This document shows positions 1-64,000 of a stretch of DNA of 64,000 bases, one piece after another. Source of the DNA: Olsenella uli (lineage in GTDB: Bacteria > Actinomycetota > Coriobacteriia > Coriobacteriales > Atopobiaceae); the NCBI RefSeq assembly GCF_016899935.1, contig NZ_JACJJK010000003.1, forward strand, positions 124,001 to 188,000. The letters run 5' to 3'. The position numbers were made by a program, and so were the translations under genes. The stretch's first letter is position 1; each line of letters opens with the position of its first letter. Below the pieces are notes generated by a model. The model saw only the letters and a list, made by a program, of their open reading frames with translations, did not search any database and had not been told where the DNA came from.

Positions 1-1
1 A

Positions 2-829
2 GCACCGCAGCTGAGAGAGCAGGTAGACGCTTATCTAGCCACGACGAACGCCGCAAATATAGCCGCAGGGTTCTTTTACTGTATGGAGAACGACGGCAAG
101 CTATCCAAGGGAAAGGCTGGTACTAACTGTATCCGTATCGTTAGAAAGAGCACGCTGATTGAAGAGTGCTCGAACAGGCTAATACCCGTGCGGATATTCA
201 CGGCAACGCCGATGAACAAGCGTACTGAGAAGTACTACGACGTACAGATAGAGGTTCTTGAAGCCCCTTTAGCCGCTAACATAGGCCGCATAATCCAGTA
301 TCGCGGCTGTAGTGGTGCCAAGGGCAAGAACAATGAAAAGCTACCAGCACTAGCCGAATACATGAAGTCCGTCCTGCCCGCAGACGTGATAGAGAACTCG
401 CCGCTTCTAACGTTCAAGTGCGACAGTGAGCAAGAAAGGGACTTCTGGAAAGAACAGGGATTCAACCTTGCCAATGACGGAAGCAAGCAGATTCACTTTG
501 CCAACAACAGCGGCTTAGACCTGTTCAAAGGAAGAACAATCATAGTTGCTGGAAAGTTCGACCTGCCGCTACAGTCATACCAAGATTTGTGGGATGACAT
601 AGGAGACGGCTCAGAGCTTGAGCGGCAGAACCAGAACGTACCGCTAAACGGCGTTGAACAAACGCTGTATCTCTACACTGAACCAGAGATGCGGGATATG
701 CAGATAGAGCGGCTTGAAAACGCCGTAGAACAGGCCGCAGGAAGAGCAAGGACGCTCAGGGAAGAGGGGGCTACTGTCTACCTCTTCTGCAACTTTGTCA
801 TTGCGGATGCGGACGAAGTACACGACTAG
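2..829 (+). CDS. Helicase-like protein, C-terminal part (5' end outside window)
   Basis: The reading frame is open from base 2, so the gene starts before the window; the ATG at 83 is internal. The visible 275 residues end in a block QAAGRARTLREEGATVYLF, which fits helicase motif VI (QxxGRxR) followed by a beta strand, as in C-terminal domains of phage and plasmid superfamily 2 helicase/primase-type proteins. TATPMNKRTEKYYD near the start could be helicase motif III-like. Likely role is DNA unwinding during replication of the mobile element; this is inferred from one motif and the neighbours. Codon use is much less GC-rich than genes beyond 7.4 kb. Walker A and B motifs would lie upstream of the window. 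Confidence 0.55.
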   Translation, partial: APQLREQVDAYLATTNAANIAAGFFYCMENDGKLSKGKAGTNCIRIVRKSTLIEECSNRLIPVRIFTATPMNKRTEKYYDVQIEVLEAPLAANIGRIIQYRGCSGAKGKNNEKLPALAEYMKSVLPADVIENSPLLTFKCDSEQERDFWKEQGFNLANDGSKQIHFANNSGLDLFKGRTIIVAGKFDLPLQSYQDLWDDIGDGSELERQNQNVPLNGVEQTLYLYTEPEMRDMQIERLENAVEQAAGRARTLREEGATVYLFCNFVIADADEVHD

Positions 830-876
830 CTAACCGCGAATGGAGTATGGGCGGAGGTAGGGGGGTGGTTTTATGA

Positions 877-901
877 TTTTTAGCTTTTCGAGCTGAAAAA
901 A
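877..901 (+). terminator. Weak A/T-flanked stem-loop after the helicase-like gene
   Basis: TTTTTAGCT, a five-base loop, then AGCTGAAAAAA forms a short stem with A and T runs on either side. Only four G/C-containing pairs hold it, so termination strength is doubtful. The rest of 830-949 shows only a purine-rich Shine-Dalgarno region for the next gene. Confidence 0.25.
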
Positions 902-949
902 CGCTCTTCCCCCGTCCAACGCACACTCCCAAGGAGAAAGGGGAAAGGT

Positions 950-1342
950 ATGAGCATAGTAAATGATTATTTCCTTTGGTACCGCGTTTGGAACAGGCAC
1001 GAGCTGCTAAAGAACGCTCAGCGACAGATAATGATTGACGCAGTGCCGCACGCAAGCAGCAAGCAGATGGCTGAGTATCTGTTGAATGCCTTGGATTTCG
1101 ACAGCCGAATAAGCAAGAGAACAAGGCAGTTGAAGCAACAGACGGACAAGGGCGGCTATCAGGCGGACTACGTAGGGGACGCACAGATAGAGAAGGTTCA
1201 CGAGTTTTGTAGTGAGCAGATACGTTCTGACTGGGACGCTCCAATAAGCCAAGAGCAGTTCGAAGAGACGCTTTTCTTTGAAGCTGTACAGGACGAACTA
1301 AAGAAGTTCCCTGAGAAGGTAGACGTAAAGTTGCGGCTGTAG
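950..1342 (+). CDS. Hypothetical protein, 130 aa
   Basis: A free-standing reading frame with a strong purine-rich ribosome-binding site (AAGGAGAAAGGGGAAAGGT just before the ATG). The product is charged, helical in character and has no signal peptide or membrane segment. I recognise no family. It follows the helicase-like gene on the same strand and shares its moderate GC content, so it is probably another gene of the mobile element. The opposite-strand frames over this stretch are shadows. Confidence 0.6.
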   Translation: MSIVNDYFLWYRVWNRHELLKNAQRQIMIDAVPHASSKQMAEYLLNALDFDSRISKRTRQLKQQTDKGGYQADYVGDAQIEKVHEFCSEQIRSDWDAPISQEQFEETLFFEAVQDELKKFPEKVDVKLRL

Positions 1343-1398
1343 GCGAAAAACGAGACACTTTAGCCTGATAAATCAAGCTTATTTGGTAACGTATCGTA

Positions 1399-1450
1399 TG
1401 TTAGGTGCTGAACGTTTTTCATATCTATAACGTCGAAAAACAACCTAACA
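1399..1450. repeat. Two-part inverted repeat, possible binding or attachment site
   Basis: TGTTAGGT (1399-1406) and GTTTTTC (1414-1420) are mirrored by GAAAAAC (1435-1441) and ACCTAACA (1443-1450). Two nested arm pairs around a 14-bp AT-rich centre suggest a protein-binding site or a processed hairpin. It lies between two convergent genes, so it is not an obvious promoter operator. No integrase gene is visible. Confidence 0.4.
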
Positions 1451-1485
1451 TTCAGGCTATTTCACGATATATCGGCACAAAACAG

Positions 1486-1520
1486 ATACGGGCACCTACC
1501 TTTGCGGCGGGTGCCCGTAT
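1486..1520 (-). terminator. GGGCACC-type terminator closing cassette A
   Basis: ATACGGGCACC and GGTGCCCGTAT form an 11-bp perfect stem around a 13-nt loop, directly after the stop of the minus-strand 418-aa gene. T-rich flanks exist on both sides, so it may act in both directions. A near-identical hairpin (4054-4084) closes the second cassette. Confidence 0.65.
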
Positions 1521-1541
1521 TTTCGTTTGGTTATTCGACTT

Positions 1542-2798
1542 TTATGCTCCGCCGTATGTACCCGTCCACTGTAGGTTCCATGTACCGTAACTGCACTCAA
1601 TGACGATATAGTACATATTCCCCTCCTGCACGGGAACGCTCGTGTCTACCGCATAACTTCCGATTTCGTTTGCCACAAGCGAATAGTGGTTCTGGTTTGA
1701 GTCCAAGATTCTGACGATGAAGTTGCCGGTACCCTCGTACGACCCAGAGAAATCAAACGAATCTGAGCAGGCATAGACCCGGTACATTGATTTGCCGTCT
1801 TCGTTTACCAATAACTCGTCCTTCTTCGAGCTGTCACCAGAAATTGAATCTTGCGACCCGCCTGTATCATCTTGTTCGACAGCAGGTTCATCGAAGGTAA
1901 ACTCAAGGTGTGGCTCAGAATCAAATTGACCAGCATCTATTGGCTCTTTTTCCGCGAGTGATAAAAGAATAAACTCTAGGTTTAGCCCAAACCCGCTCCA
2001 ACCGGAGTTTTCGCAATACAGAACAAGCTGCGAAATGACATCTTCAGCGTTTCTGCCGTTCAATTGCATGCAATATAAAATCATTTCTGTCGGCGAATCG
2101 TTCTCTCTCTCAGTTCTCGACACCGCAACCAAGAGTGCGTCCTCGCCTCCCATTGTTGTCGGTGCGAACTGGAAATCATAGCGATACTGAAGGTCAGTAT
2201 TGCCACTAGATGCATATTGCTGATAGGCGACCCCATCTTCAGTTTGATTGGTGAACCCGGCTAAAGCAACGAGCTCATCCAGGGACAGCCCCTTGCATTG
2301 CTCGGAATCAAATTTGAGATAAATGTACGAGTAGTATCTGTCTGAATCTCCAGCATTCGCATGAATACCGTAGTCCTCGATGTCTATCTCAACAGACGTC
2401 TCATCAAGTCCAGATTCATTGTACGCACGGAGGTACTCACTGGGCAGGCCGGTCATGCCATACTCTTCAAGACTTGTTCGCATATCCCACAGCCGATTCA
2501 ACTCGAACTCAGTTGGGAAGCCGCCATGCTTTTCTGCGAAATCGCGATATTGCTCCGTGTTAGCGTTTGAGACGAGCTGCGTCCAAGCGTCGGCAACCTC
2601 TTCGGGGTTACCGTTGGATAGCTGTGCGTCTATCTTGTCAAGCTCCTTCTGGATGTTGTCGAGACGCTCTTGTTCGGCAGCCCTTTCTGCGTTATTCGAA
2701 TTAACGTAAACGGCTGTGGGCGCGGCTATGGCTACGATGACGGCAAGGGCTATGAATACCAGCAACCTCTTATGCCCGAGAAAGAATGTGCCCTTCAC
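1542..2798 (-). CDS. Membrane-anchored coiled-coil protein, cassette A cargo
   Basis: I place the start at GTG 2798, three bases after the stop of the 67-aa gene, with AAGGGG five bases upstream; the frame itself extends further to a TTG. The product is 418 aa: a basic N-terminus, one hydrophobic helix (about residues 10-30, LLVFIALAVIVAIAAPTAVY), a coiled coil rich in E, Q and K (about 35-60), then a long acidic soluble region and a C-terminal beta-rich domain ending in WNLQWTGTYGGA. That tail resembles secreted beta-sandwich domains in style, but I cannot assign a family. Topology suggests a single-pass protein with most of its mass outside the cell. It forms an operon with the upstream 67-aa gene behind the conserved leader. 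Confidence 0.65.
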   Translation of the reverse strand: MKGTFFLGHKRLLVFIALAVIVAIAAPTAVYVNSNNAERAAEQERLDNIQKELDKIDAQLSNGNPEEVADAWTQLVSNANTEQYRDFAEKHGGFPTEFELNRLWDMRTSLEEYGMTGLPSEYLRAYNESGLDETSVEIDIEDYGIHANAGDSDRYYSYIYLKFDSEQCKGLSLDELVALAGFTNQTEDGVAYQQYASSGNTDLQYRYDFQFAPTTMGGEDALLVAVSRTERENDSPTEMILYCMQLNGRNAEDVISQLVLYCENSGWSGFGLNLEFILLSLAEKEPIDAGQFDSEPHLEFTFDEPAVEQDDTGGSQDSISGDSSKKDELLVNEDGKSMYRVYACSDSFDFSGSYEGTGNFIVRILDSNQNHYSLVANEIGSYAVDTSVPVQEGNMYYIVIECSYGTWNLQWTGTYGGA

Positions 2799-2800
2799 TG

Positions 2801-3004
2801 CTACCCCTTCATTCTTTTTAGTAGGAGGTGCGTGCAAATAAGTGTGATGGCCGCCGGGTCGTCCAGCGCTTCGTCAATGCCGTCCACAACGTATTCCGGG
2901 TTGTGAGTCGGCAACTTGTCGTGATATTCAAGGAGCTCTTTGACGCTGGTTATTTTTTGTCTGTCGATTGTTTCGATTAGATTGAGGATGGCGGGTACGT
3001 CCAT
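2801..3004 (-). CDS. Small hypothetical protein, 67 aa
   Basis: Start chosen at ATG 3004 because GGAAGGAG lies at the ideal distance; the same upstream string precedes the cargo gene of cassette B. An in-frame ATG 27 bases earlier lies in the leader and is probably not used. The product is mostly helical and acidic (MDVPAILNLIETIDRQKITS...), with no membrane segment. It is the first gene after the leader and is translationally close to the 418-aa gene, so the two may act together. No known family. Confidence 0.6.
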   Translation of the reverse strand: MDVPAILNLIETIDRQKITSVKELLEYHDKLPTHNPEYVVDGIDEALDDPAAITLICTHLLLKRMKG

Positions 3005-3033
3005 AACCTGCTCCTTCCAAAAGCAGCCCATTA

Positions 3034-3216
3034 GAGACTGTGGAAGAAGTCCCGCGTGTCAAACAGTGAGGGGGAGTCTCCGCCCACAGTTGCCATACTG
3101 CCCTTGGTGTTCACGGTATACGTGAGTCACATCAGGGAGGGAGAAGACTCCCCCTGACTAGAGACTCACGGAAACTATGTTGTGAATACCACCCGTTAGG
3201 GCGGCAGTGTGGCAAC
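3034..3216. ncRNA. Structured element, copy A (leader or non-coding RNA)
   Basis: This ~183-bp block is strongly conserved with 5412-5590. Nested pairings are visible: GTTGCCATACTGCC (3089-3102) with 3203-3216, GGTGTTCAC (3106-3114) with GTGAATACC (3182-3190), GTGAGTC (3122-3128) with GACTCAC (3163-3169), and an inner TCAGGG...CCCTGA hairpin. The second and third stems have different sequences in copy B but remain paired, which indicates selection on structure. The imperfect pairs are G-U if read on the + strand but A-C if read on the - strand, favouring a + strand RNA. Against that, a -10-like box sits at its edge for - strand transcription and the cargo genes lie downstream on -. Strand is therefore left open. 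Confidence 0.65.
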
Positions 3217-3220
3217 TTGG

Positions 3221-3249
3221 ATTCTATCAGAGAGGGTGGTTGTTGACAC
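3221..3249 (-). promoter_or_regulatory. Candidate promoter of cassette A
   Basis: On the minus strand TAGAAT (3226-3221) follows GTGTCA (3249-3244) with a 17-bp gap. Transcription would begin at about the first base of the conserved element. The same TAGAAT lies at the same place in copy B. Confidence 0.4.
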
Positions 3250-3260
3250 TAAGCCAACAG

Positions 3261-3296
3261 CTAAGAAAAAGGGACGCCCCGCAAGGGGACGCCCCG
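3261..3296 (-). terminator. GC-rich hairpin with T run upstream of cassette A
   Basis: On the minus strand GGGGCGTCCCC and GGGGCGTCCC flank TTGC and are followed by TTTTTCTTAG. The stem has internal mismatches, unlike its perfect counterpart at 5635-5669. It follows the remnant stop at 3320, so it probably once ended the transcript of the decayed gene. Confidence 0.45.
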
Positions 3297-3319
3297 CAAA
3301 TCAAGACTTGTTGCCCGCC

Positions 3320-3376
3320 CTACTCTTGGGACTCTCGCTTCTGAGCACGCTTCTCCGCTGCCGCCATGTTCGCGGG
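3320..3376 (-). pseudogene. Remnant of the C-terminus of the 'A-type' gene family
   Basis: The minus strand encodes KPANMAAAEKRAQKRESQE followed by a stop. This matches the end of the gene at 6521-7039 (ARNKAAAAKRAAKRGE). Only the last ~19 codons remain; upstream the sequence turns into the antisense of the tail-protein gene, so a recombination joint lies near 3370-3380. Confidence 0.5.
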
Positions 3377-4049
3377 CTTCTGGGGAGACGGGCTTATCCC
3401 CAACACCTCAACCGCACTCTTGGTTGAGCCTATCGAGAACTCTTTCGCGGTGGTGGTGAATCCCGGTGACGCCTTCATCAAGGGACGCTTCTACCAGAAC
3501 ACCGAGGACAGGCAGTTCACTCTATCCAACGGCAATTCCCAAGAGCGGGTGGACTACATAGCACTACGCTTCGACTCGGAGAAGCGAAGCGTCTACCTCA
3601 AATACTTGGAGGGTGCGGAAGGGGAGGGAAACCCGCTTTTCGCACGCTCAACCGGACTCTTCGACTTGCTGTTGGCGAAGATAACCGTTCCCGCCAACGC
3701 TCAGTTCCTCACGGACGAGATGGTTGAGGACTTGCGTGGAACGAGTGATTGCCCTTGGATAAACCTACGCTTCGACTTGGACGCTATCACTTCCAGTTTT
3801 CAAGCGTGGTACGACAACGTTAGGCAACTCTTGGACGAGGACGTTGCCGTACAGCTCCAAGAGCAGATAGACGAGAACGCGGATAACATCACAACGCTCA
3901 ACTCGACTATCGCCAACTTGGTAGTACAGAACCAACAACTCCAAGAGCAACTTGAGAATGAACGCAAGTACGACAACGTTATCAAGGACGGTAATATCTA
4001 CCTGAACACACGTCCGTATGACCCAACCATTGATACAGACATTCCATAA
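3366..4049 (+). pseudogene. Phage tail/receptor-binding-like protein, 5' truncated
   Basis: The protein reads FWGDGLIPNTSTALLVEPIENSF, then PGDAFIKGRFYQNT, RVDYIALRFDSEKRSV and a C-terminal coiled coil (about residues 155-205). This pattern (FxGDGxxPN, pGxAxIxGxxY, RxDxxxLRxD) is typical of the N-terminal domain of tail-associated and receptor-binding proteins of Gram-positive phages. Those normally have about 25-40 more residues before FWGDG, which are absent. The ATG at 3366 lies inside the antisense of the decayed A-type gene and has no convincing ribosome-binding site. I infer truncation by recombination. Expression is uncertain. Confidence 0.6.
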
Positions 4050-4053
4050 CGAA

Positions 4054-4084
4054 ACGGGCACCCACCTCTTGCGGCGGGTGCCCG
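4054..4084. terminator. GGGCACCC-type terminator closing cassette B
   Basis: ACGGGCACCC and GGGTGCCCGT form a 10-bp perfect stem followed by TTTTTT on the + strand, and by TTTCGTT on the - strand. It lies between the tail-protein gene (+) and the 425-aa gene (-), so it probably works for both. It is a near copy of 1486-1520. Confidence 0.75.
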
Positions 4085-4105
4085 TTTTTTGTATTAGCGC
4101 GACTC

Positions 4106-5383
4106 TTACTCCTCTTCCTCTTCTTCATCCTCTATAACCGGACAATCACCTTCCAAAAGCCAGAGGTGATAGGGTTCAACCTCTATCGACACTCCACGTA
4201 TGGTTGACAGCTCTACATCATCGTAAAGCTGAATCAGCACATCGGCTTCGAAGGTGCTGGGCTTTTTGGCTTTGCGGACGTTGCGGTTGCGCAGGGTGCT
4301 GTAAGTATTAAGGTAGCCTTCGAAACCAAGCTCTTCCGTATAACAAATGTGTCCGAATCCATCGCCGCAAAAATATCCCTCTCCGATAACCTCGTTATTG
4401 AGTTTAGCGACTAGTCGAAGAGAACCATCAATAATCGCGAGTGTGTTGAAGAAGTGGGGGTAACCAACTGTTACCTCTATTGTTGCGACAAGGTTTTTAT
4501 GTGACTTGCTGAACTTCCTTTCTTTTACAGTCACTTGCAGAGAATCGAAGTACTTGGCTGACTCTTTATCATCTGAGCAAATGCGTCCATCAATCGCATC
4601 TTTGAAATAGCCGAGTTCTTCAAGAAAACCCTCTGCACGAATCGCCTCTGTGTCTTCGTCTGTTGGCTTGGAAAATGTTTCCTGAAGAGTATTTTGGAGC
4701 GAATCATATGTAGCTTGCGCGCGTTCGTTCTGGGCGCGGGTTCTATCTGCGGCAGCAACACCGGCGGCTGTTCCAAAAAGTGCGCTATTGATGGTTGCCG
4801 ACGCAACCGTGCTTTTGGGCTTTGGCTTCATTCCAGCAGAAGCGATGAATTGCCCGCGCAGCTTTATTCGTTCGTGCCAATCATCTACGAGCTTCTTACA
4901 AATCTTCATTTGCTCAAGCGTGTTCGTATAATATTTTTCTTTTCCAATAAGTTCAGCGCGCGCCTTCTCAGCTTGAACCTCATCGCACTCTTGCCGCCTT
5001 GCGGCATCCTTCTTCTCGCGTTCTGCGGCTTCGAAACGCTCCTTGCCAAGCTCAAAATATCTTTGAATGTCCCGTTCACTCATGTTTGAATCGTTGAGGA
5101 TGTTGCGAGCGACAAGAATAATTTCAGATTCGTTTGAACTCCAATCAACAATCTTCCTTTTGCGGCAACCGCGATAAAGGGTGTCGACTTTCTTGAAGTA
5201 TTCGTCTTCTTCACGTTGCTTCTGTTCGGCTATGGCACGAGCCTTCGCTTCCTCTGCCTGTTTTTGTTCGGCCTCATCTTGTGCCTTTGCCTTTTTGGCG
5301 GATTGATATGTGCCGATAGCTCCGAGAATGGCGATGAAAGCAGCAAAGATAATAACAATGAGATTGTGTGAATTGGCATCCAT
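4106..5383 (-). CDS. Membrane-anchored coiled-coil protein, cassette B cargo
   Basis: Start chosen at ATG 5383, six bases after GGAAGGAG; the frame extends upstream into the conserved leader, which is not expected to be coding. The 425-aa product has an N-terminal membrane helix (about residues 7-25, NLIVIIFAAFIAILGAIGTY), a long K/E/A/Q-rich coiled coil (about 28-170), a short Gly/Ala segment near 210 and a C-terminal mixed domain, ending in an acidic tail of eight glutamates with one aspartate nearby. No family recognised. Overall plan (one helix, coiled coil, soluble C-domain) is like the cassette A protein though I see no sequence match. It is followed by the paired terminator. Confidence 0.65.
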   Translation of the reverse strand: MDANSHNLIVIIFAAFIAILGAIGTYQSAKKAKAQDEAEQKQAEEAKARAIAEQKQREEDEYFKKVDTLYRGCRKRKIVDWSSNESEIILVARNILNDSNMSERDIQRYFELGKERFEAAEREKKDAARRQECDEVQAEKARAELIGKEKYYTNTLEQMKICKKLVDDWHERIKLRGQFIASAGMKPKPKSTVASATINSALFGTAAGVAAADRTRAQNERAQATYDSLQNTLQETFSKPTDEDTEAIRAEGFLEELGYFKDAIDGRICSDDKESAKYFDSLQVTVKERKFSKSHKNLVATIEVTVGYPHFFNTLAIIDGSLRLVAKLNNEVIGEGYFCGDGFGHICYTEELGFEGYLNTYSTLRNRNVRKAKKPSTFEADVLIQLYDDVELSTIRGVSIEVEPYHLWLLEGDCPVIEDEEEEEE

Positions 5384-5411
5384 GCTCGCTCCTTCCAAAA
5401 GCAGTCCGATA

Positions 5412-5590
5412 GAGACTGTGGAAGAAGTCCCATACATCAAGACAGTGAGGGGGAGTCTCCGCCCACAGTTGGCACACTGCCTTCGGTGCCTACGTGTACG
5501 TAAGCAGTCTCAGGGAGGGAGAAGACTCCCCCTGACTACCGCTTACGCTAGGTTGTTAGGCACCACCCGTTAGGGCGGCAGTGTGGCAAC
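5412..5590. ncRNA. Structured element, copy B (leader or non-coding RNA)
   Basis: Second copy of the element at 3034-3216. Pairings: ACTGTGG (5415-5421) with CCACAGT (5463-5469); GTTGGCACACTGCC (5468-5481) with 5577-5590, one mismatch; GGTGCCTA (5485-5492) with TAGGCACC (5557-5564); GTAAGC (5500-5505) with GCTTAC (5541-5546); TCAGGG...CCCTGA hairpin at 5510-5535. GGGGGAGTCT (5449-5458) is also a perfect complement of AGACTCCCCC (5523-5532), which would compete with the hairpin, giving either a pseudoknot or a switch. It sits upstream of the minus-strand cargo gene with only its ribosome-binding site between. Confidence 0.65.
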
Positions 5591-5594
5591 TCTG

Positions 5595-5623
5595 ATTCTA
5601 CCAGAGGGGTAGAGGAATATAAT
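5595..5623 (-). promoter_or_regulatory. Candidate promoter of cassette B
   Basis: TAGAAT (5600-5595 on the minus strand) is positioned as in cassette A. The hexamer 17 bp upstream is ATTATA, a poor -35. On the + strand the same AT-rich stretch reads TATAAT, so direction is not settled. Confidence 0.3.
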
Positions 5624-5634
5624 TTAGCTACGAG

Positions 5635-5669
5635 CTAAGAAAAAAGGGCGCTCCGCGAGGGAACGCCCC
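5635..5669 (-). terminator. Intrinsic terminator after the B-type gene at 5688
   Basis: On the minus strand GGGGCGTTCC and GGAGCGCCC pair around a short loop and are followed by TTTTTTCTT. It lies 19 bases after the stop of the 90-aa gene and before the candidate promoter of cassette B, separating the two transcription units. Confidence 0.75.
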
Positions 5670-5687
5670 GATTGTCATACGCTTTAC

Positions 5688-5960
5688 CTAATAATTACGT
5701 GAAATCTTAAGCAGGGTTTGCTGCTCTTCAGAAAAGGTTGCTTGGAACTCCTCTGAATGGAACACATCACTGAAACCCTCAACTCCATCCTTATCAAGGG
5801 CTGCGGACAATAGCGCCTTCTGCTCGTCGGTTAGGCTATTGAGAAGTTCTTTGTATGCGTCTGCCGCACGCCGACCCCTCTTTTTTGCTCTCTCCAACCT
5901 CCGTTGGATGTCCAGAGACTCTATGAAGTTCAGGGTGTCCCACGGTTCCACCTTTGTCAC
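5688..5960 (-). CDS. Hypothetical 'B-type' protein, 90 aa
   Basis: Begins with GTG overlapping the stop of the fragment upstream (GTGA), with AAGGA six bases before. The product is helical and charged and contains SLTDEQKALLSAALDKDG. The neighbouring gene at 6241 has the matching block SLSEEQKALYCEASKDI, so the two are paralogs. No known domain. It is the last gene before a strong terminator. Its position directly after an A-type gene or fragment repeats the order seen upstream. Confidence 0.55.
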   Translation of the reverse strand: MTKVEPWDTLNFIESLDIQRRLERAKKRGRRAADAYKELLNSLTDEQKALLSAALDKDGVEGFSDVFHSEEFQATFSEEQQTLLKISRNY

Positions 5961-6241
5961 TCCTCGTCCTTCTTCGGGCTGTTCCTCTTTGCTTGCTCCT
6001 TGAACTGCGCAGTCTTCATATCGAAGAACTCAAGATACTGCTCGCCGTACACGTCTAGAAGAATGTCCTCAGCCGCAGTCTCGAAGTAGGCTTTAACCTT
6101 AGTCTTGATTTGCTTGTAAATCTTCGAATACTTCTCCTCCTTTTCATCGCGGATGAATTGAAGGACGTTCTTGTAGTAGTTGAGGTTGGTGCGGACAGTC
6201 TGAGCGACAGTCTTAAAGTGCTCGCCGTTGGTGAACGAGAC
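5957..6241 (-). pseudogene. 'A-type' gene fragment (C-terminal half only)
   Basis: The frame reads FLVSFTNGEHFKTVAQTV, RTNLNYYKNVLQF and continues to FKEQAKRNSPKKDEE and a stop. It aligns along its length with the C-terminal half of the gene at 6521-7039 (SVTMTLRSNLAA, RNFEQF ... NKAAAAKRAAKRGE). There is no start codon or N-terminal half: upstream it runs into the end of the 6241 gene in another frame. I infer a deletion that joined a B-type gene to the middle of a second A-type gene. Confidence 0.55.
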
Positions 6242-6528
6242 TAGGAAACACCCGTCCCATCCGCCTGCTCTTCGATAGACTCTTTGTAGCGTGACATATA
6301 GAAGGAAATCCGCTCCTCCCTGTCAGTAATGTCTTTGGATGCCTCACAGTAGAGAGCCTTCTGCTCCTCCGATAGAGAGCCAAACCACGCAAGGAACTGG
6401 TTCACCCTTTCGTCGCGGGCTTTGGCTTCCCCATCCAACTGTTCACACAGTCTCTCAGTCTCGGCAATTATGGACTCGGTTCCGAGAAGCTGATAAACGT
6501 TCCATAATGCTTTGTCCACGTCACTCAC
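6241..6528 (-). CDS. Hypothetical 'B-type' protein, about 95 aa
   Basis: Possible starts are GTG 6528 (overlapping the end of the upstream gene) or GTG 6519 (better spaced from AGAGGGG). The longer upstream frame is an antisense-like shadow of the A-type gene. The protein (DKALWNVYQLLGTE..., SLSEEQKALYCEASKDI) is a paralog of the 90-aa protein at 5688. Its last residues, ADGTGVS, come from the joint with the next fragment, so the native C-terminus may be altered. Function unknown. Confidence 0.5.
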   Translation of the reverse strand: MSDVDKALWNVYQLLGTESIIAETERLCEQLDGEAKARDERVNQFLAWFGSLSEEQKALYCEASKDITDREERISFYMSRYKESIEEQADGTGVS

Positions 6529-7039
6529 CCCTCTTCGCCGCACGCTTCGCCGCAGCCGCCTTGTTGCGGGCGTTCTCCTCCTCGATGTAGGAATCACGGA
6601 ACTCGCGATAGTCGGTGTAGTAGTCGCAGAGCATATCTTCGCTTGCGAGGACGAAGTAATCCTCAAAGTCGTTCATAAGCTTGTTGTAGACGGCGGCGTA
6701 ATCGTCGCTAGGCTCCTCGTTGAGGAACTGCTCGAAGTTGCGTTAGGCGGCAAGGTTCGAGCGGAGAGTCATAGTCACAGACTTGGTGTGCGGTGTGGAG
6801 AACTCCATCCCCTGAGTCCTGTTCTCCTCAGAGAAGAACTCGCAAATATCGAGAGCGTCACCGAGGATTGCGGTGTCCTCGTCGCTACTGTACTGAGCAA
6901 TGAGAGTGTCGCGGATTGCCGCAAGCTCGGGGTGCTCGGTGATAACCTCGTCCGCCTTAGCCTCAGCGTCATTGTCAAAGTACTCTTCCGCGAACTTCTT
7001 GTGAACGCGGGCAAGCTGCTTCACATTCCACTTCTTCAT
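6521..7039 (-). pseudogene. 'A-type' gene interrupted by an in-frame TAA
   Basis: From ATG 7039 (AAGGGG eight bases upstream) the frame encodes MKKWNVKQLARVHKKFAEEY and runs to TAA at 6743-6745, then continues in the same frame for 73 more codons to TGA at 6521. At the stop position the paralogous fragment has tyrosine (NLNYYKN against NLAA-stop-RN), so one base change TAY to TAA explains it. Intact length would be 172 aa: charged, helical, with a lysine/alanine-rich tail. Function unknown. If the stop is real in the cell, a 98-aa truncated product would form. Confidence 0.6.
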
Positions 7040-7324
7040 AGGAAAGCCCCTTTCTTCAGTTACTTGGCAAGCTTTAGTTTGCTTCTTTCCGCTTGCGGTG
7101 GCGATAATGCGACTCTCCAACTCCTCTAGTTCGTTGCCGACTCTTAAGTAAGAGTCTTCGTCTATGACTTGCATATACAAGTCGAACCACCGCCGTACAA
7201 GCTCTTGCGTCTCTTGGTTGTCCAATAGAGTCAAGGCAACGGCAAGCACGGTGTAACGCTCGCCGAACTCAGCCATATCCCGCATTAGCCCGTCTCGGCA
7301 CTCTTGGAGGGTGTGGTTGAACAT
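7040..7324 (-). CDS. Hypothetical protein frame upstream of the A-type gene
   Basis: A frame starting MFNHTLQECRDGLMRDMAEF runs about 95 codons and enters the A-type gene in frame without a stop. Its size and place before an A-type gene suggest a third B-type gene whose stop was lost or shifted; one base out of frame the sequence would read KLAK and stop at the expected place. Alternatively it is the true N-terminus of a 193-aa protein. The downstream ATG at 7039 has a good ribosome-binding site, so I favour two genes. Confidence 0.35.
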
Positions 7325-7401
7325 AGCATCATCTTTTCCTTGTACCGCCTCCTTGTACGCGGTGGGAACAATTGCGCTCCCGCTGTTAATGACGATGCTG
7401 A

Positions 7402-7683
7402 CGTTACTACTACGGCATGACGGCCCAGCTCAAGGCCGTGATCGACCGGTTCTGCTCCGAGAACTCCGCCATCACGGCGCGCCGGCTGCGCTCCGTCCTT
7501 CTCGCCGTGGCGTGGAACGCGGACGGCTGGACCTTCGACGCGCTCGAGGCGCACTACGACGCGCTTGTCCGCTACCTCGACCTGCGCGACTGCGGGCGCG
7601 TGCTCGGCTGCGGCACCCCGTCCATGACGCGCGCCACGGACGCTCCACGGCGCGCCTTCGAGCTGGGGCGCTCGCTGCGGTAG
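7402..7683 (+). pseudogene. Flavodoxin-fold NAD(P)H/FMN reductase, C-terminal fragment
   Basis: The frame begins abruptly with RYYYGMTAQLKAVIDRFC after a TGA at 7399. YYGMTAQLKAxxDRF is the loop and helix after the flavin-binding site in NADPH-dependent FMN reductase family proteins, and the remainder (DALVRYLDLRDCGRVLGCGT ... RRAFELGRSL) fits the C-terminus. About 100 N-terminal residues with the FMN phosphate loop are missing. Composition changes sharply here from moderate to very high GC. This is the border of the accessory segment, which appears to have interrupted or replaced the gene. Confidence 0.7.
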
Positions 7684-7757
7684 CGTCCGCGCTTGCCCGC
7701 GCGGCCGCGTCGTGTGCTACAACGGTGCTCGCTGGACACAGGCGAGGGAGGCGCGAC

Positions 7758-8633
7758 ATGTGGCTGCTGGCGGCGTGCGGCTCGGCGCTCTTTGCGGGCG
7801 CCACGGCGGTTCTCGCCAAGCTCGGCGTGCGCGAGACGGACTCCGACCTGGTGACGGCGCTGCGCACCTGCGTGGTGCTGGCCTTCTCCTGGCTCATGGT
7901 GTTCGTGGTGGGCTCGCAGGGCACGCTCGCGCAGGTCACGCCGCACTCGGCCGCGTTTCTCGTGCTCTCGGGGCTGGCCACGGGCGCGAGCTGGCTCTGC
8001 TACTTCCGGGCGCTCTCGCTCGCGGACGTGAGCCGCGTGGCGCCCATCGACAAGTCGAGCACGGCGCTCACGGTCCTTCTCGCCATCGCGCTCTTTGGGG
8101 AGACGGACGGGCTGCCGCTCAAGCTAGCGGGGACGGCTTTGCTCCTGGTGGGCACGCTTCTCATGGCGGCGGGCGAGAAGGACGACGCGTGCCCGGACGG
8201 CGCCCCGTGCGACCGGCGCTGGGCGGTCTTTGCCGTGCTCTCCGCCGGCTTTGCGGCGCTCACGTCGATTCTCGCCAAGGTGGGCGTCGAGGGCGTGGAG
8301 TCCAACCTCGCGACGGCGCTCAGGACGGGCGTGGTGCTCGTGATGGCGTGGGCGATCGTGCTCGCGCGCGGCAAGCAGCGCCAGCTCAGAGGCATCGATC
8401 GGCGCGAGGCGGCCTTCATCGCGCTCTCTGGTGTGGCCACGGGCGCGAGCTGGCTCTGCTACTACTATGCCATTCAGAACGGCCCCGTGAGCGTGGTCGT
8501 GCCCGTGGACAAGCTGAGCATTCTCGTGACGGTGGCGTTTTCCGTGCTCGTGCTGCGCGAGCGGCTGGGCCGTCGCGAGCTTGTGGGCCTCGCGCTCCTG
8601 GTGGCGGGCACGCTCGCGATCGCCGCCGCGTGA
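7758..8633 (+). CDS. EamA-family (drug/metabolite) transporter
   Basis: Start at ATG 7758 after GGGAGG; the longer frame upstream covers the flavodoxin remnant and is not coding. The 291-aa product has about ten membrane helices in two EamA repeats. The repeats are visibly duplicated: TALRTCVVLAFSW and SGLATGASWLCYFRALSLAD in the first half, TALRTGVVLVMAW and SGVATGASWLCYYYAIQNGP in the second. A hydrophilic linker between them (about 138-152) contains GEKD, encoded by the dispersed 13-mer. Substrate unknown; these proteins usually export small metabolites. Confidence 0.85.
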   Translation: MWLLAACGSALFAGATAVLAKLGVRETDSDLVTALRTCVVLAFSWLMVFVVGSQGTLAQVTPHSAAFLVLSGLATGASWLCYFRALSLADVSRVAPIDKSSTALTVLLAIALFGETDGLPLKLAGTALLLVGTLLMAAGEKDDACPDGAPCDRRWAVFAVLSAGFAALTSILAKVGVEGVESNLATALRTGVVLVMAWAIVLARGKQRQLRGIDRREAAFIALSGVATGASWLCYYYAIQNGPVSVVVPVDKLSILVTVAFSVLVLRERLGRRELVGLALLVAGTLAIAAA

Positions 8634-8635
8634 CT

Positions 8636-8666
8636 CTGTGAATTGGGGACAGTCCCCAATTTACAG
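8636..8666. repeat. GGGACAGTCCC palindrome (REP-like), AATTG arms
   Basis: AATTGGGGAC and GTCCCCAATT flank one A, extended by CTGT and ACAG. It lies between convergent genes and can form a hairpin in either transcript. It shares the GGGACNGTCCC core with sites at 10298, 11444, 18542 and 31183 while its outer arms differ. Confidence 0.7.
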
Positions 8667-8668
8667 AC

Positions 8669-9304
8669 TTACCGGATGAAGTTCGTCTGCTGACCGGTCT
8701 CCTGCGCGGGCAGCGGCACGCCCGCCGCGCGGCCCGCCTCCAGGCACTTGAGCATCCACGCCATGTTGCGGCCGAGCTGGCGCATGGTCCAGAGTCCCTC
8801 GGCGTCCCGCTCGGTCTCCTCGGCCACGTTGCCGTGCACGTTGTTCCAGTAGCGCGAGCTCACCACCGGCATCTGTGCGATGGTGAAGAACTTGTTGATG
8901 TCGTCGAAGGCCGAGGTGGTGCCGCCGCGCCGGGCGCTCGCCACGGCCGCCGCCGGCTTGAACGCGAGCACGTTCTTCTCGCCCGCGCGGCCGTTGCTGT
9001 AGAAGAGCCGGTCCATGAAGCCCAGAAGCGACGCCGCCGCGTGCGCGTAGTGGACCGGCGCGCCAAAGACGAAGCCGTCGGCCTCGGCAGCCTTGGGACG
9101 GAACTCGTTCACCACGTCGTCGAACGCGCAGCGCCCCAGCTTGGCGCAGCCGCCGCAGGCCACGCAGCCGCCCACGGGCCTGGCGCCGATCCAGAAGATC
9201 TCCGTCTCCACGCCCTCGGCCTCCAGGGTGCGCGCCACCTCCTCGAGTGCGCGGTTGGTGCTCCCCGCCTTGTGCGGGCTTCCGTTCACGAGCATGACCT
9301 TCAT
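8669..9304 (-). CDS. Flavodoxin family / NADPH-dependent FMN reductase
   Basis: 211 aa starting at ATG 9304 after AAGGAG. The N-terminus VNGSPHKAGSTNRAL (residues 6-20) is the FMN phosphate-binding loop. A cysteine cluster follows (C47, C50, C53, C59 in GGCVACGGCAKLGRC), as in iron-sulfur flavoprotein-like members, and GAPVHYAHAAASL is the flavin-ring loop. It probably passes electrons from NAD(P)H to quinone-like or nitro substrates in the cytoplasm. Whether it holds a metal cluster is not proven. It is convergent with the EamA gene. Confidence 0.8.
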   Translation of the reverse strand: MKVMLVNGSPHKAGSTNRALEEVARTLEAEGVETEIFWIGARPVGGCVACGGCAKLGRCAFDDVVNEFRPKAAEADGFVFGAPVHYAHAAASLLGFMDRLFYSNGRAGEKNVLAFKPAAAVASARRGGTTSAFDDINKFFTIAQMPVVSSRYWNNVHGNVAEETERDAEGLWTMRQLGRNMAWMLKCLEAGRAAGVPLPAQETGQQTNFIR

Positions 9305-9341
9305 GGGTGCTCCTTTCCAGGGCGAGCGTCTGTTCTCCGCC

Positions 9342-10220
9342 TCATTTTAGGCTGTCCAGGAACCGGCTCGCGGCATCGCCGAGAGGGACGTCGCGCTTCC
9401 AGGCGAGGTCGATGACCGAGACGAGCGGCGGGAAGAGCAGGCGAAACTCCAGCTCCGTGCCCGGGCCCACGGTCGTGAGCCCGTCGAAGGAGAGCATGCG
9501 ACCCACGCCCTCGCGCACGAGCAGCGCGCCGTTGTAGGCGAGGTTGTACGTCGCCGCGATGTTGGCCTCGGCGGCACGCTCGCCAAACCATGTGGCGAGA
9601 AGCCCGGTGAGCTGGTCGCCCTTGGCGTGGCGCTCGGGCACGATGAGCGGCGCGTCGAGAAGGTCGGCGGGGCCCACGGCCTCGCGCGCGACCAGCGGGT
9701 CGTCGTCGCGCACGAGGACGCCCCAGGCGTCGGTGGGGGAGAGGCGAAGGTGGGCGTAGCGGTCCACGTCGGGGTAGCTCATCAGCACGGAGAAGTCGTC
9801 GATGCCGTGCTCCAGGCGCTCGATGAGGTCCGGCGCGTTGCCGCTGTGCAGGTGAAAGCGCACGCCGGGGTACTTCTCGCGAAAGGCACGCACGTGGCGG
9901 GCAATCACGCGCAGGCCCTCGGACTCGCCGGCGCCGATGAAGACGTCGCCCTCCACGATGTCCTCACCGTGCGCGAGGTCGGCTGCGGTCTGGTCTGCGA
10001 GGCCTACGATCTCCTGCGCACGTCTCCGCAGGTAGAGGCCCTTCTCGGTGGGCGTGACGCTGCGGCTGTGGCGCTCCAGCAGCGGTGTGCCCAGCTCGCG
10101 CTCCAGCGCGGCGATCTGCCGGGAGAGCGCGGGCTGCGTCACGTGCAGCGCCTCCGCCGCGCGCGACATGGTGCCGTGCTCGCAGACGGCGAGGAAGTAG
10201 CGCAGCGTGCGGAGTTCCAT
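9342..10220 (-). CDS. LysR-family transcriptional regulator
   Basis: Start at ATG 10220 (MELRTLRYFLAVCEHG); the frame extends upstream without homology. 292 aa: winged helix-turn-helix at 1-60 (SRAAEALHVTQPALSRQIAA), then a periplasmic-binding-protein-like effector domain to the end. It is divergent from the cyclophilin-like/CMD/cupin/reductase set at 10338-12964 and probably controls it and itself through the palindrome at 10231-10245. Effector unknown; an aromatic or quinone-like compound is plausible from the neighbours. Confidence 0.85.
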   Translation of the reverse strand: MELRTLRYFLAVCEHGTMSRAAEALHVTQPALSRQIAALERELGTPLLERHSRSVTPTEKGLYLRRRAQEIVGLADQTAADLAHGEDIVEGDVFIGAGESEGLRVIARHVRAFREKYPGVRFHLHSGNAPDLIERLEHGIDDFSVLMSYPDVDRYAHLRLSPTDAWGVLVRDDDPLVAREAVGPADLLDAPLIVPERHAKGDQLTGLLATWFGERAAEANIAATYNLAYNGALLVREGVGRMLSFDGLTTVGPGTELEFRLLFPPLVSVIDLAWKRDVPLGDAASRFLDSLK

Positions 10221-10230
10221 GGTCCACCTC

Positions 10231-10256
10231 ATTACCAAAAGTAATATCGCAGTATT
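10231..10256. promoter_or_regulatory. Probable LysR operator
   Basis: ATTAC-caaaa-GTAAT (10231-10245) is a T-N11-A palindrome of the LysR type, overlapped by AATA...TATT (10243-10256). It begins 10 bp before the LysR start codon in an AT-rich pocket of an otherwise GC-rich region. Confidence 0.5.
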
Positions 10257-10297
10257 AATTATAAGCAATTGTTCCTCATCCAGCTTCGTCCGAGAAT

Positions 10298-10324
10298 GTG
10301 GAAAAGGGACAGTCCCTTTTCCAC
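10298..10324. repeat. GGGACAGTCCC palindrome (REP-like), GTGGAAAA arms
   Basis: Perfect 13-bp arms GTGGAAAAGGGAC and GTCCCTTTTCCAC around a single A. It lies in the short divergent region before the cyclophilin-like gene, so a hairpin would form near the 5' end of that transcript. Confidence 0.75.
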
Positions 10325-10337
10325 GGGGGGGGCGAAC

Positions 10338-10697
10338 GTGAGGGTTGAGCTGTGGATAGGCGAGGTCGTGCTGCCGGTGGAGCTGAACGGGTCCACAGCC
10401 GCCCAGGCCTTTGCCACTCACCTGCCGCTGACGCCCCGCATGAGCGTCTCGAGCGTGGGGTGCTGCGGGCAGCTGGGCTTCCCGCTGCCGCACGACGCGA
10501 CCGACGTCCACCCCGGCTGGTCCGACGGCGACCTCAACTACAAGCCCGAGGGCGACTGGCTCGCGCTCTTCTTTGATGACGAGCGCAACTCCATGCGCTA
10601 CGGCGGCCAGGTGACGCTGGGCCACGCGGCGGGCCCGCTCGACGCGCTGCGCGGCCTCACGGGAACCCACGACGTTCGCATCGAGCTGAGCGCATAG
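10338..10697 (+). CDS. Cyclophilin-like fold protein
   Basis: Start chosen at GTG 10338; an upstream ATG reads through the palindrome and is unlikely. A run of eight G (10325-10332) serves as the ribosome-binding site, and slippage there could alter initiation. The 119-aa product (VRVELWIGEVVLPVELNGST ... GDWLALFFDD ... TGTHDVRIELSA) matches the small cyclophilin-like family with conserved LPL, GDL-Y and LALF blocks. These are not proven prolyl isomerases. It starts a run with CMD, cupin and aldo-keto reductase genes. Confidence 0.7.
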   Translation: MRVELWIGEVVLPVELNGSTAAQAFATHLPLTPRMSVSSVGCCGQLGFPLPHDATDVHPGWSDGDLNYKPEGDWLALFFDDERNSMRYGGQVTLGHAAGPLDALRGLTGTHDVRIELSA

Positions 10698-10718
10698 TCG
10701 GTTGAGAGAGGAGCAACA

Positions 10719-11441
10719 ATGTCACTATCTGCAGGCATGACCGAGTTCGAGGGGACCGACCCGGAGTTCGCGGAGCGCTTCGCCTACTTTGCGGGCGAGG
10801 AGGTGCCCGGCGAGCCCACGGCCGAGCTCCCGGCGCGCGAGCGCTCCCTCGCGATCCTGGCGGCGCTTCTCGGCTGCCAGGGCGCAGAGCAGTTCCGCGT
10901 CACGCTGGCCGAGGCGCTTGACGCCGAGGCCGTCACCCCCGTCGAGGTGCGCGAGGTCGTCTACCAGGGCACGGCGTATCTCGGCATCGGCCGGACCCGC
11001 CCGTTCTTCTCGGCCATGAACGAGGTGTTTTCCGAGAAGGGCGTGGGGCTCCCGCTGCCCGCGCAGGGCACCACGACGCTCGAGACGCGCGGCGCCGCCG
11101 GCAACCAGAAGCAGGTCGACTACTTTGGCGAGCACATGCGCGAGAGCTGGAAGACCGGCGCCCCCGAGCGTGCCAACGCGAACCGGTGGCTCGCCGAGAA
11201 CTGCTTCGGAGACTACTACACGCGCGGCGGCCTCTCGGACCTGGACCGCGAGATGGTCACGTTCTGCTACCTCGCGGCGCAGGGCGGCTGCGAGCCGCAG
11301 GCCACGGCGCACGCGGGCGCCAACATGAACCTGGGCCGCACCAAGGACTTCCTCTACCGCGTGGTCATGCAGATCCTGCCCTACATCGGCTACCCGCGCA
11401 GCCTGAACGCCCTTGCCTGCATCGACGGCGCCGCCAAATAA
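10719..11441 (+). CDS. Carboxymuconolactone decarboxylase-family protein, two domains
   Basis: 240 aa, start after GAGAGGAG. Two CMD-like helical domains: about 45-110 (AILAALLGCQGAEQFRVTLA...) and about 170-235 (TFCYLAAQGGCEP, then TAHAGANMNLGRTKDFL). Family members are decarboxylases, AhpD-like thiol peroxidases, or uncharacterised; here the cysteines at the domain starts and a histidine in the second domain would permit redox chemistry. Cupin and aldo-keto reductase neighbours recur with CMD proteins in quinone or electrophile-response loci. The exact reaction is unknown. Confidence 0.8.
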   Translation: MSLSAGMTEFEGTDPEFAERFAYFAGEEVPGEPTAELPARERSLAILAALLGCQGAEQFRVTLAEALDAEAVTPVEVREVVYQGTAYLGIGRTRPFFSAMNEVFSEKGVGLPLPAQGTTTLETRGAAGNQKQVDYFGEHMRESWKTGAPERANANRWLAENCFGDYYTRGGLSDLDREMVTFCYLAAQGGCEPQATAHAGANMNLGRTKDFLYRVVMQILPYIGYPRSLNALACIDGAAK

Positions 11442-11443
11442 CG

Positions 11444-11470
11444 TGGAAAAGGGACTGTCCCTTTTCCACA
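11444..11470. repeat. GGGACTGTCCC palindrome (REP-like), GTGGAAAA arms
   Basis: Arms GTGGAAAAGGGAC and GTCCCTTTTCCAC around T, two bases after the CMD stop codon and 20 before the next start. Same arms as 10298-10324. A hairpin here could stabilise the upstream mRNA. Confidence 0.75.
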
Positions 11471-11490
11471 TCGAGCAAAGGAGAAGAACC

Positions 11491-11910
11491 ATGAGCGAGA
11501 AGAACGACTTCACCCCCATGTTCGGCCTGGGCGACCCCAACGACGCGTACGCGGCCTACTTCACCGGCCAGTCCTACCTGAACCCGCTGACCAGCGCTGC
11601 CGAGTGCGGCGTTGGCCTCGCCAACGTGACCTTTGAGCCGGGGTGTCGTAACAACTGGCACGTCCACCACGCAACCAAGGGAGGCGGGCAGATCCTCATC
11701 TGCACCGACGGTCGCGGCTGGTACCAGGAATGGGGGAAGGACCCGCAGGAGCTCACGCCAGGCACCGTCGTGGTGATCCCGGAGGGCGTGAAGCACTGGC
11801 ACGGCGCCGCGCGCGACTCCTGGTTCAGCCACATCGCCTTCGAGGCGCCGGGCGAGAACTGCACGAACGAGTGGCTCGAGCCCGTCACCGACGAGCAGTA
11901 CCCGGCGTAG
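11491..11910 (+). CDS. Cupin-domain protein
   Basis: Start at ATG 11491 after AAGGAGAAG; longer frames run into the palindrome. 139 aa, single cupin barrel: motif 1 NNWHVHHATKGGGQ and motif 2 PGTVVVIPEGVKHWHG supply the usual metal-binding histidines, with Q where many cupins have E. Such cupins paired with CMD proteins are common in bacteria, and their substrate is generally unknown. Lies in the LysR-controlled set; the start is in MSEKN, which happens to carry a variant of the dispersed motif. Confidence 0.8.
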   Translation: MSEKNDFTPMFGLGDPNDAYAAYFTGQSYLNPLTSAAECGVGLANVTFEPGCRNNWHVHHATKGGGQILICTDGRGWYQEWGKDPQELTPGTVVVIPEGVKHWHGAARDSWFSHIAFEAPGENCTNEWLEPVTDEQYPA

Positions 11911-11938
11911 GACATCTCAATTGGCAGGAGGGTTGTAC

Positions 11939-12964
11939 ATGGCAGACATGACCTACACGACGCTCGGACGCTCGGGCATCAGGATTCCGCGCCTGTGCAT
12001 CGGCGGGATGAGCTTCGGCGCGCCCTCGGCGGACTTCCACCAGTGGACGATCGGCCCGGACGAGACGCGCGCGGTGATCGCCCGCGCGCTCGAGCTGGGT
12101 GTGAACTTCATCGACACGGCCAACTGCTACGCGCACGGCACGAGCGAGGAGTACATCGGGCAGGCCCTGCGTGACCTGGGCGCCCCGCGTGACCAGGTGG
12201 TCCTGGCGAGCAAGGTCTTCTTCAACGAGGGCGGCCTCTCCCGCGAGGCCATCAACCGGGAGATTGACGGCACGCTGCGCCGCCTCCAGACGGACTATCT
12301 CGACCTCTACATCATCCACCGCTTCGATTACAACACGCCCATCGAGGAGACCATGGAGGCGCTCGACGGCCTCGTGCGCGGCGGCAAGGTGCGCGCTCTG
12401 GGCGCGAGCGCGATGTACGCCTACCAGCTGCACAACATGCAGGTCGTGGCCGAGCGCGCGGGCCTCACGTCCTTCTCGTCCGCCCAGATCCACTACAACC
12501 TCCTCTATCGCGAGGACGAGCGCGAGATGATTCCCGTCTGTCGCCAGTTTGGCATGGCGCTCACGCCGTACAGCCCGATGGCGTCCGGGCACCTGTGCCG
12601 CCCCACCTGGGACTCCACGTCCAAGCGCTCGACGACCGACGCCACGATGCGCAACAAGTACGACGCCGACCGCGAGCGCGACCTGCCCATCGTCGCGCGC
12701 GTGGCCGAGCTGGCCGAGCGCCGCGGCGTCCCCATGTCGCGCATCGCGCTCGCGTGGCACTGGGCGCGCGGCGTGGAGGCGCCGATCGTGGGCTGCTCCA
12801 AGCCCGAGCGCGTGGACGACGCGGTGGCCGCGCTCGACGTGGCGCTCACGGCAGACGAGGTCGCCTACCTCGAGGAGCCGTACACCGCGCACGAGCTCGT
12901 GGGCCCGGCGGCCCGCCCCGGCGAGAAACCCCTTGCCGGCACCACGAACCCCAACGCAAAGTAG
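11939..12964 (+). CDS. Aldo/keto reductase
   Basis: Start at ATG 11939, six bases after GGAGGG; an earlier in-frame ATG at 11921 lacks a site. 341 aa, TIM-barrel NADPH-dependent reductase. The catalytic tetrad is visible: D59 and Y64 (NFIDTANCYAHG), K92 (LASKVFF), H127 (LDLYIIHRFD). The C-terminal VGCSKPERVDDAV is the NADP-binding segment. It closes the redox gene set under LysR. A close paralog is at 40812-41822. Substrate unknown. Confidence 0.85.
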   Translation: MADMTYTTLGRSGIRIPRLCIGGMSFGAPSADFHQWTIGPDETRAVIARALELGVNFIDTANCYAHGTSEEYIGQALRDLGAPRDQVVLASKVFFNEGGLSREAINREIDGTLRRLQTDYLDLYIIHRFDYNTPIEETMEALDGLVRGGKVRALGASAMYAYQLHNMQVVAERAGLTSFSSAQIHYNLLYREDEREMIPVCRQFGMALTPYSPMASGHLCRPTWDSTSKRSTTDATMRNKYDADRERDLPIVARVAELAERRGVPMSRIALAWHWARGVEAPIVGCSKPERVDDAVAALDVALTADEVAYLEEPYTAHELVGPAARPGEKPLAGTTNPNAK

Positions 12965-12975
12965 GCTCGCTGCGC

Positions 12976-13941
12976 ATGGATATCCTGACCGTCATCGGGA
13001 GCATGGGCTCGCTCGTGCTCGTGACGCTCGTCGGCTACGTCGCGGCACGGGCTGGTTTTCTCACCTCGGAGGTGCGCCCCAAGCTCTCCGCGCTCATCTT
13101 CAACGTGACGCTGCCGTGTACGATCCTGGCGTCGGTGGGCGAGGTCGACAGCTCTGCGGGCACCGAGCAGATCACGTGGTCGTTCATCCTCGGCACGGCG
13201 CTCTTCTTCGTGATGCTCGCCGCAGCGGCGCTCGCGTGTCTCGTGCTGCGGGCGCCACGCGGCGAGTGGCCGCTCTACCTCTTCATGGGCGTGCTCACCA
13301 ACACGGGCTTCATCGGCTTTGCCGTGCTCGAGTCGCTCTTCGGCGGCGGGTCGGTCTTTCTGGGGAGCATCTTCATCGCGGTCTCCAACGTCTTCCTCTA
13401 CAGCATCGGCGTCGGGGTTCTGACCTCGGGTTCCGCAAACGATAAGGACGGCGAGAAGGACGCGGCGCCCGCGCGCCCCTCTCACCTGGCGGGCATCCTC
13501 AAGAACGTCCTCAACGTCCCCATGGTCGCGAGCGTCATCGCGCTCGCCGTGTTCTTCTCGGGCGTGGCCCTGCCCGGCCCGGTGGCCCAGGCCGTTGACA
13601 TGGTGGGCGGCGCCACGTCCCCATTGGCCATGATGCTCGTCGGCCTTGCCATCGCCGAGGCTGACCTGCGGCGGGTGCTGGGCAACTGGCGCCTCTGGGG
13701 CTTCTCGGCCATCCGCTTCCTGCTCGTGCCGGCGGCGTGCTACCTGCTGCTGGCCCCAGTGGTGCCGGACGCGCTCTCGCTCGGCGTCTTCATCGTGATG
13801 CTCGCCATGCCCACGGGCTCGATGGCGGCGGCGATCGCCTCCACGTACGGCCGTCCCGGCGAGCTGCTCTCCCAGGGCACCATCGTCTCCACCATCGCGT
13901 CGTTCGTCATCGTCCCCGTGCTCATGGCGCTCATGGGCTGA
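12976..13941 (+). CDS. AEC-family (auxin efflux carrier-like) transporter
   Basis: 321 aa with about ten membrane helices in two halves; conserved LIFNVTLPCTILASV and the proline/glycine-broken helix near LAMPTGSMAAAIASTYG match bacterial AEC permeases. The central loop (about 155-170, NDKDGEKDAAPARP) carries the dispersed motif as GEKDA. Bacterial relatives transport malate or other organic acids, but substrate cannot be read here. It follows the aldo-keto reductase by 11 bases and may be cotranscribed. Confidence 0.8.
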   Translation: MDILTVIGSMGSLVLVTLVGYVAARAGFLTSEVRPKLSALIFNVTLPCTILASVGEVDSSAGTEQITWSFILGTALFFVMLAAAALACLVLRAPRGEWPLYLFMGVLTNTGFIGFAVLESLFGGGSVFLGSIFIAVSNVFLYSIGVGVLTSGSANDKDGEKDAAPARPSHLAGILKNVLNVPMVASVIALAVFFSGVALPGPVAQAVDMVGGATSPLAMMLVGLAIAEADLRRVLGNWRLWGFSAIRFLLVPAACYLLLAPVVPDALSLGVFIVMLAMPTGSMAAAIASTYGRPGELLSQGTIVSTIASFVIVPVLMALMG

Positions 13942-14015
13942 GTTTGGGTGGGAATTGTTGTCCGGTCGCGACGATACAATGTCCCCATGACAGGTGCCTG
14001 AGGATGCGAGGACCC

Positions 14016-15560
14016 ATGCAGCTCTTGGAGTTGGCTCGTTACAGGGAGAACTATCGTCTTGAGGCAAAGGCGGCGAGGGGCGGCTTGCCTCGCAGCGTTT
14101 GGGAATCATACTCTGCTTTTGCCAATTCATCCGGCGGGCTCATCCTGCTTGGTGTGGAGGAGCGTGCGGACGGAACGCTCGTGCCCGTGGGGGTGTCCGA
14201 TGTCTCGCGCCTGCTTGACGACTTCTGGAACACCGTCAACAACGAGCAGAAGGTGAGCGTCAACGTTCTTCTTGACGAGGACGTCCGGGTGTTCGAGGAA
14301 GACGGCGTGAGGATCATTGCCATTGAGGTCCCGAGGGCCAACCGTCGCGTGAAGCCCGTCTATCTGAACGACAACCCCAAGCGAGCGTTTAGGCGCAACC
14401 ATGCAGGTGATTACCTCTGCTCGTACGAGGAGATTCAGTCCATGATGCGTGACGCCGCTGCGGAGACGCAAGATGCCAGGATTCTTCCTGACACCCCGAT
14501 GGAGCATCTGGATGCTGCGACGATCGAGCGGTATCGGATCCGGTATCGCCAGGAGCACGAGGGACATGTCTGGAACTCCTACGAGGACGACGCCTTCCTC
14601 GAGAGCATCGGTGGTGCCGCGCGGGACGAGAGGGGCGCGCTTCACCCAACTGCCGCCGGACTTCTTATGTTTGGGCAGGACCGGTGGATCATCCTCGAGT
14701 TTCCGCACTACTTTCTTGACTATCGTGAGGAAACGGACGCATCGCTTCGCTGGGTCGATCGCTTTACCTCACAAGATGGGGACTGGTCGGGAAACCTCTT
14801 CGACTTCTACTATCGCGCGTACAGCAGCATGAAGCAGGCGCTCAAGGTGCCGTTCAAGCTCGAGGGCATTCATCGCGTGGACGACACCCCGGCGCATGTG
14901 GCTCTGCGGGAGGCACTGACCAATTGCCTCGTCAACGCCAACTACTACGAGCGGCGTGGTGTGGTGTGCGTGCGCGGAGAGGAGAGTCTCTCCATTGCCA
15001 ATCCCGGGGACTTTCGCATGGACATCGAGGACGCGCGCAGGCCGGGAGCCTCTGATCCGCGCAACGAGACGATCCTGAGGATGTTCTCCATGGTGAAGGT
15101 GGGGGAGCGTGCGGGCAGTGGGCTCTCCAAGATTTACGCTGGCTGGGCGGATGCGGGATATGCCGAGCCGTGCTATGAGGAGGAGTTTGGCCCGGATCGG
15201 ACGGTGCTTAGGTTGCCACTGGCGGGGGTGGAGACTTCCGCTGAGTATCTGACGATTAGATCTGCCGAAGCGGACAAGAATCTGCCGAAAATAGAAGTAT
15301 CTACCGAAAAAAACCGGCAGATACTATCGGTAGATAGAAGAAAAGAGGTGTCTCTATCCAAAGGGAGGGAGAGCCTTGAGAGAGTGTATTCGGTGCTTGT
15401 GAGCCTGGGCGAGGCAAAAACGGTACAAATCGCATCTGAGGCCGGGCTAAAGATATCTCGGACCAACGAGCTTCTCCGTCGATTGGTCGATTCTGGCCGC
15501 GTAATCGCTGAGGGGTCGGCGCGCGCCCGTACCTACCGCATTGCTCCGCGTGACAGCTAG
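14016..15560 (+). CDS. AlbA_2-domain ATP-binding regulator
   Basis: Start chosen at ATG 14016 after GAGGA; ATG 14004 is an alternative. 514 aa: AlbA_2 (Schlafen-type) nucleic-acid-binding domain at about 10-130 (SYSAFANSSGGLILLGVEE), a HATPase_c_4 domain at about 300-400 with an N-box (REALTNCLVNANYYERRG) and G-box (VGERAGSGLSKIY), then a C-terminal winged helix (TVQIASEAGLKISRTNELL). Usually annotated as putative transcriptional regulator. GC is lower than neighbours, especially the linker at 15230-15360, which suggests recent transfer. Target unknown. Confidence 0.75.
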   Translation: MQLLELARYRENYRLEAKAARGGLPRSVWESYSAFANSSGGLILLGVEERADGTLVPVGVSDVSRLLDDFWNTVNNEQKVSVNVLLDEDVRVFEEDGVRIIAIEVPRANRRVKPVYLNDNPKRAFRRNHAGDYLCSYEEIQSMMRDAAAETQDARILPDTPMEHLDAATIERYRIRYRQEHEGHVWNSYEDDAFLESIGGAARDERGALHPTAAGLLMFGQDRWIILEFPHYFLDYREETDASLRWVDRFTSQDGDWSGNLFDFYYRAYSSMKQALKVPFKLEGIHRVDDTPAHVALREALTNCLVNANYYERRGVVCVRGEESLSIANPGDFRMDIEDARRPGASDPRNETILRMFSMVKVGERAGSGLSKIYAGWADAGYAEPCYEEEFGPDRTVLRLPLAGVETSAEYLTIRSAEADKNLPKIEVSTEKNRQILSVDRRKEVSLSKGRESLERVYSVLVSLGEAKTVQIASEAGLKISRTNELLRRLVDSGRVIAEGSARARTYRIAPRDS

Positions 15561-15568
15561 GAGTTCCC

Positions 15569-16456
15569 ATGTATCTCATCCACCGCATCGAGGAGCTTGC
15601 CGCCACCTACGAGGACTCGCGACGGACTATCGCAGAGTTCGCCCTGAGCGAGCACGCGCGGCTGCCCGAGCTCACGATCGCGGACGTCGCGCGCGAGACC
15701 TACACCTCAAAGGCCTCGGTCACGCGCTTCGCCAAGGCGCTCGGCTTTGACGGCTGGCGTGAGTTCCTCCGCGAGTTCGTGCGCGAGGACGCCTTCGAGC
15801 GCCAGCATGCGCAGGACGTGGAAGTGAACTTCCCCTTCACCGCGCAGGACCCGGACGCGCGCATCCTCGAGAACATCGGCAATCTCATGGCGGAGTCCGT
15901 GGCGGCGACTTACGCCCAGCTCGACCGCGGCATGCTCGCCATGGCGGTGCGCCACCTGCAGCGCGCCGAGCGCGTCTGGGTCTTCGGACGCACGCCCAAC
16001 CACTACTGCGGCGAGTCCTTCTGCCGCAAGCTCCTTGCCATCGGCAAGCAGGCGACGGCGGTGAGCCCCGGCGACATGGGCATCGTGGCGCGCAGCCTCG
16101 GCCCGGACGACTGCGCGATCGTCATCTCCTACTCGGGCAACAACGCCGACGCCAACCCCATGGCGCAGGTCGGGGCGATGATCGCCAACCGCGTGCGGCT
16201 CATCGCGCTCACGAGCGGCGGCAACAACTACCTGCGCAAGACCATCCCGTGCGTGCTCACCATCGCCTCGCGCGAGCGCCTCTACACCAAGATCGCCAAC
16301 TTCTCCACGGAGGAGTCGGTGAGCTACCTCCTGAACGTCCTGTTCTCCTGCTATTTTGCGCGGGACTACGAGAAGAACCTCCAGACCAAGCTCGTCGGTG
16401 GCCACGCGCTCGAGGAGGAGCGTCTCGCCGTCCTCAAGGAGATCTCGGAGCGGTGA
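15569..16456 (+). CDS. MurR/RpiR-family transcriptional regulator
   Basis: 295 aa, start after TAGGAG. HTH_6 DNA-binding domain at 1-77 (TIADVARETYTSKASVTRFAKALGF) and SIS sugar-phosphate-binding domain at about 125-260 (AERVWVFGRTPNH, VISYSGNNADANPM). It lies directly before the beta-glucoside PTS and glucosidase, so it most likely senses a phosphorylated sugar and controls that operon, in place of the more usual LicT/BglG antiterminator. Repression or activation cannot be told from sequence. Confidence 0.85.
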   Translation: MYLIHRIEELAATYEDSRRTIAEFALSEHARLPELTIADVARETYTSKASVTRFAKALGFDGWREFLREFVREDAFERQHAQDVEVNFPFTAQDPDARILENIGNLMAESVAATYAQLDRGMLAMAVRHLQRAERVWVFGRTPNHYCGESFCRKLLAIGKQATAVSPGDMGIVARSLGPDDCAIVISYSGNNADANPMAQVGAMIANRVRLIALTSGGNNYLRKTIPCVLTIASRERLYTKIANFSTEESVSYLLNVLFSCYFARDYEKNLQTKLVGGHALEEERLAVLKEISER

Positions 16457-16502
16457 GGCACCGCCCGCCGATCGCCGGAACTGCCCGTCGGCGAGCGGCA
16501 AA

Positions 16503-16606
16503 GTTTCATCCCGTTTCACGTTCCAGGCCGCCCGTCCTTCTCGCCGTGAAACCTCGTTTCATCATTCCCGGAAACTATTGAGGCTATCTACCAGCGCTTT
16601 TATCGT
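16503..16606 (+). promoter_or_regulatory. Promoter and operator region of the beta-glucoside operon
   Basis: GTTTCATCCCGTTTCACG (16504-16521) and GTGAAACCTCGTTTCATC share TTTCA half sites in direct and inverted order and are candidate RpiR sites. Downstream, TTGAGG (16578-16583) and TATCGT (16601-16606) are spaced by 17 bp as a possible promoter. The dispersed 13-mer (16533-16545, reverse) lies between the two half-site groups. Confidence 0.4.
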
Positions 16607-16656
16607 CTCCCTCAACACGGTGCGGCACGGGCCGCGCCCAGACGCAAGGAGGGACC

Positions 16657-20024
<3,368 letters not shown>

Positions 20025-20068
20025 TAGCGCCTTGCCTGTGCCAGCGCCGGGCGCATCTTTCGTGACAC

Positions 20069-20207
20069 AAATCCCGAGTTACGCGCGCTGAAGGGACGTG
20101 CGGTGCGCGCGTAACTCAGGAAAAGCCCTCGATTTAGGCACGTTTGGACATAATTTCCGACTTACGCGCGAAACCAGTTAAGAATTTGCGCGCGCAAGTC
20201 GGGATTT
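20069..20207. repeat. Nested inverted repeats with ACGCGCG cores
   Basis: GAGTTACGCGCGC (20076-20088) pairs with 20105-20117; CCGACTTACGCGCG (20157-20170) pairs with 20189-20202, one mismatch; and the outermost arms AAATCCCGA(G/C)TT are mirrored at 20207. The two hairpins are diverged copies of one unit. It fills most of the 249-bp gap before the acyltransferase gene. Confidence 0.6.
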
Positions 20208-20273
20208 TTGGTCACGGCGCTAGAATTCTGATGTTTTGCTGAACGGGACGAGACCCGGAGCCACGGGAGCGTC

Positions 20274-21314
20274 ATGCGACATCAGACCCAGGCAGGCGCG
20301 GGGCGCATCGCGCTCTTCGACAACATCAAGGGACTGCTCATCATCCTCGTGGTGGTGGGGCACGTGGCGCATCCCGTCCACAACGACAACCCGGCCATAA
20401 GCTGCCTTTTCGACGTCATCTACCTCTTCCACATGCCGCTGTTCGTCTTTGTCTCGGGCCTCTTCGCCAAACACGCCAAAAACGAACGGGGGGGGGTTAA
20501 CCCAAACCGCATCCTTTCGTTTGCCCTTCTCGCCACGCTCTACCAGCTTGCGCTCATGCTGATCAACGGGGCCAGCCTCACGCCGGGACGCTTTCTGCAG
20601 TTCACGTCCGCCCCGTGGTACCTGCTCGCGATGGCGTACTGGTACGCTGCGGCGCCGATGCTCTTGCGCCTTGGCTGGAGGCGGGGCATGGCACTCTCCC
20701 TGGCGCTCTCGTACGCGAGCGGCCTCGTCGACCTCTCCGACGGCCTTCTGGCGATCAGCCGCTCGCTCGCGTTTCTGCCGTGGTTTGCCGCTGGTCTCTA
20801 CTGCCCCGTCGAACGGGTCGTCGCCTTCAAGGAGAGCCGCTCGCGTCCCGTCCGCGCGACGCTCGCCGCGGCCGTGGTCCTCGCTGCGGCCATCGCCCTC
20901 GCGCGCGTGCTGGACGCACGCGCTTACGACTGGTTCTTCCAGATGGTCTACGGCGACAACCCCTATCGCGCACTGCCGCTCGACCTTCTTGGCAAAACGG
21001 TGGCAGCCGCGATCGCGCTCGTCTTCTCTGCCGCGGTGCTGCGGCTCATCCCGTCGCGTCGTAGCTGGCTCACCGTGCTCGGCGTGCGCACGCTGGGCAT
21101 CTACGTGGGGCACCGGCTCATCCGCGCATGGCTCACGTTCCGGACGCCCCTCTACGAGCAGGCAGTTCTTCTCGACCCGCTCTGGGGCACCCTCATTGTC
21201 CTAGGCCTCTCCGCCATCATCGTCGCAGCATGCAGCATGCCCGTCCTGACAGACGGGCTCAACCGGATTCTGCGTCGCCGCTGGCTGCCGGAGGGCGGCG
21301 AGAAGCGCAGCTAG
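20274..21314 (+). CDS. Acyltransferase family 3 membrane protein
   Basis: 346 aa with about ten membrane helices. N-terminal FDNIKGLLIILVVVGH contains the conserved arginine/histidine-type active region of OafA/WecH-like acyltransferases (here K-G and H), followed by FHMPLFVFVSGLFAKH. Members O-acetylate cell-surface polysaccharides or peptidoglycan. A run of nine G (20488-20496) lies in the loop after helix 2 (residue about 73, NERGGVNP); a one-base change would frameshift the protein, so phase variation is possible. The 3' end overlaps the opposite gene by 4 bp. Confidence 0.75.
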   Translation: MRHQTQAGAGRIALFDNIKGLLIILVVVGHVAHPVHNDNPAISCLFDVIYLFHMPLFVFVSGLFAKHAKNERGGVNPNRILSFALLATLYQLALMLINGASLTPGRFLQFTSAPWYLLAMAYWYAAAPMLLRLGWRRGMALSLALSYASGLVDLSDGLLAISRSLAFLPWFAAGLYCPVERVVAFKESRSRPVRATLAAAVVLAAAIALARVLDARAYDWFFQMVYGDNPYRALPLDLLGKTVAAAIALVFSAAVLRLIPSRRSWLTVLGVRTLGIYVGHRLIRAWLTFRTPLYEQAVLLDPLWGTLIVLGLSAIIVAACSMPVLTDGLNRILRRRWLPEGGEKRS

Positions 21315-21583
21315 GCGAGAAGACCGGCGTGCTCGGGGTGCTTCTCAAACCAGCTGACGGCGTAGGAGCACGTGGGACGCGCGTAGTAGCCGCTCGCGGC
21401 GATGCTCGCTACGGCACGACCCAGAAGCTGGCCCGCGACGCCCTGCCCACGCAGGCTCTCGTCCACGAAGGTGTGGTTGATCTCAACGATGCCGGGCTCC
21501 ACCACGGGGAAGGTCACCTCGGCCAGCACGTTCCAGTTGTCGTCCAGGTACTGAATGCGGTCGCGCTCCATCACAAGGTCCAT
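21311..21583 (-). CDS. Small GNAT-type N-acetyltransferase (YjdJ-like)
   Basis: 90 aa, start after GGAGAC. The whole protein is a minimal GNAT fold: VEINHTFVDESLRGQGVAGQLLGRAV gives the strand and the acetyl-CoA pyrophosphate loop (residues 44-60), then CSYAVSWFEKHPE. This matches the short family of the PF14542 type, whose acceptor substrate is unknown. It is convergent with the acyltransferase gene, overlapping 4 bp. Confidence 0.8.
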   Translation of the reverse strand: MDLVMERDRIQYLDDNWNVLAEVTFPVVEPGIVEINHTFVDESLRGQGVAGQLLGRAVASIAASGYYARPTCSYAVSWFEKHPEHAGLLA

Positions 21584-21655
21584 GACGTCTCCTCAGTCTC
21601 TCGGCTCTTCGGCGCCACCATCTTATCCGAGCGACGCCCCGAGCGCCCGGGAGGC

Positions 21656-22204
21656 CTACGCCCAGCCGCGTCCGCGCAGCTCGGCGAGCAACGGCTCCAG
21701 GTATGCGCGCTCGCAGCCGTCGTAGCCCGCGCGCATCTGGGCGAGGGCCGTCGCCGAGCGCTCGCTGCCCCCGCGTGCCTCGCCCTCGAGCATCTTGAAG
21801 TAGAGACGCATCATGATCCGGTCGGCCGCGCCCAGCCGCTCGAGGTGGAAGTCGCCCTGGCAGTAGGCCCAGGGGAGGTCCGGGTAGGCGTCTGCGGGGA
21901 AGGAATGGCGGAAGGCCTCCTCGTGCTCGCTGGCGGGCCACGTCTCGCACGGCATGGGCGTGGCCCCCACCGCCACGACGGCGTAGCGCTTCTCGGGATG
22001 GGCGGCCATGTAGGCGCGGAACCTCTTGGCTCCCCTGAGCGACGCGGCGTGGAACCAGCTGCAGAGCACCACGAGGTCGGCAGGTCCCGCCGTCCCGTCA
22101 AGGCGTCCCAAGGGCGCGGCGACGCACCCGAGCTCATCCGCGAGCCAGCGCGCGTACGTCTCGGCGGACCCGGTCTGCGAGCAGAATACGACGACGGCAT
22201 CCAT
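21656..22204 (-). CDS. Flavodoxin-domain protein
   Basis: Start at ATG 22204 after AAGGGAGG; the longer frame upstream covers the divergent promoter region. 182 aa. FCSQTGSAETYARWLADEL (residues 8-26) is the flavodoxin phosphate loop; LVVLCSWFHAASLRGAKRF and VVAVGATPMPCE follow the fold. The C-terminal region (DFHLERLGAADRIMMRLYFKML) resembles HemG/flavodoxin-5-like proteins. It likely binds FMN and acts as an electron carrier or a protoporphyrinogen-type oxidase relative; function is not certain. Confidence 0.75.
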   Translation of the reverse strand: MDAVVVFCSQTGSAETYARWLADELGCVAAPLGRLDGTAGPADLVVLCSWFHAASLRGAKRFRAYMAAHPEKRYAVVAVGATPMPCETWPASEHEEAFRHSFPADAYPDLPWAYCQGDFHLERLGAADRIMMRLYFKMLEGEARGGSERSATALAQMRAGYDGCERAYLEPLLAELRGRGWA

Positions 22205-22372
22205 GAAGGCCTCCCTTGGCGAGAAGGACGTTATTCTCGCCAGTGTATGCGGCGAAGGCGCCGGCCGGCGGAACCCGTACCGAGCCCTTACGTTTGCGGC
22301 GGCCGCCGTTGCTAACCTCCCTCGAAAGGGGTATACCTTCGCGCAACGGTTGGGTTCGTCAGGGAGGCTGCT

Positions 22373-23068
22373 ATGTCCGGCCTGGACTACACGACGCGCG
22401 ACAAGATCCTGTGGGCGACGCTCGCCGTCCTGTGCGCGGCGAGCGCGGCGGCCTACGTCCTCTGGGCGCTCCCGGCGATGCCGGACACCGTGCCCACGCA
22501 CTGGGGAACGAGCGGCGCGGCGGACGGCTGGGACGACAAGGGCTCAACGGTGTTCATGGGCGCGCTCATGCCGATCCTGGTGCTCGCGTTGCTCTTCCTG
22601 GTTCCGCGCCTCGACCCGCGCGGTGCGAGCTTCAACCGCTTCAAGGGAGTCTACCAGGGATTCTCCGTAGCGTTCACGGTCTTTATGGTGACGATGAGCT
22701 GGCTTACGCCGCTCTCGGCGCTTGGCGTCCTTCCCACGGAGGGCGGACCGCTCGTCAACGTCATCGTGCTCGGCTTCCTGGGTCTGCTATTCGCGGGCCT
22801 CGGTCTCGTGATGCCGCGCATCGAGCCCAACTACACCTTCGGCGTTCGCGTACCGTGGGCGCTCGCCGACCCTGAGAACTGGCGGCGCACGCATCGCTTT
22901 GCGGGGCCGGTCTTCGTGGTCATGGGCGTGGCGATGCTCGCCGTGGGGGCGCTCGCGTCCGCGCTGCCGGAAGCGGTGGCGGTCGTGGCGCTGCTCGTGG
23001 CCCTTCTCGGTGGGGTGGCGCTCGTCGCGCTCTACAGCTTCCTGCTCTGGAAGGGCGTCATTCGCTAG
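22373..23068 (+). CDS. SdpI-family membrane protein
   Basis: 231 aa with six or seven membrane helices. The N-terminal block LPAMPDTVPTHWGTSGAADGW is the DUF1648 signature (VPxHWxxxGxxD), and VRVPWALADPENWRRTHRFAG is the SdpI signature (G-R-xPW-xxxxxxW-xxTHR). SdpI gives B. subtilis immunity to a toxic peptide, but most relatives are of unknown role. Divergent from the flavodoxin gene; the 168-bp gap between holds the dispersed 13-mer (22218-22230). Confidence 0.8.
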   Translation: MSGLDYTTRDKILWATLAVLCAASAAAYVLWALPAMPDTVPTHWGTSGAADGWDDKGSTVFMGALMPILVLALLFLVPRLDPRGASFNRFKGVYQGFSVAFTVFMVTMSWLTPLSALGVLPTEGGPLVNVIVLGFLGLLFAGLGLVMPRIEPNYTFGVRVPWALADPENWRRTHRFAGPVFVVMGVAMLAVGALASALPEAVAVVALLVALLGGVALVALYSFLLWKGVIR

Positions 23069-23219
23069 GGCCTCATGCTTCGCGGACTTGGCGGGCGCGG
23101 TCCTCTTACGCTCTGAAGTGGCGTTCTTCTGGCAGCTCTCCCACGTGGGCCGGGGGCGCCGACGCCGAGGCACAGGGACTGTCCGGCGCAGTCTCTGGCC
23201 CAAAGGCAATCTACGGCGA

Positions 23220-23383
23220 GGGCTGTGTCACTTTGAGCGAGGTTTGAGTGGGTCGCTGCCAGATGCCGAGCGCTTAACATAAAAAACCAGACTTGTTATC
23301 TGGGCTTTCTCAGAGAGCGAGCGCTCCGATATCAAATGAGCCGGAGTAAGGTCACACAGATCTCGCTCAAAGTGACACAGCCC
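23220..23383. mobile_element. Miniature element with 22-bp perfect terminal inverted repeats
   Basis: GGGCTGTGTCACTTTGAGCG... (23220-23241) is exactly mirrored at 23362-23383. The ~120-bp interior is lower in GC and holds two smaller hairpins (CCAGA/TCTGG at 23288-23304 and a GAGCGCTC region). No coding sequence. Architecture suggests a non-autonomous transposable element or processed hairpin. The remaining gap to 23471 shows nothing else. Confidence 0.65.
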
Positions 23384-23471
23384 GCCCTCCTGGGCGCCTC
23401 GGGCGAACGAGCGCGCGTCTTGCGGGCATCGATGGGGGAAGATCCCGGGCGCCGACCATGATGTCTCGGGG

Positions 23472-24971
23472 TCAGTCCCGTTCGCGCACGCGGCCGTCGC
23501 GGACCTCCCAGGTGCGGCTCGTGCAGGCAGAGAGGAACCGCTGGTCGTGGCTCACCAGCACGAGCGCACCGGGGTAGGCGGCGAGCGCTCGCTCGAGCGC
23601 CTCGGTGGAGTGCAGGTCCAGGTGGTTGGTGGGCTCGTCCATGACGATGAGTTGCGGACGGCGCAGGATGCCCTCGGCCAGCAGCAGCTTGCGGAGCTCG
23701 CCGGGGCTCGTGCGTCCACCCTCGAGGATGCGGTCCGGGTCGGAGTTGAGCTGCGCCACCGTAGAGAGGACGCGCCCGCGCTCTGCCGGCGCGAAGGCCG
23801 TCACGCGTGCCACCACGGTCCCGCGCTCCTCAGCCGGGAGCTCCTGCGGGATGTCCAGCACCTCCACGCCCTGTCCGGCCTCCGCCGCCCTGGCGAGCAG
23901 GGCGCGCAGGTGCACGAGGAGCGTGGACTTGCCGGCGCCGTTGGGGCCGACGACGCCCACGTGCTCGCGGCTCCCCACCCAGAGCTCGGGAATTTGGAGC
24001 GTACCCTCCGGCCCGCAGGGGATGGTGGTGGCGGGCACGTGCAGCACGGTGCGCCGGCGCGAGGGCTCAGCGTCCACCCAGAGGTCTCCGTCGTAGCGCT
24101 TGGACACCCGCGCGGCGGCCAGGCGCTCCTGAGCGGCTGCCACCCGCGCGTCCATCTGTGAGGAGAGTCGCCCCGCCTGCCCGTCCTTGCCGGTGAAGAT
24201 CGCGAGGTCGATCTTGCCGCGCGCGTCGCGGTCGCGCGGGTCCAGGCCGCGCTTGCTGCGCCGCGCGTCGGCGCGCGCCGCCTCATGGGCCCGCGCGTCC
24301 TTCTCGGCTACCAGCCGCGCGAGCTCCTTCTTTGCGGCCGTGCGCTCCGCCGCGACCGTCGAGCGCTCGAGCTCCGCCTGGTCGTGCGCGGCGCCGTAGC
24401 CGCCCGGCCGCACGACGATGCCGCCCGGCTCGAAGGACGCGCAGCGACTGGCGAGCAGGTCCACGAGGTCGCGGTCGTGGCTCACGAGGATCCCGATGCC
24501 GCGGAAGCGCGCGAGTGCCGCACCCAGCTCCTCGCGGGCGTCCGCGTCCAGGTGGTTGGTGGGCTCGTCTGCCACGAGCACGTCCGGCCGGCCCCAGAGG
24601 GCCACTGCCACCTGCAGCTTCTTGCGCTCGCCGAAGGAGAGCTCGTCAAAGCGCCAGGGCATGTCGTCGGCTATGCGGAAGGCCTCGCGCAGCTCGCGGG
24701 CCTCGCGACCGTAGTCCAGGGCAAAGTCGGTGAGCCCCTCGGGCGGCTCGTCGGCGTCCTGGGCCACGTAGGCGCAGACGAGGCCGCGCGTGACCGAGCC
24801 CGCGTCCGGAACAAGAAGCCCGCAGGCCACGCGCGCGAGCGTGGTCTTGCCACAGCCGTTGTCGCCCAGAAGCGCGGTCCAGCCGACGGGGAAGGTGATG
24901 GTCACGTTGTCGAGGACGGCCTCGCGGGCCGCAGGGTAGGCGTAGCGCACGCCGGAGAGCATCAGTTGCAT
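23472..24971 (-). CDS. ABC-F family ATP-binding protein
   Basis: Start at ATG 24971, six bases after AGAAGAG; ATG 24977 is an alternative. 499 aa, two ABC domains and no membrane segment. First: Walker A GDNGCGKTT (36-44), signature SFGERKKLQ, Walker B VLVADEPTNHLD. Second: GPNGAGKST, TSPGELRKLLLAEG, LIVMDEPTNHLD. A charged linker of about 100 residues lies between. ABC-F proteins act on the ribosome, as translation factors or antibiotic-protection factors (Vga/Lsa/Msr types). The specificity cannot be told. A TetM-like GTPase lies nearby. Confidence 0.85.
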   Translation of the reverse strand: MQLMLSGVRYAYPAAREAVLDNVTITFPVGWTALLGDNGCGKTTLARVACGLLVPDAGSVTRGLVCAYVAQDADEPPEGLTDFALDYGREARELREAFRIADDMPWRFDELSFGERKKLQVAVALWGRPDVLVADEPTNHLDADAREELGAALARFRGIGILVSHDRDLVDLLASRCASFEPGGIVVRPGGYGAAHDQAELERSTVAAERTAAKKELARLVAEKDARAHEAARADARRSKRGLDPRDRDARGKIDLAIFTGKDGQAGRLSSQMDARVAAAQERLAAARVSKRYDGDLWVDAEPSRRRTVLHVPATTIPCGPEGTLQIPELWVGSREHVGVVGPNGAGKSTLLVHLRALLARAAEAGQGVEVLDIPQELPAEERGTVVARVTAFAPAERGRVLSTVAQLNSDPDRILEGGRTSPGELRKLLLAEGILRRPQLIVMDEPTNHLDLHSTEALERALAAYPGALVLVSHDQRFLSACTSRTWEVRDGRVRERD

Positions 24972-25246
24972 AGACATCTCTTCTCTGGCGAGGCGCCGGG
25001 CGGGCGTCCTTCTCGCCATCAGGGGTTGCTTTGCTGAGGATGTCTAGCGGATGCGCACGGCTCCCTTGCTTCCTGCCGGTCCGACGGCGGCGCCACCCGC
25101 GCTGCGAGGCCCATTCCCCGCTCGGCCGACGCCGCCAGTATGCCGCGGCGCGCCCCGTGGGTCAAGTCGCGCCGCGCGCCGCCGCGAGGGGCGCTATCAT
25201 GCGAGCCAAGGAATGGCAGATGGGGCGTCGAGGCGGGAGGCCAGAC

Positions 25247-26155
25247 ATGGCGCGAGCATGGCACATCGAGAACGGCCACCTTGCGACGGGCGAGAAGAGC
25301 GGCGAGAAGGACGGCGCGCCCGTCGCGGTGCTCCTGCGGGGCGAGGAGGCGTCCTCCCGGCAGCTCTCCCACGCGCAGCGCGAGGTTCTCTCCCAGCTGG
25401 AGCACGCGGCGATGCCCTTCCTGGAGCGCACGGCCTCCGGTGCGGCGGGGCTCGTGGTCACCGCGAGCGGACGGAGGCGCTTCGGCTTTGTCCTCAGCCC
25501 CGACGAGCTGCTGCTCGTTGACGACGGCGACCTCTGCGCAACGGCGCTCGGTCACGCCGTGGAGGACCGGCAGCCCGTCGAGGGGCCGGCCGGCGCCCTC
25601 TGCGCGCTCCTGCGCGAGCTCCTGCGCGACCACCCGGCGCGCCTCTCCCGCATGCGCGACGACTTCGAGTGCCTCGAGGAGCAGCTGCTCGAGGGCCGCG
25701 AGCGCCCGGACCGGGGAAAGATGATGTCCGACACCCGGCGCATGCTCGGGCTCGACACCTTCTACCAGGGGATGTCCGATCTCGCGGGCGAGCTCGCCGA
25801 GGACGAGACCGGCCTCGTGGCGCCGCTGGACCGCGCCCGCCTGCGCTCGCTCGCGCGGCTGCTCGGCCGGCTCTCCAACCGCCTGGAGTCCCTGCAGGAC
25901 TACAGCCTCCAGGTGCACGGCCTCTACCAGGAGTCCATCGACCTGCGTCAGAACAGCGTCATGCAGTGGCTCACGGTGGTGGCCACCATCGCGATGCCGC
26001 TCACCTTCGTCACCGGCTGGTACGGCATGAACTTCCCGCACATGGCGCTCTTCGACGCGCCGTGGGGCTACGCCGCGGTGATCGTGGCGTGCGTGGCGAT
26101 CGTTGCTGCCGAGGTGGCGTTCTTCTGGCACCACGGCTGGCTGCGGTTCAAGTAG
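25247..26155 (+). CDS. CorA-like divalent cation channel
   Basis: Start at ATG 25247 after GGGAGG. 302 aa: a cytoplasmic alpha/beta N-domain, long helices (about 150-240) and two C-terminal membrane helices. The diagnostic Y259-G-M-N262 (GWYGMNFPHM) sits at the end of the first membrane helix. It transports Mg2+ or a related divalent cation, presumably as a pentamer. Near the N-terminus, TGEKSGEKDGAP holds a doubled copy of the dispersed motif. Short for CorA but complete. Confidence 0.85.
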   Translation: MARAWHIENGHLATGEKSGEKDGAPVAVLLRGEEASSRQLSHAQREVLSQLEHAAMPFLERTASGAAGLVVTASGRRRFGFVLSPDELLLVDDGDLCATALGHAVEDRQPVEGPAGALCALLRELLRDHPARLSRMRDDFECLEEQLLEGRERPDRGKMMSDTRRMLGLDTFYQGMSDLAGELAEDETGLVAPLDRARLRSLARLLGRLSNRLESLQDYSLQVHGLYQESIDLRQNSVMQWLTVVATIAMPLTFVTGWYGMNFPHMALFDAPWGYAAVIVACVAIVAAEVAFFWHHGWLRFK

Positions 26156-26227
26156 CGCGGGGCGGGCGCGTCTCGTCGCGGTCAGGCTATGATGCTGCGG
26201 GGTCAATTTGTCGAGGAGGTCGGGCAG

Positions 26228-28246
26228 ATGAGGCAGGCGGTCGTGGGGCTTCTGGCGCACGTCGACGCGGGCAAGACCACGCTCGCGGAGGCGCTGCTCG
26301 CCGCAGCGGGCGCCGTCCGCACGCCCGGTCGCGTGGACAGCGGCAGCTCCCATCTGGACACGGATGCCATGGAGCGCGAGCGCGGCATCACGATCTTCTC
26401 TGCCACGGCGGCGCTCGACTGGGCGGGCGCCCACCTCATGCTCGTGGACGCGCCCGGTCACGTGGACTTCTCCGCCGAGGCCGAGCGCACGATCGCCGCG
26501 CTGGACGCGGCAATCCTGGTGGTGGGCGCCAACGACGGCGTGCAGGGCCACACGGAGACCCTCTGGGACCTACTCGCGCGCCACGGCGTGCCCACATATG
26601 TCTTTGTGAACAAGTGCGATCTGGAAAACCCCGGGCGAGAAGAACTTCTGGCCGAGCTGGCGTCGCGGCTCTCGCCGGGCTGCGTGGACGCGGCGGCGCT
26701 GCTCGCCGGTGACGCGGCCGCCGTGGAGGACGCCGCCGCCGCGACGGACGAGGCCGCGCTCGAGGAGTACCTGGAGACGGGCGCGCTCTCGGCGGAGGCG
26801 CTGCGTCGCCTGGTGGCGGGGCGTGCCCTCTTCCCGGTCTTCTTTGGTGCGGCGCTGCGGGACGACGGCGTGCGCGAGCTGCTCGACGGCCTCACCGCCC
26901 TGCTCGCCGAGCGCTCCTGGCCGGACGAGTTTGCGGCGCGCGTCTACCGCGTGAGCCGCGGCGCGCGGGGCGAGCGCCTTGCGTGGGTGAAGGTCACGGG
27001 CGGCACGCTCCGCGCGAAGATGCCGCTCGCGGGCGTGGACCGTCATGGCGAGCCCTGGGCCGAGAAGATCAACGAGGTGCGGCTCTACCAGGGCGCAAGC
27101 TTTGAGACCGTGGCGGAGGTCCCGGCCGGGCGGGTCTGTGCCGTCGCCGGGCTCACCCATGTCATCCCCGGCAGTGCCCTCGGCGCGGAGCCCGAGGGGG
27201 TGCGCGCGGCGCTCGCGCCCGTGCTGTCCTACCAGGTCATTCCCGAGTCCGGAGCGGACGCGAGCGCCCTCGTGCGGGCCCTGCGCGAGCTCGCGGACGA
27301 GGACCCGATGCTCGGCGTCACCTGGGAGGAGGAGCTGCAGGAGGCCCATGTCCAGCTCATGGGCGAGGTCCAGCAGGACGTGGTCGCGGCCCTCTTGCGC
27401 AAGCGCTACGGCTTCAACGTGACCTTCGGCCCCGGCGGCATCCTCTACAAGGAGACCGTGACCGCGCCCGCCGAGGGTGTGGGGCACTTCGAGCCGCTGC
27501 GCCATTACGCGGAGGTGCGCCTGCTTCTAGAGCCGCTGCCGCGCGGATCCGGCGTGGAGTTCGGTACGCGCTGCTCCACGGACGAGTTGGACCTCAACTG
27601 GCAGCGCCTCATCCTCACGAACGCCATGGAGCGCGACCACCGGGGCGTGCTCACCGGCGCGCCGCTCTCCGACGTGCGGATAACACTGCTCGCCGGTCGC
27701 GCGCACGCCAAGCACACCGAGGGCGGCGACTTCCGCCAGGCCACCTACCGTGCCGTCCGCCAGGCCCTCATGGGCGCGCGCGAGCGCGGGGAGTGCGTGC
27801 TCCTGGAGCCGTGGTACCGCTTCCGCCTCACGGTGCCGGCCGACCGCGTGGGCCGCGCACTCACGGACCTCACGCGCATGGCGGCGGAGTTCGGCGCGCC
27901 GGTCGCGTCCGGCGAGACGGCGCGCATCGCGGGCGAGGTGCCCGCCTCCGAGGTGGGGGAGTACGCGCTCGAGGTCGCGCGCTACACGGGCGGTCGCGGC
28001 CGCATCTCGCTCGAGCTCGCCGGCTACCGGCCGTGCCACAACGCCGACGAGGTCATCGCCACCGCGGCCTACGACCCCGAGGCCGACCTCCCCAACACGC
28101 CCGACTCCGTCTTCTGCAGCCACGGCGCCGGCCACACGGTGAAGTGGCGCGACGTCCCCGCCCACGCGCACACGACCGTGGACTCCGCGCGCCTGCGCCC
28201 GTACCGAGCCGCCGACGCCACGTTCTTCTCGGCCGCCCGGTCCTGA
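26228..28246 (+). CDS. TetM-like / EF-G-family translation GTPase
   Basis: Start at ATG 26228, eight bases after GAGGAGG. 672 aa (TetM proteins are about 640). G1 AHVDAGKTT (10-18), G3 DAPGHVDF (74-81), G4 NKCD (128-131); then EF-G domains II-V, including GYRPCHNADEVIATAAYDPE near the C-terminus. It is in the ribosomal-protection subfamily (TetM/TetW/OtrA-like), yet chromosomal members in this group often have no shown link to tetracycline. Role: GTP-dependent action on ribosomes; drug specificity unproven. The gene lies between CorA and a truncated ATP-grasp gene. Confidence 0.8.
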   Translation: MRQAVVGLLAHVDAGKTTLAEALLAAAGAVRTPGRVDSGSSHLDTDAMERERGITIFSATAALDWAGAHLMLVDAPGHVDFSAEAERTIAALDAAILVVGANDGVQGHTETLWDLLARHGVPTYVFVNKCDLENPGREELLAELASRLSPGCVDAAALLAGDAAAVEDAAAATDEAALEEYLETGALSAEALRRLVAGRALFPVFFGAALRDDGVRELLDGLTALLAERSWPDEFAARVYRVSRGARGERLAWVKVTGGTLRAKMPLAGVDRHGEPWAEKINEVRLYQGASFETVAEVPAGRVCAVAGLTHVIPGSALGAEPEGVRAALAPVLSYQVIPESGADASALVRALRELADEDPMLGVTWEEELQEAHVQLMGEVQQDVVAALLRKRYGFNVTFGPGGILYKETVTAPAEGVGHFEPLRHYAEVRLLLEPLPRGSGVEFGTRCSTDELDLNWQRLILTNAMERDHRGVLTGAPLSDVRITLLAGRAHAKHTEGGDFRQATYRAVRQALMGARERGECVLLEPWYRFRLTVPADRVGRALTDLTRMAAEFGAPVASGETARIAGEVPASEVGEYALEVARYTGGRGRISLELAGYRPCHNADEVIATAAYDPEADLPNTPDSVFCSHGAGHTVKWRDVPAHAHTTVDSARLRPYRAADATFFSAARS

Positions 28247-28263
28247 GCGCGTCGCAGCCGCAG

Positions 28264-28791
28264 CTAGAGCCCGACCTCGTGGACGGCGGCGTTGACCCAC
28301 TGGGTCTGGCTCACGCCGGCTCCCGTGAAGAGCCCGATGTCAAAGAGCGGATAGCTCGCGCCCGAGGGGATGCGCAGGTTGTCCTCCAGGACCCACCAGC
28401 GCCCGTCCTCGCCCTGGACGAGGTCCTCCCCGGCCACGTGGGCGTAGATGCCCGCTGGCGGCGTCATGCCGTTGACCTGCGGCAGGTAGCCGGTCGAGCT
28501 GTAGACGAACTCCTCCGGGATCACGCCGTCATGCACGATGCGCTTGTCCGAGTAGACGTCGCGCAAAAACGCGTTGAGGGCGGCCACGCGCTGCTTGAGG
28601 CCCGTCTCGAGCAGGTCGAACTCGTCGGACTCTATGACGCGCGGGATGTGGTCGTAGGGGAAGAGGCGGTCGTGGTACTCCCCGTCGCGGTAGATCCCAA
28701 AGCGGACGCCGTTGCGGGCGAGCTCCCGGTTGATGACGTCCCGGCGGCCGACGAGGCTCGCCGCCAGCTCCGCTGCCTCGGTCCTCTCCAC
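28264..28791 (-). pseudogene. Circularly permuted ATP-grasp protein, truncated
   Basis: From GTG 28791 (GGAGG seven bases upstream) the 175-aa frame gives the first third of the CP_ATPgrasp_2 family: PYDHIPRVIESDEFDLLETG, LKQRVAALNAFLRDVYSD, DGVIPEEFVYSSTGYLPQVN, and WWVLEDNLRIPSGASYPL. Full-length relatives are about 450-500 aa and often operate with an alpha-E protein; here the frame leaves the family after RIPSGASY and stops within 30 residues. The remaining ATP-binding domains are absent, so activity is unlikely. Confidence 0.6.
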
Positions 28792-29037
28792 GGTCAATCC
28801 TCCGCTTCGCCGGTTTCCCGCTTGCAGTCTGGGGTGGGCCCCTGCAGGGTTTGAGGGGACAGGGGCCCGCACATCAGCGTAGGGTTGCCTCGTTACGGGA
28901 CGCCGACGGGGCGTTTCGGAAGGTGTCGGCCGTGTTTCCGCTTCGTTCGAGCCGCATGAGGGCGCGCGCGGCGCGCTAGGGTGACGCAGGAACGCACGTT
29001 CAGCGGGCTCATCGGTTCACGCAGAGAGGGCGAGCGC

Positions 29038-29874
29038 ATGTCGTCGACATCGATCAGCAGGTCATCCTTCCTCGGGCTTCTCGCCATGGGCGCGGGCGCG
29101 CTCGCGCTCGCCGGGTGCTCCTCGGAGCCGCCTGCGGACGCCCCGGCCGAGGGCGCCCCCGAGGACGTCGCCGGCTTGCACTTCACCTTCATCGGGGACA
29201 ACAACTTCAAGCCCTATCGCTACGTCGAGACCGCGGACGACGGCAGCAGCACGACGGTGGGCCTCGACATCGCGGTGGCCGACGAGCTGGCCTCCCGCCT
29301 CGGCTTCACCTACGAGTTCAAGCCCATGTCCTTCACCGGCACGCTGCCCGCCATCCAGAACAAGCAGGCGGACTTCTCCATGGCCCTCGCGTCAAACCCG
29401 GAGCGCGAGGAGACCTTCGACTTCACGCAGGGCTACTACCAGCCGCGCGTGGGCGTGCTCACCAAGGAGGGCGCCGAGCTCGCGGACGTGGCCGCGCTCG
29501 ACGGGCACCACCTCTCCTGCATGACGGGCACGGTCCAGAACCAGATGCTCACCGAGCTCTGCCCGAACGCCCAGATCTCCACCTACGACACCGCCGACCA
29601 GGCCATGCAGGAGGTCGTGGCCGGCCGCGTGGACGCCTACGTGTGCGACGGCGCCGAGGGCGGCTCCATGGCCGAGGCCAACCCCGGCCTGGTCTGCACG
29701 CTCCTGCCCGACGACGAGACGAGCGACTACGTGGGCGCCTACCGCATCATGGGCTGGAAGGGCGCGCCCTTCATCCCCGCCTTCGACGGGGCGCTCGACG
29801 ACATGAAGGCCGACGGCACTCTCGAGGGCTTCATCCACACCTGGGTGGGCCCCGACTTCTCCTACGGCGACTAG
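29038..29874 (+). CDS. Amino-acid ABC transporter, substrate-binding lipoprotein
   Basis: Start at ATG 29038. 278 aa: twin-arginine-free signal with lipobox ALAGC (C27), then an SBP_bac_3 fold (GLDIAVADELASRLGFTYEF, MSFTGTLPAIQNKQADFSM, NPEREETFDFTQGYYQPR). It captures a polar amino acid or similar ligand outside the cell. It pairs with the permease 17 bases downstream. A second such importer, complete with ATPase, is at 43705-46022. The 165-bp gap upstream (28873-29037) holds no recognisable element. Confidence 0.85.
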   Translation: MSSTSISRSSFLGLLAMGAGALALAGCSSEPPADAPAEGAPEDVAGLHFTFIGDNNFKPYRYVETADDGSSTTVGLDIAVADELASRLGFTYEFKPMSFTGTLPAIQNKQADFSMALASNPEREETFDFTQGYYQPRVGVLTKEGAELADVAALDGHHLSCMTGTVQNQMLTELCPNAQISTYDTADQAMQEVVAGRVDAYVCDGAEGGSMAEANPGLVCTLLPDDETSDYVGAYRIMGWKGAPFIPAFDGALDDMKADGTLEGFIHTWVGPDFSYGD

Positions 29875-29891
29875 CGGGCGGCGAGAAGGAC

Positions 29892-30536
29892 GTGCGGTTC
29901 GACCTCATAGCCCCCTACGCGGGGATGTTTCGCGACGGCCTGGTGGTGACGCTCCAGTTCACGGGCCTCTCGCTCCTGGTGGCCCTCGCGCTCGGCGCCG
30001 TGCTCGCGCCGCTCAAGCTCGTGCGCTGCCGCCCGCTTTCGTGGGCGCTCAGGCTCTACACGTCGCTCGCGCGCGGCATCCCGCTCATGGTGCTGCTCTT
30101 CCTCGTGTACTTTGCCACGCCGCAGCTCACGGGCTGGGCGATCACGCCGCTCCAGGCGGGGGTGGCTACGTTCGGCCTGGCGGGCGCCGCCAACGTCTCC
30201 GAGGTCCTGCGCGGGTGCATCCAGGGCGTGGACCGGGGCCAGTACGACGCGGCGCGCTCGTTGGGCATGACGTTCGTGCAGACGATGCGCTACGTCATGG
30301 TGCCCGAGGCCCTGCGCTCGGCGGCGCCCGCCCTCGTGAACGAGGCGATCACGCTGCTCAAGGGCTCGGCGCTCGTCTCCACGATCGGCGTCGCGGACAC
30401 GCTCAAGGCGGCCACCACGGCGCAGGCCATGACCTACCGCTCCTTCGAGCCGCTCGTCGTTGCGGCGCTCATCTACTACGCGCTCGTGGTCGCGCTCACC
30501 GCGCTCGGCGGCCTCCTGGAGCGCCGCCTCGCGTAG
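29892..30536 (+). CDS. Amino-acid ABC transporter permease
   Basis: Start most likely GTG 29892, giving the usual FDLIAPYAGMFRDGLVVTL opening; the only ribosome-binding sequence is GAGAAGGA in the dispersed 13-mer (29880-29892), set very close to the start. 214 aa, five membrane helices, HisM/GlnP family; the EAA loop is QYDAARSLGMTFVQTMRYVMVPEALR. No ATPase gene follows: the next gene is on the other strand. An ATPase from elsewhere, such as 45270-46022, would have to be shared. Confidence 0.8.
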   Translation: MRFDLIAPYAGMFRDGLVVTLQFTGLSLLVALALGAVLAPLKLVRCRPLSWALRLYTSLARGIPLMVLLFLVYFATPQLTGWAITPLQAGVATFGLAGAANVSEVLRGCIQGVDRGQYDAARSLGMTFVQTMRYVMVPEALRSAAPALVNEAITLLKGSALVSTIGVADTLKAATTAQAMTYRSFEPLVVAALIYYALVVALTALGGLLERRLA

Positions 30537-30562
30537 GGCGACGCTTCGTGCTCGCGCTGCTC

Positions 30563-30578
30563 GGACGGGGTCCCGTCC
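30563..30578. repeat. Short GGACGGG/CCCGTCC hairpin
   Basis: GGACGGG and CCCGTCC around GT, between convergent genes. Probably a decayed relative of the GGGACNGTCCC palindromes or a simple terminator; no T run follows. Confidence 0.35.
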
Positions 30579-30593
30579 CCAGTCAGCAGCCAA

Positions 30594-31118
30594 TTAGCAG
30601 CCGAACATCGCGTCCAGCAGCGCGATGCCGGTCCGGGTGCGAAAGACGCGCTCCCGGGCGGCCCGGATTGCGCGCTCGCCGGCACCGTCCTCGTAGAGGT
30701 TCACGAGGAAGTCCGCCTCGACGAGTATCTGGTGGTCGGGCTTCTCGATGTGCGCGTAGCTGTGGTGGTGCCCCACGAGCCACGCCGCGCGCTCGCACGT
30801 CGTTTCGGGGAGGCCGGCGCGGGCGAGCAGCGCGCGGGCGGGCGCCGGGCCCTCCTGCTCCTGGAGACGGCCGTCGCAGCGCCCGTACTTCTCCTCCGCC
30901 GGGTGGATCCCGATGTCGTGCACGATGGCCGCCGCCTCGAGCGCGAGCAGCTCGGGGTCCGTGAGGCCCTCCTCCCGCCCGATGGTGCGCGCGAGGCTGT
31001 GGACCTTGAGGAAGTGCTGGATGCGTCGCGCGTCCCCGCAGTCGAACTCGATCATGTCGAGCATGGCCCGGTGCAGCAGCTCTTCTCGCCCGCGTTCTTC
31101 TCGCCCGCGTGTGTCCAT
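30594..31118 (-). CDS. HD-domain phosphohydrolase
   Basis: Start at ATG 31118 after GGGAGGGG; the longer frame lacks homology. 174 aa. IQHFLKVHSLARTIG supplies the first metal histidine, AAAIVHDIGIHPAEEKYG the HD pair, and WLVGHHHSYAHIEKPDHQIL later histidines, matching small HD hydrolases that act on nucleotides or phosphates. Substrate unknown. The sequence around the start holds two adjacent TTCTTCTCGCCC copies (reverse variant of the dispersed motif) that encode the Arg/Glu-rich REERGREE segment. Confidence 0.75.
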   Translation of the reverse strand: MDTRGREERGREELLHRAMLDMIEFDCGDARRIQHFLKVHSLARTIGREEGLTDPELLALEAAAIVHDIGIHPAEEKYGRCDGRLQEQEGPAPARALLARAGLPETTCERAAWLVGHHHSYAHIEKPDHQILVEADFLVNLYEDGAGERAIRAARERVFRTRTGIALLDAMFGC

Positions 31119-31182
31119 GCGTCCCCTCCCGCGTTGGCTCTCGGTGCTCCGGACCAGTGTGGGACAACGCTGTGGCCGGCGT

Positions 31183-31209
31183 GTTACAAAGGGACGGTCC
31201 CTTCGTAAC
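31183..31209. repeat. GGGACGGTCCC palindrome (REP-like), GTTAC arms
   Basis: GTTACAAAGGGAC and GTCCCTTCGTAAC around one G, with a single mismatch in the arms. It lies in the divergent region between the HD protein and the acetyltransferase. Core as in the other REP-like sites, arms different. Confidence 0.65.
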
Positions 31210-31224
31210 GTCAGGAGGCCAGCG

Positions 31225-31704
31225 GTGAGTGACAATCCCCGGTTCAGAGAGGCCGAGCGCGCGGACGTGCCGCTCATCCTCACGTTCATCCGCGAGCTCG
31301 CGGACTACGAGGGCATGCTCGACGAGGTGGTGGCGGACGAGGCCACGCTCGAGGAGTGGCTCTTCGACCGGCGCGCCGCCGAGGTGATCTTTGCGCTGGA
31401 GGACGGGCGCGAGGTGGGCTTTGCGCTCTTCTTCCACAACTTCTCGACCTTCCTCGGCCGGGCGGGCCTCTACCTGGAGGACCTCTACGTGCGGCCCGAG
31501 TGTCGCGGGCGCGGCTACGGCAAGGCGCTGCTCAGGCGGCTCGCGCGGATCGCCGTCGAGCGCGGGTGCGGCCGGCTGGAGTGGTGGTGCCTGGACTGGA
31601 ACCGCCCGAGCATCGACTTCTACCTCGCGATGGGCGCCGAGCCCATGAGCGACTGGACCGTCTACCGCGTGGCCGGCGACGCCCTCGCGGACCTCGCGCG
31701 CTGA
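31225..31704 (+). CDS. GNAT-family N-acetyltransferase (SSAT-like)
   Basis: Start at GTG 31225, six bases after GGAGG. 159 aa. RFREAERADVPLILTFIREL opens the fold; LYLEDLYVRPECRGRGYGKAL (about 90-110) is the acetyl-CoA loop with RGRGYGK; EWWCLDWNRPSIDFYLAMGAEP is the C-terminal active region. The FHNFSTFLGRAGLYLEDLYV block resembles diamine acetyltransferases of the SSAT type, so a polyamine or thialysine-like substrate is possible. Confidence 0.85.
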   Translation: MSDNPRFREAERADVPLILTFIRELADYEGMLDEVVADEATLEEWLFDRRAAEVIFALEDGREVGFALFFHNFSTFLGRAGLYLEDLYVRPECRGRGYGKALLRRLARIAVERGCGRLEWWCLDWNRPSIDFYLAMGAEPMSDWTVYRVAGDALADLAR

Positions 31705-31740
31705 CGCTCGCCGCTTGCTGCCGCTGGGTCCTTCTCGGCT

Positions 31741-31843
31741 TCAAAACCTCACAGGTGGTGTGAGTTTTCTCGCTAATGCGAGTAAAAGATAAACGACAGC
31801 GATAATAGCATCACTATAAGTTCCACCACCTGTGAGGTTTTGA
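31741..31843. mobile_element. MITE-like element, copy 1 (AAAACCTCACAGGTG ends)
   Basis: 20-bp perfect terminal inverted repeats: TCAAAACCTCACAGGTGGTG and its complement at 31824-31843. AT-rich 63-bp interior that differs from copies 2 and 3 except for a TATAAGTTC-like part. No coding sequence. No clear target duplication at the edges. Confidence 0.65.
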
Positions 31844-31878
31844 AACGCGCGGGCGAGAAGGACGGCGGACCCCGCGCG

Positions 31879-32874
31879 CTAGACCAGGTCGTACGGCATC
31901 TGCCGGGCCACCAGGTAGAAGAGCGCGAGCGCAGGCCACGCCAGCGGGAAAAAGAAGTACGCGCCGCCCAGCACGAGGGCGCGCAGCACGTAGAACGCCG
32001 CGCGCCGGCCGCCCGTGCGCTCCCTGGTCTCGCAGCTCATCCGCACGAAGGCGCCGCCCGGCGTGGAGCCGCCGTGCCGCCAGGGGACCACGAGCTCGAC
32101 CCAGACGAACGCCGCGTACAGAACCACGTCCGTGAGCTGGGAGCGCACGCCCTCGGGGGCGCCGACGAGCCCCAGCGCCAGCGCGAGCGCCCCACCCGCC
32201 ACGAGCGAGACGAGCGTGACGAGCAGCGTGTCCAGCCAGAGCGCCACGCAGCGCCGCACGAAGCCCGGCTCGTGCGTGACCTCGCCCTCCTCAGCGAGCG
32301 CGCCCGGCGGCAGCACGCGGGCGAGCAGTGCCGCGCAGCCCCAGCCGAGCGCCGCGCCCGAGGTGTTGTAGATGAGGTCGTCCACGTCCGCCGTGCGGTA
32401 CGCGTACGGGTAGACGCCAAAGAGCCCCGTGCCCTGCGCGACCTCGATGGCCAGCGACGCCAGCAGCCCCACGACCACGGAGCGCCAGAACCCCCAGCGC
32501 AGAAGGCGCCCCGCGATGAATCCCAGCGGCATGAAGAGCACCACGTTGAAGGCGATCTGCGGCAGCGTGCTCACGCCCTCGCGCGCGAAGTCCCCCACGA
32601 AGGCCAGCGGGTCCAGCTGCCAGGGGATCCCGTAGGTGATGCCGGGGCCGGCGTCCCCGCTCGGCAGCGGCCAGAGCGTGAAGCAGCCCAGGCCCAGCAC
32701 GTAGAGCACCGCGAGGTAGGTGGAGACGACCGTGCCAAAGCGCAGCCGCCCGTCGCGGTGGTAGACCCAGGCCAGGATCGGCAGCGTGAGCGCGAGGGAG
32801 GCCATCGGCCACAGGACCAGCGCCAGCAGGAAGTTCTCCGTGTAGCCCGCAAGGAAGCGCCTGATGAGGTTCAT
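31879..32874 (-). CDS. VanZ-family protein with RDD domain
   Basis: Start at ATG 32874 (MNLIRRFLAGYTENFLLALV). 331 aa. VanZ domain at about 20-175 (LGCFTLWPLP, AFNVVLFMPLGFI, IEVAQGTGLFGVYPYAYRTADVDDLIYNTSGAALG); RDD domain with three more helices at about 200-320. VanZ confers low-level teicoplanin resistance in Tn1546, but most homologs are of unknown function. The region before the start is the dispersed-motif variant GGCGAGAAGAACGG, whose GAGAAG may act as ribosome-binding site. Confidence 0.8.
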   Translation of the reverse strand: MNLIRRFLAGYTENFLLALVLWPMASLALTLPILAWVYHRDGRLRFGTVVSTYLAVLYVLGLGCFTLWPLPSGDAGPGITYGIPWQLDPLAFVGDFAREGVSTLPQIAFNVVLFMPLGFIAGRLLRWGFWRSVVVGLLASLAIEVAQGTGLFGVYPYAYRTADVDDLIYNTSGAALGWGCAALLARVLPPGALAEEGEVTHEPGFVRRCVALWLDTLLVTLVSLVAGGALALALGLVGAPEGVRSQLTDVVLYAAFVWVELVVPWRHGGSTPGGAFVRMSCETRERTGGRRAAFYVLRALVLGGAYFFFPLAWPALALFYLVARQMPYDLV

Positions 32875-32992
32875 GTCGTCCGTTCTTCTCGCCTGCTCTT
32901 GCGCCCCTATTGTTCCCCGCCGGGGCGTCAGCAGCCATCGATGTTCCTTACGATTTCGCAAGGCGAGAAGCTCCGTGGGGGCGCCGCCTCGG

Positions 32993-33091
32993 AAAACCTC
33001 ACAGGTGTCAGAAGTCAACTTTACTGATACAAAGAAAACCTATAATAAGTTCATAGAACATCGCGAGAAGAACCACCACCTGTGAGGTTTT
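32993..33091. mobile_element. MITE-like element, copy 2
   Basis: 15-bp ends AAAACCTCACAGGTG (32993-33007) mirrored at 33077-33091. The interior (AGTCAACTTTACTGA..., ATAATAAGTTCATAGAAC, GCGAGAAGAACCACC) is almost the same as copy 3. It lies between the divergent VanZ and ABC-transporter genes. Confidence 0.7.
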
Positions 33092-33202
33092 TCTCCCGCA
33101 AAGGTTGTCACCCCAGGGTGTCAGCCTCCCCGGCGACCCCGTCCTCGCCCGCGCGGTCGGCAAGACTGCCTGCGTACCGAGAAACGCGACGAAGGGAGAG
33201 AG

Positions 33203-34138
33203 ATGGACGCTGCGACGCGGGGAGGCATGGCCGTCACCACGGCGGGCCTCACCAAGCGCTACGGGGACGCGTGCGTGGTCGACCGCGTGAGCCTGGCCGT
33301 GCCCGAGCGCGCGGTCTACGGCTTTCTGGGCCCCAACGGGGCCGGCAAGTCGACCACGATGAAGATGCTGCTGGGCCTCGTGCACCCCACGGAGGGCTCG
33401 GCCACGGTCCTGGGCACGCCCATGACGCCGGCAAACCGCCTCGAGGTGCTGCGCCGCGTGGGCTCGCTCATCGAGAGCCCGAGCTGCTACCCGCACCTCA
33501 CCGCGCGCGAGAACCTGGAGATCGTGCGCCAGCTGCGCGGCCTGCCCGCCTCGGAGATCGACGAGGTGCTGAGGATCGTCCGCCTGGACGACCCGTCGCT
33601 CAGGCGCAAGCGCGTGGGGAACTTCTCGCTCGGCATGAAGCAGCGTCTCGGCATCGCCGCCGCGCTCATGGGCCGCCCGCCGCTGCTCCTGCTCGACGAG
33701 CCCACCAACGGCCTCGACCCCTCGGGCATCCACGAGATCCGCGCCCTCGTGCGCGAGCTCCCGCGCATGTTCGACATGACGGTCGTCGTCTCCAGCCACC
33801 TGCTCTCCGAGATCGACCAGATGGCCGACCACGTGGGGATCATCCGCAGGGGCCAGATGGTGTGGCAGGGACCGCTCGCGGAGCTTCACGCGCGCGGGCG
33901 GCGCTGGATCGCCCTGCGCACCACGGACAACGCGCGGGCGCGCCAGCTGCTGCCCGGCGCGCAGGTGGACCCGGACGATGCCTCCTACCTGCGCCTGCGC
34001 GCGGTGGACGACGCTGCGGCGGCGCGGGTCAGCCTGGGCCTCGCCAGTCGCGGCGTGGGCGTGGTGCGCATGGAGGAGCACGAGGACTCGCTCGAGGACA
34101 TCTTCCTCAGGCTCACCGGGATGGAGGAGACGCTATGA
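33203..34138 (+). CDS. LanF-type ABC transporter ATP-binding protein
   Basis: 311 aa, ATP-binding subunit of the BcrA/LanF class: Walker A GPNGAGKSTT (about 48-57), signature FSLGMKQRL, Walker B LLLLDEPTNGLDP, then a C-terminal extension (about 215-311). Two six-helix permeases follow with overlap or 1-bp spacing, as in the LanFEG self-immunity and bacitracin or lantibiotic export systems. It likely expels a membrane-targeting peptide. No lantibiotic biosynthesis genes are visible, so defence against foreign bacteriocins is more likely than self-immunity. Confidence 0.82.
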   Translation: MDAATRGGMAVTTAGLTKRYGDACVVDRVSLAVPERAVYGFLGPNGAGKSTTMKMLLGLVHPTEGSATVLGTPMTPANRLEVLRRVGSLIESPSCYPHLTARENLEIVRQLRGLPASEIDEVLRIVRLDDPSLRRKRVGNFSLGMKQRLGIAAALMGRPPLLLLDEPTNGLDPSGIHEIRALVRELPRMFDMTVVVSSHLLSEIDQMADHVGIIRRGQMVWQGPLAELHARGRRWIALRTTDNARARQLLPGAQVDPDDASYLRLRAVDDAAAARVSLGLASRGVGVVRMEEHEDSLEDIFLRLTGMEETL

Positions 34139-34926
34139 CGGGCGAGAAGAACGCGGCACTCGCCGCCGCGCCGAGGCCGGGCATGGTGCGCCAGGTCCTG
34201 CTCGAGTTCGGGAAGAGCCGGCGCAAGCACCTCTGGCTCATCTGCGCCGCCATGCTCGGCGTGCTCCTGCTGTGGTTTGGCTACCAGTCGTCGCGCCAGG
34301 TCGAGCACACGACTGACTACCGCGCGCTGCTCTACAGCCTGCCGGTCGTCAACGCGATCTTCCTCCCGCTTCTGTCCGCCGTGGTGGCCTCGACGGTCTG
34401 CGACGTGGAGAACCGTGCGAACATGTGGAAGGAGCTCCTCACGATGGAGCGCGCGGAGGACCTCTTCTGCGCGAAGTGGCTCACCTGCTCTCTCGTGATG
34501 GCCGTCGTGGTGACGGCCGAGGTCGTGGCCGCCTCGCTCATCGGTGGCTCCCTCGGCTTTGGCGCCGTCCCGGCGGGCGAGTGCTTCGTGCTCTGGGTCT
34601 CCACGCTTTCCGCGTGCCTCTTCGTGACGACGGTCGTGGAGTGCCTCTGCCTCTTCATCGCCAACCAGTTCGTGCCGCTCGTCATGGGCGTGGCGCTGTC
34701 GTTTCTGGGGCTCTTCTCGATGTACCTGCCGCCGGCCTTCTCGGTCCTCGTGCCGAGCTCCTACTTCGCCCTCATGTCCACCGTGAGCATGTCCTACGAC
34801 GCCGCCGCCGGGGTGGCGACCTTTGGCAGCGTCGCCTGGCCGGTGGGCTACTTCGCCGTCATCGTCCTCGTCACCGTCGCCGCGTTCGCGCTGTCGCTTC
34901 GGGCCTTCATGAGAAGGGAGCTCTAG
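34135..34926 (+). CDS. LanE-type ABC transporter permease
   Basis: 263 aa, ATG overlaps the ATPase stop (ATGA). Six membrane helices with EFGKSRRKHLWLICAAMLGVLLL at the start and the MWKELLTMERAEDLFCAKW cytoplasmic block typical of MutE/EpiE-family permeases. N-terminal MTGEKNAALAAAP derives from a dispersed-motif variant and precedes the conserved region. Partners: the 33203 ATPase and the 34928 permease. Confidence 0.78.
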   Translation: MTGEKNAALAAAPRPGMVRQVLLEFGKSRRKHLWLICAAMLGVLLLWFGYQSSRQVEHTTDYRALLYSLPVVNAIFLPLLSAVVASTVCDVENRANMWKELLTMERAEDLFCAKWLTCSLVMAVVVTAEVVAASLIGGSLGFGAVPAGECFVLWVSTLSACLFVTTVVECLCLFIANQFVPLVMGVALSFLGLFSMYLPPAFSVLVPSSYFALMSTVSMSYDAAAGVATFGSVAWPVGYFAVIVLVTVAAFALSLRAFMRREL

Positions 34927-34927
34927 C

Positions 34928-35668
34928 ATGCTCGTCTCCTGCATCCGCGCGGAGCTGGTCAAGCTCCGCCGCGCGCCGGTCTGGGTGGCCTTCGTGGCGC
35001 TTCCCGGCGCCTCCGCGCTCATCGGCTGCGCCAACTACCTGATGAACCTCGGGGTCATCACGCCCGGCTGGGCGAACCTCTGGACCCAGCAGACGCTCTT
35101 CGTCTGCTACTTCTTCCTGCCGGCGCTGCTCGGCGTGGGGTGCTCCTTCCTCTGGCGCCAGGAGCACCTGGGCTCCAACTGGAACGAGTTCATGGTGCAG
35201 CCGGTGCCGCTGCGCGACCTCGTGCTCGCCAAGTTCTGCGTGGGCGCGCTCATGTCGCTTCTCGCCTTCGCGTCGATACTGGTGTTCTACGTGGGCAGCG
35301 GCATCGCGCTCGGCGTTCCCGGGGCGTTTCCGGCGGCACAGGTCGCGGAGTACGTCACGCTCGGGATCCTGGGGTCGCTCGTCATCGTGGCGGTCCAGCT
35401 CGCCGTCTCCATGGTCGTGCGCAACTTCGCCGCGCCGGTGGGCGTCGCGCTCGCCGGCGGCGTGTCGGGCCTCGTCGCCACCATGGTGGGCTGGGGCAAC
35501 GTCTGGCCCTACTCCCTGATCCAGACCGGCATGAACTCGAACACGCAGGTCGACCTGTCCGCCGCCGGCGTCGCCCAGATCGTGGTCCTCTCGGTCGTCT
35601 ACGCCGCGCTCGCCATCGCGTGGGCGTGCCGGTGGCTCGCGCGCCGGGACGTCGTGGCGACGAAGTGA
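34928..35668 (+). CDS. LanG-type ABC transporter permease
   Basis: 246 aa starting one base after the previous stop region. Six helices; RAELVKLRRAPVWVAFVALP and WRQEHLGSNWNEFMVQPVPLRDLVLAKF match the second permease of LanFEG exporters. With the two genes before it, it makes a complete heteromeric exporter. The two-component system at 37334-39206 could control it, though a HipBA pair lies between them. Confidence 0.78.
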   Translation: MLVSCIRAELVKLRRAPVWVAFVALPGASALIGCANYLMNLGVITPGWANLWTQQTLFVCYFFLPALLGVGCSFLWRQEHLGSNWNEFMVQPVPLRDLVLAKFCVGALMSLLAFASILVFYVGSGIALGVPGAFPAAQVAEYVTLGILGSLVIVAVQLAVSMVVRNFAAPVGVALAGGVSGLVATMVGWGNVWPYSLIQTGMNSNTQVDLSAAGVAQIVVLSVVYAALAIAWACRWLARRDVVATK

Positions 35669-35683
35669 CTTCGCATCACGATA

Positions 35684-35733
35684 ACGTATGGGAAATGCTA
35701 CGATATCTAAATAACGTCGCCTATCTCATACGT
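35684..35733. promoter_or_regulatory. Operator/promoter region of hipBA
   Basis: ACGTATG (35684-35690) and CATACGT (35727-35733) are inverted repeats 36 bp apart, with ATAACGT repeated directly (35681, 35711). The stretch is AT-rich and lies directly before hipB, as expected for HipB autoregulation. Confidence 0.5.
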
Positions 35734-35743
35734 AAGGATGATA

Positions 35744-36049
35744 ATGAAGCGTCCCGTTCCCATGGCCACCAGGCTCGCCGCCCGGCGCATCGGCGAGAAC
35801 CTCTCGACGTGGCGGCGCCTCTATGGTCTCTCGTCTCAGCAGGTCGCGGAGCGCGCCGCCGTGTCACGCTCGACGGTATCGCGGCTGGAGAACGGGGATC
35901 CCACGGTGAGCTTTGCGACCTTCCTCAACGTCTGCCGTGCCGTTGGGATTCTCGATGCGATATCCGCGGCCACCGACCCCTACGAGACCGACCTGGGTCG
36001 CGCGCGTGCCGACACGGCAATCCCTCAGCGCATCAGGAGCAGGCGATGA
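35744..36049 (+). CDS. hipB: HipB-like XRE antitoxin
   Basis: Start at ATG 35744, six bases after AGG; ATG 35738 is also possible. 101 aa. HTH_3 domain: IGENLSTWRRLYGLSSQQVAERAAVSRSTVSRLENGDPTVSFATF. The stop overlaps the start of the HipA gene by 4 bases, the normal antitoxin-toxin coupling. It should bind the operator upstream and neutralise the kinase. Confidence 0.8.
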   Translation: MKRPVPMATRLAARRIGENLSTWRRLYGLSSQQVAERAAVSRSTVSRLENGDPTVSFATFLNVCRAVGILDAISAATDPYETDLGRARADTAIPQRIRSRR

Positions 36050-37302
36050 TTCCTGCGGTGGACGTCTACCTCTCTTCGTTTGATGGCGGCACAGCTGACG
36101 AGGTGCTGGTCGGTCGTTGTCGGCGCAGCGTTCGGCACGGAGCGCTCTCCACGCTGTTCACCTATGACGACGCGTACCTCTCCAATCCGCGTGCGTTCGC
36201 AATAGACCCGTGCCTCCCACTGGACTCGGCGGCGCATCATGTGGTCGGGCTCCCCGGTGCTCTGCGCGACTCGTCGCCCGACCGGTGGGGACGGCATCTT
36301 ATCGCCCGACGTCAGCGCGCTGCGGTGGGGTCCGGTCCGCTTCGGACGCTCGATGAGATGGACTATCTCCTCGGCGTGCATGACCAGACGCGCGAGGGGG
36401 CCCTTCGGTATCGGGACCCGGCTTCGGGGGTCTTTCTCTCTCCCTTGGGAGAGGTGCCGCCCATGGTCGAGCTCAAGCGAATGCTGTCTGCCAGCACTGA
36501 GGTGGCAAGGGGAGAGGAGAGCGTCGACCAGGTCAAGGAGCTGCTCGATGCGGGGTCCGGCTCGCTTGGCGGCGCGCGCCCCAAGGCTTCGGTCCTTGAC
36601 GAGGGCAAGCTGCTCCTGGCGAAGTTTCCGCATCCCGGGGACGAGTGGGACGTCATGGCCTGGGAGAAGACGGCCATCGACCTTGCGCGGGCGGCGGGCA
36701 TTCCGGTCCCTGCGGCTCGCGTGGTTCGCCTGGGACGACAGGGCGTTCTCGTGATCGGGAGATTCGACCGGCTGGGGTCAAGGATCGACGGCGCCCGCGT
36801 GCCCTACCTGAGCGGCATGACGGTCGTGCGCGCGCAGGACGGCGAGCAGCGGGACTATGCCGAGCTTGCCGAGGCGACGGCCATTCTTGTCGCGGAGCCG
36901 GAGCGTGAGCTCGAGGGCCTGTTCCGACGCGTCGTGCTGTCGATAGCGCTGCATAACACCGACGACCATCTCAGAAACATCGGGTTCCTGCGCGGCGCGG
37001 GTGGTTGGCGGCTTGCGCCGCTCTTTGACGTCAGCCCCTCTCCAGAGCTCTCGCGTGCTCGCGTGACATCAATATTTGGAGAGAGCGGAGCAGGCGAGAC
37101 GAGCGGCCTTCTCGACTTTGCCGCCGTGTGCGGGGTCAGTCGCGTCGCAGCACGGCGCATCGTCGCGGAGGTGCTCGGGGCGATGCGCTCATGGCGTGAG
37201 ACTGCGAGGAGGAACGGCTGTCGCGACGCGGAGCTCACCCTGTTCGAGCCGGTGTTCCGCGACCGCTGTCGCGCCCTAGAGGAGTGTACGTCGTCGTGGT
37301 AG
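36046..37302 (+). CDS. hipA: HipA-family serine/threonine kinase toxin
   Basis: 418 aa, ATG in the hipB stop. HipA_N-like region at about 1-110 (PRAFAIDPCLPLDSAAHHVV, ALRDSSPDRWGRHLI), glycine loop SLGGARPKAS (about 175), catalytic NTDDHLRNIGF (304-314) with conserved D306/N311, and LFDVSPSP for the metal-binding aspartate. HipA kinases phosphorylate an aminoacyl-tRNA synthetase (GltX in E. coli) to halt growth. All key motifs are present, so it appears active. Confidence 0.83.
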   Translation: MIPAVDVYLSSFDGGTADEVLVGRCRRSVRHGALSTLFTYDDAYLSNPRAFAIDPCLPLDSAAHHVVGLPGALRDSSPDRWGRHLIARRQRAAVGSGPLRTLDEMDYLLGVHDQTREGALRYRDPASGVFLSPLGEVPPMVELKRMLSASTEVARGEESVDQVKELLDAGSGSLGGARPKASVLDEGKLLLAKFPHPGDEWDVMAWEKTAIDLARAAGIPVPAARVVRLGRQGVLVIGRFDRLGSRIDGARVPYLSGMTVVRAQDGEQRDYAELAEATAILVAEPERELEGLFRRVVLSIALHNTDDHLRNIGFLRGAGGWRLAPLFDVSPSPELSRARVTSIFGESGAGETSGLLDFAAVCGVSRVAARRIVAEVLGAMRSWRETARRNGCRDAELTLFEPVFRDRCRALEECTSSW

Positions 37303-37333
37303 GCCAAGCTGAGAAGAGCGGGGAGCGCGGGGC

Positions 37334-38545
37334 ATGACGGAGTGGGGTCGCATACGGGAGCGCGCCGCCGCCTGGGGCGAGCGTCCCCAGGCGCGCCTCG
37401 TGGCGCCCGTGGCCTGCGTGGTCTTCGAGGCGGTCTTCCTCACCCGGTACGTCTCCTTCCTGCCCGCCGACTACGACCCCGCGTCCGTGTGGCTGCTCGT
37501 GTGGTGCGTCGCCGCGATCCTCGCGTGCGTCTTTCTCCGGCGGCGCCGCCCGCTCGGCGCGACGCTCGTGGCGTGCGCCTGCGCGGCGGCGTGCGCGCGC
37601 GTCGACGAGGGGGCCTACACGGGCGTGCCGCTCCTGGTCCTGCTCTACGGGGTGGTCGCGCGGGCGGACGGGGCGCGGGCGGTGGCTGCCACGCTCGCCG
37701 TGCTCGCCGCGTTCTGGGCGCCCGCCCATCTTTCGGGCGATGAGGCCCTCGCCCTCGTGCACCTCGAGTGGACGCTCGCCGTGGTCGCCGCCGCGCTCGC
37801 GTCCCGCGCGCTGTGGGCACGTCGCCGGGCGGCGCGCGAGCTCGAGGAGGAGCGGGCGGCGCGCGAGCGGGCGACGCGCGAGCGCGACGAGGCCGAGGCC
37901 CGCAGCCGCATCGCCGCCGAGCTGCACGACTCGGTGGGCCACGACCTTACGGCCATCATCGCGCTCTCCGAGGGGCTTGCCGGCGCCACGGGGGACGCGG
38001 TTACGGACGACGCAATTGCACGCATCAACGAGCTCGCCCGCGAGGGGCTTGCCGACACGCGCCGCGCCGTCAGGCGGCTCTCGGCCCTGCACGGCGAGGG
38101 CTCCGAGCCCCCGCTCGGGGAGACGCCCTCGTGGGACGACGTCCGCCCCGTGCTCGAGCACGCTCGCGCGGCCGGCCTCGCGGTCGCGCTCACGGAGACC
38201 GGCGCGCGCCCGCAGGACCCCCGGCAGGCCGCGCTCGCCTTCTCTGTCACCCGCGAGGCCGTGACCAACGCGCTGCGTCACGCGCGCGGGGCCACGCGCC
38301 TCACGGTCTCCTGGGACCATCGCGCGGACGGGAGCTGCGCCGTGAGCGTGCGCGACAACGGCCGGGCGGGCGAGAAGGACGGCGCGCTCGCAGCCTCGGA
38401 CGGGACCGGCCTCGCGCGCCTGCGCGCCGAGGTGGAGGCGGCCGGCGGGTCCTTCTCGGCAGAGACGGGCGAGGGCGGCGGCTGGTGCGTACGGGCCACG
38501 CTGCCAAAGACGGCGGGAGAGGGAGTCCGCGATGAGGACCGTTGA
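37334..38545 (+). CDS. NarL-type sensor histidine kinase
   Basis: 403 aa. Four or five membrane helices in the first 160 residues with short loops (no large sensor domain), a coiled coil (REEERAARERATRERD region), HisKA_3 with phosphohistidine H198 (AAELHDSVGHDLTAI), and HATPase with NALRH and GTGLARLRAE. GEKDG from the dispersed motif lies in the ATP-lid loop (DNGRAGEKDGALAASDGTG), an odd place for an insertion. It overlaps the response regulator gene by 14 bp. Signal likely at the membrane, for example cell-envelope stress. Confidence 0.83.
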   Translation: MTEWGRIRERAAAWGERPQARLVAPVACVVFEAVFLTRYVSFLPADYDPASVWLLVWCVAAILACVFLRRRRPLGATLVACACAAACARVDEGAYTGVPLLVLLYGVVARADGARAVAATLAVLAAFWAPAHLSGDEALALVHLEWTLAVVAAALASRALWARRRAARELEEERAARERATRERDEAEARSRIAAELHDSVGHDLTAIIALSEGLAGATGDAVTDDAIARINELAREGLADTRRAVRRLSALHGEGSEPPLGETPSWDDVRPVLEHARAAGLAVALTETGARPQDPRQAALAFSVTREAVTNALRHARGATRLTVSWDHRADGSCAVSVRDNGRAGEKDGALAASDGTGLARLRAEVEAAGGSFSAETGEGGGWCVRATLPKTAGEGVRDEDR

Positions 38546-39206
38546 GGTGATGCTTGTCGACGACCAGGCGGAGACCCGCCTGGGCTTCTCGCTCATGCTG
38601 CGGCGCGACCCGACGCTGCACCTCTGGGGCCAGGCGGAGAACGGGCGCCAGGCGGTGGACGCCGTGGACCGCGCTGCGACGGCGGGCCGTGCGCTTCCCG
38701 ACGTCGTCCTCATGGACGTGCGGATGCCCGTCATGGACGGCATCGACGCCTGCGCGCTCATCTGCGAGCGGCACCCGGCGGTGCGCGTCCTCATCCTCAC
38801 CACCTACGACGAGGACGACTACGCCTTCGGCGGCCTCGAGGCAGGCGCCTCCGGGTTCCTTCTCAAGGACGTCCGCTCCCGCGAGCTCGTCGACGCGGTC
38901 CATGCCGTCGCGGAGGGCGACGCCGTCCTCACCCCGCGCGTCACGCGGGCGGTCCTCGAGCGCGACGTCCCCAGGGTCGTCCCCGGCTCCGAGCGCGAGC
39001 GCCTGCGCCGGGCCTTCCGCCAGCTCACGGGCCACGAACGGGAGATCTGCTCGCTCGTGGCCGACGGCCTCTCCAACGCCGAGATCGCCGAGCGCCTGGT
39101 CATCCAGCCCGCCAGCGCCAAGCGCGCCGTGTCCCGGATCCTCTCCAAGCTGGGCCTGCGCGACCGCACGCAGATCGCCGTCGCCTGGTACCGGGCGGGG
39201 CTGTAG
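38532..39206 (+). CDS. NarL/LuxR-type response regulator
   Basis: 224 aa. Receiver domain with phospho-acceptor D62 (VVLMDVRMPVMDG), T/K residues in LTTYDEDD and FLLKDV, then a LuxR-type helix-turn-helix (about 158-222: LTGHEREICSLVADGLSNAEIAERL). Partner of the kinase upstream. The LanFEG genes are a plausible target. Confidence 0.87.
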   Translation: MRTVEVMLVDDQAETRLGFSLMLRRDPTLHLWGQAENGRQAVDAVDRAATAGRALPDVVLMDVRMPVMDGIDACALICERHPAVRVLILTTYDEDDYAFGGLEAGASGFLLKDVRSRELVDAVHAVAEGDAVLTPRVTRAVLERDVPRVVPGSERERLRRAFRQLTGHEREICSLVADGLSNAEIAERLVIQPASAKRAVSRILSKLGLRDRTQIAVAWYRAGL

Positions 39207-39234
39207 GGCGCGCGGCGTCCGGCATCTTGGCGGC

Positions 39235-39333
39235 AAAACCTCACAGGTGGCAGAAGTCAACTTTACTGACACAAAATAGGACAATAATAAGTTCATAGAA
39301 CAGCGCGAGAAGAACCACCACCTGTGAGGTTTT
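39235..39333. mobile_element. MITE-like element, copy 3
   Basis: 16-bp ends AAAACCTCACAGGTGG (39235-39250) mirrored at 39318-39333. 99 bp, same length as copy 2 and nearly the same interior. Between the response regulator and the MFS gene. Confidence 0.7.
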
Positions 39334-39396
39334 CTCCCGCACCCGGGCTTTCTCCCGCAGGGACGTGACACCTGCCGACGCGGCCGCTATCATGGT

Positions 39397-39412
39397 GTGG
39401 AAACGTTTCCAC
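39397..39412. promoter_or_regulatory. LacI/CcpA-type operator
   Basis: GTGGAAACGTTTCCAC is a perfect 16-bp palindrome with the central CG typical of LacI-family binding sites. It lies 25 bp before the start of the MFS gene, so it probably represses it. No LacI-family regulator is in the window. Confidence 0.6.
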
Positions 39413-39437
39413 ATCGGACGCAGGAGGGGAAGCGCCC

Positions 39438-40628
39438 ATGTCCGTCGTTCTTCTCGTCGTCATCTACGTTGCCTTTGTGGGCCTGGGCATCCCGGACTCG
39501 CTCTTTGGCGCGGCGTGGCCCGCCATGCACCCCGACCTGGGCGTTCCCGTCTCGTGGGGCAGCGCGGTCACGATGGTCACCTGCTGCGGGACCATCGTCT
39601 CCAGCCTCTCGTCGGCCGCGCTCATCAACCGCTTTGGCACCGGGCGCGTGACGGCCGTCTCCACGGCGCTCACCGCGGCGGCGCTCCTGGGCTTTGCCGT
39701 GGCGCCGGGCTTTCCGTGGCTGTGCCTGCTCGCGATCCCGCTGGGCCTGGGCGCCGGCGCCATCGACACGGCGCTCAACAACTACGTGGCGCTGCACTAC
39801 AAGGCGACGCACATGAACTTCCTGCACTGCGCCTACGGCGCGGGCATCACGGTGAGCCCGTTTCTGATGTCGGTCGCGCTCTCGGGCGGCACCTGGCGCG
39901 ACGGCTACCTCGAGGCGGCGGCCGTCCAGGCGGCGATCGTGGCGGCGACGGTCGCGATCCTGCCGCTGTGGTCCCGCGTGGGCCACGAGGGCGCGCCGGG
40001 CGAGCAGGACGACGACCCCGCGCCCCGCGCCGCGAGCCCGCTCGCCCTCGTCCGCCGGCGCGACATCCGCCTGGCCTGCCTCATCTTCATGGCGTCTGTC
40101 GCTATCGAGGGCGTCTGCAACACCTGGTGCGCGAGCTACCTCGTGAGCGCGCGCGGCATGGCGGCCGGTGCCGCCGCCGGCATGGTGACGGTCTACTACG
40201 TGGGCGTGACGGCCGGGCGCTTCCTCTCCGGCGTGCTGGCTAACCGGCTCACGAGCAAGCAGCTCGTGGGGCTGGGGCAGGCGGTCACCTTCGTGGCGGT
40301 GCTCGTGCTTCTGGCCCCGCTGCCGCTCGCGGCGGCCCCGGTGGGCCTCTTCCTCGTGGGCTTTGGCAACAGCCCGCTCTACCCCAACATGCTGCACCTC
40401 ACGCCGCGCCTCTTTGGCCGCGACCTCTCGCAGGCGGTGATCGGCGTGCAGATGGCGGCCTCCTACGTGGGCTCGCTCACGCTGCCGCCGCTCTTTGGCC
40501 TGGTGGCGGAGCGCGTGGGCTTCTGGCTCTTCCCGGTGGCGCTGTTCGCGCTGTCCGTGGTGGTGCTGGCGGCGTTTCTCGGCCTCATGGCCCTCAAGGG
40601 CTGGCGGCCGCGCCTCGCGCGCCGGTAG
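39438..40628 (+). CDS. MFS transporter (FucP-like sugar permease type)
   Basis: 396 aa, twelve membrane helices, start after GGAGGGG. LGIPDSLFGAAWPAMHPDLGVPVSWGSAVT at the N-terminus and GAIDTALNNYVALHYKATHMNFLHCAYGAG are typical of the sugar-type MFS group related to FucP. The LacI-type operator upstream supports a sugar substrate. Central cytoplasmic loop at about 190-210. Which sugar cannot be told. Confidence 0.8.
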   Translation: MSVVLLVVIYVAFVGLGIPDSLFGAAWPAMHPDLGVPVSWGSAVTMVTCCGTIVSSLSSAALINRFGTGRVTAVSTALTAAALLGFAVAPGFPWLCLLAIPLGLGAGAIDTALNNYVALHYKATHMNFLHCAYGAGITVSPFLMSVALSGGTWRDGYLEAAAVQAAIVAATVAILPLWSRVGHEGAPGEQDDDPAPRAASPLALVRRRDIRLACLIFMASVAIEGVCNTWCASYLVSARGMAAGAAAGMVTVYYVGVTAGRFLSGVLANRLTSKQLVGLGQAVTFVAVLVLLAPLPLAAAPVGLFLVGFGNSPLYPNMLHLTPRLFGRDLSQAVIGVQMAASYVGSLTLPPLFGLVAERVGFWLFPVALFALSVVVLAAFLGLMALKGWRPRLARR

Positions 40629-40640
40629 GCCGCCGGCCCG

Positions 40641-40752
40641 ATACGCGACTTCCAACGTTTTGGCGCCCCAAAGCGTCGTCAATCGCGTATTACCGTGAGC
40701 CAGTACGCGACTTCCAACGTTTTTGTGCCCCAGAGTGTCGTCAATCGCGTAT
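40641..40752. repeat. Two tandem 50-bp palindromic units (ATACGCGACTTCC)
   Basis: Units at 40641-40690 and 40703-40752 share ACGCGACTTCCAACGTTTT at the left and GTCGTCAATCGCGTAT at the right; ATACGCGA is inverted to TCGCGTAT in each. In unit 1 the centre also pairs (ACGTTTTGG with CCAAAGCGT); unit 2 has lost part of this. A -10-like TAGAAT follows at 40771, before the aldo-keto reductase gene. Confidence 0.6.
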
Positions 40753-40811
40753 CGCGCGGGCGGGCCGGGATAGAATGGGCTCAACACGGCGGGCGAGAAG
40801 GACGGTGCGAC

Positions 40812-41822
40812 ATGGCGGACATGCGCTACGTTGAGCTGGGCGGCTCGGGTCTCAGGGTCTCGCGCCTCTGCCTGGGCGGCATGAGCTTTGGCGTGCCCAC
40901 CGCGCCGCGCCCGTGGACCGTGGGCTACGACGAGACGCGCGCCGTGATCGCGGCGGCGCTGGACGCCGGCATCAACTTCATCGACACGGCAAACTGCTAC
41001 GCGGACGGCACGGGCGAGGAGTACATCGGGCGCGCCCTGCGCGAGCTGGGCGTCCCGCGCGAGCGCGTGGTGTTGGCGAGCAAGGTCTTCTACAACGACG
41101 GCGGCCTCTCGCGTGCGGCGATCATGCGCGAGATAGACGGCACGCTCGCGCGTCTGGGCACGGACTACCTGGACCTCTACGTCATCCACCGCTTCGACGC
41201 GGCCACGCCCATGGAGGAGACCCTCGCCGCGCTGGACGAGCTCGTGCGCGCCGGCAAGGTGCGGGCCCTCGGCGCGAGCGCGATGTACGCCTACCAGCTC
41301 CACAACCTGCAGGTCCTGGCGGCGGCCAACGGCTGGACGCCCTTCTCGACCATGCAGAGCCAGTACAACCTCCTCTACCGCGAGGACGAGCACGAGATGA
41401 TCCCCGTGTGCCGGCAGTTCGGGATGGCGCTCACGCCGTACAGCTCGCTCGCCGCCGGGCGCCTCACGCGGCCCACCTGGGACGCGCCCACGCGCCGCAG
41501 CGAGACGGACGTGATCTCGCAGAAGAAGTTCGACCCCATGCGGGCGCAGGACGAGAGGCTCGTGGCCCGCGTGGCGGAACTGGCCGAGAAGCACGACGTG
41601 CCGATGGCGGCCGTCGCGATCGCGTGGCTGTGGGCGCGCGGCGTGGAGTCGCCGATTGTGGGCTGCTCACGGCCGGAGCTCGTGGGCGCGGCGTGCCGCG
41701 CGCTGGAGGTGGAGCTTAGCGAGGACGAGCGCCGCTACCTGGAGGAGCCGTACGTGCCGCACCCGCTCGTGGGCGTGCGCCCGCATGAGCTGGCCGAGCT
41801 GCTGCCGCGCGGGGAGGCCTGA
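40812..41822 (+). CDS. Aldo/keto reductase (paralog of the 11939 gene)
   Basis: Start at ATG 40812, about ten bases after GAGAAGG of the dispersed 13-mer (40792-40804); longer frames cross the repeats. 336 aa. Tetrad D58, Y63, K91, H126. Long identical blocks with the 11939 protein (GASAMYAYQLHN, VCRQFGMALTPYS, EEPY near the end) show a duplication within the genome. Not next to CMD or cupin genes here, so its role may have diverged. Confidence 0.85.
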   Translation: MADMRYVELGGSGLRVSRLCLGGMSFGVPTAPRPWTVGYDETRAVIAAALDAGINFIDTANCYADGTGEEYIGRALRELGVPRERVVLASKVFYNDGGLSRAAIMREIDGTLARLGTDYLDLYVIHRFDAATPMEETLAALDELVRAGKVRALGASAMYAYQLHNLQVLAAANGWTPFSTMQSQYNLLYREDEHEMIPVCRQFGMALTPYSSLAAGRLTRPTWDAPTRRSETDVISQKKFDPMRAQDERLVARVAELAEKHDVPMAAVAIAWLWARGVESPIVGCSRPELVGAACRALEVELSEDERRYLEEPYVPHPLVGVRPHELAELLPRGEA

Positions 41823-41823
41823 G

Positions 41824-42264
41824 ATGCGCATCTACAAGGGCAATGCCGAGCTGGTCTTTCGCGGGCGCGTGGCGCCGTGGTACGGCACGGTCTCGGGCCT
41901 GGTGGCCGTGGCAGTCGCGGTGCTGGCGCTGCAGCCGGGCATGTACGCGGGCGTGCCGGCGGCGCTGCTCGTCGTCGGGGCCGTCCTGCTGTGGCCGGTG
42001 GTGGTGCGCAACCGCGTGGAGCTCTACAAGGACCGCCTGGAGATCGTCTTTGGCTGGGGGCGCACGATCATCCCGTACGACCACGTGACCGGCGTGCGGC
42101 GCCTGGAGGGCGGTCCCGGCGACGCGACCGGCCACAACTGCGCGACCAGCCCGGACGGCGTCTTCATCGAGGCGCCGCAGGACGGCGACGCCGCTGTCTC
42201 CGTGATCGGCAATGACAACCTGATGCGGGAACTCCGCCGCCGCGCCGGGCTGGACGCGGTGTAA
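41824..42264 (+). CDS. PH-domain-like membrane protein
   Basis: Start at ATG 41824, one base after the reductase stop region. 146 aa: two membrane helices (about 18-60) and a soluble C-terminal half (RNRVELYKDRLEIVFGWGRTIIPYDHVTGVRRLEG) like the bacterial PH-like domains of small membrane proteins. Function unknown. Cotranscribed with the reductase. Confidence 0.65.
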   Translation: MRIYKGNAELVFRGRVAPWYGTVSGLVAVAVAVLALQPGMYAGVPAALLVVGAVLLWPVVVRNRVELYKDRLEIVFGWGRTIIPYDHVTGVRRLEGGPGDATGHNCATSPDGVFIEAPQDGDAAVSVIGNDNLMRELRRRAGLDAV

Positions 42265-42313
42265 ATTGGGCGCATCCGCCCTTTGAGCAGGAAGGCAAGA
42301 GAGGTCGAGTTCT

Positions 42314-42607
42314 GTGACTACCACTAACCCCTACATCTCCACCCCGGGGGAGATTCTGCTGGAGGAGTTCCTGCGGCCTCTGGGCATCTCGCAGTACCGG
42401 CTGGCCAAGGCCATCGGCAAGCCGCAGTCCGCCGTCTCGGACGTCGTGAACGGCCGCCGTGCGATCACGCCCGAGATGGCCTGGCTGCTGTCCCGTGCGC
42501 TGGGGACGACGCCCGAGTTCTGGCTCAACCTGGAGGCCACCTATCGGCTCAAGACGATCGACGAAGGCGCGATGCCTCAGGTGACGCCGCTCGTCAACAT
42601 CGCGTAG
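42314..42607 (+). CDS. higA: HigA-family antitoxin (orphan)
   Basis: Start at GTG 42314. 97 aa: STPGEILLEEFLRPLGISQYRLAKAIGKPQSAVSDVVNGRRAITPEMAWLLSRALG is the HigA/VapI XRE domain, followed by TPEFWLNLEATYRLK. HigA normally follows a HigB toxin; the 49 bp upstream hold only the ribosome-binding region and no toxin frame. It may be a solitary regulator or cross-act with a toxin elsewhere. Confidence 0.8.
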   Translation: MTTTNPYISTPGEILLEEFLRPLGISQYRLAKAIGKPQSAVSDVVNGRRAITPEMAWLLSRALGTTPEFWLNLEATYRLKTIDEGAMPQVTPLVNIA

Positions 42608-42620
42608 AGAAAGGACCAAC

Positions 42621-43565
42621 ATGGCGATCAACCGCGTGGCGATTCTGGGCAGGGGAGCGGTGGGCCTGCTCTACGGCACCATCGCCGAGAAGAACCTCGG
42701 GCCGGGCGCCGTCGAGTTCGTGATGGACGACGTGCGCTACGCCCGTCACGCCGGCGAGACGCCGACCGTGAACGGCGAGCCCTGCCGCGTGCCCACGATC
42801 CCTGCGAGCGAGGCCACGCCCGTCGACCTGGTGATCCTGGCGATCAAGGCACCGGGCCTGCCCGTGGCGCTCGACACGATGGAGCGCCTCGTGGGGCCGC
42901 GCACGGCCGTCGCGTCCCTGATCAACGGCGTCACGAGCGAGGAGCGAGTGGCCGAGCGCTTTGGCTGGGAGCGCACCGTGCTCTCCGTGGCGCAGGGCAT
43001 GGACGCGGTGTTTCTCGGCACGGACATGACCTACACCCACCCCGGTGAGGTTCGCCTGGGCCCGGCGCCGGGCACGGCTCCCGGCGTGGTCGACGCCGTC
43101 GCCGACCTCTACGAGCGCGCCGGCATCCCGCACGTGGTGGAGGCGGACATCCGTCGCCGCATGTGGGTGAAGCTGATGCTCAACGTGGGCATCAACCAGA
43201 CCTGCATGGTCTACGGCGGCACCTACGGCTCCGCGAGTGAGCCGGGAAGCGAGCAGAACCGCTGCTTCGTGGCCGCCATGCGCGAGGCCCTGGCCGTGGC
43301 GCGCGCCGAGGGTGTGGACGTCACCGAGGCCGACCTCGCGCAGATGGCTCGGCTCATCGCCTCGCTCGACCCCGCCGGCATGCCCTCGATGGCGCAGGAC
43401 CGCCTGAACCAGAAGCCCACCGAGGTCGAGGAGTTCTCTGGCACCATCTGTCGCCTCGCCGGGCGCCACGGTCTTCTCGTCCCCACCAACCAGTGGCTCT
43501 ACCAGCGGATTCGCGAGCTCGAGAACGGTTTCGCGGCAAAGGGGACCCACAGAGAAATTGTGTAG
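42621..43565 (+). CDS. Ketopantoate reductase-like protein (PanE/ApbA family)
   Basis: 314 aa, start after GAAAGGA. NADP-binding VAILGRGAVGLLYG at the N-terminus; catalytic lysine in MWVKLMLNVGINQTCMVYGGTYG (about 190); C-terminal helical domain with LDPAGMPSMAQDRLNQKPTEVEEFSG, including the S-M-x-D motif. The family reduces 2-dehydropantoate to pantoate, but several paralogs have other substrates. No other pantothenate genes are near. Confidence 0.78.
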   Translation: MAINRVAILGRGAVGLLYGTIAEKNLGPGAVEFVMDDVRYARHAGETPTVNGEPCRVPTIPASEATPVDLVILAIKAPGLPVALDTMERLVGPRTAVASLINGVTSEERVAERFGWERTVLSVAQGMDAVFLGTDMTYTHPGEVRLGPAPGTAPGVVDAVADLYERAGIPHVVEADIRRRMWVKLMLNVGINQTCMVYGGTYGSASEPGSEQNRCFVAAMREALAVARAEGVDVTEADLAQMARLIASLDPAGMPSMAQDRLNQKPTEVEEFSGTICRLAGRHGLLVPTNQWLYQRIRELENGFAAKGTHREIV

Positions 43566-43704
43566 TTCTCAGCTTTGTGGCCGTTCATGCCGCAAAGTGT
43601 TAAAGGAACCGAAATAACGCTCAGCTACAGTACAGGGGCAGCCTCGCCCAGCGTGCGGGGCCCCGTGTACGTTTTTGCGCACGTTTTCCTAAGGAGGAGT
43701 TGCC

Positions 43705-44514
43705 ATGTCCGCTTCTGTCTCTCGTCGCACGTTCCTCGGCATCGCCGGCGGTGCCGCCTCCGTCCTCGGCCTCGCCGCCTGCGGCGGCAACAACGCCGCC
43801 TCCGACGACGCCAACGCCGCGTCCGACGACGCCGACGGCAAGACCTACCTCGTCGCCACCGACACCACCTTCGCGCCGTTCGAGTTCACCAACGACCAGA
43901 ACGAGTTCGTGGGCATCGACGTGGACCTTCTCGCCGCTATCGCCGCCGACCAGGGCTTCAAGTACGAGCTCAACTCCCTGGGCTTTGACGCTGCCGTGGC
44001 CGCGCTCGAGTCCAACCAGGCCGACGCCGTGATTGCTGGCATGTCCATCACGCCCGAGCGCGAGGAGGACTACGACTTCACGGACTCCTACTATCAGTCC
44101 TCGGTCTGCGCGGCGGTCAAGGCCGGCAGCGACGTCAAGGGCCTCGAGGACCTGAAGGGCCAGAAGGTCGCCGGCAAGACCGGCACCCAGAGCCTCTCCT
44201 GGGCCGAGTCCATCAAGGACGAGTACGGCTTCGAGATCACCTACTTCGACACGTCCGACATGATGTACCAGGATGTCCAGACCGGCAACTCCGCCGCCTG
44301 CTTCGAGGACACCCCCGTCATGGAGTACGGCGTGGCGCAGGGCAATGGCCTGGAGATCGTTGCCAAGGAGGAGGACGAGTTCGCGAGCCCCTACGGCCTG
44401 GCCGTCATGAAGGGCAAGAACCCCGAGCTCGTGGAGATGTTCAATGCCGGCCTCGCCAACATCAAGGAGAGCGGCGAGTACGACGAGATTCTCGCCAAGT
44501 ACCTGGAGGCCTAG
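43705..44514 (+). CDS. Polar amino-acid ABC transporter, binding lipoprotein
   Basis: 269 aa after AAGGAGGAG. Signal with lipobox GLAAC (C26), an Ala/Asp-rich linker (NNAASDDANAASDDADG), then SBP_bac_3: FAPFEFTNDQNEFVGIDVDLLAAIA, GFDAAVAALESNQADAVIAGMSITPEREEDYDF. Likely a glutamine- or arginine-type ligand. The 139-bp gap before it has an AT-richer part (43570-43630) where its promoter probably lies, but I see no convincing hexamers. Confidence 0.87.
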   Translation: MSASVSRRTFLGIAGGAASVLGLAACGGNNAASDDANAASDDADGKTYLVATDTTFAPFEFTNDQNEFVGIDVDLLAAIAADQGFKYELNSLGFDAAVAALESNQADAVIAGMSITPEREEDYDFTDSYYQSSVCAAVKAGSDVKGLEDLKGQKVAGKTGTQSLSWAESIKDEYGFEITYFDTSDMMYQDVQTGNSAACFEDTPVMEYGVAQGNGLEIVAKEEDEFASPYGLAVMKGKNPELVEMFNAGLANIKESGEYDEILAKYLEA

Positions 44515-44539
44515 CGCCTTTTCGAGCAACGAGCAAGCT

Positions 44540-44573
44540 GGGGCTGCGTGACGCCGGGGTGTCGCGCAGCCCC
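44540..44573 (+). terminator. Stem-loop between binding protein and permease genes
   Basis: GGGGCTGCG (44540-44548) and CGCAGCCCC (44565-44573) form a 9-bp perfect stem with no T run. Such hairpins commonly stop part of the transcripts or protect the binding-protein mRNA, so that it exceeds the permease in amount. Confidence 0.6.
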
Positions 44574-44595
44574 CTGACGGTAAGTAAGGGACCCC

Positions 44596-45269
44596 ATGAA
44601 CGCAAATCTCATCGACGTGCTGATTGAGGCGTGGCCGCTTCTGTGGACCGGCCTGCAGATGACGGTCTACGTGACCGTCGTGGCGCTGGTCGTGGCCATC
44701 CCGCTCGGCATCGTCACGTGCCTCATGAACCTGTCCAAGTTCCGCGTGCTGCGCGGCATTGCCAAGTTCTACATCTGGATCATCCGCGGCACGCCGATGC
44801 TCGTGCAGGGCTTCTACCTCTACCTTGCCGTCCCCCAGCTCGTGCAGGCGACGATCGCCCCGGACTTCCGCCTGGACATCGTGACGGCAAGCGTCATCAC
44901 GCTGATCCTCAACGCCGGCGCCTACTCTGCAGAGATCTTCCGTGGCGCCATCCAGTCGGTCCCCAAGGGCCAGACGGAGGCCTCGCGTAGCCTGGGCGTG
45001 AGCCACGGGAAGACCATGCTCAAGATCGTCCTGCCCCAGGCCGTGCGCATCTGCCTGCCCTCGCTGGTCAACCAGTGCATCATCACGCTCAAGGACTCCA
45101 CGATCATGTACGCCCTCGGCCTGCCGGAGATTATGAACCAGGCCAAGGTCTACGTGGGTCGCACCATGACGTCGTTTGCCACCTACACCTGGGTGGCCGT
45201 CATCTTCCTCGTCATCACCAGCGTGCTGATGATCATCTCGTCCGTCCTCGAGAAAAGGATGCGCAAGTA

Positions 45270-45270
<1 letters not shown>
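44596..45270 (+). CDS. Polar amino-acid ABC transporter permease
   Basis: 224 aa, HisM/GlnP family, about five helices. [22 protein letters not shown] at the start and EAA loop [26 protein letters not shown] in the middle (about 130-155). Overlaps the ATPase start (TAATG). Forms the membrane channel, probably as a homodimer, for the ligand bound by the 43705 protein. Confidence 0.87.
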
Positions 45271-46022
<752 letters not shown>

Positions 46023-46039
46023 GCCCGCCGGCGCGCTTC

Positions 46040-46675
46040 ATGCTGGGAATCGTCGGCTACGGGGGCTTCGTCGCGTCCGCGGCGGCCCTCTGCCTCACGC
46101 CGGGCATCGACACCGTCTACATTCTCACGCGCACCGTCTCCGGCGGCCGGCGCGAGGGGCTGGCCAGCGCGCTCGGCATAAACGCGGGCCTGGTGGTGCA
46201 CACGATCCTCGTGGCGGCCGGGCTGTCGCTCGTGCTCGCCGCGTCACCGGTGGCCTTCAACGTGATCAAGGTGGCGGGTGCCGCCTACCTTGCAGTTATG
46301 GGCGTGCGGAGCATCCTCTCCGGCGGCTCGTCCTTCTCGGTGGGCGAGAAGGACGGCGAGTCCGAGGACGGCTCCAACCTGCGCGTCTTTGCCCAGGGCG
46401 TGCTGACCAACGTCCTCAACCCCAAGATCATCCTGTTCTTCCTGGCGCTGCTGCCGCAGTTCGTGGCCACGCCCAACTCCTTCGGGCCGGTGCCGTTTCT
46501 GGCGCTCGGCCTCACGTACGTGGCGCTCTCCACGCTCTGGACCGTGGTGATCGTGCTCGTGGCGGCGCCCTTCTCGCGCCTGCTCGCGCGCAGCTCGCGC
46601 GCGGGACGGGTGACGAGCGTGGTCTCCGGCCTCGTCTACATCGCGCTCGGAGCCACGATCTTCCTGACGGCGTAG
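46040..46675 (+). CDS. LysE/RhtB-family exporter
   Basis: Start at ATG 46040, no strong ribosome-binding site; the frame reads upstream into the ATPase gene. 211 aa, six helices. LCLTPGIDTVYILTRTVSGGRREGLASALGINAG and AGAAYLAVMGVRSI are the LysE signatures; NVLNPKIILFFLALLPQFV is the second-half motif. Exports amino acids or similar. The central loop SSFSVGEKDGESEDGSN carries an inverted pair of the dispersed motif (46329-46356). Confidence 0.82.
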   Translation: MLGIVGYGGFVASAAALCLTPGIDTVYILTRTVSGGRREGLASALGINAGLVVHTILVAAGLSLVLAASPVAFNVIKVAGAAYLAVMGVRSILSGGSSFSVGEKDGESEDGSNLRVFAQGVLTNVLNPKIILFFLALLPQFVATPNSFGPVPFLALGLTYVALSTLWTVVIVLVAAPFSRLLARSSRAGRVTSVVSGLVYIALGATIFLTA

Positions 46676-46703
46676 GGCGCCTCTCGCCGCCGCCGGCCCG
46701 CCT

Positions 46704-46848
46704 GAGGTTATGCGCAATCGGTTAGGGTATGCGGCGTCGACTTGGTTGTGTATGCAATTGAATTCTATATATTAGCAGGTAGACGTCTTGTCGAGAAGAT
46801 CGGGACACCGTAGCGGCGCACATAACCTTCGCGATGTCGCATAACCTC
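46704..46848. mobile_element. Miniature inverted-repeat element (GAGGTTATGCG ends)
   Basis: GAGGTTATGCG (46704-46714) is mirrored at 46838-46848; inner GGTTAGGGTATGCG and CGCACATAACC are a second, imperfect pair. The 120-bp interior is AT-rich (AATTGAATTCTATATATTAGC). No coding sequence. It fills most of the 267-bp gap before the XRE gene. Confidence 0.55.
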
Positions 46849-46942
46849 GAGCGCGCCCGATTCAGGCGACCGTGTCAAAGGGTTTTGACTCGCCGCGGGT
46901 GCCCGACACGGGTACGATTCTTGCAGGGAGAAGAGGCGTGCC

Positions 46943-47581
46943 ATGGCAGCGGAGCTCCAGAGCGCACGGCAGGTCGTGGGCGAGCGCGTCCGCGAGCGGC
47001 GCGAGGCGGCGGGCCTCACGCAGGCGGAGCTCGCACGGCGCGTCTACGTGAGCCGCCAGACGGTCAACAACTGGGAGACCGGCAAGACCCTCATCGACGT
47101 GCAGAGCCTCGCGCTCGTGGCGGACGAGCTGGGGACCAGCGCCTCCGAGCTGCTCGGCGAGCACGGCACCAGCGCGGTGCGCGCCGAGGCCGAGTCCCGC
47201 CACGAGCTCGTCAGGCTGCTCTTTAGGGCGGCCCTCACGTACGCGGTCTTCTTCGTTTCCACGATGGCCTACATCTACGCGACCTGGCTCCTGGACGCGA
47301 GCACCGCGACCGGCAGGGGGTTGCTGTACCTGGCGTCGTTCCTCCGGCTTCTGGTCTGCTTCTGGAACGGCGCCTGCGACGCGCGCGTCACTCGGTTCAT
47401 GCGCGAGCACGACCTTGCGGACGCCACCAGGCTCTGGGCCTTCCTCGAGGGGCGCGACCCCGCGGACGCCCTGCCGGACGACTTCCTCTACCGGACGTTT
47501 CTGCCCATGTGGCGCTTCTGGGTGAGCCTTGCCGCCGTCGTGCTGCTCCTGCTGCTGTGCCTGCCTGCGCTGATCGCCTAG
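46943..47581 (+). CDS. XRE regulator with C-terminal membrane helices
   Basis: 212 aa after GGGAGAAGAGG. HTH_3 at about 12-68 (RVRERREAAGLTQAELARRVYVSRQTVNNWETGKTLIDVQSL), then three hydrophobic segments (about 95-115, 122-140, 187-210). Membrane-tethered XRE proteins of this plan are common in Firmicutes and Coriobacteria; they may sense envelope state. Target unknown. Overlaps the opposite gene by 4 bp. Confidence 0.75.
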   Translation: MAAELQSARQVVGERVRERREAAGLTQAELARRVYVSRQTVNNWETGKTLIDVQSLALVADELGTSASELLGEHGTSAVRAEAESRHELVRLLFRAALTYAVFFVSTMAYIYATWLLDASTATGRGLLYLASFLRLLVCFWNGACDARVTRFMREHDLADATRLWAFLEGRDPADALPDDFLYRTFLPMWRFWVSLAAVVLLLLLCLPALIA

Positions 47582-48537
47582 CGCATCACCGACGTGGCGA
47601 TGTAGGCCGCGTAGAGCACCACGAAGACGACGCCGTTGGCGCGGCTCATCTCATGGCGGCGCCCGATGAAGGCAAAGCCCACGAGCACGGCCGAGAAGAG
47701 CGCGAGCAGCGCGAGGTCCACGTTGTACGCGGGGTCGTACGGGATGCTGGCAAAGAGCGCCGGCCCGCCCATGACGAGCAGCAGGTTGGAGATGTTGGAG
47801 CCCACGACGTTGCCCACGGCGATGTCGGAATTGCCGCGGAAGGCGGCCACCACGCTCGTGACCAGCTCCGGCAGGCACGTGCCGAGCGCAACCACGGTGA
47901 TGCCGATGACGCGCTCGGATATGCCCATGGCGCCCGCGATCTCAACGGAGTTGTCCACCACGAAGTCCGCGCCAAACTTGAGCATCGCGATGCCGCCCAC
48001 GATGAAGAGCAGGTCCCGGAAGGTGTTGGCGGAGACGGCGCCGGTGTTGGGGTCCTCCGGGGCGCCGTCCTTCTCGGTTGCGCCCTCGCCGAGGCCCACG
48101 ACGACGGTCCGCGCCACGAAGGCGACGAACGCGGCGAGAAGGACCACGCCCTCGACCATCGTGACCTGGCCGTCGGTGTTGGCCACGAGCGCGAGCAGGC
48201 CGCAGGCCGCCACGCTCACGGGGATCTCGAAGCGCTGGGTGCTGCGCGAGAGCGTGACCGGGGCGATCACGGCCGAGAGGCCGAGGATGAGCAGCAGGTT
48301 TGCCAGGCAGCTGCCCATGACGTTACCAAAGGCCATGTCGGCGTGGCCGCCCACGGCGGAGGTGACGCTGACCACGAGCTCCGGCAGCGACGTTCCGATG
48401 GCCACGATGGTGAGGCCGGCCACGCGCTCGGGGACGCCGAGGCGCGCGGCGATGCTGCAGGCGCCGTCCACGAGGAAGTTGGCGCCAAAGATGAGCAGGG
48501 CAAATCCAAGCACGATGACAATGAGGCTGAGAAGCAC
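47578..48537 (-). CDS. Na+/Ca2+ exchanger family (YrbG-like) antiporter
   Basis: 319 aa, ten helices in two inverted halves, each with an alpha-repeat: VAIGTSLPELVVSVTSAVGGHADMAFGNVMGSCLAN and VALGTCLPELVTSVVAAFRGNSDIAVGNVVGSNISN. The GTSLPE/GTCLPE and GNVxGS motifs form the cation site. Exchanges Ca2+ (or other) for Na+/H+. The central loop EGATEKDGAPEDPNT holds a dispersed-motif copy. Confidence 0.87.
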   Translation of the reverse strand: MLLSLIVIVLGFALLIFGANFLVDGACSIAARLGVPERVAGLTIVAIGTSLPELVVSVTSAVGGHADMAFGNVMGSCLANLLLILGLSAVIAPVTLSRSTQRFEIPVSVAACGLLALVANTDGQVTMVEGVVLLAAFVAFVARTVVVGLGEGATEKDGAPEDPNTGAVSANTFRDLLFIVGGIAMLKFGADFVVDNSVEIAGAMGISERVIGITVVALGTCLPELVTSVVAAFRGNSDIAVGNVVGSNISNLLLVMGGPALFASIPYDPAYNVDLALLALFSAVLVGFAFIGRRHEMSRANGVVFVVLYAAYIATSVMR

Positions 48538-48601
48538 GACGGTCCTTTCCGGATCGGGGATACCGTCATCGAGTATTCCATGGCCGGATTTCCCCCAATC
48601 C

Positions 48602-48618
48602 GAGTCGGCGAGCGACTC
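48602..48618 (-). terminator. Stem-loop after the surface-protein gene
   Basis: GAGTC-ggcgagc-GACTC, adjacent to CGGATT-TCCCCC-AATCCG (48585-48602). The two hairpins lie between the end of the large surface-protein gene and the antiporter gene on the same strand. No clear T run. Confidence 0.35.
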
Positions 48619-48639
48619 CCAACCGAATACACAAGTCCG

Positions 48640-51600
48640 TCAGCGACGGCGGCGGAGGACGAGCGCGAGGGTTGCGGTCACCACTCCTGCGATCAGGAGG
48701 GCGAGAAGGACGACGGGGCTCGTGGGGTCGCCGGTCGCGGGCATGTCGGCGGTCGACTCGCCCGTCTCGGCGGCGGTCGCCTGGTCGTTGGCGGAGGGGT
48801 TCTTCTCGTCAGGCGCGGGCTCTGGCGTGGGCTCGGGTTCGGGTTCCGGTGCCGGGTCTGGCGTGGGCTCGGGAGTCGGTTCCGGCTCGGGCTCCGGCTC
48901 GGGCTCGGGAGTCGGCTCGGGCTCCGGGTCGTCGGGGCCGACCACGGGAGGCTCCTCCACGTCGTCGGGCAGGACGAGTGCGCCGTTGTTGCCCAGGCGC
49001 GCGGAGGCCCGCACCGCCCCGTCGCCCGCCTCCTCGAGCGCGAGCCGCGCGGCATAGGGGGCGCTCCCCGTGGCGTTGGGGTCCTTCTCGGCAGATCCCA
49101 GCTCGGCCGCGCGCACGTAGCGCGGGGTGCCGGCGAGCGCCACGCACTGTCCGTCCCGAACGGAAAAGCGCTGGGGGATCTGGTCGGCGTCGAGCGCCAC
49201 GGTGTAGGGCTCCATCACCCGCTCCGCGGTCGCTGGGGCCTCCTCGCCCGCACCGGCGAGGTCGGCGGTGTAGACGGTCTGCTCAAAGTAGTAGGTCTGC
49301 CCGGCCTGCGGCAGCCCCGTCAGCGGCGCGTAGCCGCTCGCGGTGCGCGAGAAGAGCGGCGTGTCGCGGGAGAACGCGTAGTAGGAGTTGGTCTGCGCCG
49401 CCCACGCCGAGGCGACGGCCCCCGCCTGGGCGTCCGCGCCCGTCCCGGAGAAGTCGCTCGCGAAGACCGCGCGGGCCCCCGAGGGCACGTGCCGGACGTC
49501 TGCCCCGGTCGCCGCCTCGAGCTCCTCGTCGCTCACGTCCTCGCCAGCGTCCGCGCGCTCGAGCAGCGCCTCGGTGTCGGGCGTGGGCGAGACGAGGTAC
49601 GCGAGGCGCAGCGGCAGCGTGCCCTGGCCGCCGTCGAGCGCGAGCGTGGCGGAGCCGTCCCCCGCCACGGTCACGCTCATGCGGCGCGCGGGCACGGCGT
49701 CCACGGGCACCGAGAGCAGCAGCGTCTGCCGGCCGGTGGCGAGGTTCGTCTCCACCATGACCACGAAGTCGTAGAGCGTGACGTCGCCGCCGGTGTACTG
49801 GTTGGGCAGGTTGCCTATGTAGTAGTACGTCTCGCACACGGCGGTGGCGCCGCCGTCCTGCGCCGCCTCGATTCTGTCGCGCACGTCCTCGGGCGCGCGC
49901 TCCTGCCAGCGGCCGTCCGCGACGGCGTCCACCTCGGCCTGCGTGGCAAAGGCGAAGGGCTCGCCGCCCATCGGCACCATCTCGTGCGCGTCGTTCACGT
50001 ACCACGAGGCGTGGTTGGAGAAGTCGCCCGGCCCGGCGTAGGAGAACTGGCCGTCCTGCAGGGCGTCGTAGAAGAGGTCGTAGACCGCGTACCCCAGGTC
50101 GTAGCGCGAGTTCATGGCCTCCACGAGGTAGCCAAACTCGTGCGTGGCCTCGACGTCGCCGGGGCCCCCGAGGCTGATCTTGACCGCCTGCGCCGCCAGC
50201 TCGCCGTCGAGCAGGGCGTCCCCGTAGACGATGCCGCTCACGCGCTCGACCTCCATGCCGGGCCCCACCTCGTCGGAGACGGTGACGCGGCTCCCGCCGG
50301 GGCGCTCGTCGCCGGGGCCGCCCGAGGCCGGGGCGGTGTAGGTCACGCCGAGGGCTCGGTCCACCACGGTGCCGAACGCCCACGAGAGCGCGCTCGCGCT
50401 GCGGGCGGAGAGGTAGTCGTCGACGGGCGTGACCTCGTAGCCGTCGGCCTCGGAGAGCAGGCCCGGGATGCAGGGGAGGGTGACGTCCTCCGCCACGAGC
50501 CCGCGCGGCCCGGAGCCAAAGAGGTGCAGCGTGACGTCCTTCTCGCCCGCCGCCGAGGCCTGGGCGAACGCCTGCGCCGCCGCCGAGAGGTTGTCCCTCA
50601 GGTCGGTGCCTGCCGCCGCCCCGGTCCCGGGCAGCGGGTGATAGGCCTGCTCGTGGGCGGTCTCCAGCAGGTAGGCGGCCGTCTCGCTCGTGTCCAGGCC
50701 GCAGGTGAAGAACGTGAGCGGGCGCTCGTCGCCCCATGCGGCGCCCACGCGCTCGGCCTCGTTGCGCATCGTGAGCAGCGTGGCGAGAAGCGCGTCGGTG
50801 CCGTAGCCGTTCTCGCGGCTGCCCGGCAGCGGGCCCAGAAAGCCGCTGGCGTCACCGGTGTAGACGGGCGGGTCGGTGATGTTGACGCTCGCCATCGGCG
50901 GGGTCTCGCGACCCATGAGGCAGAGCACGGGGACGCGCCCCTCCGCGCCCGGGTCGTCCGCGGCGCCGGCCAGCATCTCTCCCGCCACGTGCGTCGCGAG
51001 CTGCAGGTAGGAGCCGCTGCCGAGCCGGGCCGGGGAGGTCGCGCCGGCTCCGTCCGTGGCCGTGGCGCTCACGGAGAGCGCGCCGTTGGCGTACGTGACG
51101 TAGTCGCCGCCCGCGTCCGGGGCGTAGGTGCCGAGCGGCATGAGGGTCGTGACCTGGGAGTCGTAGCCGATTACGGCCACGCGCGTGGGGACGGTGGCGC
51201 CGTCGTTTTCCGCCATGAGGCGCGCGATCGCCTGGTCGAGGGCGTCGGCTAGGTAGGCCGCCTGGGGCCGGCCGCCGTAGGTGACGTCGGCGAGCAGGCG
51301 GTTGGTGCTCACCACGAAGACGACGTCGTGGGCGGGGCCGCCCTCCTGCCGCACCGAGACGGCCGAGGCGAGCGCCGAGAGCCCCACGACGAAGCTGTGG
51401 TCGTCCACGTCGATCCTCACGGGGAGGCCGGCGGCGCGCGCGTCGTCGGCGCTGGCGTAGACGGACTTGTCGACCCAGATGCGGCCCGCGTTCTCGGTCG
51501 AGAGGGCCCCCGCGTCCGAGCGGAAGACCTCCTGCCAGCTTGCGGAGGTGTCCGGGTCGGCGAGCTTGGTGACGCCCTCGGTGCCGGCGCGGGCCGCGGG

Positions 51601-51675
51601 CGCTGCCACGAGGGCGACGGCGAGGGCGACGAGCAGGGCGAGAAGGGCCGGCGGGAACGTGCGGCGGCGAGACAT
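48640..51675 (-). CDS. Large sortase-anchored surface protein
   Basis: Start at ATG 51675 (MSRRRTFPPALLALLVALAV); the frame extends 49 codons upstream without sense. 1011 aa: signal peptide (cleavage near AARAG, residue 30), a VWA-like N-terminal half (DVVFVVSTNRLLADVTYGG, RVAVIGYDSQVTTLMPLGTY, LTFFTCGLD), later beta-rich domains, a Pro/Glu/Asp repeat stalk (EPEPTPEPEPEP type, about 905-955), sorting signal MPATG at 978-982, hydrophobic helix and RRRR. MPATG would be cut by a sortase and attached to the wall. Likely an adhesin or pilus-tip protein. No sortase gene is beside it. Confidence 0.82.
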   Translation of the reverse strand: MSRRRTFPPALLALLVALAVALVAAPAARAGTEGVTKLADPDTSASWQEVFRSDAGALSTENAGRIWVDKSVYASADDARAAGLPVRIDVDDHSFVVGLSALASAVSVRQEGGPAHDVVFVVSTNRLLADVTYGGRPQAAYLADALDQAIARLMAENDGATVPTRVAVIGYDSQVTTLMPLGTYAPDAGGDYVTYANGALSVSATATDGAGATSPARLGSGSYLQLATHVAGEMLAGAADDPGAEGRVPVLCLMGRETPPMASVNITDPPVYTGDASGFLGPLPGSRENGYGTDALLATLLTMRNEAERVGAAWGDERPLTFFTCGLDTSETAAYLLETAHEQAYHPLPGTGAAAGTDLRDNLSAAAQAFAQASAAGEKDVTLHLFGSGPRGLVAEDVTLPCIPGLLSEADGYEVTPVDDYLSARSASALSWAFGTVVDRALGVTYTAPASGGPGDERPGGSRVTVSDEVGPGMEVERVSGIVYGDALLDGELAAQAVKISLGGPGDVEATHEFGYLVEAMNSRYDLGYAVYDLFYDALQDGQFSYAGPGDFSNHASWYVNDAHEMVPMGGEPFAFATQAEVDAVADGRWQERAPEDVRDRIEAAQDGGATAVCETYYYIGNLPNQYTGGDVTLYDFVVMVETNLATGRQTLLLSVPVDAVPARRMSVTVAGDGSATLALDGGQGTLPLRLAYLVSPTPDTEALLERADAGEDVSDEELEAATGADVRHVPSGARAVFASDFSGTGADAQAGAVASAWAAQTNSYYAFSRDTPLFSRTASGYAPLTGLPQAGQTYYFEQTVYTADLAGAGEEAPATAERVMEPYTVALDADQIPQRFSVRDGQCVALAGTPRYVRAAELGSAEKDPNATGSAPYAARLALEEAGDGAVRASARLGNNGALVLPDDVEEPPVVGPDDPEPEPTPEPEPEPEPEPTPEPTPDPAPEPEPEPTPEPAPDEKNPSANDQATAAETGESTADMPATGDPTSPVVLLALLIAGVVTATLALVLRRRR

Positions 51676-51698
51676 GGGACCCCGATTCTGCGGGAGGG

Positions 51699-51729
51699 GA
51701 TAAATGCTACGTCTATACCCGCATTTATC
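51699..51729. promoter_or_regulatory. Inverted repeat at the 5' side of the surface-protein gene
   Basis: GATAAATGC (51699-51707) and GCATTTATC (51721-51729) lie 24 bp upstream of the surface-protein start in an AT-rich pocket. Probably a regulator site at its promoter. Confidence 0.45.
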
Positions 51730-51799
51730 GCCCGCATGCGGCGCCCACGGGAAGCGCACATCGCTGACGCCCAGCTGCAAGGGTCGCGGCCGGCGCGCG

Positions 51800-51975
51800 C
51801 ATGCTACACTGGCGCCAACCACATACCGAGGGCACGGCTCCTGCAGCTGCTACGTCATGTTGAAAACGGCTCCGGTTTGACTCCGGATCAGCACACGGCT
51901 GTGCCAGGGACGGCGGGACTCCCGTCGGCCCCGCCTTGCCCTCCCGACGCCCTGGACCCAGGGAGGAAGCGAGGC
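51800..51975 (+). promoter_or_regulatory. Structured 5' leader of the ECF operon, candidate riboswitch
   Basis: The leader holds CTCCGGTTTGACTCCGGA, then CAGCACACGGCTGTG (51869-51904), which resembles the CCGGTxxGAxTCCGG and CTG-CAG core of cobalamin riboswitches. GACGGCGGGACTCCCGTC follows, then CCCTGG-ac-CCAGGG, whose right arm overlaps the ribosome-binding site GGGAGG; CCTCCC at about 51935 could also pair with it. I cannot find a convincing GCCACTG B12 box. A translation-controlling switch is plausible from position and structure; the ligand class is a guess. Confidence 0.35.
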
Positions 51976-51979
51976 TCTT

Positions 51980-52447
51980 ATGTCTCAGGAGAACCTGTCG
52001 AGAAGGACCTTCGTCGCGCAGCTCGTCGGCGGCCTGGCCGCGTGCGCGCTGGCGCTGACGGTCGCCGCGTGCGGTGGCGCGCCGGCGGCCGGCGGCGACG
52101 CCGCCTCGGGCGACGCCACGCAGGAGCAGCAGGCCACGATCGCCGTCACCGTGGAGATCGACGCGACGGCCGGCGAGGGCGAGAAGACCTCGACGGAGGT
52201 GGACGTCCCCGAGGGCGCCACGGCCTACGACGCGCTGGTCGCGACCGGCGTCGACGTCAACGCGTCCGACTCCGAGTACGGCATGTACGTCCAGGGGATC
52301 GATGGCCTCGCCGGCGGTGACTTCGGCGACATGAGCGGCTGGATGTTCGAGGTCAACGGCGAGATGTCGGACGTGAGCTGCTCTGAGGCCACGCTCGCCG
52401 ACGGCGACGTGGTCACCTGGCTCTACGTGACCGAGTTCACCGAGTAG
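51980..52447 (+). CDS. DUF4430 (transcobalamin-like) lipoprotein
   Basis: 155 aa, ATG after GGGAGGAAGCGAGG. Signal with RRTF and lipobox TVAAC (C31); an acidic linker; then the DUF4430 domain (TAYDALVATGVDVNASDSEYGMYVQGIDGLAGGDFGDMSGWMFEVNGEM ... DGDVVTWLYV). DUF4430 is related to the C-terminal domain of transcobalamin/intrinsic factor and often lies beside ECF transporters. It probably captures the ligand outside the cell for the importer encoded next. Confidence 0.8.
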   Translation: MSQENLSRRTFVAQLVGGLAACALALTVAACGGAPAAGGDAASGDATQEQQATIAVTVEIDATAGEGEKTSTEVDVPEGATAYDALVATGVDVNASDSEYGMYVQGIDGLAGGDFGDMSGWMFEVNGEMSDVSCSEATLADGDVVTWLYVTEFTE

Positions 52448-52456
52448 AGAGACGAC

Positions 52457-53329
52457 GTGGCCGCGCCGCGCGCCAGAGCCTTCGACGCCGTCCACGCGGC
52501 CGTCCCGACGGCACTGTTCGCCGGGGTGGTCGCGCTGACGATGCTGGCGGTGCAGCCTGCGCTGGTGGCGGCCTCGCTCGCCGGCGCGCTGCTCTTCTCG
52601 CTGCTCGCGCGCGGCGTCGCCGCCACGGCGCGCGGGCTCGTCTGGCAGCTTCCGCTGCTCGCGCTCGTGTGCCTGGCGAACCCGTTCTTCTCGGCATCCG
52701 GCTCCACGCTGCTGATCAAGCTAGGGCCGCGCAGCGTCTACCTGGAGAGCCTCGCGTACGGGGCGACGATGGGCGCGCTCATGGTGGCGGTGGTCCTGTG
52801 GCTCGAGGGTGCGGCTGCGGCGCTCACGCAGGACCGGCTGCTCGCGCTCGCGCCGCGCCGTGCCCGGGCGCTGCCGCTGCTTCTGGGCATGGTGTCCCAG
52901 CTCGTGCCGCAGCTGCTGCGCCGCTCGCGCGACGTGCGCGCGGGGCTCGCGGCCTGCACGGCGGCCGGGGCGCGCCCCGCCGCGCGCGACGCCCTCGTGC
53001 GGACGTCATCGCTTTTGCTTACGTGGTCGCTCGAGGAGTCGCTCGAACGCGCGGACTCCATGCGCGCCCGGGGCTGGGAGTCGGGGCGGTCGCGCACGTG
53101 CTACCGCCCGGAGTGCCTGCGCCGGCGCGACGTCGTTATCCTCTGCGGCATCGGGGCCCTGCTCGTCCTCGCGGCCGTCTGCGCGTGGCGCTTCTGCGCG
53201 AGCTGGCGCTTCTACCCGAGGATGTCCGGGCTCGGCCCCTGGTGGGCCTACGTGCCGTTCGCGCTGCTCGCCCTGCTGCCCGCAGCGGCCGAGCTCGCCG
53301 CCCGCCTGCGCGAGAGGAGGCTCGCATGA
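52457..53329 (+). CDS. ECF transporter T component (CbiQ/EcfT-like)
   Basis: Start at GTG 52457, nine bases after the lipoprotein stop. 290 aa, about six helices, with the coupling motif ADSMRARGW (about 195-205, the A-R-G type) and an upstream ALRRSR-like region. It links the ATPases to the S component. Stop overlaps the ATPase start (ATGA). Confidence 0.8.
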   Translation: MAAPRARAFDAVHAAVPTALFAGVVALTMLAVQPALVAASLAGALLFSLLARGVAATARGLVWQLPLLALVCLANPFFSASGSTLLIKLGPRSVYLESLAYGATMGALMVAVVLWLEGAAAALTQDRLLALAPRRARALPLLLGMVSQLVPQLLRRSRDVRAGLAACTAAGARPAARDALVRTSSLLLTWSLEESLERADSMRARGWESGRSRTCYRPECLRRRDVVILCGIGALLVLAAVCAWRFCASWRFYPRMSGLGPWWAYVPFALLALLPAAAELAARLRERRLA

Positions 53330-54822
53330 GGGCGCTCTCCTTCGACCACGTGACGTTTACGTATGCGGGCGCCGACGCCCCCGTTCTTCTCGACGTCTGC
53401 CTGGAGGTGCCCGAGGGCGCGTTCGCGCTGCTCGTGGGTGCGACGGGCTCGGGCAAGTCGACGCTTTTGCGCCTCGCCAAGCCGGAGATCGCCCCGACCG
53501 GCGCGCTCGACGGGACGGTGCGCGCCTTCGGCGAGGACGTGCGCGCCCTTGACGCCGTGGCCTCCGCGCAGGCCATAGGCTACGTCTTTCAGAGCCCGGG
53601 CGCGCAGATGGTCTGCGACACGGTCTGGCACGAGATGGCTTTCGGCCTGGAGAACCTCGGCGTGCCGGAGGCGGAGATGCGCCGCCGCGTGGCCGAGACC
53701 GCCACCTACCTGGGCATGGGGCCGTGGTTCCGCGACCGCGTGGCCGAGCTCTCCGGCGGGCGGCGGCAGGTGCTCGCGCTGGCGTCCGTGCTGGCCATGC
53801 GCCCGCGCGCGCTCCTGCTGGACGAGCCCACGAGCATGCTCGACCCGGTCACCGAGCAGGCGTTTCTCGCGCTGCTCTTCCGCGCCAACCGCGAGCTGGG
53901 CATGACCGTGGTGGTGGCCACGCACGCGCCGGGCCCCATGCTCGACTACGCCACCTGCGCCTTTGCGCTGGAGGACGGCCGCGTGCGCCAGGTCGAGCTC
54001 GAGGAGCTGCGCCCTCTCGGGGACGATCTCCTGCCGTCCAGTCCCCTCCCGACTACGACGGGCGAGGCCCAGGCGCTCTCGCTGGACGACGTGTGGTTCC
54101 GCTACGACCGCGACGCGGACTGGGTGCTGCGCGGCTGCGACCTTACGGTGAGCGCCGGAGAGGTCCGTGCGCTCCTCGGTGCCAACGGCTGTGGTAAGTC
54201 GACGCTTTTGCAGGTGGCGGCCGGCGTGCTGCGTCCCCGGCGCGGCCGGGCGAGAAACGCGTGCGCCGACGACCAGGCCCTGCTGCCGCAGGATCCGCGC
54301 GCGGTGCTCGCGTGCGAGACGGTCCGCGACGAGCTCATGGAGTTGTCCGCATCATCGGGCCGCTACGGAGCGGCAGAGGTGGACGCCGCGCTCGAGCGCC
54401 TGGGTCTCGCCGGCTGCCCGGACCGACATCCCTATGACCTCTCCGGCGGCCAGCAGCAGCTGTTGGCGCTCGAGAAGCTTCTGCTCGTGCGTCCGCGCCT
54501 GCTGCTGCTCGACGAGCCGACCAAGGGGCTCGACCGGGCGGCCCGCGTCGCGGTGGCCGAGCGCGTCCGCACGGCGTCGAGCGACGGCGCCACGGTCCTT
54601 CTCGCCACCCATGACGCCGCCTTTGTGCGGGCGGTCGCCGACACGGCATCCCTCGTCTTCGACGGCGAGGTCACGGCAACCGAGCCTGCGGGCGAGTTCC
54701 TCGCCGGCTCGTGGCTCTACTCAAACAGCAGGAACGGCTCCTGGTCGGAGAGCTCGTCCTCGTCGAGCTCCTCGAGGTCGTCCACGTGCTCGTGCTCGTC
54801 GTCCTCGTCGCCCCAGGCGTAG
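53326..54822 (+). CDS. ECF transporter ATPase, two ABC domains fused (A-A')
   Basis: Start at ATG 53326 overlapping the T-component stop; the long frame upstream is a shadow. 498 aa. First ABC: GATGSGKST, FQSPGAQMVCDTVWHEMAFGLEN (ECF-type Q-loop), LSGGRRQVLALASVL, LLLDEPTSMLDP. Second: GANGCGKST, LSGGQQQLLALEKLL, LLLLDEPTKGLDR. The last 34 residues (YSNSRNGSWSESSSSSSSS...) are serine-rich and antisense to the opposite gene; the expected family end is near WLY, so the native stop may have been lost. Confidence 0.82.
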   Translation: MRALSFDHVTFTYAGADAPVLLDVCLEVPEGAFALLVGATGSGKSTLLRLAKPEIAPTGALDGTVRAFGEDVRALDAVASAQAIGYVFQSPGAQMVCDTVWHEMAFGLENLGVPEAEMRRRVAETATYLGMGPWFRDRVAELSGGRRQVLALASVLAMRPRALLLDEPTSMLDPVTEQAFLALLFRANRELGMTVVVATHAPGPMLDYATCAFALEDGRVRQVELEELRPLGDDLLPSSPLPTTTGEAQALSLDDVWFRYDRDADWVLRGCDLTVSAGEVRALLGANGCGKSTLLQVAAGVLRPRRGRARNACADDQALLPQDPRAVLACETVRDELMELSASSGRYGAAEVDAALERLGLAGCPDRHPYDLSGGQQQLLALEKLLLVRPRLLLLDEPTKGLDRAARVAVAERVRTASSDGATVLLATHDAAFVRAVADTASLVFDGEVTATEPAGEFLAGSWLYSNSRNGSWSESSSSSSSSRSSTCSCSSSSSPQA

Positions 54823-55142
54823 GCGTTCGCGACGTCGTCGTCATCGTCCACCGTGGGAAGCGCGCTCGTGATCGAGCAGAGGCCGTCCATGGCGGGGACG
54901 ATCTTCTGCCACTGGCAGATGACGGGGTCGGAGGGGGCGGCCTCGAGCTCGGTGAGCGAGTCAAGATAGATCTCGTGCGCGCCGTCGAGCAGGTCGGAGG
55001 ACTTGCGGACCTCGTGGAGGTGGGCCGCGAACTTCTCCATCGCCTCGTCGGCGTTCGACGCCTCAACGACGATGGGCATGAGGCAGTAGTTGTCCTTGCT
55101 GTCGGTGTCGTCGTTGTAGCTGAAGTTGCCGATGTAGAGCAT
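54717..55142 (-). CDS. Acidic hypothetical protein, 141 aa
   Basis: Start at ATG 55142 after GAGGAGGC. The N-terminal half (MLYIGNFSYNDDTDSKDNYCLMPIVVEASNADEAMEKFAAHLHEVR) looks like a small alpha/beta domain; the C-terminus is very acidic (DDDDD, GDEDDEHEHVDDLEELDEDE). The AEEA-like pattern ASNADEAMEKF suggests a ferredoxin-like fold, not assigned. Its last 106 bp overlap the fused ATPase gene tail to tail, while its 5' end faces the S-component gene. Confidence 0.65.
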   Translation of the reverse strand: MLYIGNFSYNDDTDSKDNYCLMPIVVEASNADEAMEKFAAHLHEVRKSSDLLDGAHEIYLDSLTELEAAPSDPVICQWQKIVPAMDGLCSITSALPTVDDDDDVANAYAWGDEDDEHEHVDDLEELDEDELSDQEPFLLFE

Positions 55143-55182
55143 GGTGCCTCCTCGGTCGCGGGCCTATGGCAAACTGGTACCC

Positions 55183-55887
55183 ATGATGGGGGAGAGACAA
55201 ACACCGTGGGCACGGGCGCTCGCCGCGCTGGAGGTTCCGGCCCTGCTGGCGGTACCCGCGGCGATGGTCGCGCTGGCGCTCGCGGGCGTGCGCGCCAGCG
55301 CGGGGCTCACACTCGCGGTGGCGCTCCTCGCGCTGGGCCTGCTCCTTGCGAGCTACGAGGCGTCGCGACCGGCGCTACGCCAGCTCATGCCCACGGCGGT
55401 GCTCGCGGCGGTGGCCGCGGCGGGCCGCGTGCTCTTTGCCCCGCTGCCGGACGTCAAGCCGGTCTCGGCGGTCGCCATCCTCGCGGGGGCGGCGCTCGGG
55501 CGGCGCAGCGGATTTGTGGTGGGGGCCATGGCGGCGCTCGCGTCCAACGTCTTCTTTGGGCAGGGACCGTGGACGCCCTGGCAGATGTATGCGTGGGGTC
55601 TCGTGGGCTACGTCGGCGGCGCGCTGGGCGAGCGAGGCCTGCTGGAGCATGCGCCCGTGCTCTACGGCTGGGGCTTCCTTTCCGGGCCCGTCTACGGCCT
55701 CATCCTGAACGGCTATCATGTCCTTGGTTACGTGCAACCGCTCACTTGGGAGTCAGCGCTGGTCGCGTGCGCGGCCTCGCTGCCGCTCGACGTGATGCAC
55801 GGCCTCGCCACGGTGGCGTTCCTCGTGGCGATCTGGGTTCCGTGGGGCCGCGCTATCCGCCGCGCGGTGGTCAAGTACGGGCTCTGA
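55183..55887 (+). CDS. ECF transporter S component
   Basis: Start at ATG 55183 (or 55186), poor ribosome-binding site; an ATG at 55141 would overlap the opposite start. 234 aa, six helices. KPVSAVAILAGAALGRRSGFVVGAMAALASNVFFGQGPWTPWQMYAWGLVGYVGG is typical of S components, which bind the vitamin in the membrane. With DUF4430, T and A-A' proteins it forms one import system. A corrinoid is the most likely ligand given DUF4430, by inference. Confidence 0.75.
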   Translation: MMGERQTPWARALAALEVPALLAVPAAMVALALAGVRASAGLTLAVALLALGLLLASYEASRPALRQLMPTAVLAAVAAAGRVLFAPLPDVKPVSAVAILAGAALGRRSGFVVGAMAALASNVFFGQGPWTPWQMYAWGLVGYVGGALGERGLLEHAPVLYGWGFLSGPVYGLILNGYHVLGYVQPLTWESALVACAASLPLDVMHGLATVAFLVAIWVPWGRAIRRAVVKYGL

Positions 55888-55900
55888 GTCGCCGTCTGTC

Positions 55901-56129
55901 TGCAAAACGGGCGCTCGTGTGATAAAAACCGCGCTCAGGATGCAAAACGGGCTCTCGTGTGATGCGTTTTTGCTCCTCTGGGATGCATGCAACTTTCCTG
56001 CGCGCGCATCGTCGCAGGTAGCGAAATCAAACCTCAAATCGAAAACAAATTCGGGGCCAGAAATTCATCACACGAAGACACGTTTTGCTTTGCACCGGGC
56101 AAATTCATCACACGAACGGCCATTTTGCA
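55901..56129. mobile_element. Element with doubled inverted ends (TGCAAAACGGGC)
   Basis: TGCAAAACGGGCGCTCGTGT (55901) and TGCAAAACGGGCTCTCGTGT (55941) are direct repeats, each ending in GAT; ATCACACGAAGACACGTTTT (56067) and ATCACACGAACGGCCATTTT (56107) are inverted copies. The spacing of 40 bp is the same on both sides, so the whole forms a nested, symmetric structure of 229 bp with an AT-rich centre. No coding sequence. It lies in the gap before yebC. Confidence 0.6.
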
Positions 56130-56247
56130 TTCAAGGGGACCGTTTCCGCGAGCGACGGGACACATCCAGAACGCTGCCCTTTACATTTGCGCCGCTCTTC
56201 GCTATCGTAGGCACGTTTCATGCCATGGATTGACGAAGGGGATGTGC

Positions 56248-57048
56248 ATGTCCGGACACTCTAAGTGGGCAACCACCAAGCACAAGAAGGCCGCTATCGA
56301 CGCCAAGCGCTCGTCGCTGTTCTCCAAGCTCTCCCGCAACATCACCGTTGCGGCCAAGCTCGGCGGCGACCCCAACCCGGACAACAACGCGACGCTCGCC
56401 GCCGCCGTGGCCCGCGCGCGCATGGTCTCCATGCCCAACGCCAAGATCAAGGCCGCCATCGACAAGGCCTTCGGCTCCGGCGCCGACGCCGCCAACTACG
56501 CCGAGATCACCTACGAGGGCTACGGCCCCGCCGGCGTGGCCGTCTACGTGGACTGCCTGACCGACAACAAGAACCGCACCGCCGCCGACGTGCGCTCCGC
56601 CTTCTCTCACTCCGGCGGCTCGCTCGGCACCTCCGGCTCCGTCGCGTTCCAGTTCGAGCGCAAGGGCTCCATCGCCGTCGAGAAGGTCATCAAGTCCGAC
56701 GACAAGAAGGTCGCCGACAAGGAGAACGCCGTCGACGAGGACGAGTTCATGATGGCCGTGGCCGAGGCCGGCGGCGAGGACTACGAGGACGCCGGCGAGC
56801 AGTGGATCGTCTGGACCGCCTACGACAAGATGCAGGACGTCCAGAAGGGCCTCGAGGCCCAGGGCATCGAGGTCAAGGGCTCCGAGCTCACGATGGTCCC
56901 CACCACCCCGACCGACGTCTCCGTGGCCGACGCCAAGAAGGTCCAGCGCCTCGTCGACCGCCTCGACGAGCTGGAGGACGTCCAGAACGTCTACCACACC
57001 ATGAACATCACCGACGAGATCGCCGAGGCCCTCGAGGCCGACGAGTAA
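56248..57048 (+). CDS. yebC: YebC/PmpR-family (TACO1-like) protein
   Basis: Start at ATG 56248 (MSGHSKWATTKHKKAAIDAKRSSLFSKLSRNITVAAK), after GAAGGGG; frames upstream cross the repeat element. 266 aa. The N-terminus, PNPDNNATLAAAVARARMVSMPNAKIKAAI, and EITYEGYGPAGVAVYVDCLTDNKNRT are family hallmarks. A charged insert KSDDKKVADKENAVDED (about 150-167) makes it somewhat longer than the E. coli protein (246 aa). YebC proteins act in translation (polyproline stalling relief) or transcription. Confidence 0.9.
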   Translation: MSGHSKWATTKHKKAAIDAKRSSLFSKLSRNITVAAKLGGDPNPDNNATLAAAVARARMVSMPNAKIKAAIDKAFGSGADAANYAEITYEGYGPAGVAVYVDCLTDNKNRTAADVRSAFSHSGGSLGTSGSVAFQFERKGSIAVEKVIKSDDKKVADKENAVDEDEFMMAVAEAGGEDYEDAGEQWIVWTAYDKMQDVQKGLEAQGIEVKGSELTMVPTTPTDVSVADAKKVQRLVDRLDELEDVQNVYHTMNITDEIAEALEADE

Positions 57049-57074
57049 GAGGCGCTCGTCTCATACGCACCTGG

Positions 57075-57146
57075 GGCCGCCCGGCCCTTCCCGCCTGCTC
57101 ACTGAGCTTTGCTCAGAAGTCGCTGGGCGAGAAGGGTCGGGCGGCC
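57075..57146 (+). terminator. Large stem-loop after yebC
   Basis: GGCCGCCCGGCCCTTC (57075-57090) pairs with GAAGGGTCGGGCGGCC (57131-57146), one G-T pair; a smaller hairpin CTGAGC/GCTCAG lies in the loop. No T run, but it is right after the yebC stop. The loop contains GGCGAGAAGGG, a variant of the dispersed motif. Confidence 0.55.
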
Positions 57147-57221
57147 TGCGTACGTGCCGAAGGTCGCCAGCCGAGGGTTGGGGCTGCGGGCTGCGGGGTT
57201 CTCCGGATGTCTGGCTGGTGA

Positions 57222-57337
57222 GTGTACGAAAAGATTGATGTGATGGGTATTTTTTGCCCTCGGAGCACGCCTCTCGGCCACGTTTGCCCAGTTGGCTGAT
57301 GCCACGAGTTGGGTGTCATATAAATCGTTTCGTACAC
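57222..57337. mobile_element. Miniature inverted-repeat element (GTGTACGAAA ends)
   Basis: GTGTACGAAAAGATT (57222-57236) is mirrored with one mismatch by AATCGTTTCGTACAC (57323-57337). ~86-bp interior without coding sequence. The stretch from 57338 to 57534 shows only an AT-richer part (57480-57510) likely holding the formamidase promoter. Confidence 0.5.
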
Positions 57338-57534
57338 TTGGCACGGGGGCGGGGCATGGCTCGCGAGAAGACCCCCGTGCGGCGAGAGGGGCGCGGCCCG
57401 AGTCACATTCCGGAAATGTCCCCGTCCGCCGTCGAAACACTGCCGTCTCCCGGATGCAACCACTACATGTGGTGTCTGTAACAATACTCACATACCATAA
57501 ATCGTGTTCTGAACCCAACGGAGAGGAGCGCGAC

Positions 57535-58542
57535 ATGGGCAGCATCGGTAGCATGGGCAAGCCGAGGATGGGCTTTCTGGTGGCGGCGATTCAGTTCCCC
57601 GCGCCGGTCGTGAACAGCCGCGCGGACATCGACCGCCAGGTCGAGAGCATCGTGCGCACGCTCAAGGCCACCAAGGCCGGCTATCCCGGCGTCGAGCTGA
57701 TCGTCTTCCCCGAGTACAGCACGCAGGGGCTCAACACTGCCAAGTGGCTCACGGACGAGTTCCTCTGCGACATCCCCGGCCCCGAGACCGAGGCATTCTC
57801 GCGCGCGTGCCAGGAGGCGGGCGTCTACGGCGTCTTCTCCATCATGGAGCGCAACCCCGACCCCGAGAAGAACCCCTACAACACCGCGATCATCATCGAC
57901 CCCGCCGGCGACATCGTCCTCAAGTACCGAAAGCTCTTCCCGTGGAACCCCATCGAGCCGTGGTACCCCGGCGACCTGGGCATGCCGGTCTGCGAGGGCC
58001 CCGGCGGCTCCAAGCTGGCCGTCTGCATCTGCCACGACGGCATGATTCCCGAGCTCGCGCGCGAGGCCGCCTACAAGGGCTGCAACGTCTACATCCGCAT
58101 CTCCGGCTACTCCACGCAGGTGAACGACCAGTGGATCCTCACCAACCGCTCCAACGCCTGGCAGAACCTCATGTACACGGTGTCGGTCAACCTGGCCGGC
58201 TACGACGGGACGTTCTATTACTTCGGCGAGGGCCAGGTGTGCAACTTCGACGGCACCACGCTCGTCCAGGGGCAGAGAAACCCGTGGGAGATCGTCACGG
58301 CGGAGATCTACCCGCAGCTCGCGGACAACGCGCGTCTCTCCTGGGGCCTGGAGAACAACATCTACAACCTCGGTCACCGCGGCTACGTGGCCGTGCCGGG
58401 CGGCGAGCCGGACGCCGGGCTCACCTACATCAAGGACCTCGCCGTCGGCCGCTATCACCTGCCGTGGGAGGACGAGATGGACATCAAGGACGGCTCGATC
58501 TACGGCTACCCCACCACGGGCGGCCGCTTCGGCAACGAGTAG
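57535..58542 (+). CDS. amiF: Formamidase
   Basis: Start at ATG 57535 after GAGAGGAG. 335 aa nitrilase-fold amidase that hydrolyses formamide to formate and ammonia (EC 3.5.1.49). The catalytic triad is at the same numbers as in H. pylori AmiF: E60 (VFPEYS), K133 (LKYRKLFPW), C166 (CICHDGM). Very long blocks such as [20 protein letters not shown] match AmiF and differ from the related aliphatic amidase AmiE. It may supply nitrogen or buffer acid. It stands alone, between a strong terminator and repeats. Confidence 0.92.
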
Positions 58543-58557
58543 GCCTTCGAAGACAGG

Positions 58558-58631
58558 GGAGGGCAAGGTCCGCCGCGAGTTCCTGCCGCGTCCTTTGCGG
58601 CAAGCCGTCCGAGCGCCGGACCTTGCCCTCC
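58558..58631. terminator. Convergent terminator, 15-bp perfect stem
   Basis: GGAGGGCAAGGTCCG (58558-58572) and CGGACCTTGCCCTCC (58617-58631), flanked by AGGCC and GGCCT. It lies between amiF and the convergent 85-aa gene and can act on both transcripts. The 44-nt loop has its own small hairpin (TGCCGC/GCGGCA). Confidence 0.7.
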
Positions 58632-58645
58632 TGGCCTCGGGAGGC

Positions 58646-58903
58646 CTACTCCACGGTGCCGTAGACGGTGCCCCAGCCGCGCGCCACGAGGCAGGAGTTG
58701 AGCTGGTCGCAGAGGCGCTGGCGCGTGTAGGCGCGCGGCGGCAGCGCGCCCACGACCTCGAGCAGGTCCGCACAGAGGTCCAGCACCTCCGCCCGCATCT
58801 CCACGTCGAGCCGGCTCACGGTGGTGGCGGCGGAGATCCCCAGCGGGAACACGGAGTCAACCAGCCGCTGGAGCTCGCCAAAGTCCTCCGAGCGCACGTC
58901 CAT
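58646..58903 (-). CDS. Small hypothetical protein, 85 aa
   Basis: Start at ATG 58903 with GGGAGG upstream; the very long frame continuing to 61492 is a high-GC shadow of three + strand genes. The product (MDVRSEDFGELQRLVDSVFP ... DLCADLLEVVGALPPRAYTRQRLCDQLNSCLVARGWG) is helical, cytoplasmic, with no known family. It is divergent from the aminotransferase gene. Confidence 0.6.
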   Translation of the reverse strand: MDVRSEDFGELQRLVDSVFPLGISAATTVSRLDVEMRAEVLDLCADLLEVVGALPPRAYTRQRLCDQLNSCLVARGWGTVYGTVE

Positions 58904-58973
58904 CTCGCCACCGCCTCCCTGTAAGCGTTCCTTTTCGTGTGGAACATGGTAGCAGCATCGCGCGCGTTTGCCT

Positions 58974-58979
58974 CTATAC
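58974..58979 (+). promoter_or_regulatory. -10 box of the aminotransferase promoter
   Basis: TATACT 30 bp before the start codon, in an AT-richer pocket of the divergent region. The -35 is not clear. An in-phase TTCCTTTTCGTGTGGAA palindrome-like stretch lies upstream (58930-58944). Confidence 0.4.
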
Positions 58980-59008
58980 TCAGACGGGACCAACCAAGAG
59001 GAGGACTC

Positions 59009-60298
59009 ATGGCAAACGCCTACCAGAACATGACCGACGCCGCCCTCGACGCCGCCATCGCCCAGCTCGAGGCCCAGGCGGACGACCTGCGCGCCCTCAA
59101 CCTCAAGCTCGACATGGCCCGCGGCAAGCCGAGCCCGGAGCAGACCGCGCTCTCCAAGCCCATGCTCGACCTGCTCACCGCAGAGACCGACCTCTCCGAC
59201 CAGGGCGTCGACGCCGACAACTACGGCGCCCCCGACGGCCTGCCCTCCGCGCGCGCCCTCGCGGCGGAGCTGCTCGGCGTGGACGCGGCCAACGTCTCCG
59301 TCATCGGCTCCTCGAGCCTCAACCTCATGTACGACTGCGTGGAGCACGGCTACGTCCACGGCATCGACGGCAACGACCCCTGGTGCAAGCAGGGCGTCGT
59401 CAGGTTCCTCTGCCCCGCGCCCGGCTACGACCGCCACTTCACGGTCACGGAGAGCTTCGGCATCCAGAACGTGCCCGTCCCCATGCGCGAGGACGGTCCG
59501 GACATGGACGTGGTCCGCGAGTACGTCGAGAAGGACGCCACGGTCAAGGGCATCTGGTGCGTGCCCAAGTACGCCAACCCCACCGGCGTCACCTACTCCG
59601 ACGACGTGGTGCGTGCCTTCGCCGCGCTCAAGCCCGCCGCGCCCGACTTCCGCATCTTCTGGGACAACGCCTACGCCGTCCATACCTTCGACGGCGAGGG
59701 CGACCAGCTCATGAACATCTTCGACGCCCTCGCCGAGCAGGGCGGCGAGAAGAACCTCGTCTACGAGTTCGCCTCCACGGCCAAGGTGACCTTCCCCAGC
59801 TCCGGCATGGCGTGGGTGACGGCCTCCCCGGCCGACATGGCGGAGCTGCGTCGCGCCTTCTCGGCCATGCGCGTCTCCCCGGAGAAGATCTCCCAGCTCG
59901 CGCACGTGCGCTTCCTCAAGGACGCGGCCGGCGTCGCCGAGCACATGAGGAAGCACGCCGCGCTCGTGGCGCCGCGCTTCGCCCTCGTGGAGGAGAAGCT
60001 CACGGCCGGCCTCGGCGAGCTGGGCGTCGCCACGTGGACCCACCCCAAGGGCGGCTACTTCGTCTCCTTCGAGGGCCCCAAGGGTTCGGCCAAGGCAATC
60101 GTCGAGCTCGCCCGCGAGCTGGGCGTCACCCTCACGCCGGCCGGCGCGCCCTGGCCCTACGGCCGCGACCCCGAGGACACCAACATCCGCATCGCGCCCA
60201 CCTATCCCTCGCTCGAGGAGCTCGGCCAGGCGCTCGACGTCTTCGTCGTGGCGGTCAAGCTCGTCGCCGCGCGCCTCGCGCGCTCCGAGCGCGCCTAG
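59009..60298 (+). CDS. Aspartate aminotransferase-type PLP enzyme
   Basis: Start at ATG 59009 after AAGAGGAGG. 429 aa. LDMARGKPSPEQTALSKPMLDLL at the N-terminus places it in the actinobacterial aspartate aminotransferase group (PF12897 type). PLP lysine K259 (ASTAKVTFPSSGMAW), substrate-binding CVPKYANPTGVTYS, and RIAPTYPSLEEL with the carboxylate-binding arginine. Transfers the amino group between aspartate and 2-oxoglutarate. Single gene with its own promoter. Confidence 0.87.
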   Translation: MANAYQNMTDAALDAAIAQLEAQADDLRALNLKLDMARGKPSPEQTALSKPMLDLLTAETDLSDQGVDADNYGAPDGLPSARALAAELLGVDAANVSVIGSSSLNLMYDCVEHGYVHGIDGNDPWCKQGVVRFLCPAPGYDRHFTVTESFGIQNVPVPMREDGPDMDVVREYVEKDATVKGIWCVPKYANPTGVTYSDDVVRAFAALKPAAPDFRIFWDNAYAVHTFDGEGDQLMNIFDALAEQGGEKNLVYEFASTAKVTFPSSGMAWVTASPADMAELRRAFSAMRVSPEKISQLAHVRFLKDAAGVAEHMRKHAALVAPRFALVEEKLTAGLGELGVATWTHPKGGYFVSFEGPKGSAKAIVELARELGVTLTPAGAPWPYGRDPEDTNIRIAPTYPSLEELGQALDVFVVAVKLVAARLARSERA

Positions 60299-60433
60299 CG
60301 GGCTGCGGTCCCTCTGGGGAACTTCTGTTATTATCGCCGCGGCGCGGTCCTGCCCGGGCTCGGGCGCCGCGCCGTGGCATACTCTTAGATTTTGTGGACA
60401 AAGACGCCGTGTCGGGGCGGGGGATGCTGACAG

Positions 60434-61261
60434 ATGGCACAGACCAAGAAGAAGGGCCAGAGTCCCAAGAAGAAGGGGCAGAAGGCGGACGAGAAGAACG
60501 TCAAGAACGTTAAGAAGACGCGCAAGCCCGGCGAGCTCTCGACGTTCCAGAAGGTCGTCATCGTCCTCTTTGTCGTCGTCTTCGCGCTCTCCACGCTCGC
60601 CGGCGCGCTCGCCTCGGTCTTCCAGAGCACCCAGAACCAGAGCATCGAGTACAACGTCGACTACGTCGACTCGCAGTACGCCGACTACGTGGCCGACCTC
60701 GAGTCCCAGCTCGAGGGCGACCCGGAGAACACCGAGACCCTGCTCGCGGCCGCACGGGCGTGCTCGAGCTGGGGCACCTCGGTCATGATGCTCGCCGCGA
60801 ACGACGACGAGGCGAGCCACGGCACGGAGCTCGTGCAGCGCGCGGTCGGCTACTATGACCGCTACCTCGCGCTCGACAACGCCTCCGACGCCCGCGCCGA
60901 GCGCGCGATGTGCGAGTACTACCTCGGGGACGCCGAGACGGCGACCTCTGACCTCGAGGCCGTCACGACCGACGACCCCGAGTACGCGCCCGCCTGGTAC
61001 GACCTCGGCTCGCTCTACGAGGCGCAGGGCCTGACCGACGACGCGCTCGCCGCCTACCAGAAGGCGGTCGAGCTCGACCCGGACGACGAGCAGGGCGTGG
61101 GGTCGAGCGCCCAGTCGCGCGTCGACGCGCTCACGGGCGCCGACGAGGAGGGCGAGGACGACGCGAGCTCCGATGGCGACACCGACGCCGACTCCGACGC
61201 CGGCTCCGACGACGCGGCCGGCACGAACGAGAACGACGACTCCTCGGAGACGGGCGAGTAG
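60434..61261 (+). CDS. Membrane-anchored TPR protein
   Basis: 275 aa: a lysine-rich cytoplasmic start (KKKGQSPKKKGQK), one membrane helix (about 40-62), then tetratricopeptide-like repeats (about 90-225: AWYDLGSLYEAQGLTDDALAAYQKAVELDPDD is a canonical TPR unit) and an acidic Asp/Ser tail. Probably a scaffold outside the membrane. First gene of a run with STAS, Tat and topoisomerase genes. The 135-bp gap upstream has GC-rich hairpins (GCGGTCCTGCCCGGGCTCGG region) but no clear promoter. Confidence 0.75.
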   Translation: MAQTKKKGQSPKKKGQKADEKNVKNVKKTRKPGELSTFQKVVIVLFVVVFALSTLAGALASVFQSTQNQSIEYNVDYVDSQYADYVADLESQLEGDPENTETLLAAARACSSWGTSVMMLAANDDEASHGTELVQRAVGYYDRYLALDNASDARAERAMCEYYLGDAETATSDLEAVTTDDPEYAPAWYDLGSLYEAQGLTDDALAAYQKAVELDPDDEQGVGSSAQSRVDALTGADEEGEDDASSDGDTDADSDAGSDDAAGTNENDDSSETGE

Positions 61262-61285
61262 CGCGTCTGCGAGAAAGGAGAGACC

Positions 61286-61603
61286 ATGAGCCTTGAGATC
61301 ACAGCGACCGCCGACGGGCAGAACCGTCGCCTGAGCGTCGCGGGGGAGGTCGACGTCTCCTGCGCCGACGAGCTCCGCGCCGCCATCGACGCCCAGATCG
61401 CCGAGGGCGTCCCGGGCGAGCTCGTCATCGACCTCGCCGAGGTGCCCTACATCGACTCGACGGGCATCGGCGTGCTCGTGGGCGCGGCGCACCGCGTCGC
61501 CGAGGCCGGCGGCACGCTCGCCGTGGCGCGCCCCCAGCGCAACGTGGAGCGCGTGCTGGGGCTGCTCGGCGTCCAGGCCGACCTCAACATCCGCGAGGCC
61601 TAG
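61286..61603 (+). CDS. STAS-domain anti-sigma factor antagonist
   Basis: 105 aa after GAAAGGAGAG. The STAS fold with EVPYIDSTGIGVLVGA places the phosphorylatable serine at S58. Proteins of this SpoIIAA/RsbV type bind an anti-sigma kinase when unphosphorylated. No kinase or sigma gene is adjacent, so the partner is elsewhere. Confidence 0.87.
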   Translation: MSLEITATADGQNRRLSVAGEVDVSCADELRAAIDAQIAEGVPGELVIDLAEVPYIDSTGIGVLVGAAHRVAEAGGTLAVARPQRNVERVLGLLGVQADLNIREA

Positions 61604-61642
61604 GGCCTGCGCCGCGTCTAGAGAATCGGGAGGATACCTTCG

Positions 61643-62293
61643 GTGTTTGGCATTGGTGAGGGAGAGCTCGTCCTGATCGTGCTCTTCGCATTCATGATCT
61701 TTGGCCCGGACAAGCTCCCGGGCATGGGCCGCACTCTCGGCCGCGCGCTGCGCCAGTTCAAGAACGCCCAGGAGGGCTTCACTGAGGTCGTCCAGACCAA
61801 CATCGTGGACCCCGCCGCCGAGGCGCTGAGCGACACGCCCAAGAAGCCCAACCGCAACCGCGCCGCCGAGCTCGAGGAGGACGCCGACCTCGACGTCCCG
61901 GAGGGCGAGGAGGCCCCGCGCGCCAAGCGCGCCGAGACCTTCGCCGAGCGCAAGAAGCGCCTCGCCGAGGAGAAGCGCGCCCGCGAGGCCGCAGCCGCCG
62001 AGGCGGAGGCCGAGAAGAACGCCGCCACCGACAGCTCCGATACCGATGTCGCCGAGGACGCCCCGGCGAAGCCGGCGTCCGACGGCGCGGACGACCCCCA
62101 GCCCAAAAAGCCCTCAGCAGCCGACCTGTATGCGATGGGCCCCTCCTCGAAGTCTCGCAGCGCCGGCTCCGTCGGGGAGAGCCCCGTCGCGAGTCGCGAA
62201 GCGAGCGACGAGCGCAGCGAGGAGCGCCGAGCGGACGGGGCTCTCCCCGACGGAGCCGGCGCGGACGCCGCCGCGAACGAGAAGGAGGCCTAA
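61643..62293 (+). CDS. tatA: Sec-independent translocase TatA/B protein
   Basis: Start at GTG 61643 after GGGAGG. 216 aa: membrane helix FGIGEGELVLIVLFAFMIFGPDKLPGMGRTLGRALRQFKNAQEGF (1-45) is TatA/TatB-like with the FGPDKLP hinge, followed by an amphipathic helix and a long charged, low-complexity tail. The tail is longer than usual and contains residues encoded by an inserted 27-bp-arm palindrome (about 174-206). Works with TatC 4 bases downstream to export folded proteins such as those with RR signals. A- versus B-type cannot be separated here. Confidence 0.87.
   Translation: MFGIGEGELVLIVLFAFMIFGPDKLPGMGRTLGRALRQFKNAQEGFTEVVQTNIVDPAAEALSDTPKKPNRNRAAELEEDADLDVPEGEEAPRAKRAETFAERKKRLAEEKRAREAAAAEAEAEKNAATDSSDTDVAEDAPAKPASDGADDPQPKKPSAADLYAMGPSSKSRSAGSVGESPVASREASDERSEERRADGALPDGAGADAAANEKEA
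62162..62260. repeat. 27-bp perfect inverted repeat inside tatA/B
   Basis: GCCGGCTCCGTCGGGGAGAG..., 27 bases (62162-62188), is exactly mirrored at 62234-62260; the 45-bp loop is GCGAG/GAGCG-rich with smaller pairings. It is in frame, encoding AGSVGESPV ... DGALPDGAGA in the disordered tail. It looks like an intergenic-type palindrome that entered a coding sequence. Confidence 0.8.
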
Positions 62294-62296
62294 CCC

Positions 62297-63085
62297 ATGC
62301 CGATCGGTCCCGCACGTATGCCCATCATGGACCATCTGGGCGAGCTGCGCCGCCGCGTCACGATCATCGTGGTCTCCGTCGTCGTCTGCGCGCTCGTGGT
62401 CTACTTCGCCACGCCGACCCTCATCGAGCTCATGATCGACCAGATCCGTGACGCCATGAACGGCGCGGAGCTCGTCGTCACCACCGTGCTCGGCGGCTTC
62501 ACGATCCGCTTCAAGGTCGCGCTGTTCTTCTCGGTCATCATCTGCTGCCCGATCATCATCTGGGAGATCCTGGCCTTCTTCCTGCCGGCCCTCAAGCCCA
62601 AGGAGCGCCGCTGGGTCGTGCCCACCGTGGCGGCGATGGTGCTGCTGTTCTTCCTGGGCATGGTCTTCTGCTTCTTCATCATCCAGCCCGCCGCCTTCGG
62701 CTGGCTGCTCGAGCAGTCCCTGGAGATCGGCAACCTCCTGCCGGAGGCGAGCGACTACCTCGACATCTACATGCTGCTGGAGATCGGCTTCGGCCTGGCC
62801 TTCCAGCTGCCGCTCGTGATCTTCTACCTGTCGATCCTGCACCTCGTGCCGTACAAGACGTTCCGCTCGCAGTGGCGCATCGTCTACGTGGCGTTCATGG
62901 TGCTCTCGGCCGTCGTGACCCCCGACGCCTCGCCGGTCACGATGATCCTCATGTTCGCGGTCCTGATCTTCCTCTACGAGGCCGCGCTCGCCGTGGCCCG
63001 CTTCATCATCGTCGCGCGCGACGGCAAGCAGGCGCTCAAGTGGACCCGCGAGGACTACAGCAACCGCGACCTCGAGAAGCTCTAG
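62297..63085 (+). CDS. tatC: Sec-independent translocase TatC
   Basis: 262 aa, six helices. MDHLGELRRRVTIIVVSVV at the N-terminus is the conserved HLxELRRR signal-recognition segment; FFLPALKPKERRW and YLDIYMLLEIGFGLAFQLPLVIFYL follow the family, with the conserved glutamate in the fifth helix region. Receptor for twin-arginine signal peptides. Starts 4 bases after the TatA/B stop. Confidence 0.93.
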   Translation: MPIGPARMPIMDHLGELRRRVTIIVVSVVVCALVVYFATPTLIELMIDQIRDAMNGAELVVTTVLGGFTIRFKVALFFSVIICCPIIIWEILAFFLPALKPKERRWVVPTVAAMVLLFFLGMVFCFFIIQPAAFGWLLEQSLEIGNLLPEASDYLDIYMLLEIGFGLAFQLPLVIFYLSILHLVPYKTFRSQWRIVYVAFMVLSAVVTPDASPVTMILMFAVLIFLYEAALAVARFIIVARDGKQALKWTREDYSNRDLEKL

Positions 63086-63097
63086 GGCGGTGACGCA

Positions 63098-64000
63098 GTG
63101 AGGCTCATCGTCACCGAGAAGAACGACGCCGCGCAGCAGATCGCGCGCCTGCTCTCCACCTCCGGCAAGCCCAAGGCCGACAAGGTCTACAACACGCCGG
63201 TCTACCGCTTCGCCTGGGACGGGGAGGACTGCGTGACCATCGGCCTGCGCGGCCACATCCTCAAGGTGGACTTCCCCGTCCAGCTGACCTTTGATTCCGA
63301 GGCCGGCTGGCAAGGCCTCACCGCAGACGGCGAGCTGCTCCCGGCGGACGTGCCCGACGGCCTGGCACGCCCGCCCTACAAGTCCAAGCGCAAGCCCTAC
63401 CTGGCGGACGGCATCGACCTCAAGGGCTGGAAGATCGCGAGTCTGCCGTACCTGGTGTGGGCGCCCATCGAGAAGCTCCCCGCCGAGAAGGAGATCATCC
63501 GCGCCCTCAAGAACCTCGCCAAGAAGGCCGACTCGGTGATCATCGGCACGGACTTCGACCGCGAGGGCGAGCTCATCGGCTCGGACGCCCTGCGCCAGAT
63601 CCGCGAGGTCGCGCCTGCGGTGCCCGTCTCGCGCGCCCGCTACTCCGCGTTCACCCGCGCGGAGATCGACCACGCCTTCGCCAACCTCGTGGAGCTCGAC
63701 CAGGACCTCGCCGACGCCGGCGAGTCTCGTCAGTACATCGACCTCATCTGGGGCGCCGTCCTCACGCGCTACCTCACGGCGGCGCGCTGGAGCGGCCTCG
63801 GCAATGTGCGCTCGGCCGGCCGCGTGCAGACGCCGACGCTGGCGCTCGTCGTGGAGCGCGAGCGCGAGCGCCTGGCCTTCAAGCCCGAGGACTACTGGGT
63901 CATCCAGGGCCAGGCCGAGAAGGACGGCGACGCCGCGGGCCCCTTCCGCGTGACGCACGCCACCGCGCGCTTCTGGGACCAGGCGGCGGCGGAGACGGCG
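63098..64000 (+). CDS. topA: Type IA DNA topoisomerase (3' end outside window)
   Basis: Start at GTG 63098, 13 bases after tatC. 301 codons visible. The TOPRIM domain begins at once (RLIVTEKNDAAQQIARLL, with catalytic E7) and continues to IIGTDFDREGELIG (about 149, the DxD/E acidic triad). GRVQTPTLALVVERERERL belongs to the next core domain. The layout with TEKN and a long insert before GTDFDREGE is like archaeal-type or plasmid topoisomerase I/III. It relaxes negative supercoils. The active-site tyrosine is expected beyond the window. Confidence 0.85.
   Translation, partial: MRLIVTEKNDAAQQIARLLSTSGKPKADKVYNTPVYRFAWDGEDCVTIGLRGHILKVDFPVQLTFDSEAGWQGLTADGELLPADVPDGLARPPYKSKRKPYLADGIDLKGWKIASLPYLVWAPIEKLPAEKEIIRALKNLAKKADSVIIGTDFDREGELIGSDALRQIREVAPAVPVSRARYSAFTRAEIDHAFANLVELDQDLADAGESRQYIDLIWGAVLTRYLTAARWSGLGNVRSAGRVQTPTLALVVERERERLAFKPEDYWVIQGQAEKDGDAAGPFRVTHATARFWDQAAAETA

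Follow-up and report, generated by a model that had tools for sequence, protein, structure and literature searches.

A covarying 5′ leader upstream of diverse genes in Olsenella uli and other Coriobacteriales, with a proposed role in translation

The preQ1, SAM-II and c-di-GMP-II riboswitches regulate translation, and they combine a pseudoknot with sequestration of the Shine-Dalgarno (SD) sequence. Riboswitches for c-di-GMP are present in many copies per genome and are found ahead of surface-protein genes. Also of interest for comparison is raiA, a structured RNA of anaerobic bacteria that is included in Rfam. A leader from Olsenella uli resembles the translational riboswitches in that it is a folded leader with a long-range helix between a loop and a tail, and with a predicted anti-SD that hides the SD. 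It differs from these in its core of ~150 nt, built as a stack of four stems with a single hairpin at the side, in a loop-tail complement of mostly 13–16 bp, and in having neither a known ligand nor a convincing Rfam 15 match. As with c-di-GMP riboswitches, several copies of the leader stand before exported-protein genes in one genome (seen in one genus), but it has no Rfam match and 8 of 20 tested leader-carrying genomes show no GGDEF match. With raiA it shares the property of being a structured RNA of anaerobic bacteria; it differs in being without an Rfam match and in its position directly upstream of many different genes.

In the window, i.e. the whole stretch of 64,000 nt that was analysed (contig NZ_JACJJK010000003.1, positions 124,001–188,000), none of the 4227 Rfam 15 families has a match at its gathering score. 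A relaxed search of positions 2950–5700 gives five weak matches, and the best of these that overlaps a copy is mir-627 (17.5 bits, gathering score 86). In a relaxed search of ten loci the only match is Pxr in locus L025 (positions 2682–2795, 36.2 against a gathering score of 80), which lies outside the element. These searches, at both thresholds, speak against raiA or another Rfam family, which the first-pass annotation had considered; the relaxed matches are weak and unrelated. No earlier description of the class was found in the available parts of the literature, including PMC11109978 and PMC8632094; supplements and preprints were outside the search, so an earlier listing is possible. PMC8040213 describes an element of 51 bp that precedes a ribosomal protein gene in Collinsella and is distinct from the leader.

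Two minus-strand 5′ leaders are found in the window, at about 3217–3005 (copy 1) and 5591–5384 (copy 2), and each has an extended −10 box at one end and, at the other, the SD and start codon of a gene on the minus strand. Between −10 box and ATG, 188 of 231 aligned columns are identical in the two copies. The full unit of copy 1 extends from a −10 box at 3221–3229 to a start codon at 3002–3004, and that of copy 2 from 5595–5603 to 5381–5383. The structured element first observed is confirmed, and its unit is longer than the intervals 3034–3216 and 5412–5590 originally proposed. All of the strings originally named are at their places: GGTGTTCAC (3106–3114) with GTGAATACC (3182–3190) and GTGAGTC (3122–3128) with GACTCAC (3163–3169) in copy 1, GGTGCCTA (5485–5492) with TAGGCACC (5557–5564) and GTAAGC (5500–5505) with GCTTAC (5541–5546) in copy 2, and the long complement GGGGGAGTCT/AGACTCCCCC at 3070–3079/3145–3154 and 5449–5458/5523–5532, respectively.

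In copy 1 the −10 box is TGATAGAAT (GTGTCA-17-TAGAAT with TG), and the transcript would be expected to begin ~7 nt downstream of it, at the foot of P1. The 5′ strand of P1, AGTTGCCACACTGCC (3203–3217), pairs with 3088–3102. It is followed by the P2 hairpin GCCCTAACGGGT (3191–3202), by P3 (3182–3190 with 3106–3114) and by P4 (3163–3170 with 3121–3128). The P5 hairpin (3132–3157) contains box A, AGGGGGAGTCTTC (3143–3155), which is the strand that the loop contributes to the long-range helix. Box B, ACTGTGGGCGGAGACTCCCCCT (3069–3090), is the tail; positions 3069–3081 pair with box A, and box C, ACTTCTTCCACAGTC (3036–3050), is a possible partner of its 5′ part. Box C can also pair with the SD region. 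Box D is the SD itself, GGAAGGAG (3011–3018), inside a predicted hairpin at 3011–3049. Copy 2 has the −10 box TGGTAGAAT, P1 (5577–5591 with 5467–5481), P2 (5565–5576), P3 (5′ strand GGTGCCTA, 5557–5564, with 5485–5492), P4 (5541–5547 with 5499–5505), a P5 hairpin (5510–5535) with box A (5521–5533), box B (5448–5469), a putative anti-SD in box C (5414–5428, from duplex energies and sequence) and the SD GGAAGGAG (5389–5396).

Relatives were sought in the order Coriobacteriales with a covariance model, R2. At E 0.01 per genome they are found in 41 of 395 genomes and 24 of 123 genera, a threshold at which ~4 chance matches are expected among the 395 genomes; the best E is above 1e-4 in seven of the 41 carriers. 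Searches of more than 40 genomes had stricter filters, with a loss of weak matches. For the comparisons below, 64 model matches give 61 members, since three matches on the reverse strand (in L022, L023 and the window) are left out. Sources L078 and L081 have no match in the member search, and the further matches L089–L102 are outside all counts. It should be pointed out that two genomes of one genus supply 20 of the 61 members and 16 of the 52 rows of the alignment. A pattern scan of named genomes yields three loci, two Olsenella records and one alphaproteobacterial locus (L019), which is taken for chance.

The strand of the RNA is fixed as minus by the conserved promoter motif. In 50 of 61 members the outer stem is directly preceded by an extended −10 box, as opposed to 2.3% in shuffled upstream DNA; the shuffles, here and in the tests of the loop-tail helix, of tail pairing with box C and of pre-start folding, preserve base content only. 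In the minus-strand sense, 52 members have 147 G-U pairs and 62 A-C mismatches. An SD-like site and a start codon no more than 130 nt away are present in 43 members. In the other 18 the start codon picked lies beyond 130 nt (14) or no open reading frame was found (4), and the arrangement of a translational leader is therefore seen in part of the members only. Simple scoring was used to choose start codons, and some of the choices will be wrong; by eye, L034 has a nearer GTG. The arrangement of a riboswitch-type 5′ UTR, running from promoter to start codon, is present in the window, where both copies end in SD and ATG, and the minus-strand leader of the first-pass annotation is borne out. Its alternative, a stand-alone plus-strand RNA argued from G-U and A-C pairs, is very improbable and is rejected on these same features, although copy 1 does have two A-C mismatches that would be G-U on the plus strand (among four copies compared, copy 1 alone has them). 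Both strands beat all 200 shuffles in folding: the plus strand has z −6.2 for copy 1 and −4.7 for copy 2, the minus strand −4.0 and −6.6. Folding energy alone thus cannot tell the strand. Copy 1 scores 27.4 bits on the plus and 149.3 on the minus strand, a difference to be expected because the model was built on the minus sense.

Compensatory changes are numerous, and show that P1–P5 are maintained, as judged from the sequence comparison. In an alignment of 52 members, for which the structural model was developed outward from the Olsenella copies, 91.2% of cells pair, relative to 61.5% in shuffles and 39–44% in slid registers. The covariation score is 0.651 (0.185 shuffled, 0.08–0.105 slid), and both bases have changed in 42 of the 43 pairs, which is beyond chance and supports the structured RNA with compensatory changes of the first-pass annotation. 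A second competitor strand for P1 is long only in L025, L046 and L047, with p<0.05 in 8 of 60.

Of major interest also is the helix in which the apical loop (box A) pairs with the tail behind P1 (box B). The perfect complement GGGGGAGUCU/AGACUCCCCC, first noted as a possible further pairing, recurs in relatives with base pairs swapped. All 61 members have an uninterrupted A:B complement of 9–21 bp, mostly 13–16 bp, with a mean of 14.1 against 8.0 in interiors shuffled for base content, and in 38 of them it exceeds all 100 of the member's own shuffles. Forty distinct strand pairs, from the 58 of 61 members with a recognisable anchor, keep 13.57 of 14 pairs, whereas loop strands swapped among members give a mean of 11.68 and a maximum of 12.50. 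Comparison of these sequences shows that the A:B helix, too, is maintained by compensatory changes. The conserved, covarying fold that is characteristic of riboswitches is found in the 52 aligned sequences as well as in these 40 strand pairs.

Probably the element is a cis-acting minus-strand leader that controls translation of the downstream gene by way of the loop-tail helix, an anti-SD and the SD. Box C (CUUCUUCCACAG in the window), mostly 40–52 nt ahead of the start codon, would be the anti-SD. With A:B formed, box C would be available for pairing with the SD (C:D), which would shut translation off; with A:B absent, the tail would capture box C (B:C) and the SD would be exposed. Some putative signal might tip the balance between A:B and B:C, in the manner of a riboswitch. 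The pre-start folding, accessibility and B:C tests cover the 43 members with a start picked within 130 nt. As to C:D, the last 62 nt ahead of the start form a more stable fold than their shuffles do (mean z −2.07; below −2 in 24 of 43). The B:C duplex energy has a mean z of −1.79 and is below −2 in 16 of 43; the partner lies 40–52 nt ahead of the start in 30 of 43, and a member's own partner beats the mean of those of other groups in 33 of 43. For the 22 members outside two large groups, the own partner ranks 3rd to 36th of 43. Support for B:C comes largely from a conserved box, without clear covariation. Blocking the tail gives a mean SD accessibility of 0.16, against 0.26 with it free and 0.17 with shuffled tails. 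Among the 43 members, freeing the tail brings a gain exceeding 0.3 in four and a drop exceeding 0.3 in one; in copy 1 accessibility goes from 0.02 to 0.27, and in copy 2 the SD is closed in both states. The predicted ON state is thus weakly indicated by the models. Of the two mutually exclusive states expected of a riboswitch platform, C:D is predicted, and the B:C partner keeps its position in 30 of 43 members, with weak duplex energy.

A mostly closed SD, whether the tail is free or not, is also what a structured but unregulated 5′ UTR might show, serving to stabilise the mRNA or to hold translation at a low constant level. This is rather unlikely, since a loop-tail helix kept via base-pair swaps and a box C with two possible partners exceed the needs of a passive stabiliser. 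A somewhat better case, though still an unlikely one, can be made that the same leader responds to a protein or to the ribosome, with a trans-acting RNA-binding protein, or capture of the 30S subunit by the SD-like loop, breaking A:B. In 39 of the 40 distinct strand pairs the loop strand, taken together with the 3 nt ahead of it, contains GGAG, GAGG, AGGA or AAGG, but a purine-rich loop follows equally from pairing with the tail, and there is no candidate protein. The cargo genes behind the leaders are of many different kinds, which argues against simple autoregulation by one product and is compatible with a global factor.

Control by transcription attenuation or a leader peptide is very improbable. 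An open reading frame of at least 8 codons follows an SD-like string in 22 of 61 leaders, and five Olsenella-type members share the place of its start and have similar peptides. However, over the class these frames vary in place and peptide and 39 leaders have none, so that a class-wide leader peptide is rejected. Intrinsic-terminator-like hairpins, scanned for in the window only, are upstream of copy 1 (3271–3295, minus strand) and copy 2 (5645–5669, minus strand), and none was found within either leader.

The translational switch would act on genes that appear mostly to encode exported, lipid-anchored or membrane proteins, as judged by a hydrophobic N-terminal segment. On a crude scale such a segment is present in 39 of 48 products, and 16 of the 48 are from a single genus. 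The 48 come from the 61 members less nine loci with doubtful starts, dropped by hand, and four without an open reading frame; other cargo comparisons took 45 of the 48. In the window, copy 1 precedes a 67-aa gene (2801–3004, minus strand, no Pfam match), then a 431-aa open reading frame (2837–1542) with a hydrophobic N-terminal stretch by eye. Copy 2 precedes a 425-aa gene (4106–5383, minus strand) with a hydrophobic N-terminal segment and no Pfam match above cut-off.

The new leader or riboswitch class suggested by the first-pass annotation holds up as a structured minus-strand leader with covariation, −10 box, SD and start. A more specific reading, which is tentative and somewhat doubtful, is that of a new riboswitch class, so far only in Olsenella's order, that ties exported proteins, adhesin-like ones included, to a diffusible signal other than c-di-GMP. 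Such a switch would act through four strands in succession (SD-like loop, tail, anti-SD and SD) and would have grown into a many-gene regulon in one genus, two genomes of which have 14 and 15 leader matches. As a general ligand of the class c-di-GMP is unlikely, and is rejected, because PF00990 (GGDEF) is absent at E 1e-5 in 8 of 20 carrier genomes, including the window's own (99.8% complete); it is also absent in 5 of the 16 genomes examined that have no leader match. An undescribed, strongly covarying leader in 24 of 123 genera would provide a handle on the control of exported proteins, and its ligand, if any, could reveal a signal sensed by Coriobacteriales. The model is directly testable, as one genome has two copies with different stems and a truncated third copy, a natural mutant.

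Similar leaders stand before different genes, one copy (C111) has lost its middle between similar strings, which leaves the predicted C:D hairpin but no tail, and a leader in another family (G211) matches the core of copy 1 at 93.5% identity. These findings might point to an element at the DNA level, the conserved end of a recombining cassette with RNA structure as a by-product. This is improbable, though it could hold in addition to a regulatory role: every helix has compensatory changes, and promoter, SD and start codon come in a fixed order. A broad phage origin is rejected. Copy 2 (226 bases) has no blastn match in 50,697 phage and 72,556 plasmid records, and exact-pattern scans of viral contigs matched only L018 and L037, both judged chance; patterns as narrow as these could miss phage copies that have diverged. 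The loci of the window and of C111 adjoin genes that match phage virion proteins. By eye, the neighbour genes in G001 resemble the phage-type neighbours of these two loci.

The two structured elements of the window, located at approximately 3217–3005 (copy 1) and 5591–5384 (copy 2), are fairly likely to belong to a class of cis-acting minus-strand 5′ leaders that control translation of the gene behind. Reading of the two elements located all strings named in the first-pass annotation, and copies 1 and 2, aligned between the -10 box and the start codon, agree in 188 of 231 columns. The suggestion that the element might be a catalogued RNA is not borne out: the whole window shows no Rfam family at its own gathering score, and a relaxed search of 2950–5700 gave five matches, all weak, among them mir-627 (17.5 bits, gathering score 86) and Ocean-VII (14.9 bits, gathering score 53.5), both of which overlap copy 1. 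A relaxed Rfam search of ten related loci gave a single match, which lies outside the leader element. A description of the leader is also absent from the searched literature, with supplements and preprints beyond the scope of that search; the claim of novelty holds within this literature and Rfam only.

The host genome is 2.13 Mb in length (the window is G000:C71:124001-188000). Blastn across the genus gave matches in 4 of 31 genomes, of which the one in G029, 31 nt long, is probably due to chance. A covariance model in the minus-strand sense, made from four copies (R1), matched 6 of 140 family genomes and 9 of 395 order genomes at E 0.01, where ‘order’ is the grouping used by the search tool; NCBI places Olsenella in Coriobacteriales. 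The second model (R2), built from ten members found with R1, matched 41 of 395 order genomes, i.e. 24 of 123 genera, at E 0.01, a threshold at which about 4 matches in 395 genomes are expected by chance; the best E-value is above 1e-4 in 7 of the 41 carriers. In another family 26 of 138 genomes were matched by R2, with 14 matches in G272 and 15 in G273, two genomes of one genus (loci L051, L055, L069–L088 and L096–L102). At E 0.001, matches were found in 28 of 396 genomes sampled from the class and 2 of 396 from the phylum, all inside the order; the out-of-order share of these samples is not stated. Judged by sequence, the relatives are diverged, e.g. the core from genome G275 is identical to copy 1 in 93 of 159 columns. 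The core from G211, a genome of a third family, has 143 of 153 columns identical to copy 1, and this near-identity (93.5%) in another family suggests horizontal transfer.

That the element is structured, with compensatory base changes, was well founded. In the R2 alignment of 52 members (16 of them from one genus), standard pairs occupy 91.2% of cells compared with 61.5% in shuffles and 39–44% with slid partners; the alignment is biased towards structure, yet the distance from the slid controls is large. Changes on both sides are present in 42 of 43 pairs. The proposed long-range complement, which would allow an alternative fold or pseudoknot, was assessed independently of the alignment and is found, unbroken, between the apical loop of hairpin P5 and the tail behind the outer stem P1 in all 61 members studied. 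It has 9 to 21 pairs (mean 14.1, and 8.0 with shuffled interiors) and is longer than all of a member's own 100 shuffles in 38 of the 61. An anchor is recognisable in 58 of 61 members (none in L050, L054 and L061), and these provide 40 distinct strand pairs, such as GGGGGAGUCU/AGACUCCCCC in Olsenella, AGAAGGUAUC/GAUACCUUCU in G275 and AAGGGCUUCC/GGAAGUCCUU in the genus g76, with A-U, U-A, C-G and G-C interchanging at identical positions. Loop and tail keep 13.57 of 14 pairs versus 11.68 when loop strands are swapped (maximum of 500, 12.50); the register was picked for maximal pairing, which favours the observed value. A motif like ACAANNGAATA recurs between the 5′ strands of P3 and P4, and a loose pattern for it, counted without a chance control, is present in 33 of 61 members.

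Either strand out-folds all 200 shuffles in both copies, and therefore the strand is not told by folding energy alone. In 50 of 61 members the motif TGnTAnnnT occurs no more than 24 nt upstream of P1, as against 2.3% in shuffled upstream DNA, and by eye several of the remaining 11 have a -10 box that lacks the TG. Read in the minus-strand sense, there are 147 G-U pairs versus 62 A-C mismatches. Each window leader has a terminator-like hairpin upstream, and none was found inside either leader. The -10 motif, the pair count and the terminator positions together argue that the leader RNA most likely begins at P1 and continues into the gene. Of the two orientations entertained in the first-pass annotation, the minus-strand leader is thus retained and the plus-strand RNA is not.

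Four strands could pair in a chain: the loop (A), the tail (B), a putative anti-Shine–Dalgarno box (C) and the Shine–Dalgarno sequence, or SD (D). Pairing of A with B would exclude B:C, and B:C would exclude C:D. The C:D pairing is supported by folding predictions, as this region has a mean z of -2.07 (below -2 in 24 of 43 members) and SD accessibility with the tail blocked is predicted to be 0.16, i.e. mostly closed. For B:C the mean z is -1.79 (below -2 in 16 of 43), the best partner of the tail starts 40–52 nt before the start codon in 30 of 43 members, and in 33 of 43 the member's own box C pairs better with the tail than the boxes of other groups do on average. Counting against a B:C switch, predicted SD accessibility rises by more than 0.3 on release of the tail in just 4 of 43 members, and in 1 the SD closes. 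Outside two large groups, many tails prefer their own box C no more than those of others (ranks 3–36 of 43). The order of synthesis, B first, then C and then D, would suit a kinetic switch that acts during transcription.

The loop strand is SD-like in 39 of the 40 distinct pairs, and it may be speculated that ribosome binding itself is sensed by the leader. Control by transcription attenuation or a leader peptide is highly improbable; five Olsenella-type members have in common a possible short ORF that overlaps the tail (ATG/GTG behind AAGG; regions of 3096 and 5475, minus strand, and L022, L023 and L032) and would encode a MATVGGDSPSL-like product, but the remaining members of the class do not show this candidate. 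As to a signal for the translational leader, c-di-GMP was examined because many copies precede exported-protein genes in one genus. A GGDEF match is absent in 8 of 20 leader carriers, including the window's own near-complete genome, and in 5 of 16 genomes that have no leader match; general c-di-GMP sensing is therefore unlikely.

A candidate downstream ORF is present in 57 of 61 members, 43 of them within 130 nt, and a nearby start codon is absent in 18 of 61. A crude hydropathy test, made with no genome-wide baseline, places a hydrophobic segment near the N-terminus in 39 of 48 products, 16 of the 48 being from g76. A Pfam search of 45 products found BspA-type leucine-rich repeats (5), zinc ribbons (4), SHOCT (3), Listeria-Bacteroides repeats (3), choline-binding repeats (2) and EcoRI-type methylase (2); defence models found nothing in these 45 beyond the two methylases. 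In g76 many leaders stand ahead of long signal-peptide proteins that look like surface adhesins (our own label), and the leaders of G272 and G273 could represent a surface-protein regulon. At L046 and L047 the leader is upstream of genes for EcoRI-type adenine methylases, which differ from most of the cargo in being intracellular; in these two members the P1 3′ strand also has a perfect competitor of 12 nt.

The leader appears to move together with accessory genes. The window copies sit in a short stretch that, by eye, includes a helicase-like ORF and has host-like genes beyond it. In the same stretch a phage-virion-structural-like gene (phrog_1220; window 3366–4049), convergent with the leader-borne genes, is 5′-truncated relative to longer versions at the same place in C111, another contig of this genome, and in genome G001. 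The C111 leader also faces a virion-type gene. By eye, that of G001 has similar neighbours, no virion-type gene is apparent at the G011 locus, and a recombinase-like ORF is near the G275 leader. Searches of phage, plasmid and viral contigs found no leader on them. The window also has 30-nt near-palindromes at 8635–8664, 10295–10324 and 11440–11469 (GTGGAAAAGGGACAGTCCCTTTTCCAC twice, diverged at 8635), which look like a dispersed intergenic repeat. The C111 leader is a truncated third copy (L014 3883–4005), with the middle ~100 nt deleted between CTTCTCCC and CTTCTTCC; P2 and the SD hairpin remain, as does part of P5. This copy can be looked at as a natural deletion mutant, and stands before a gene for a SHOCT-domain protein.
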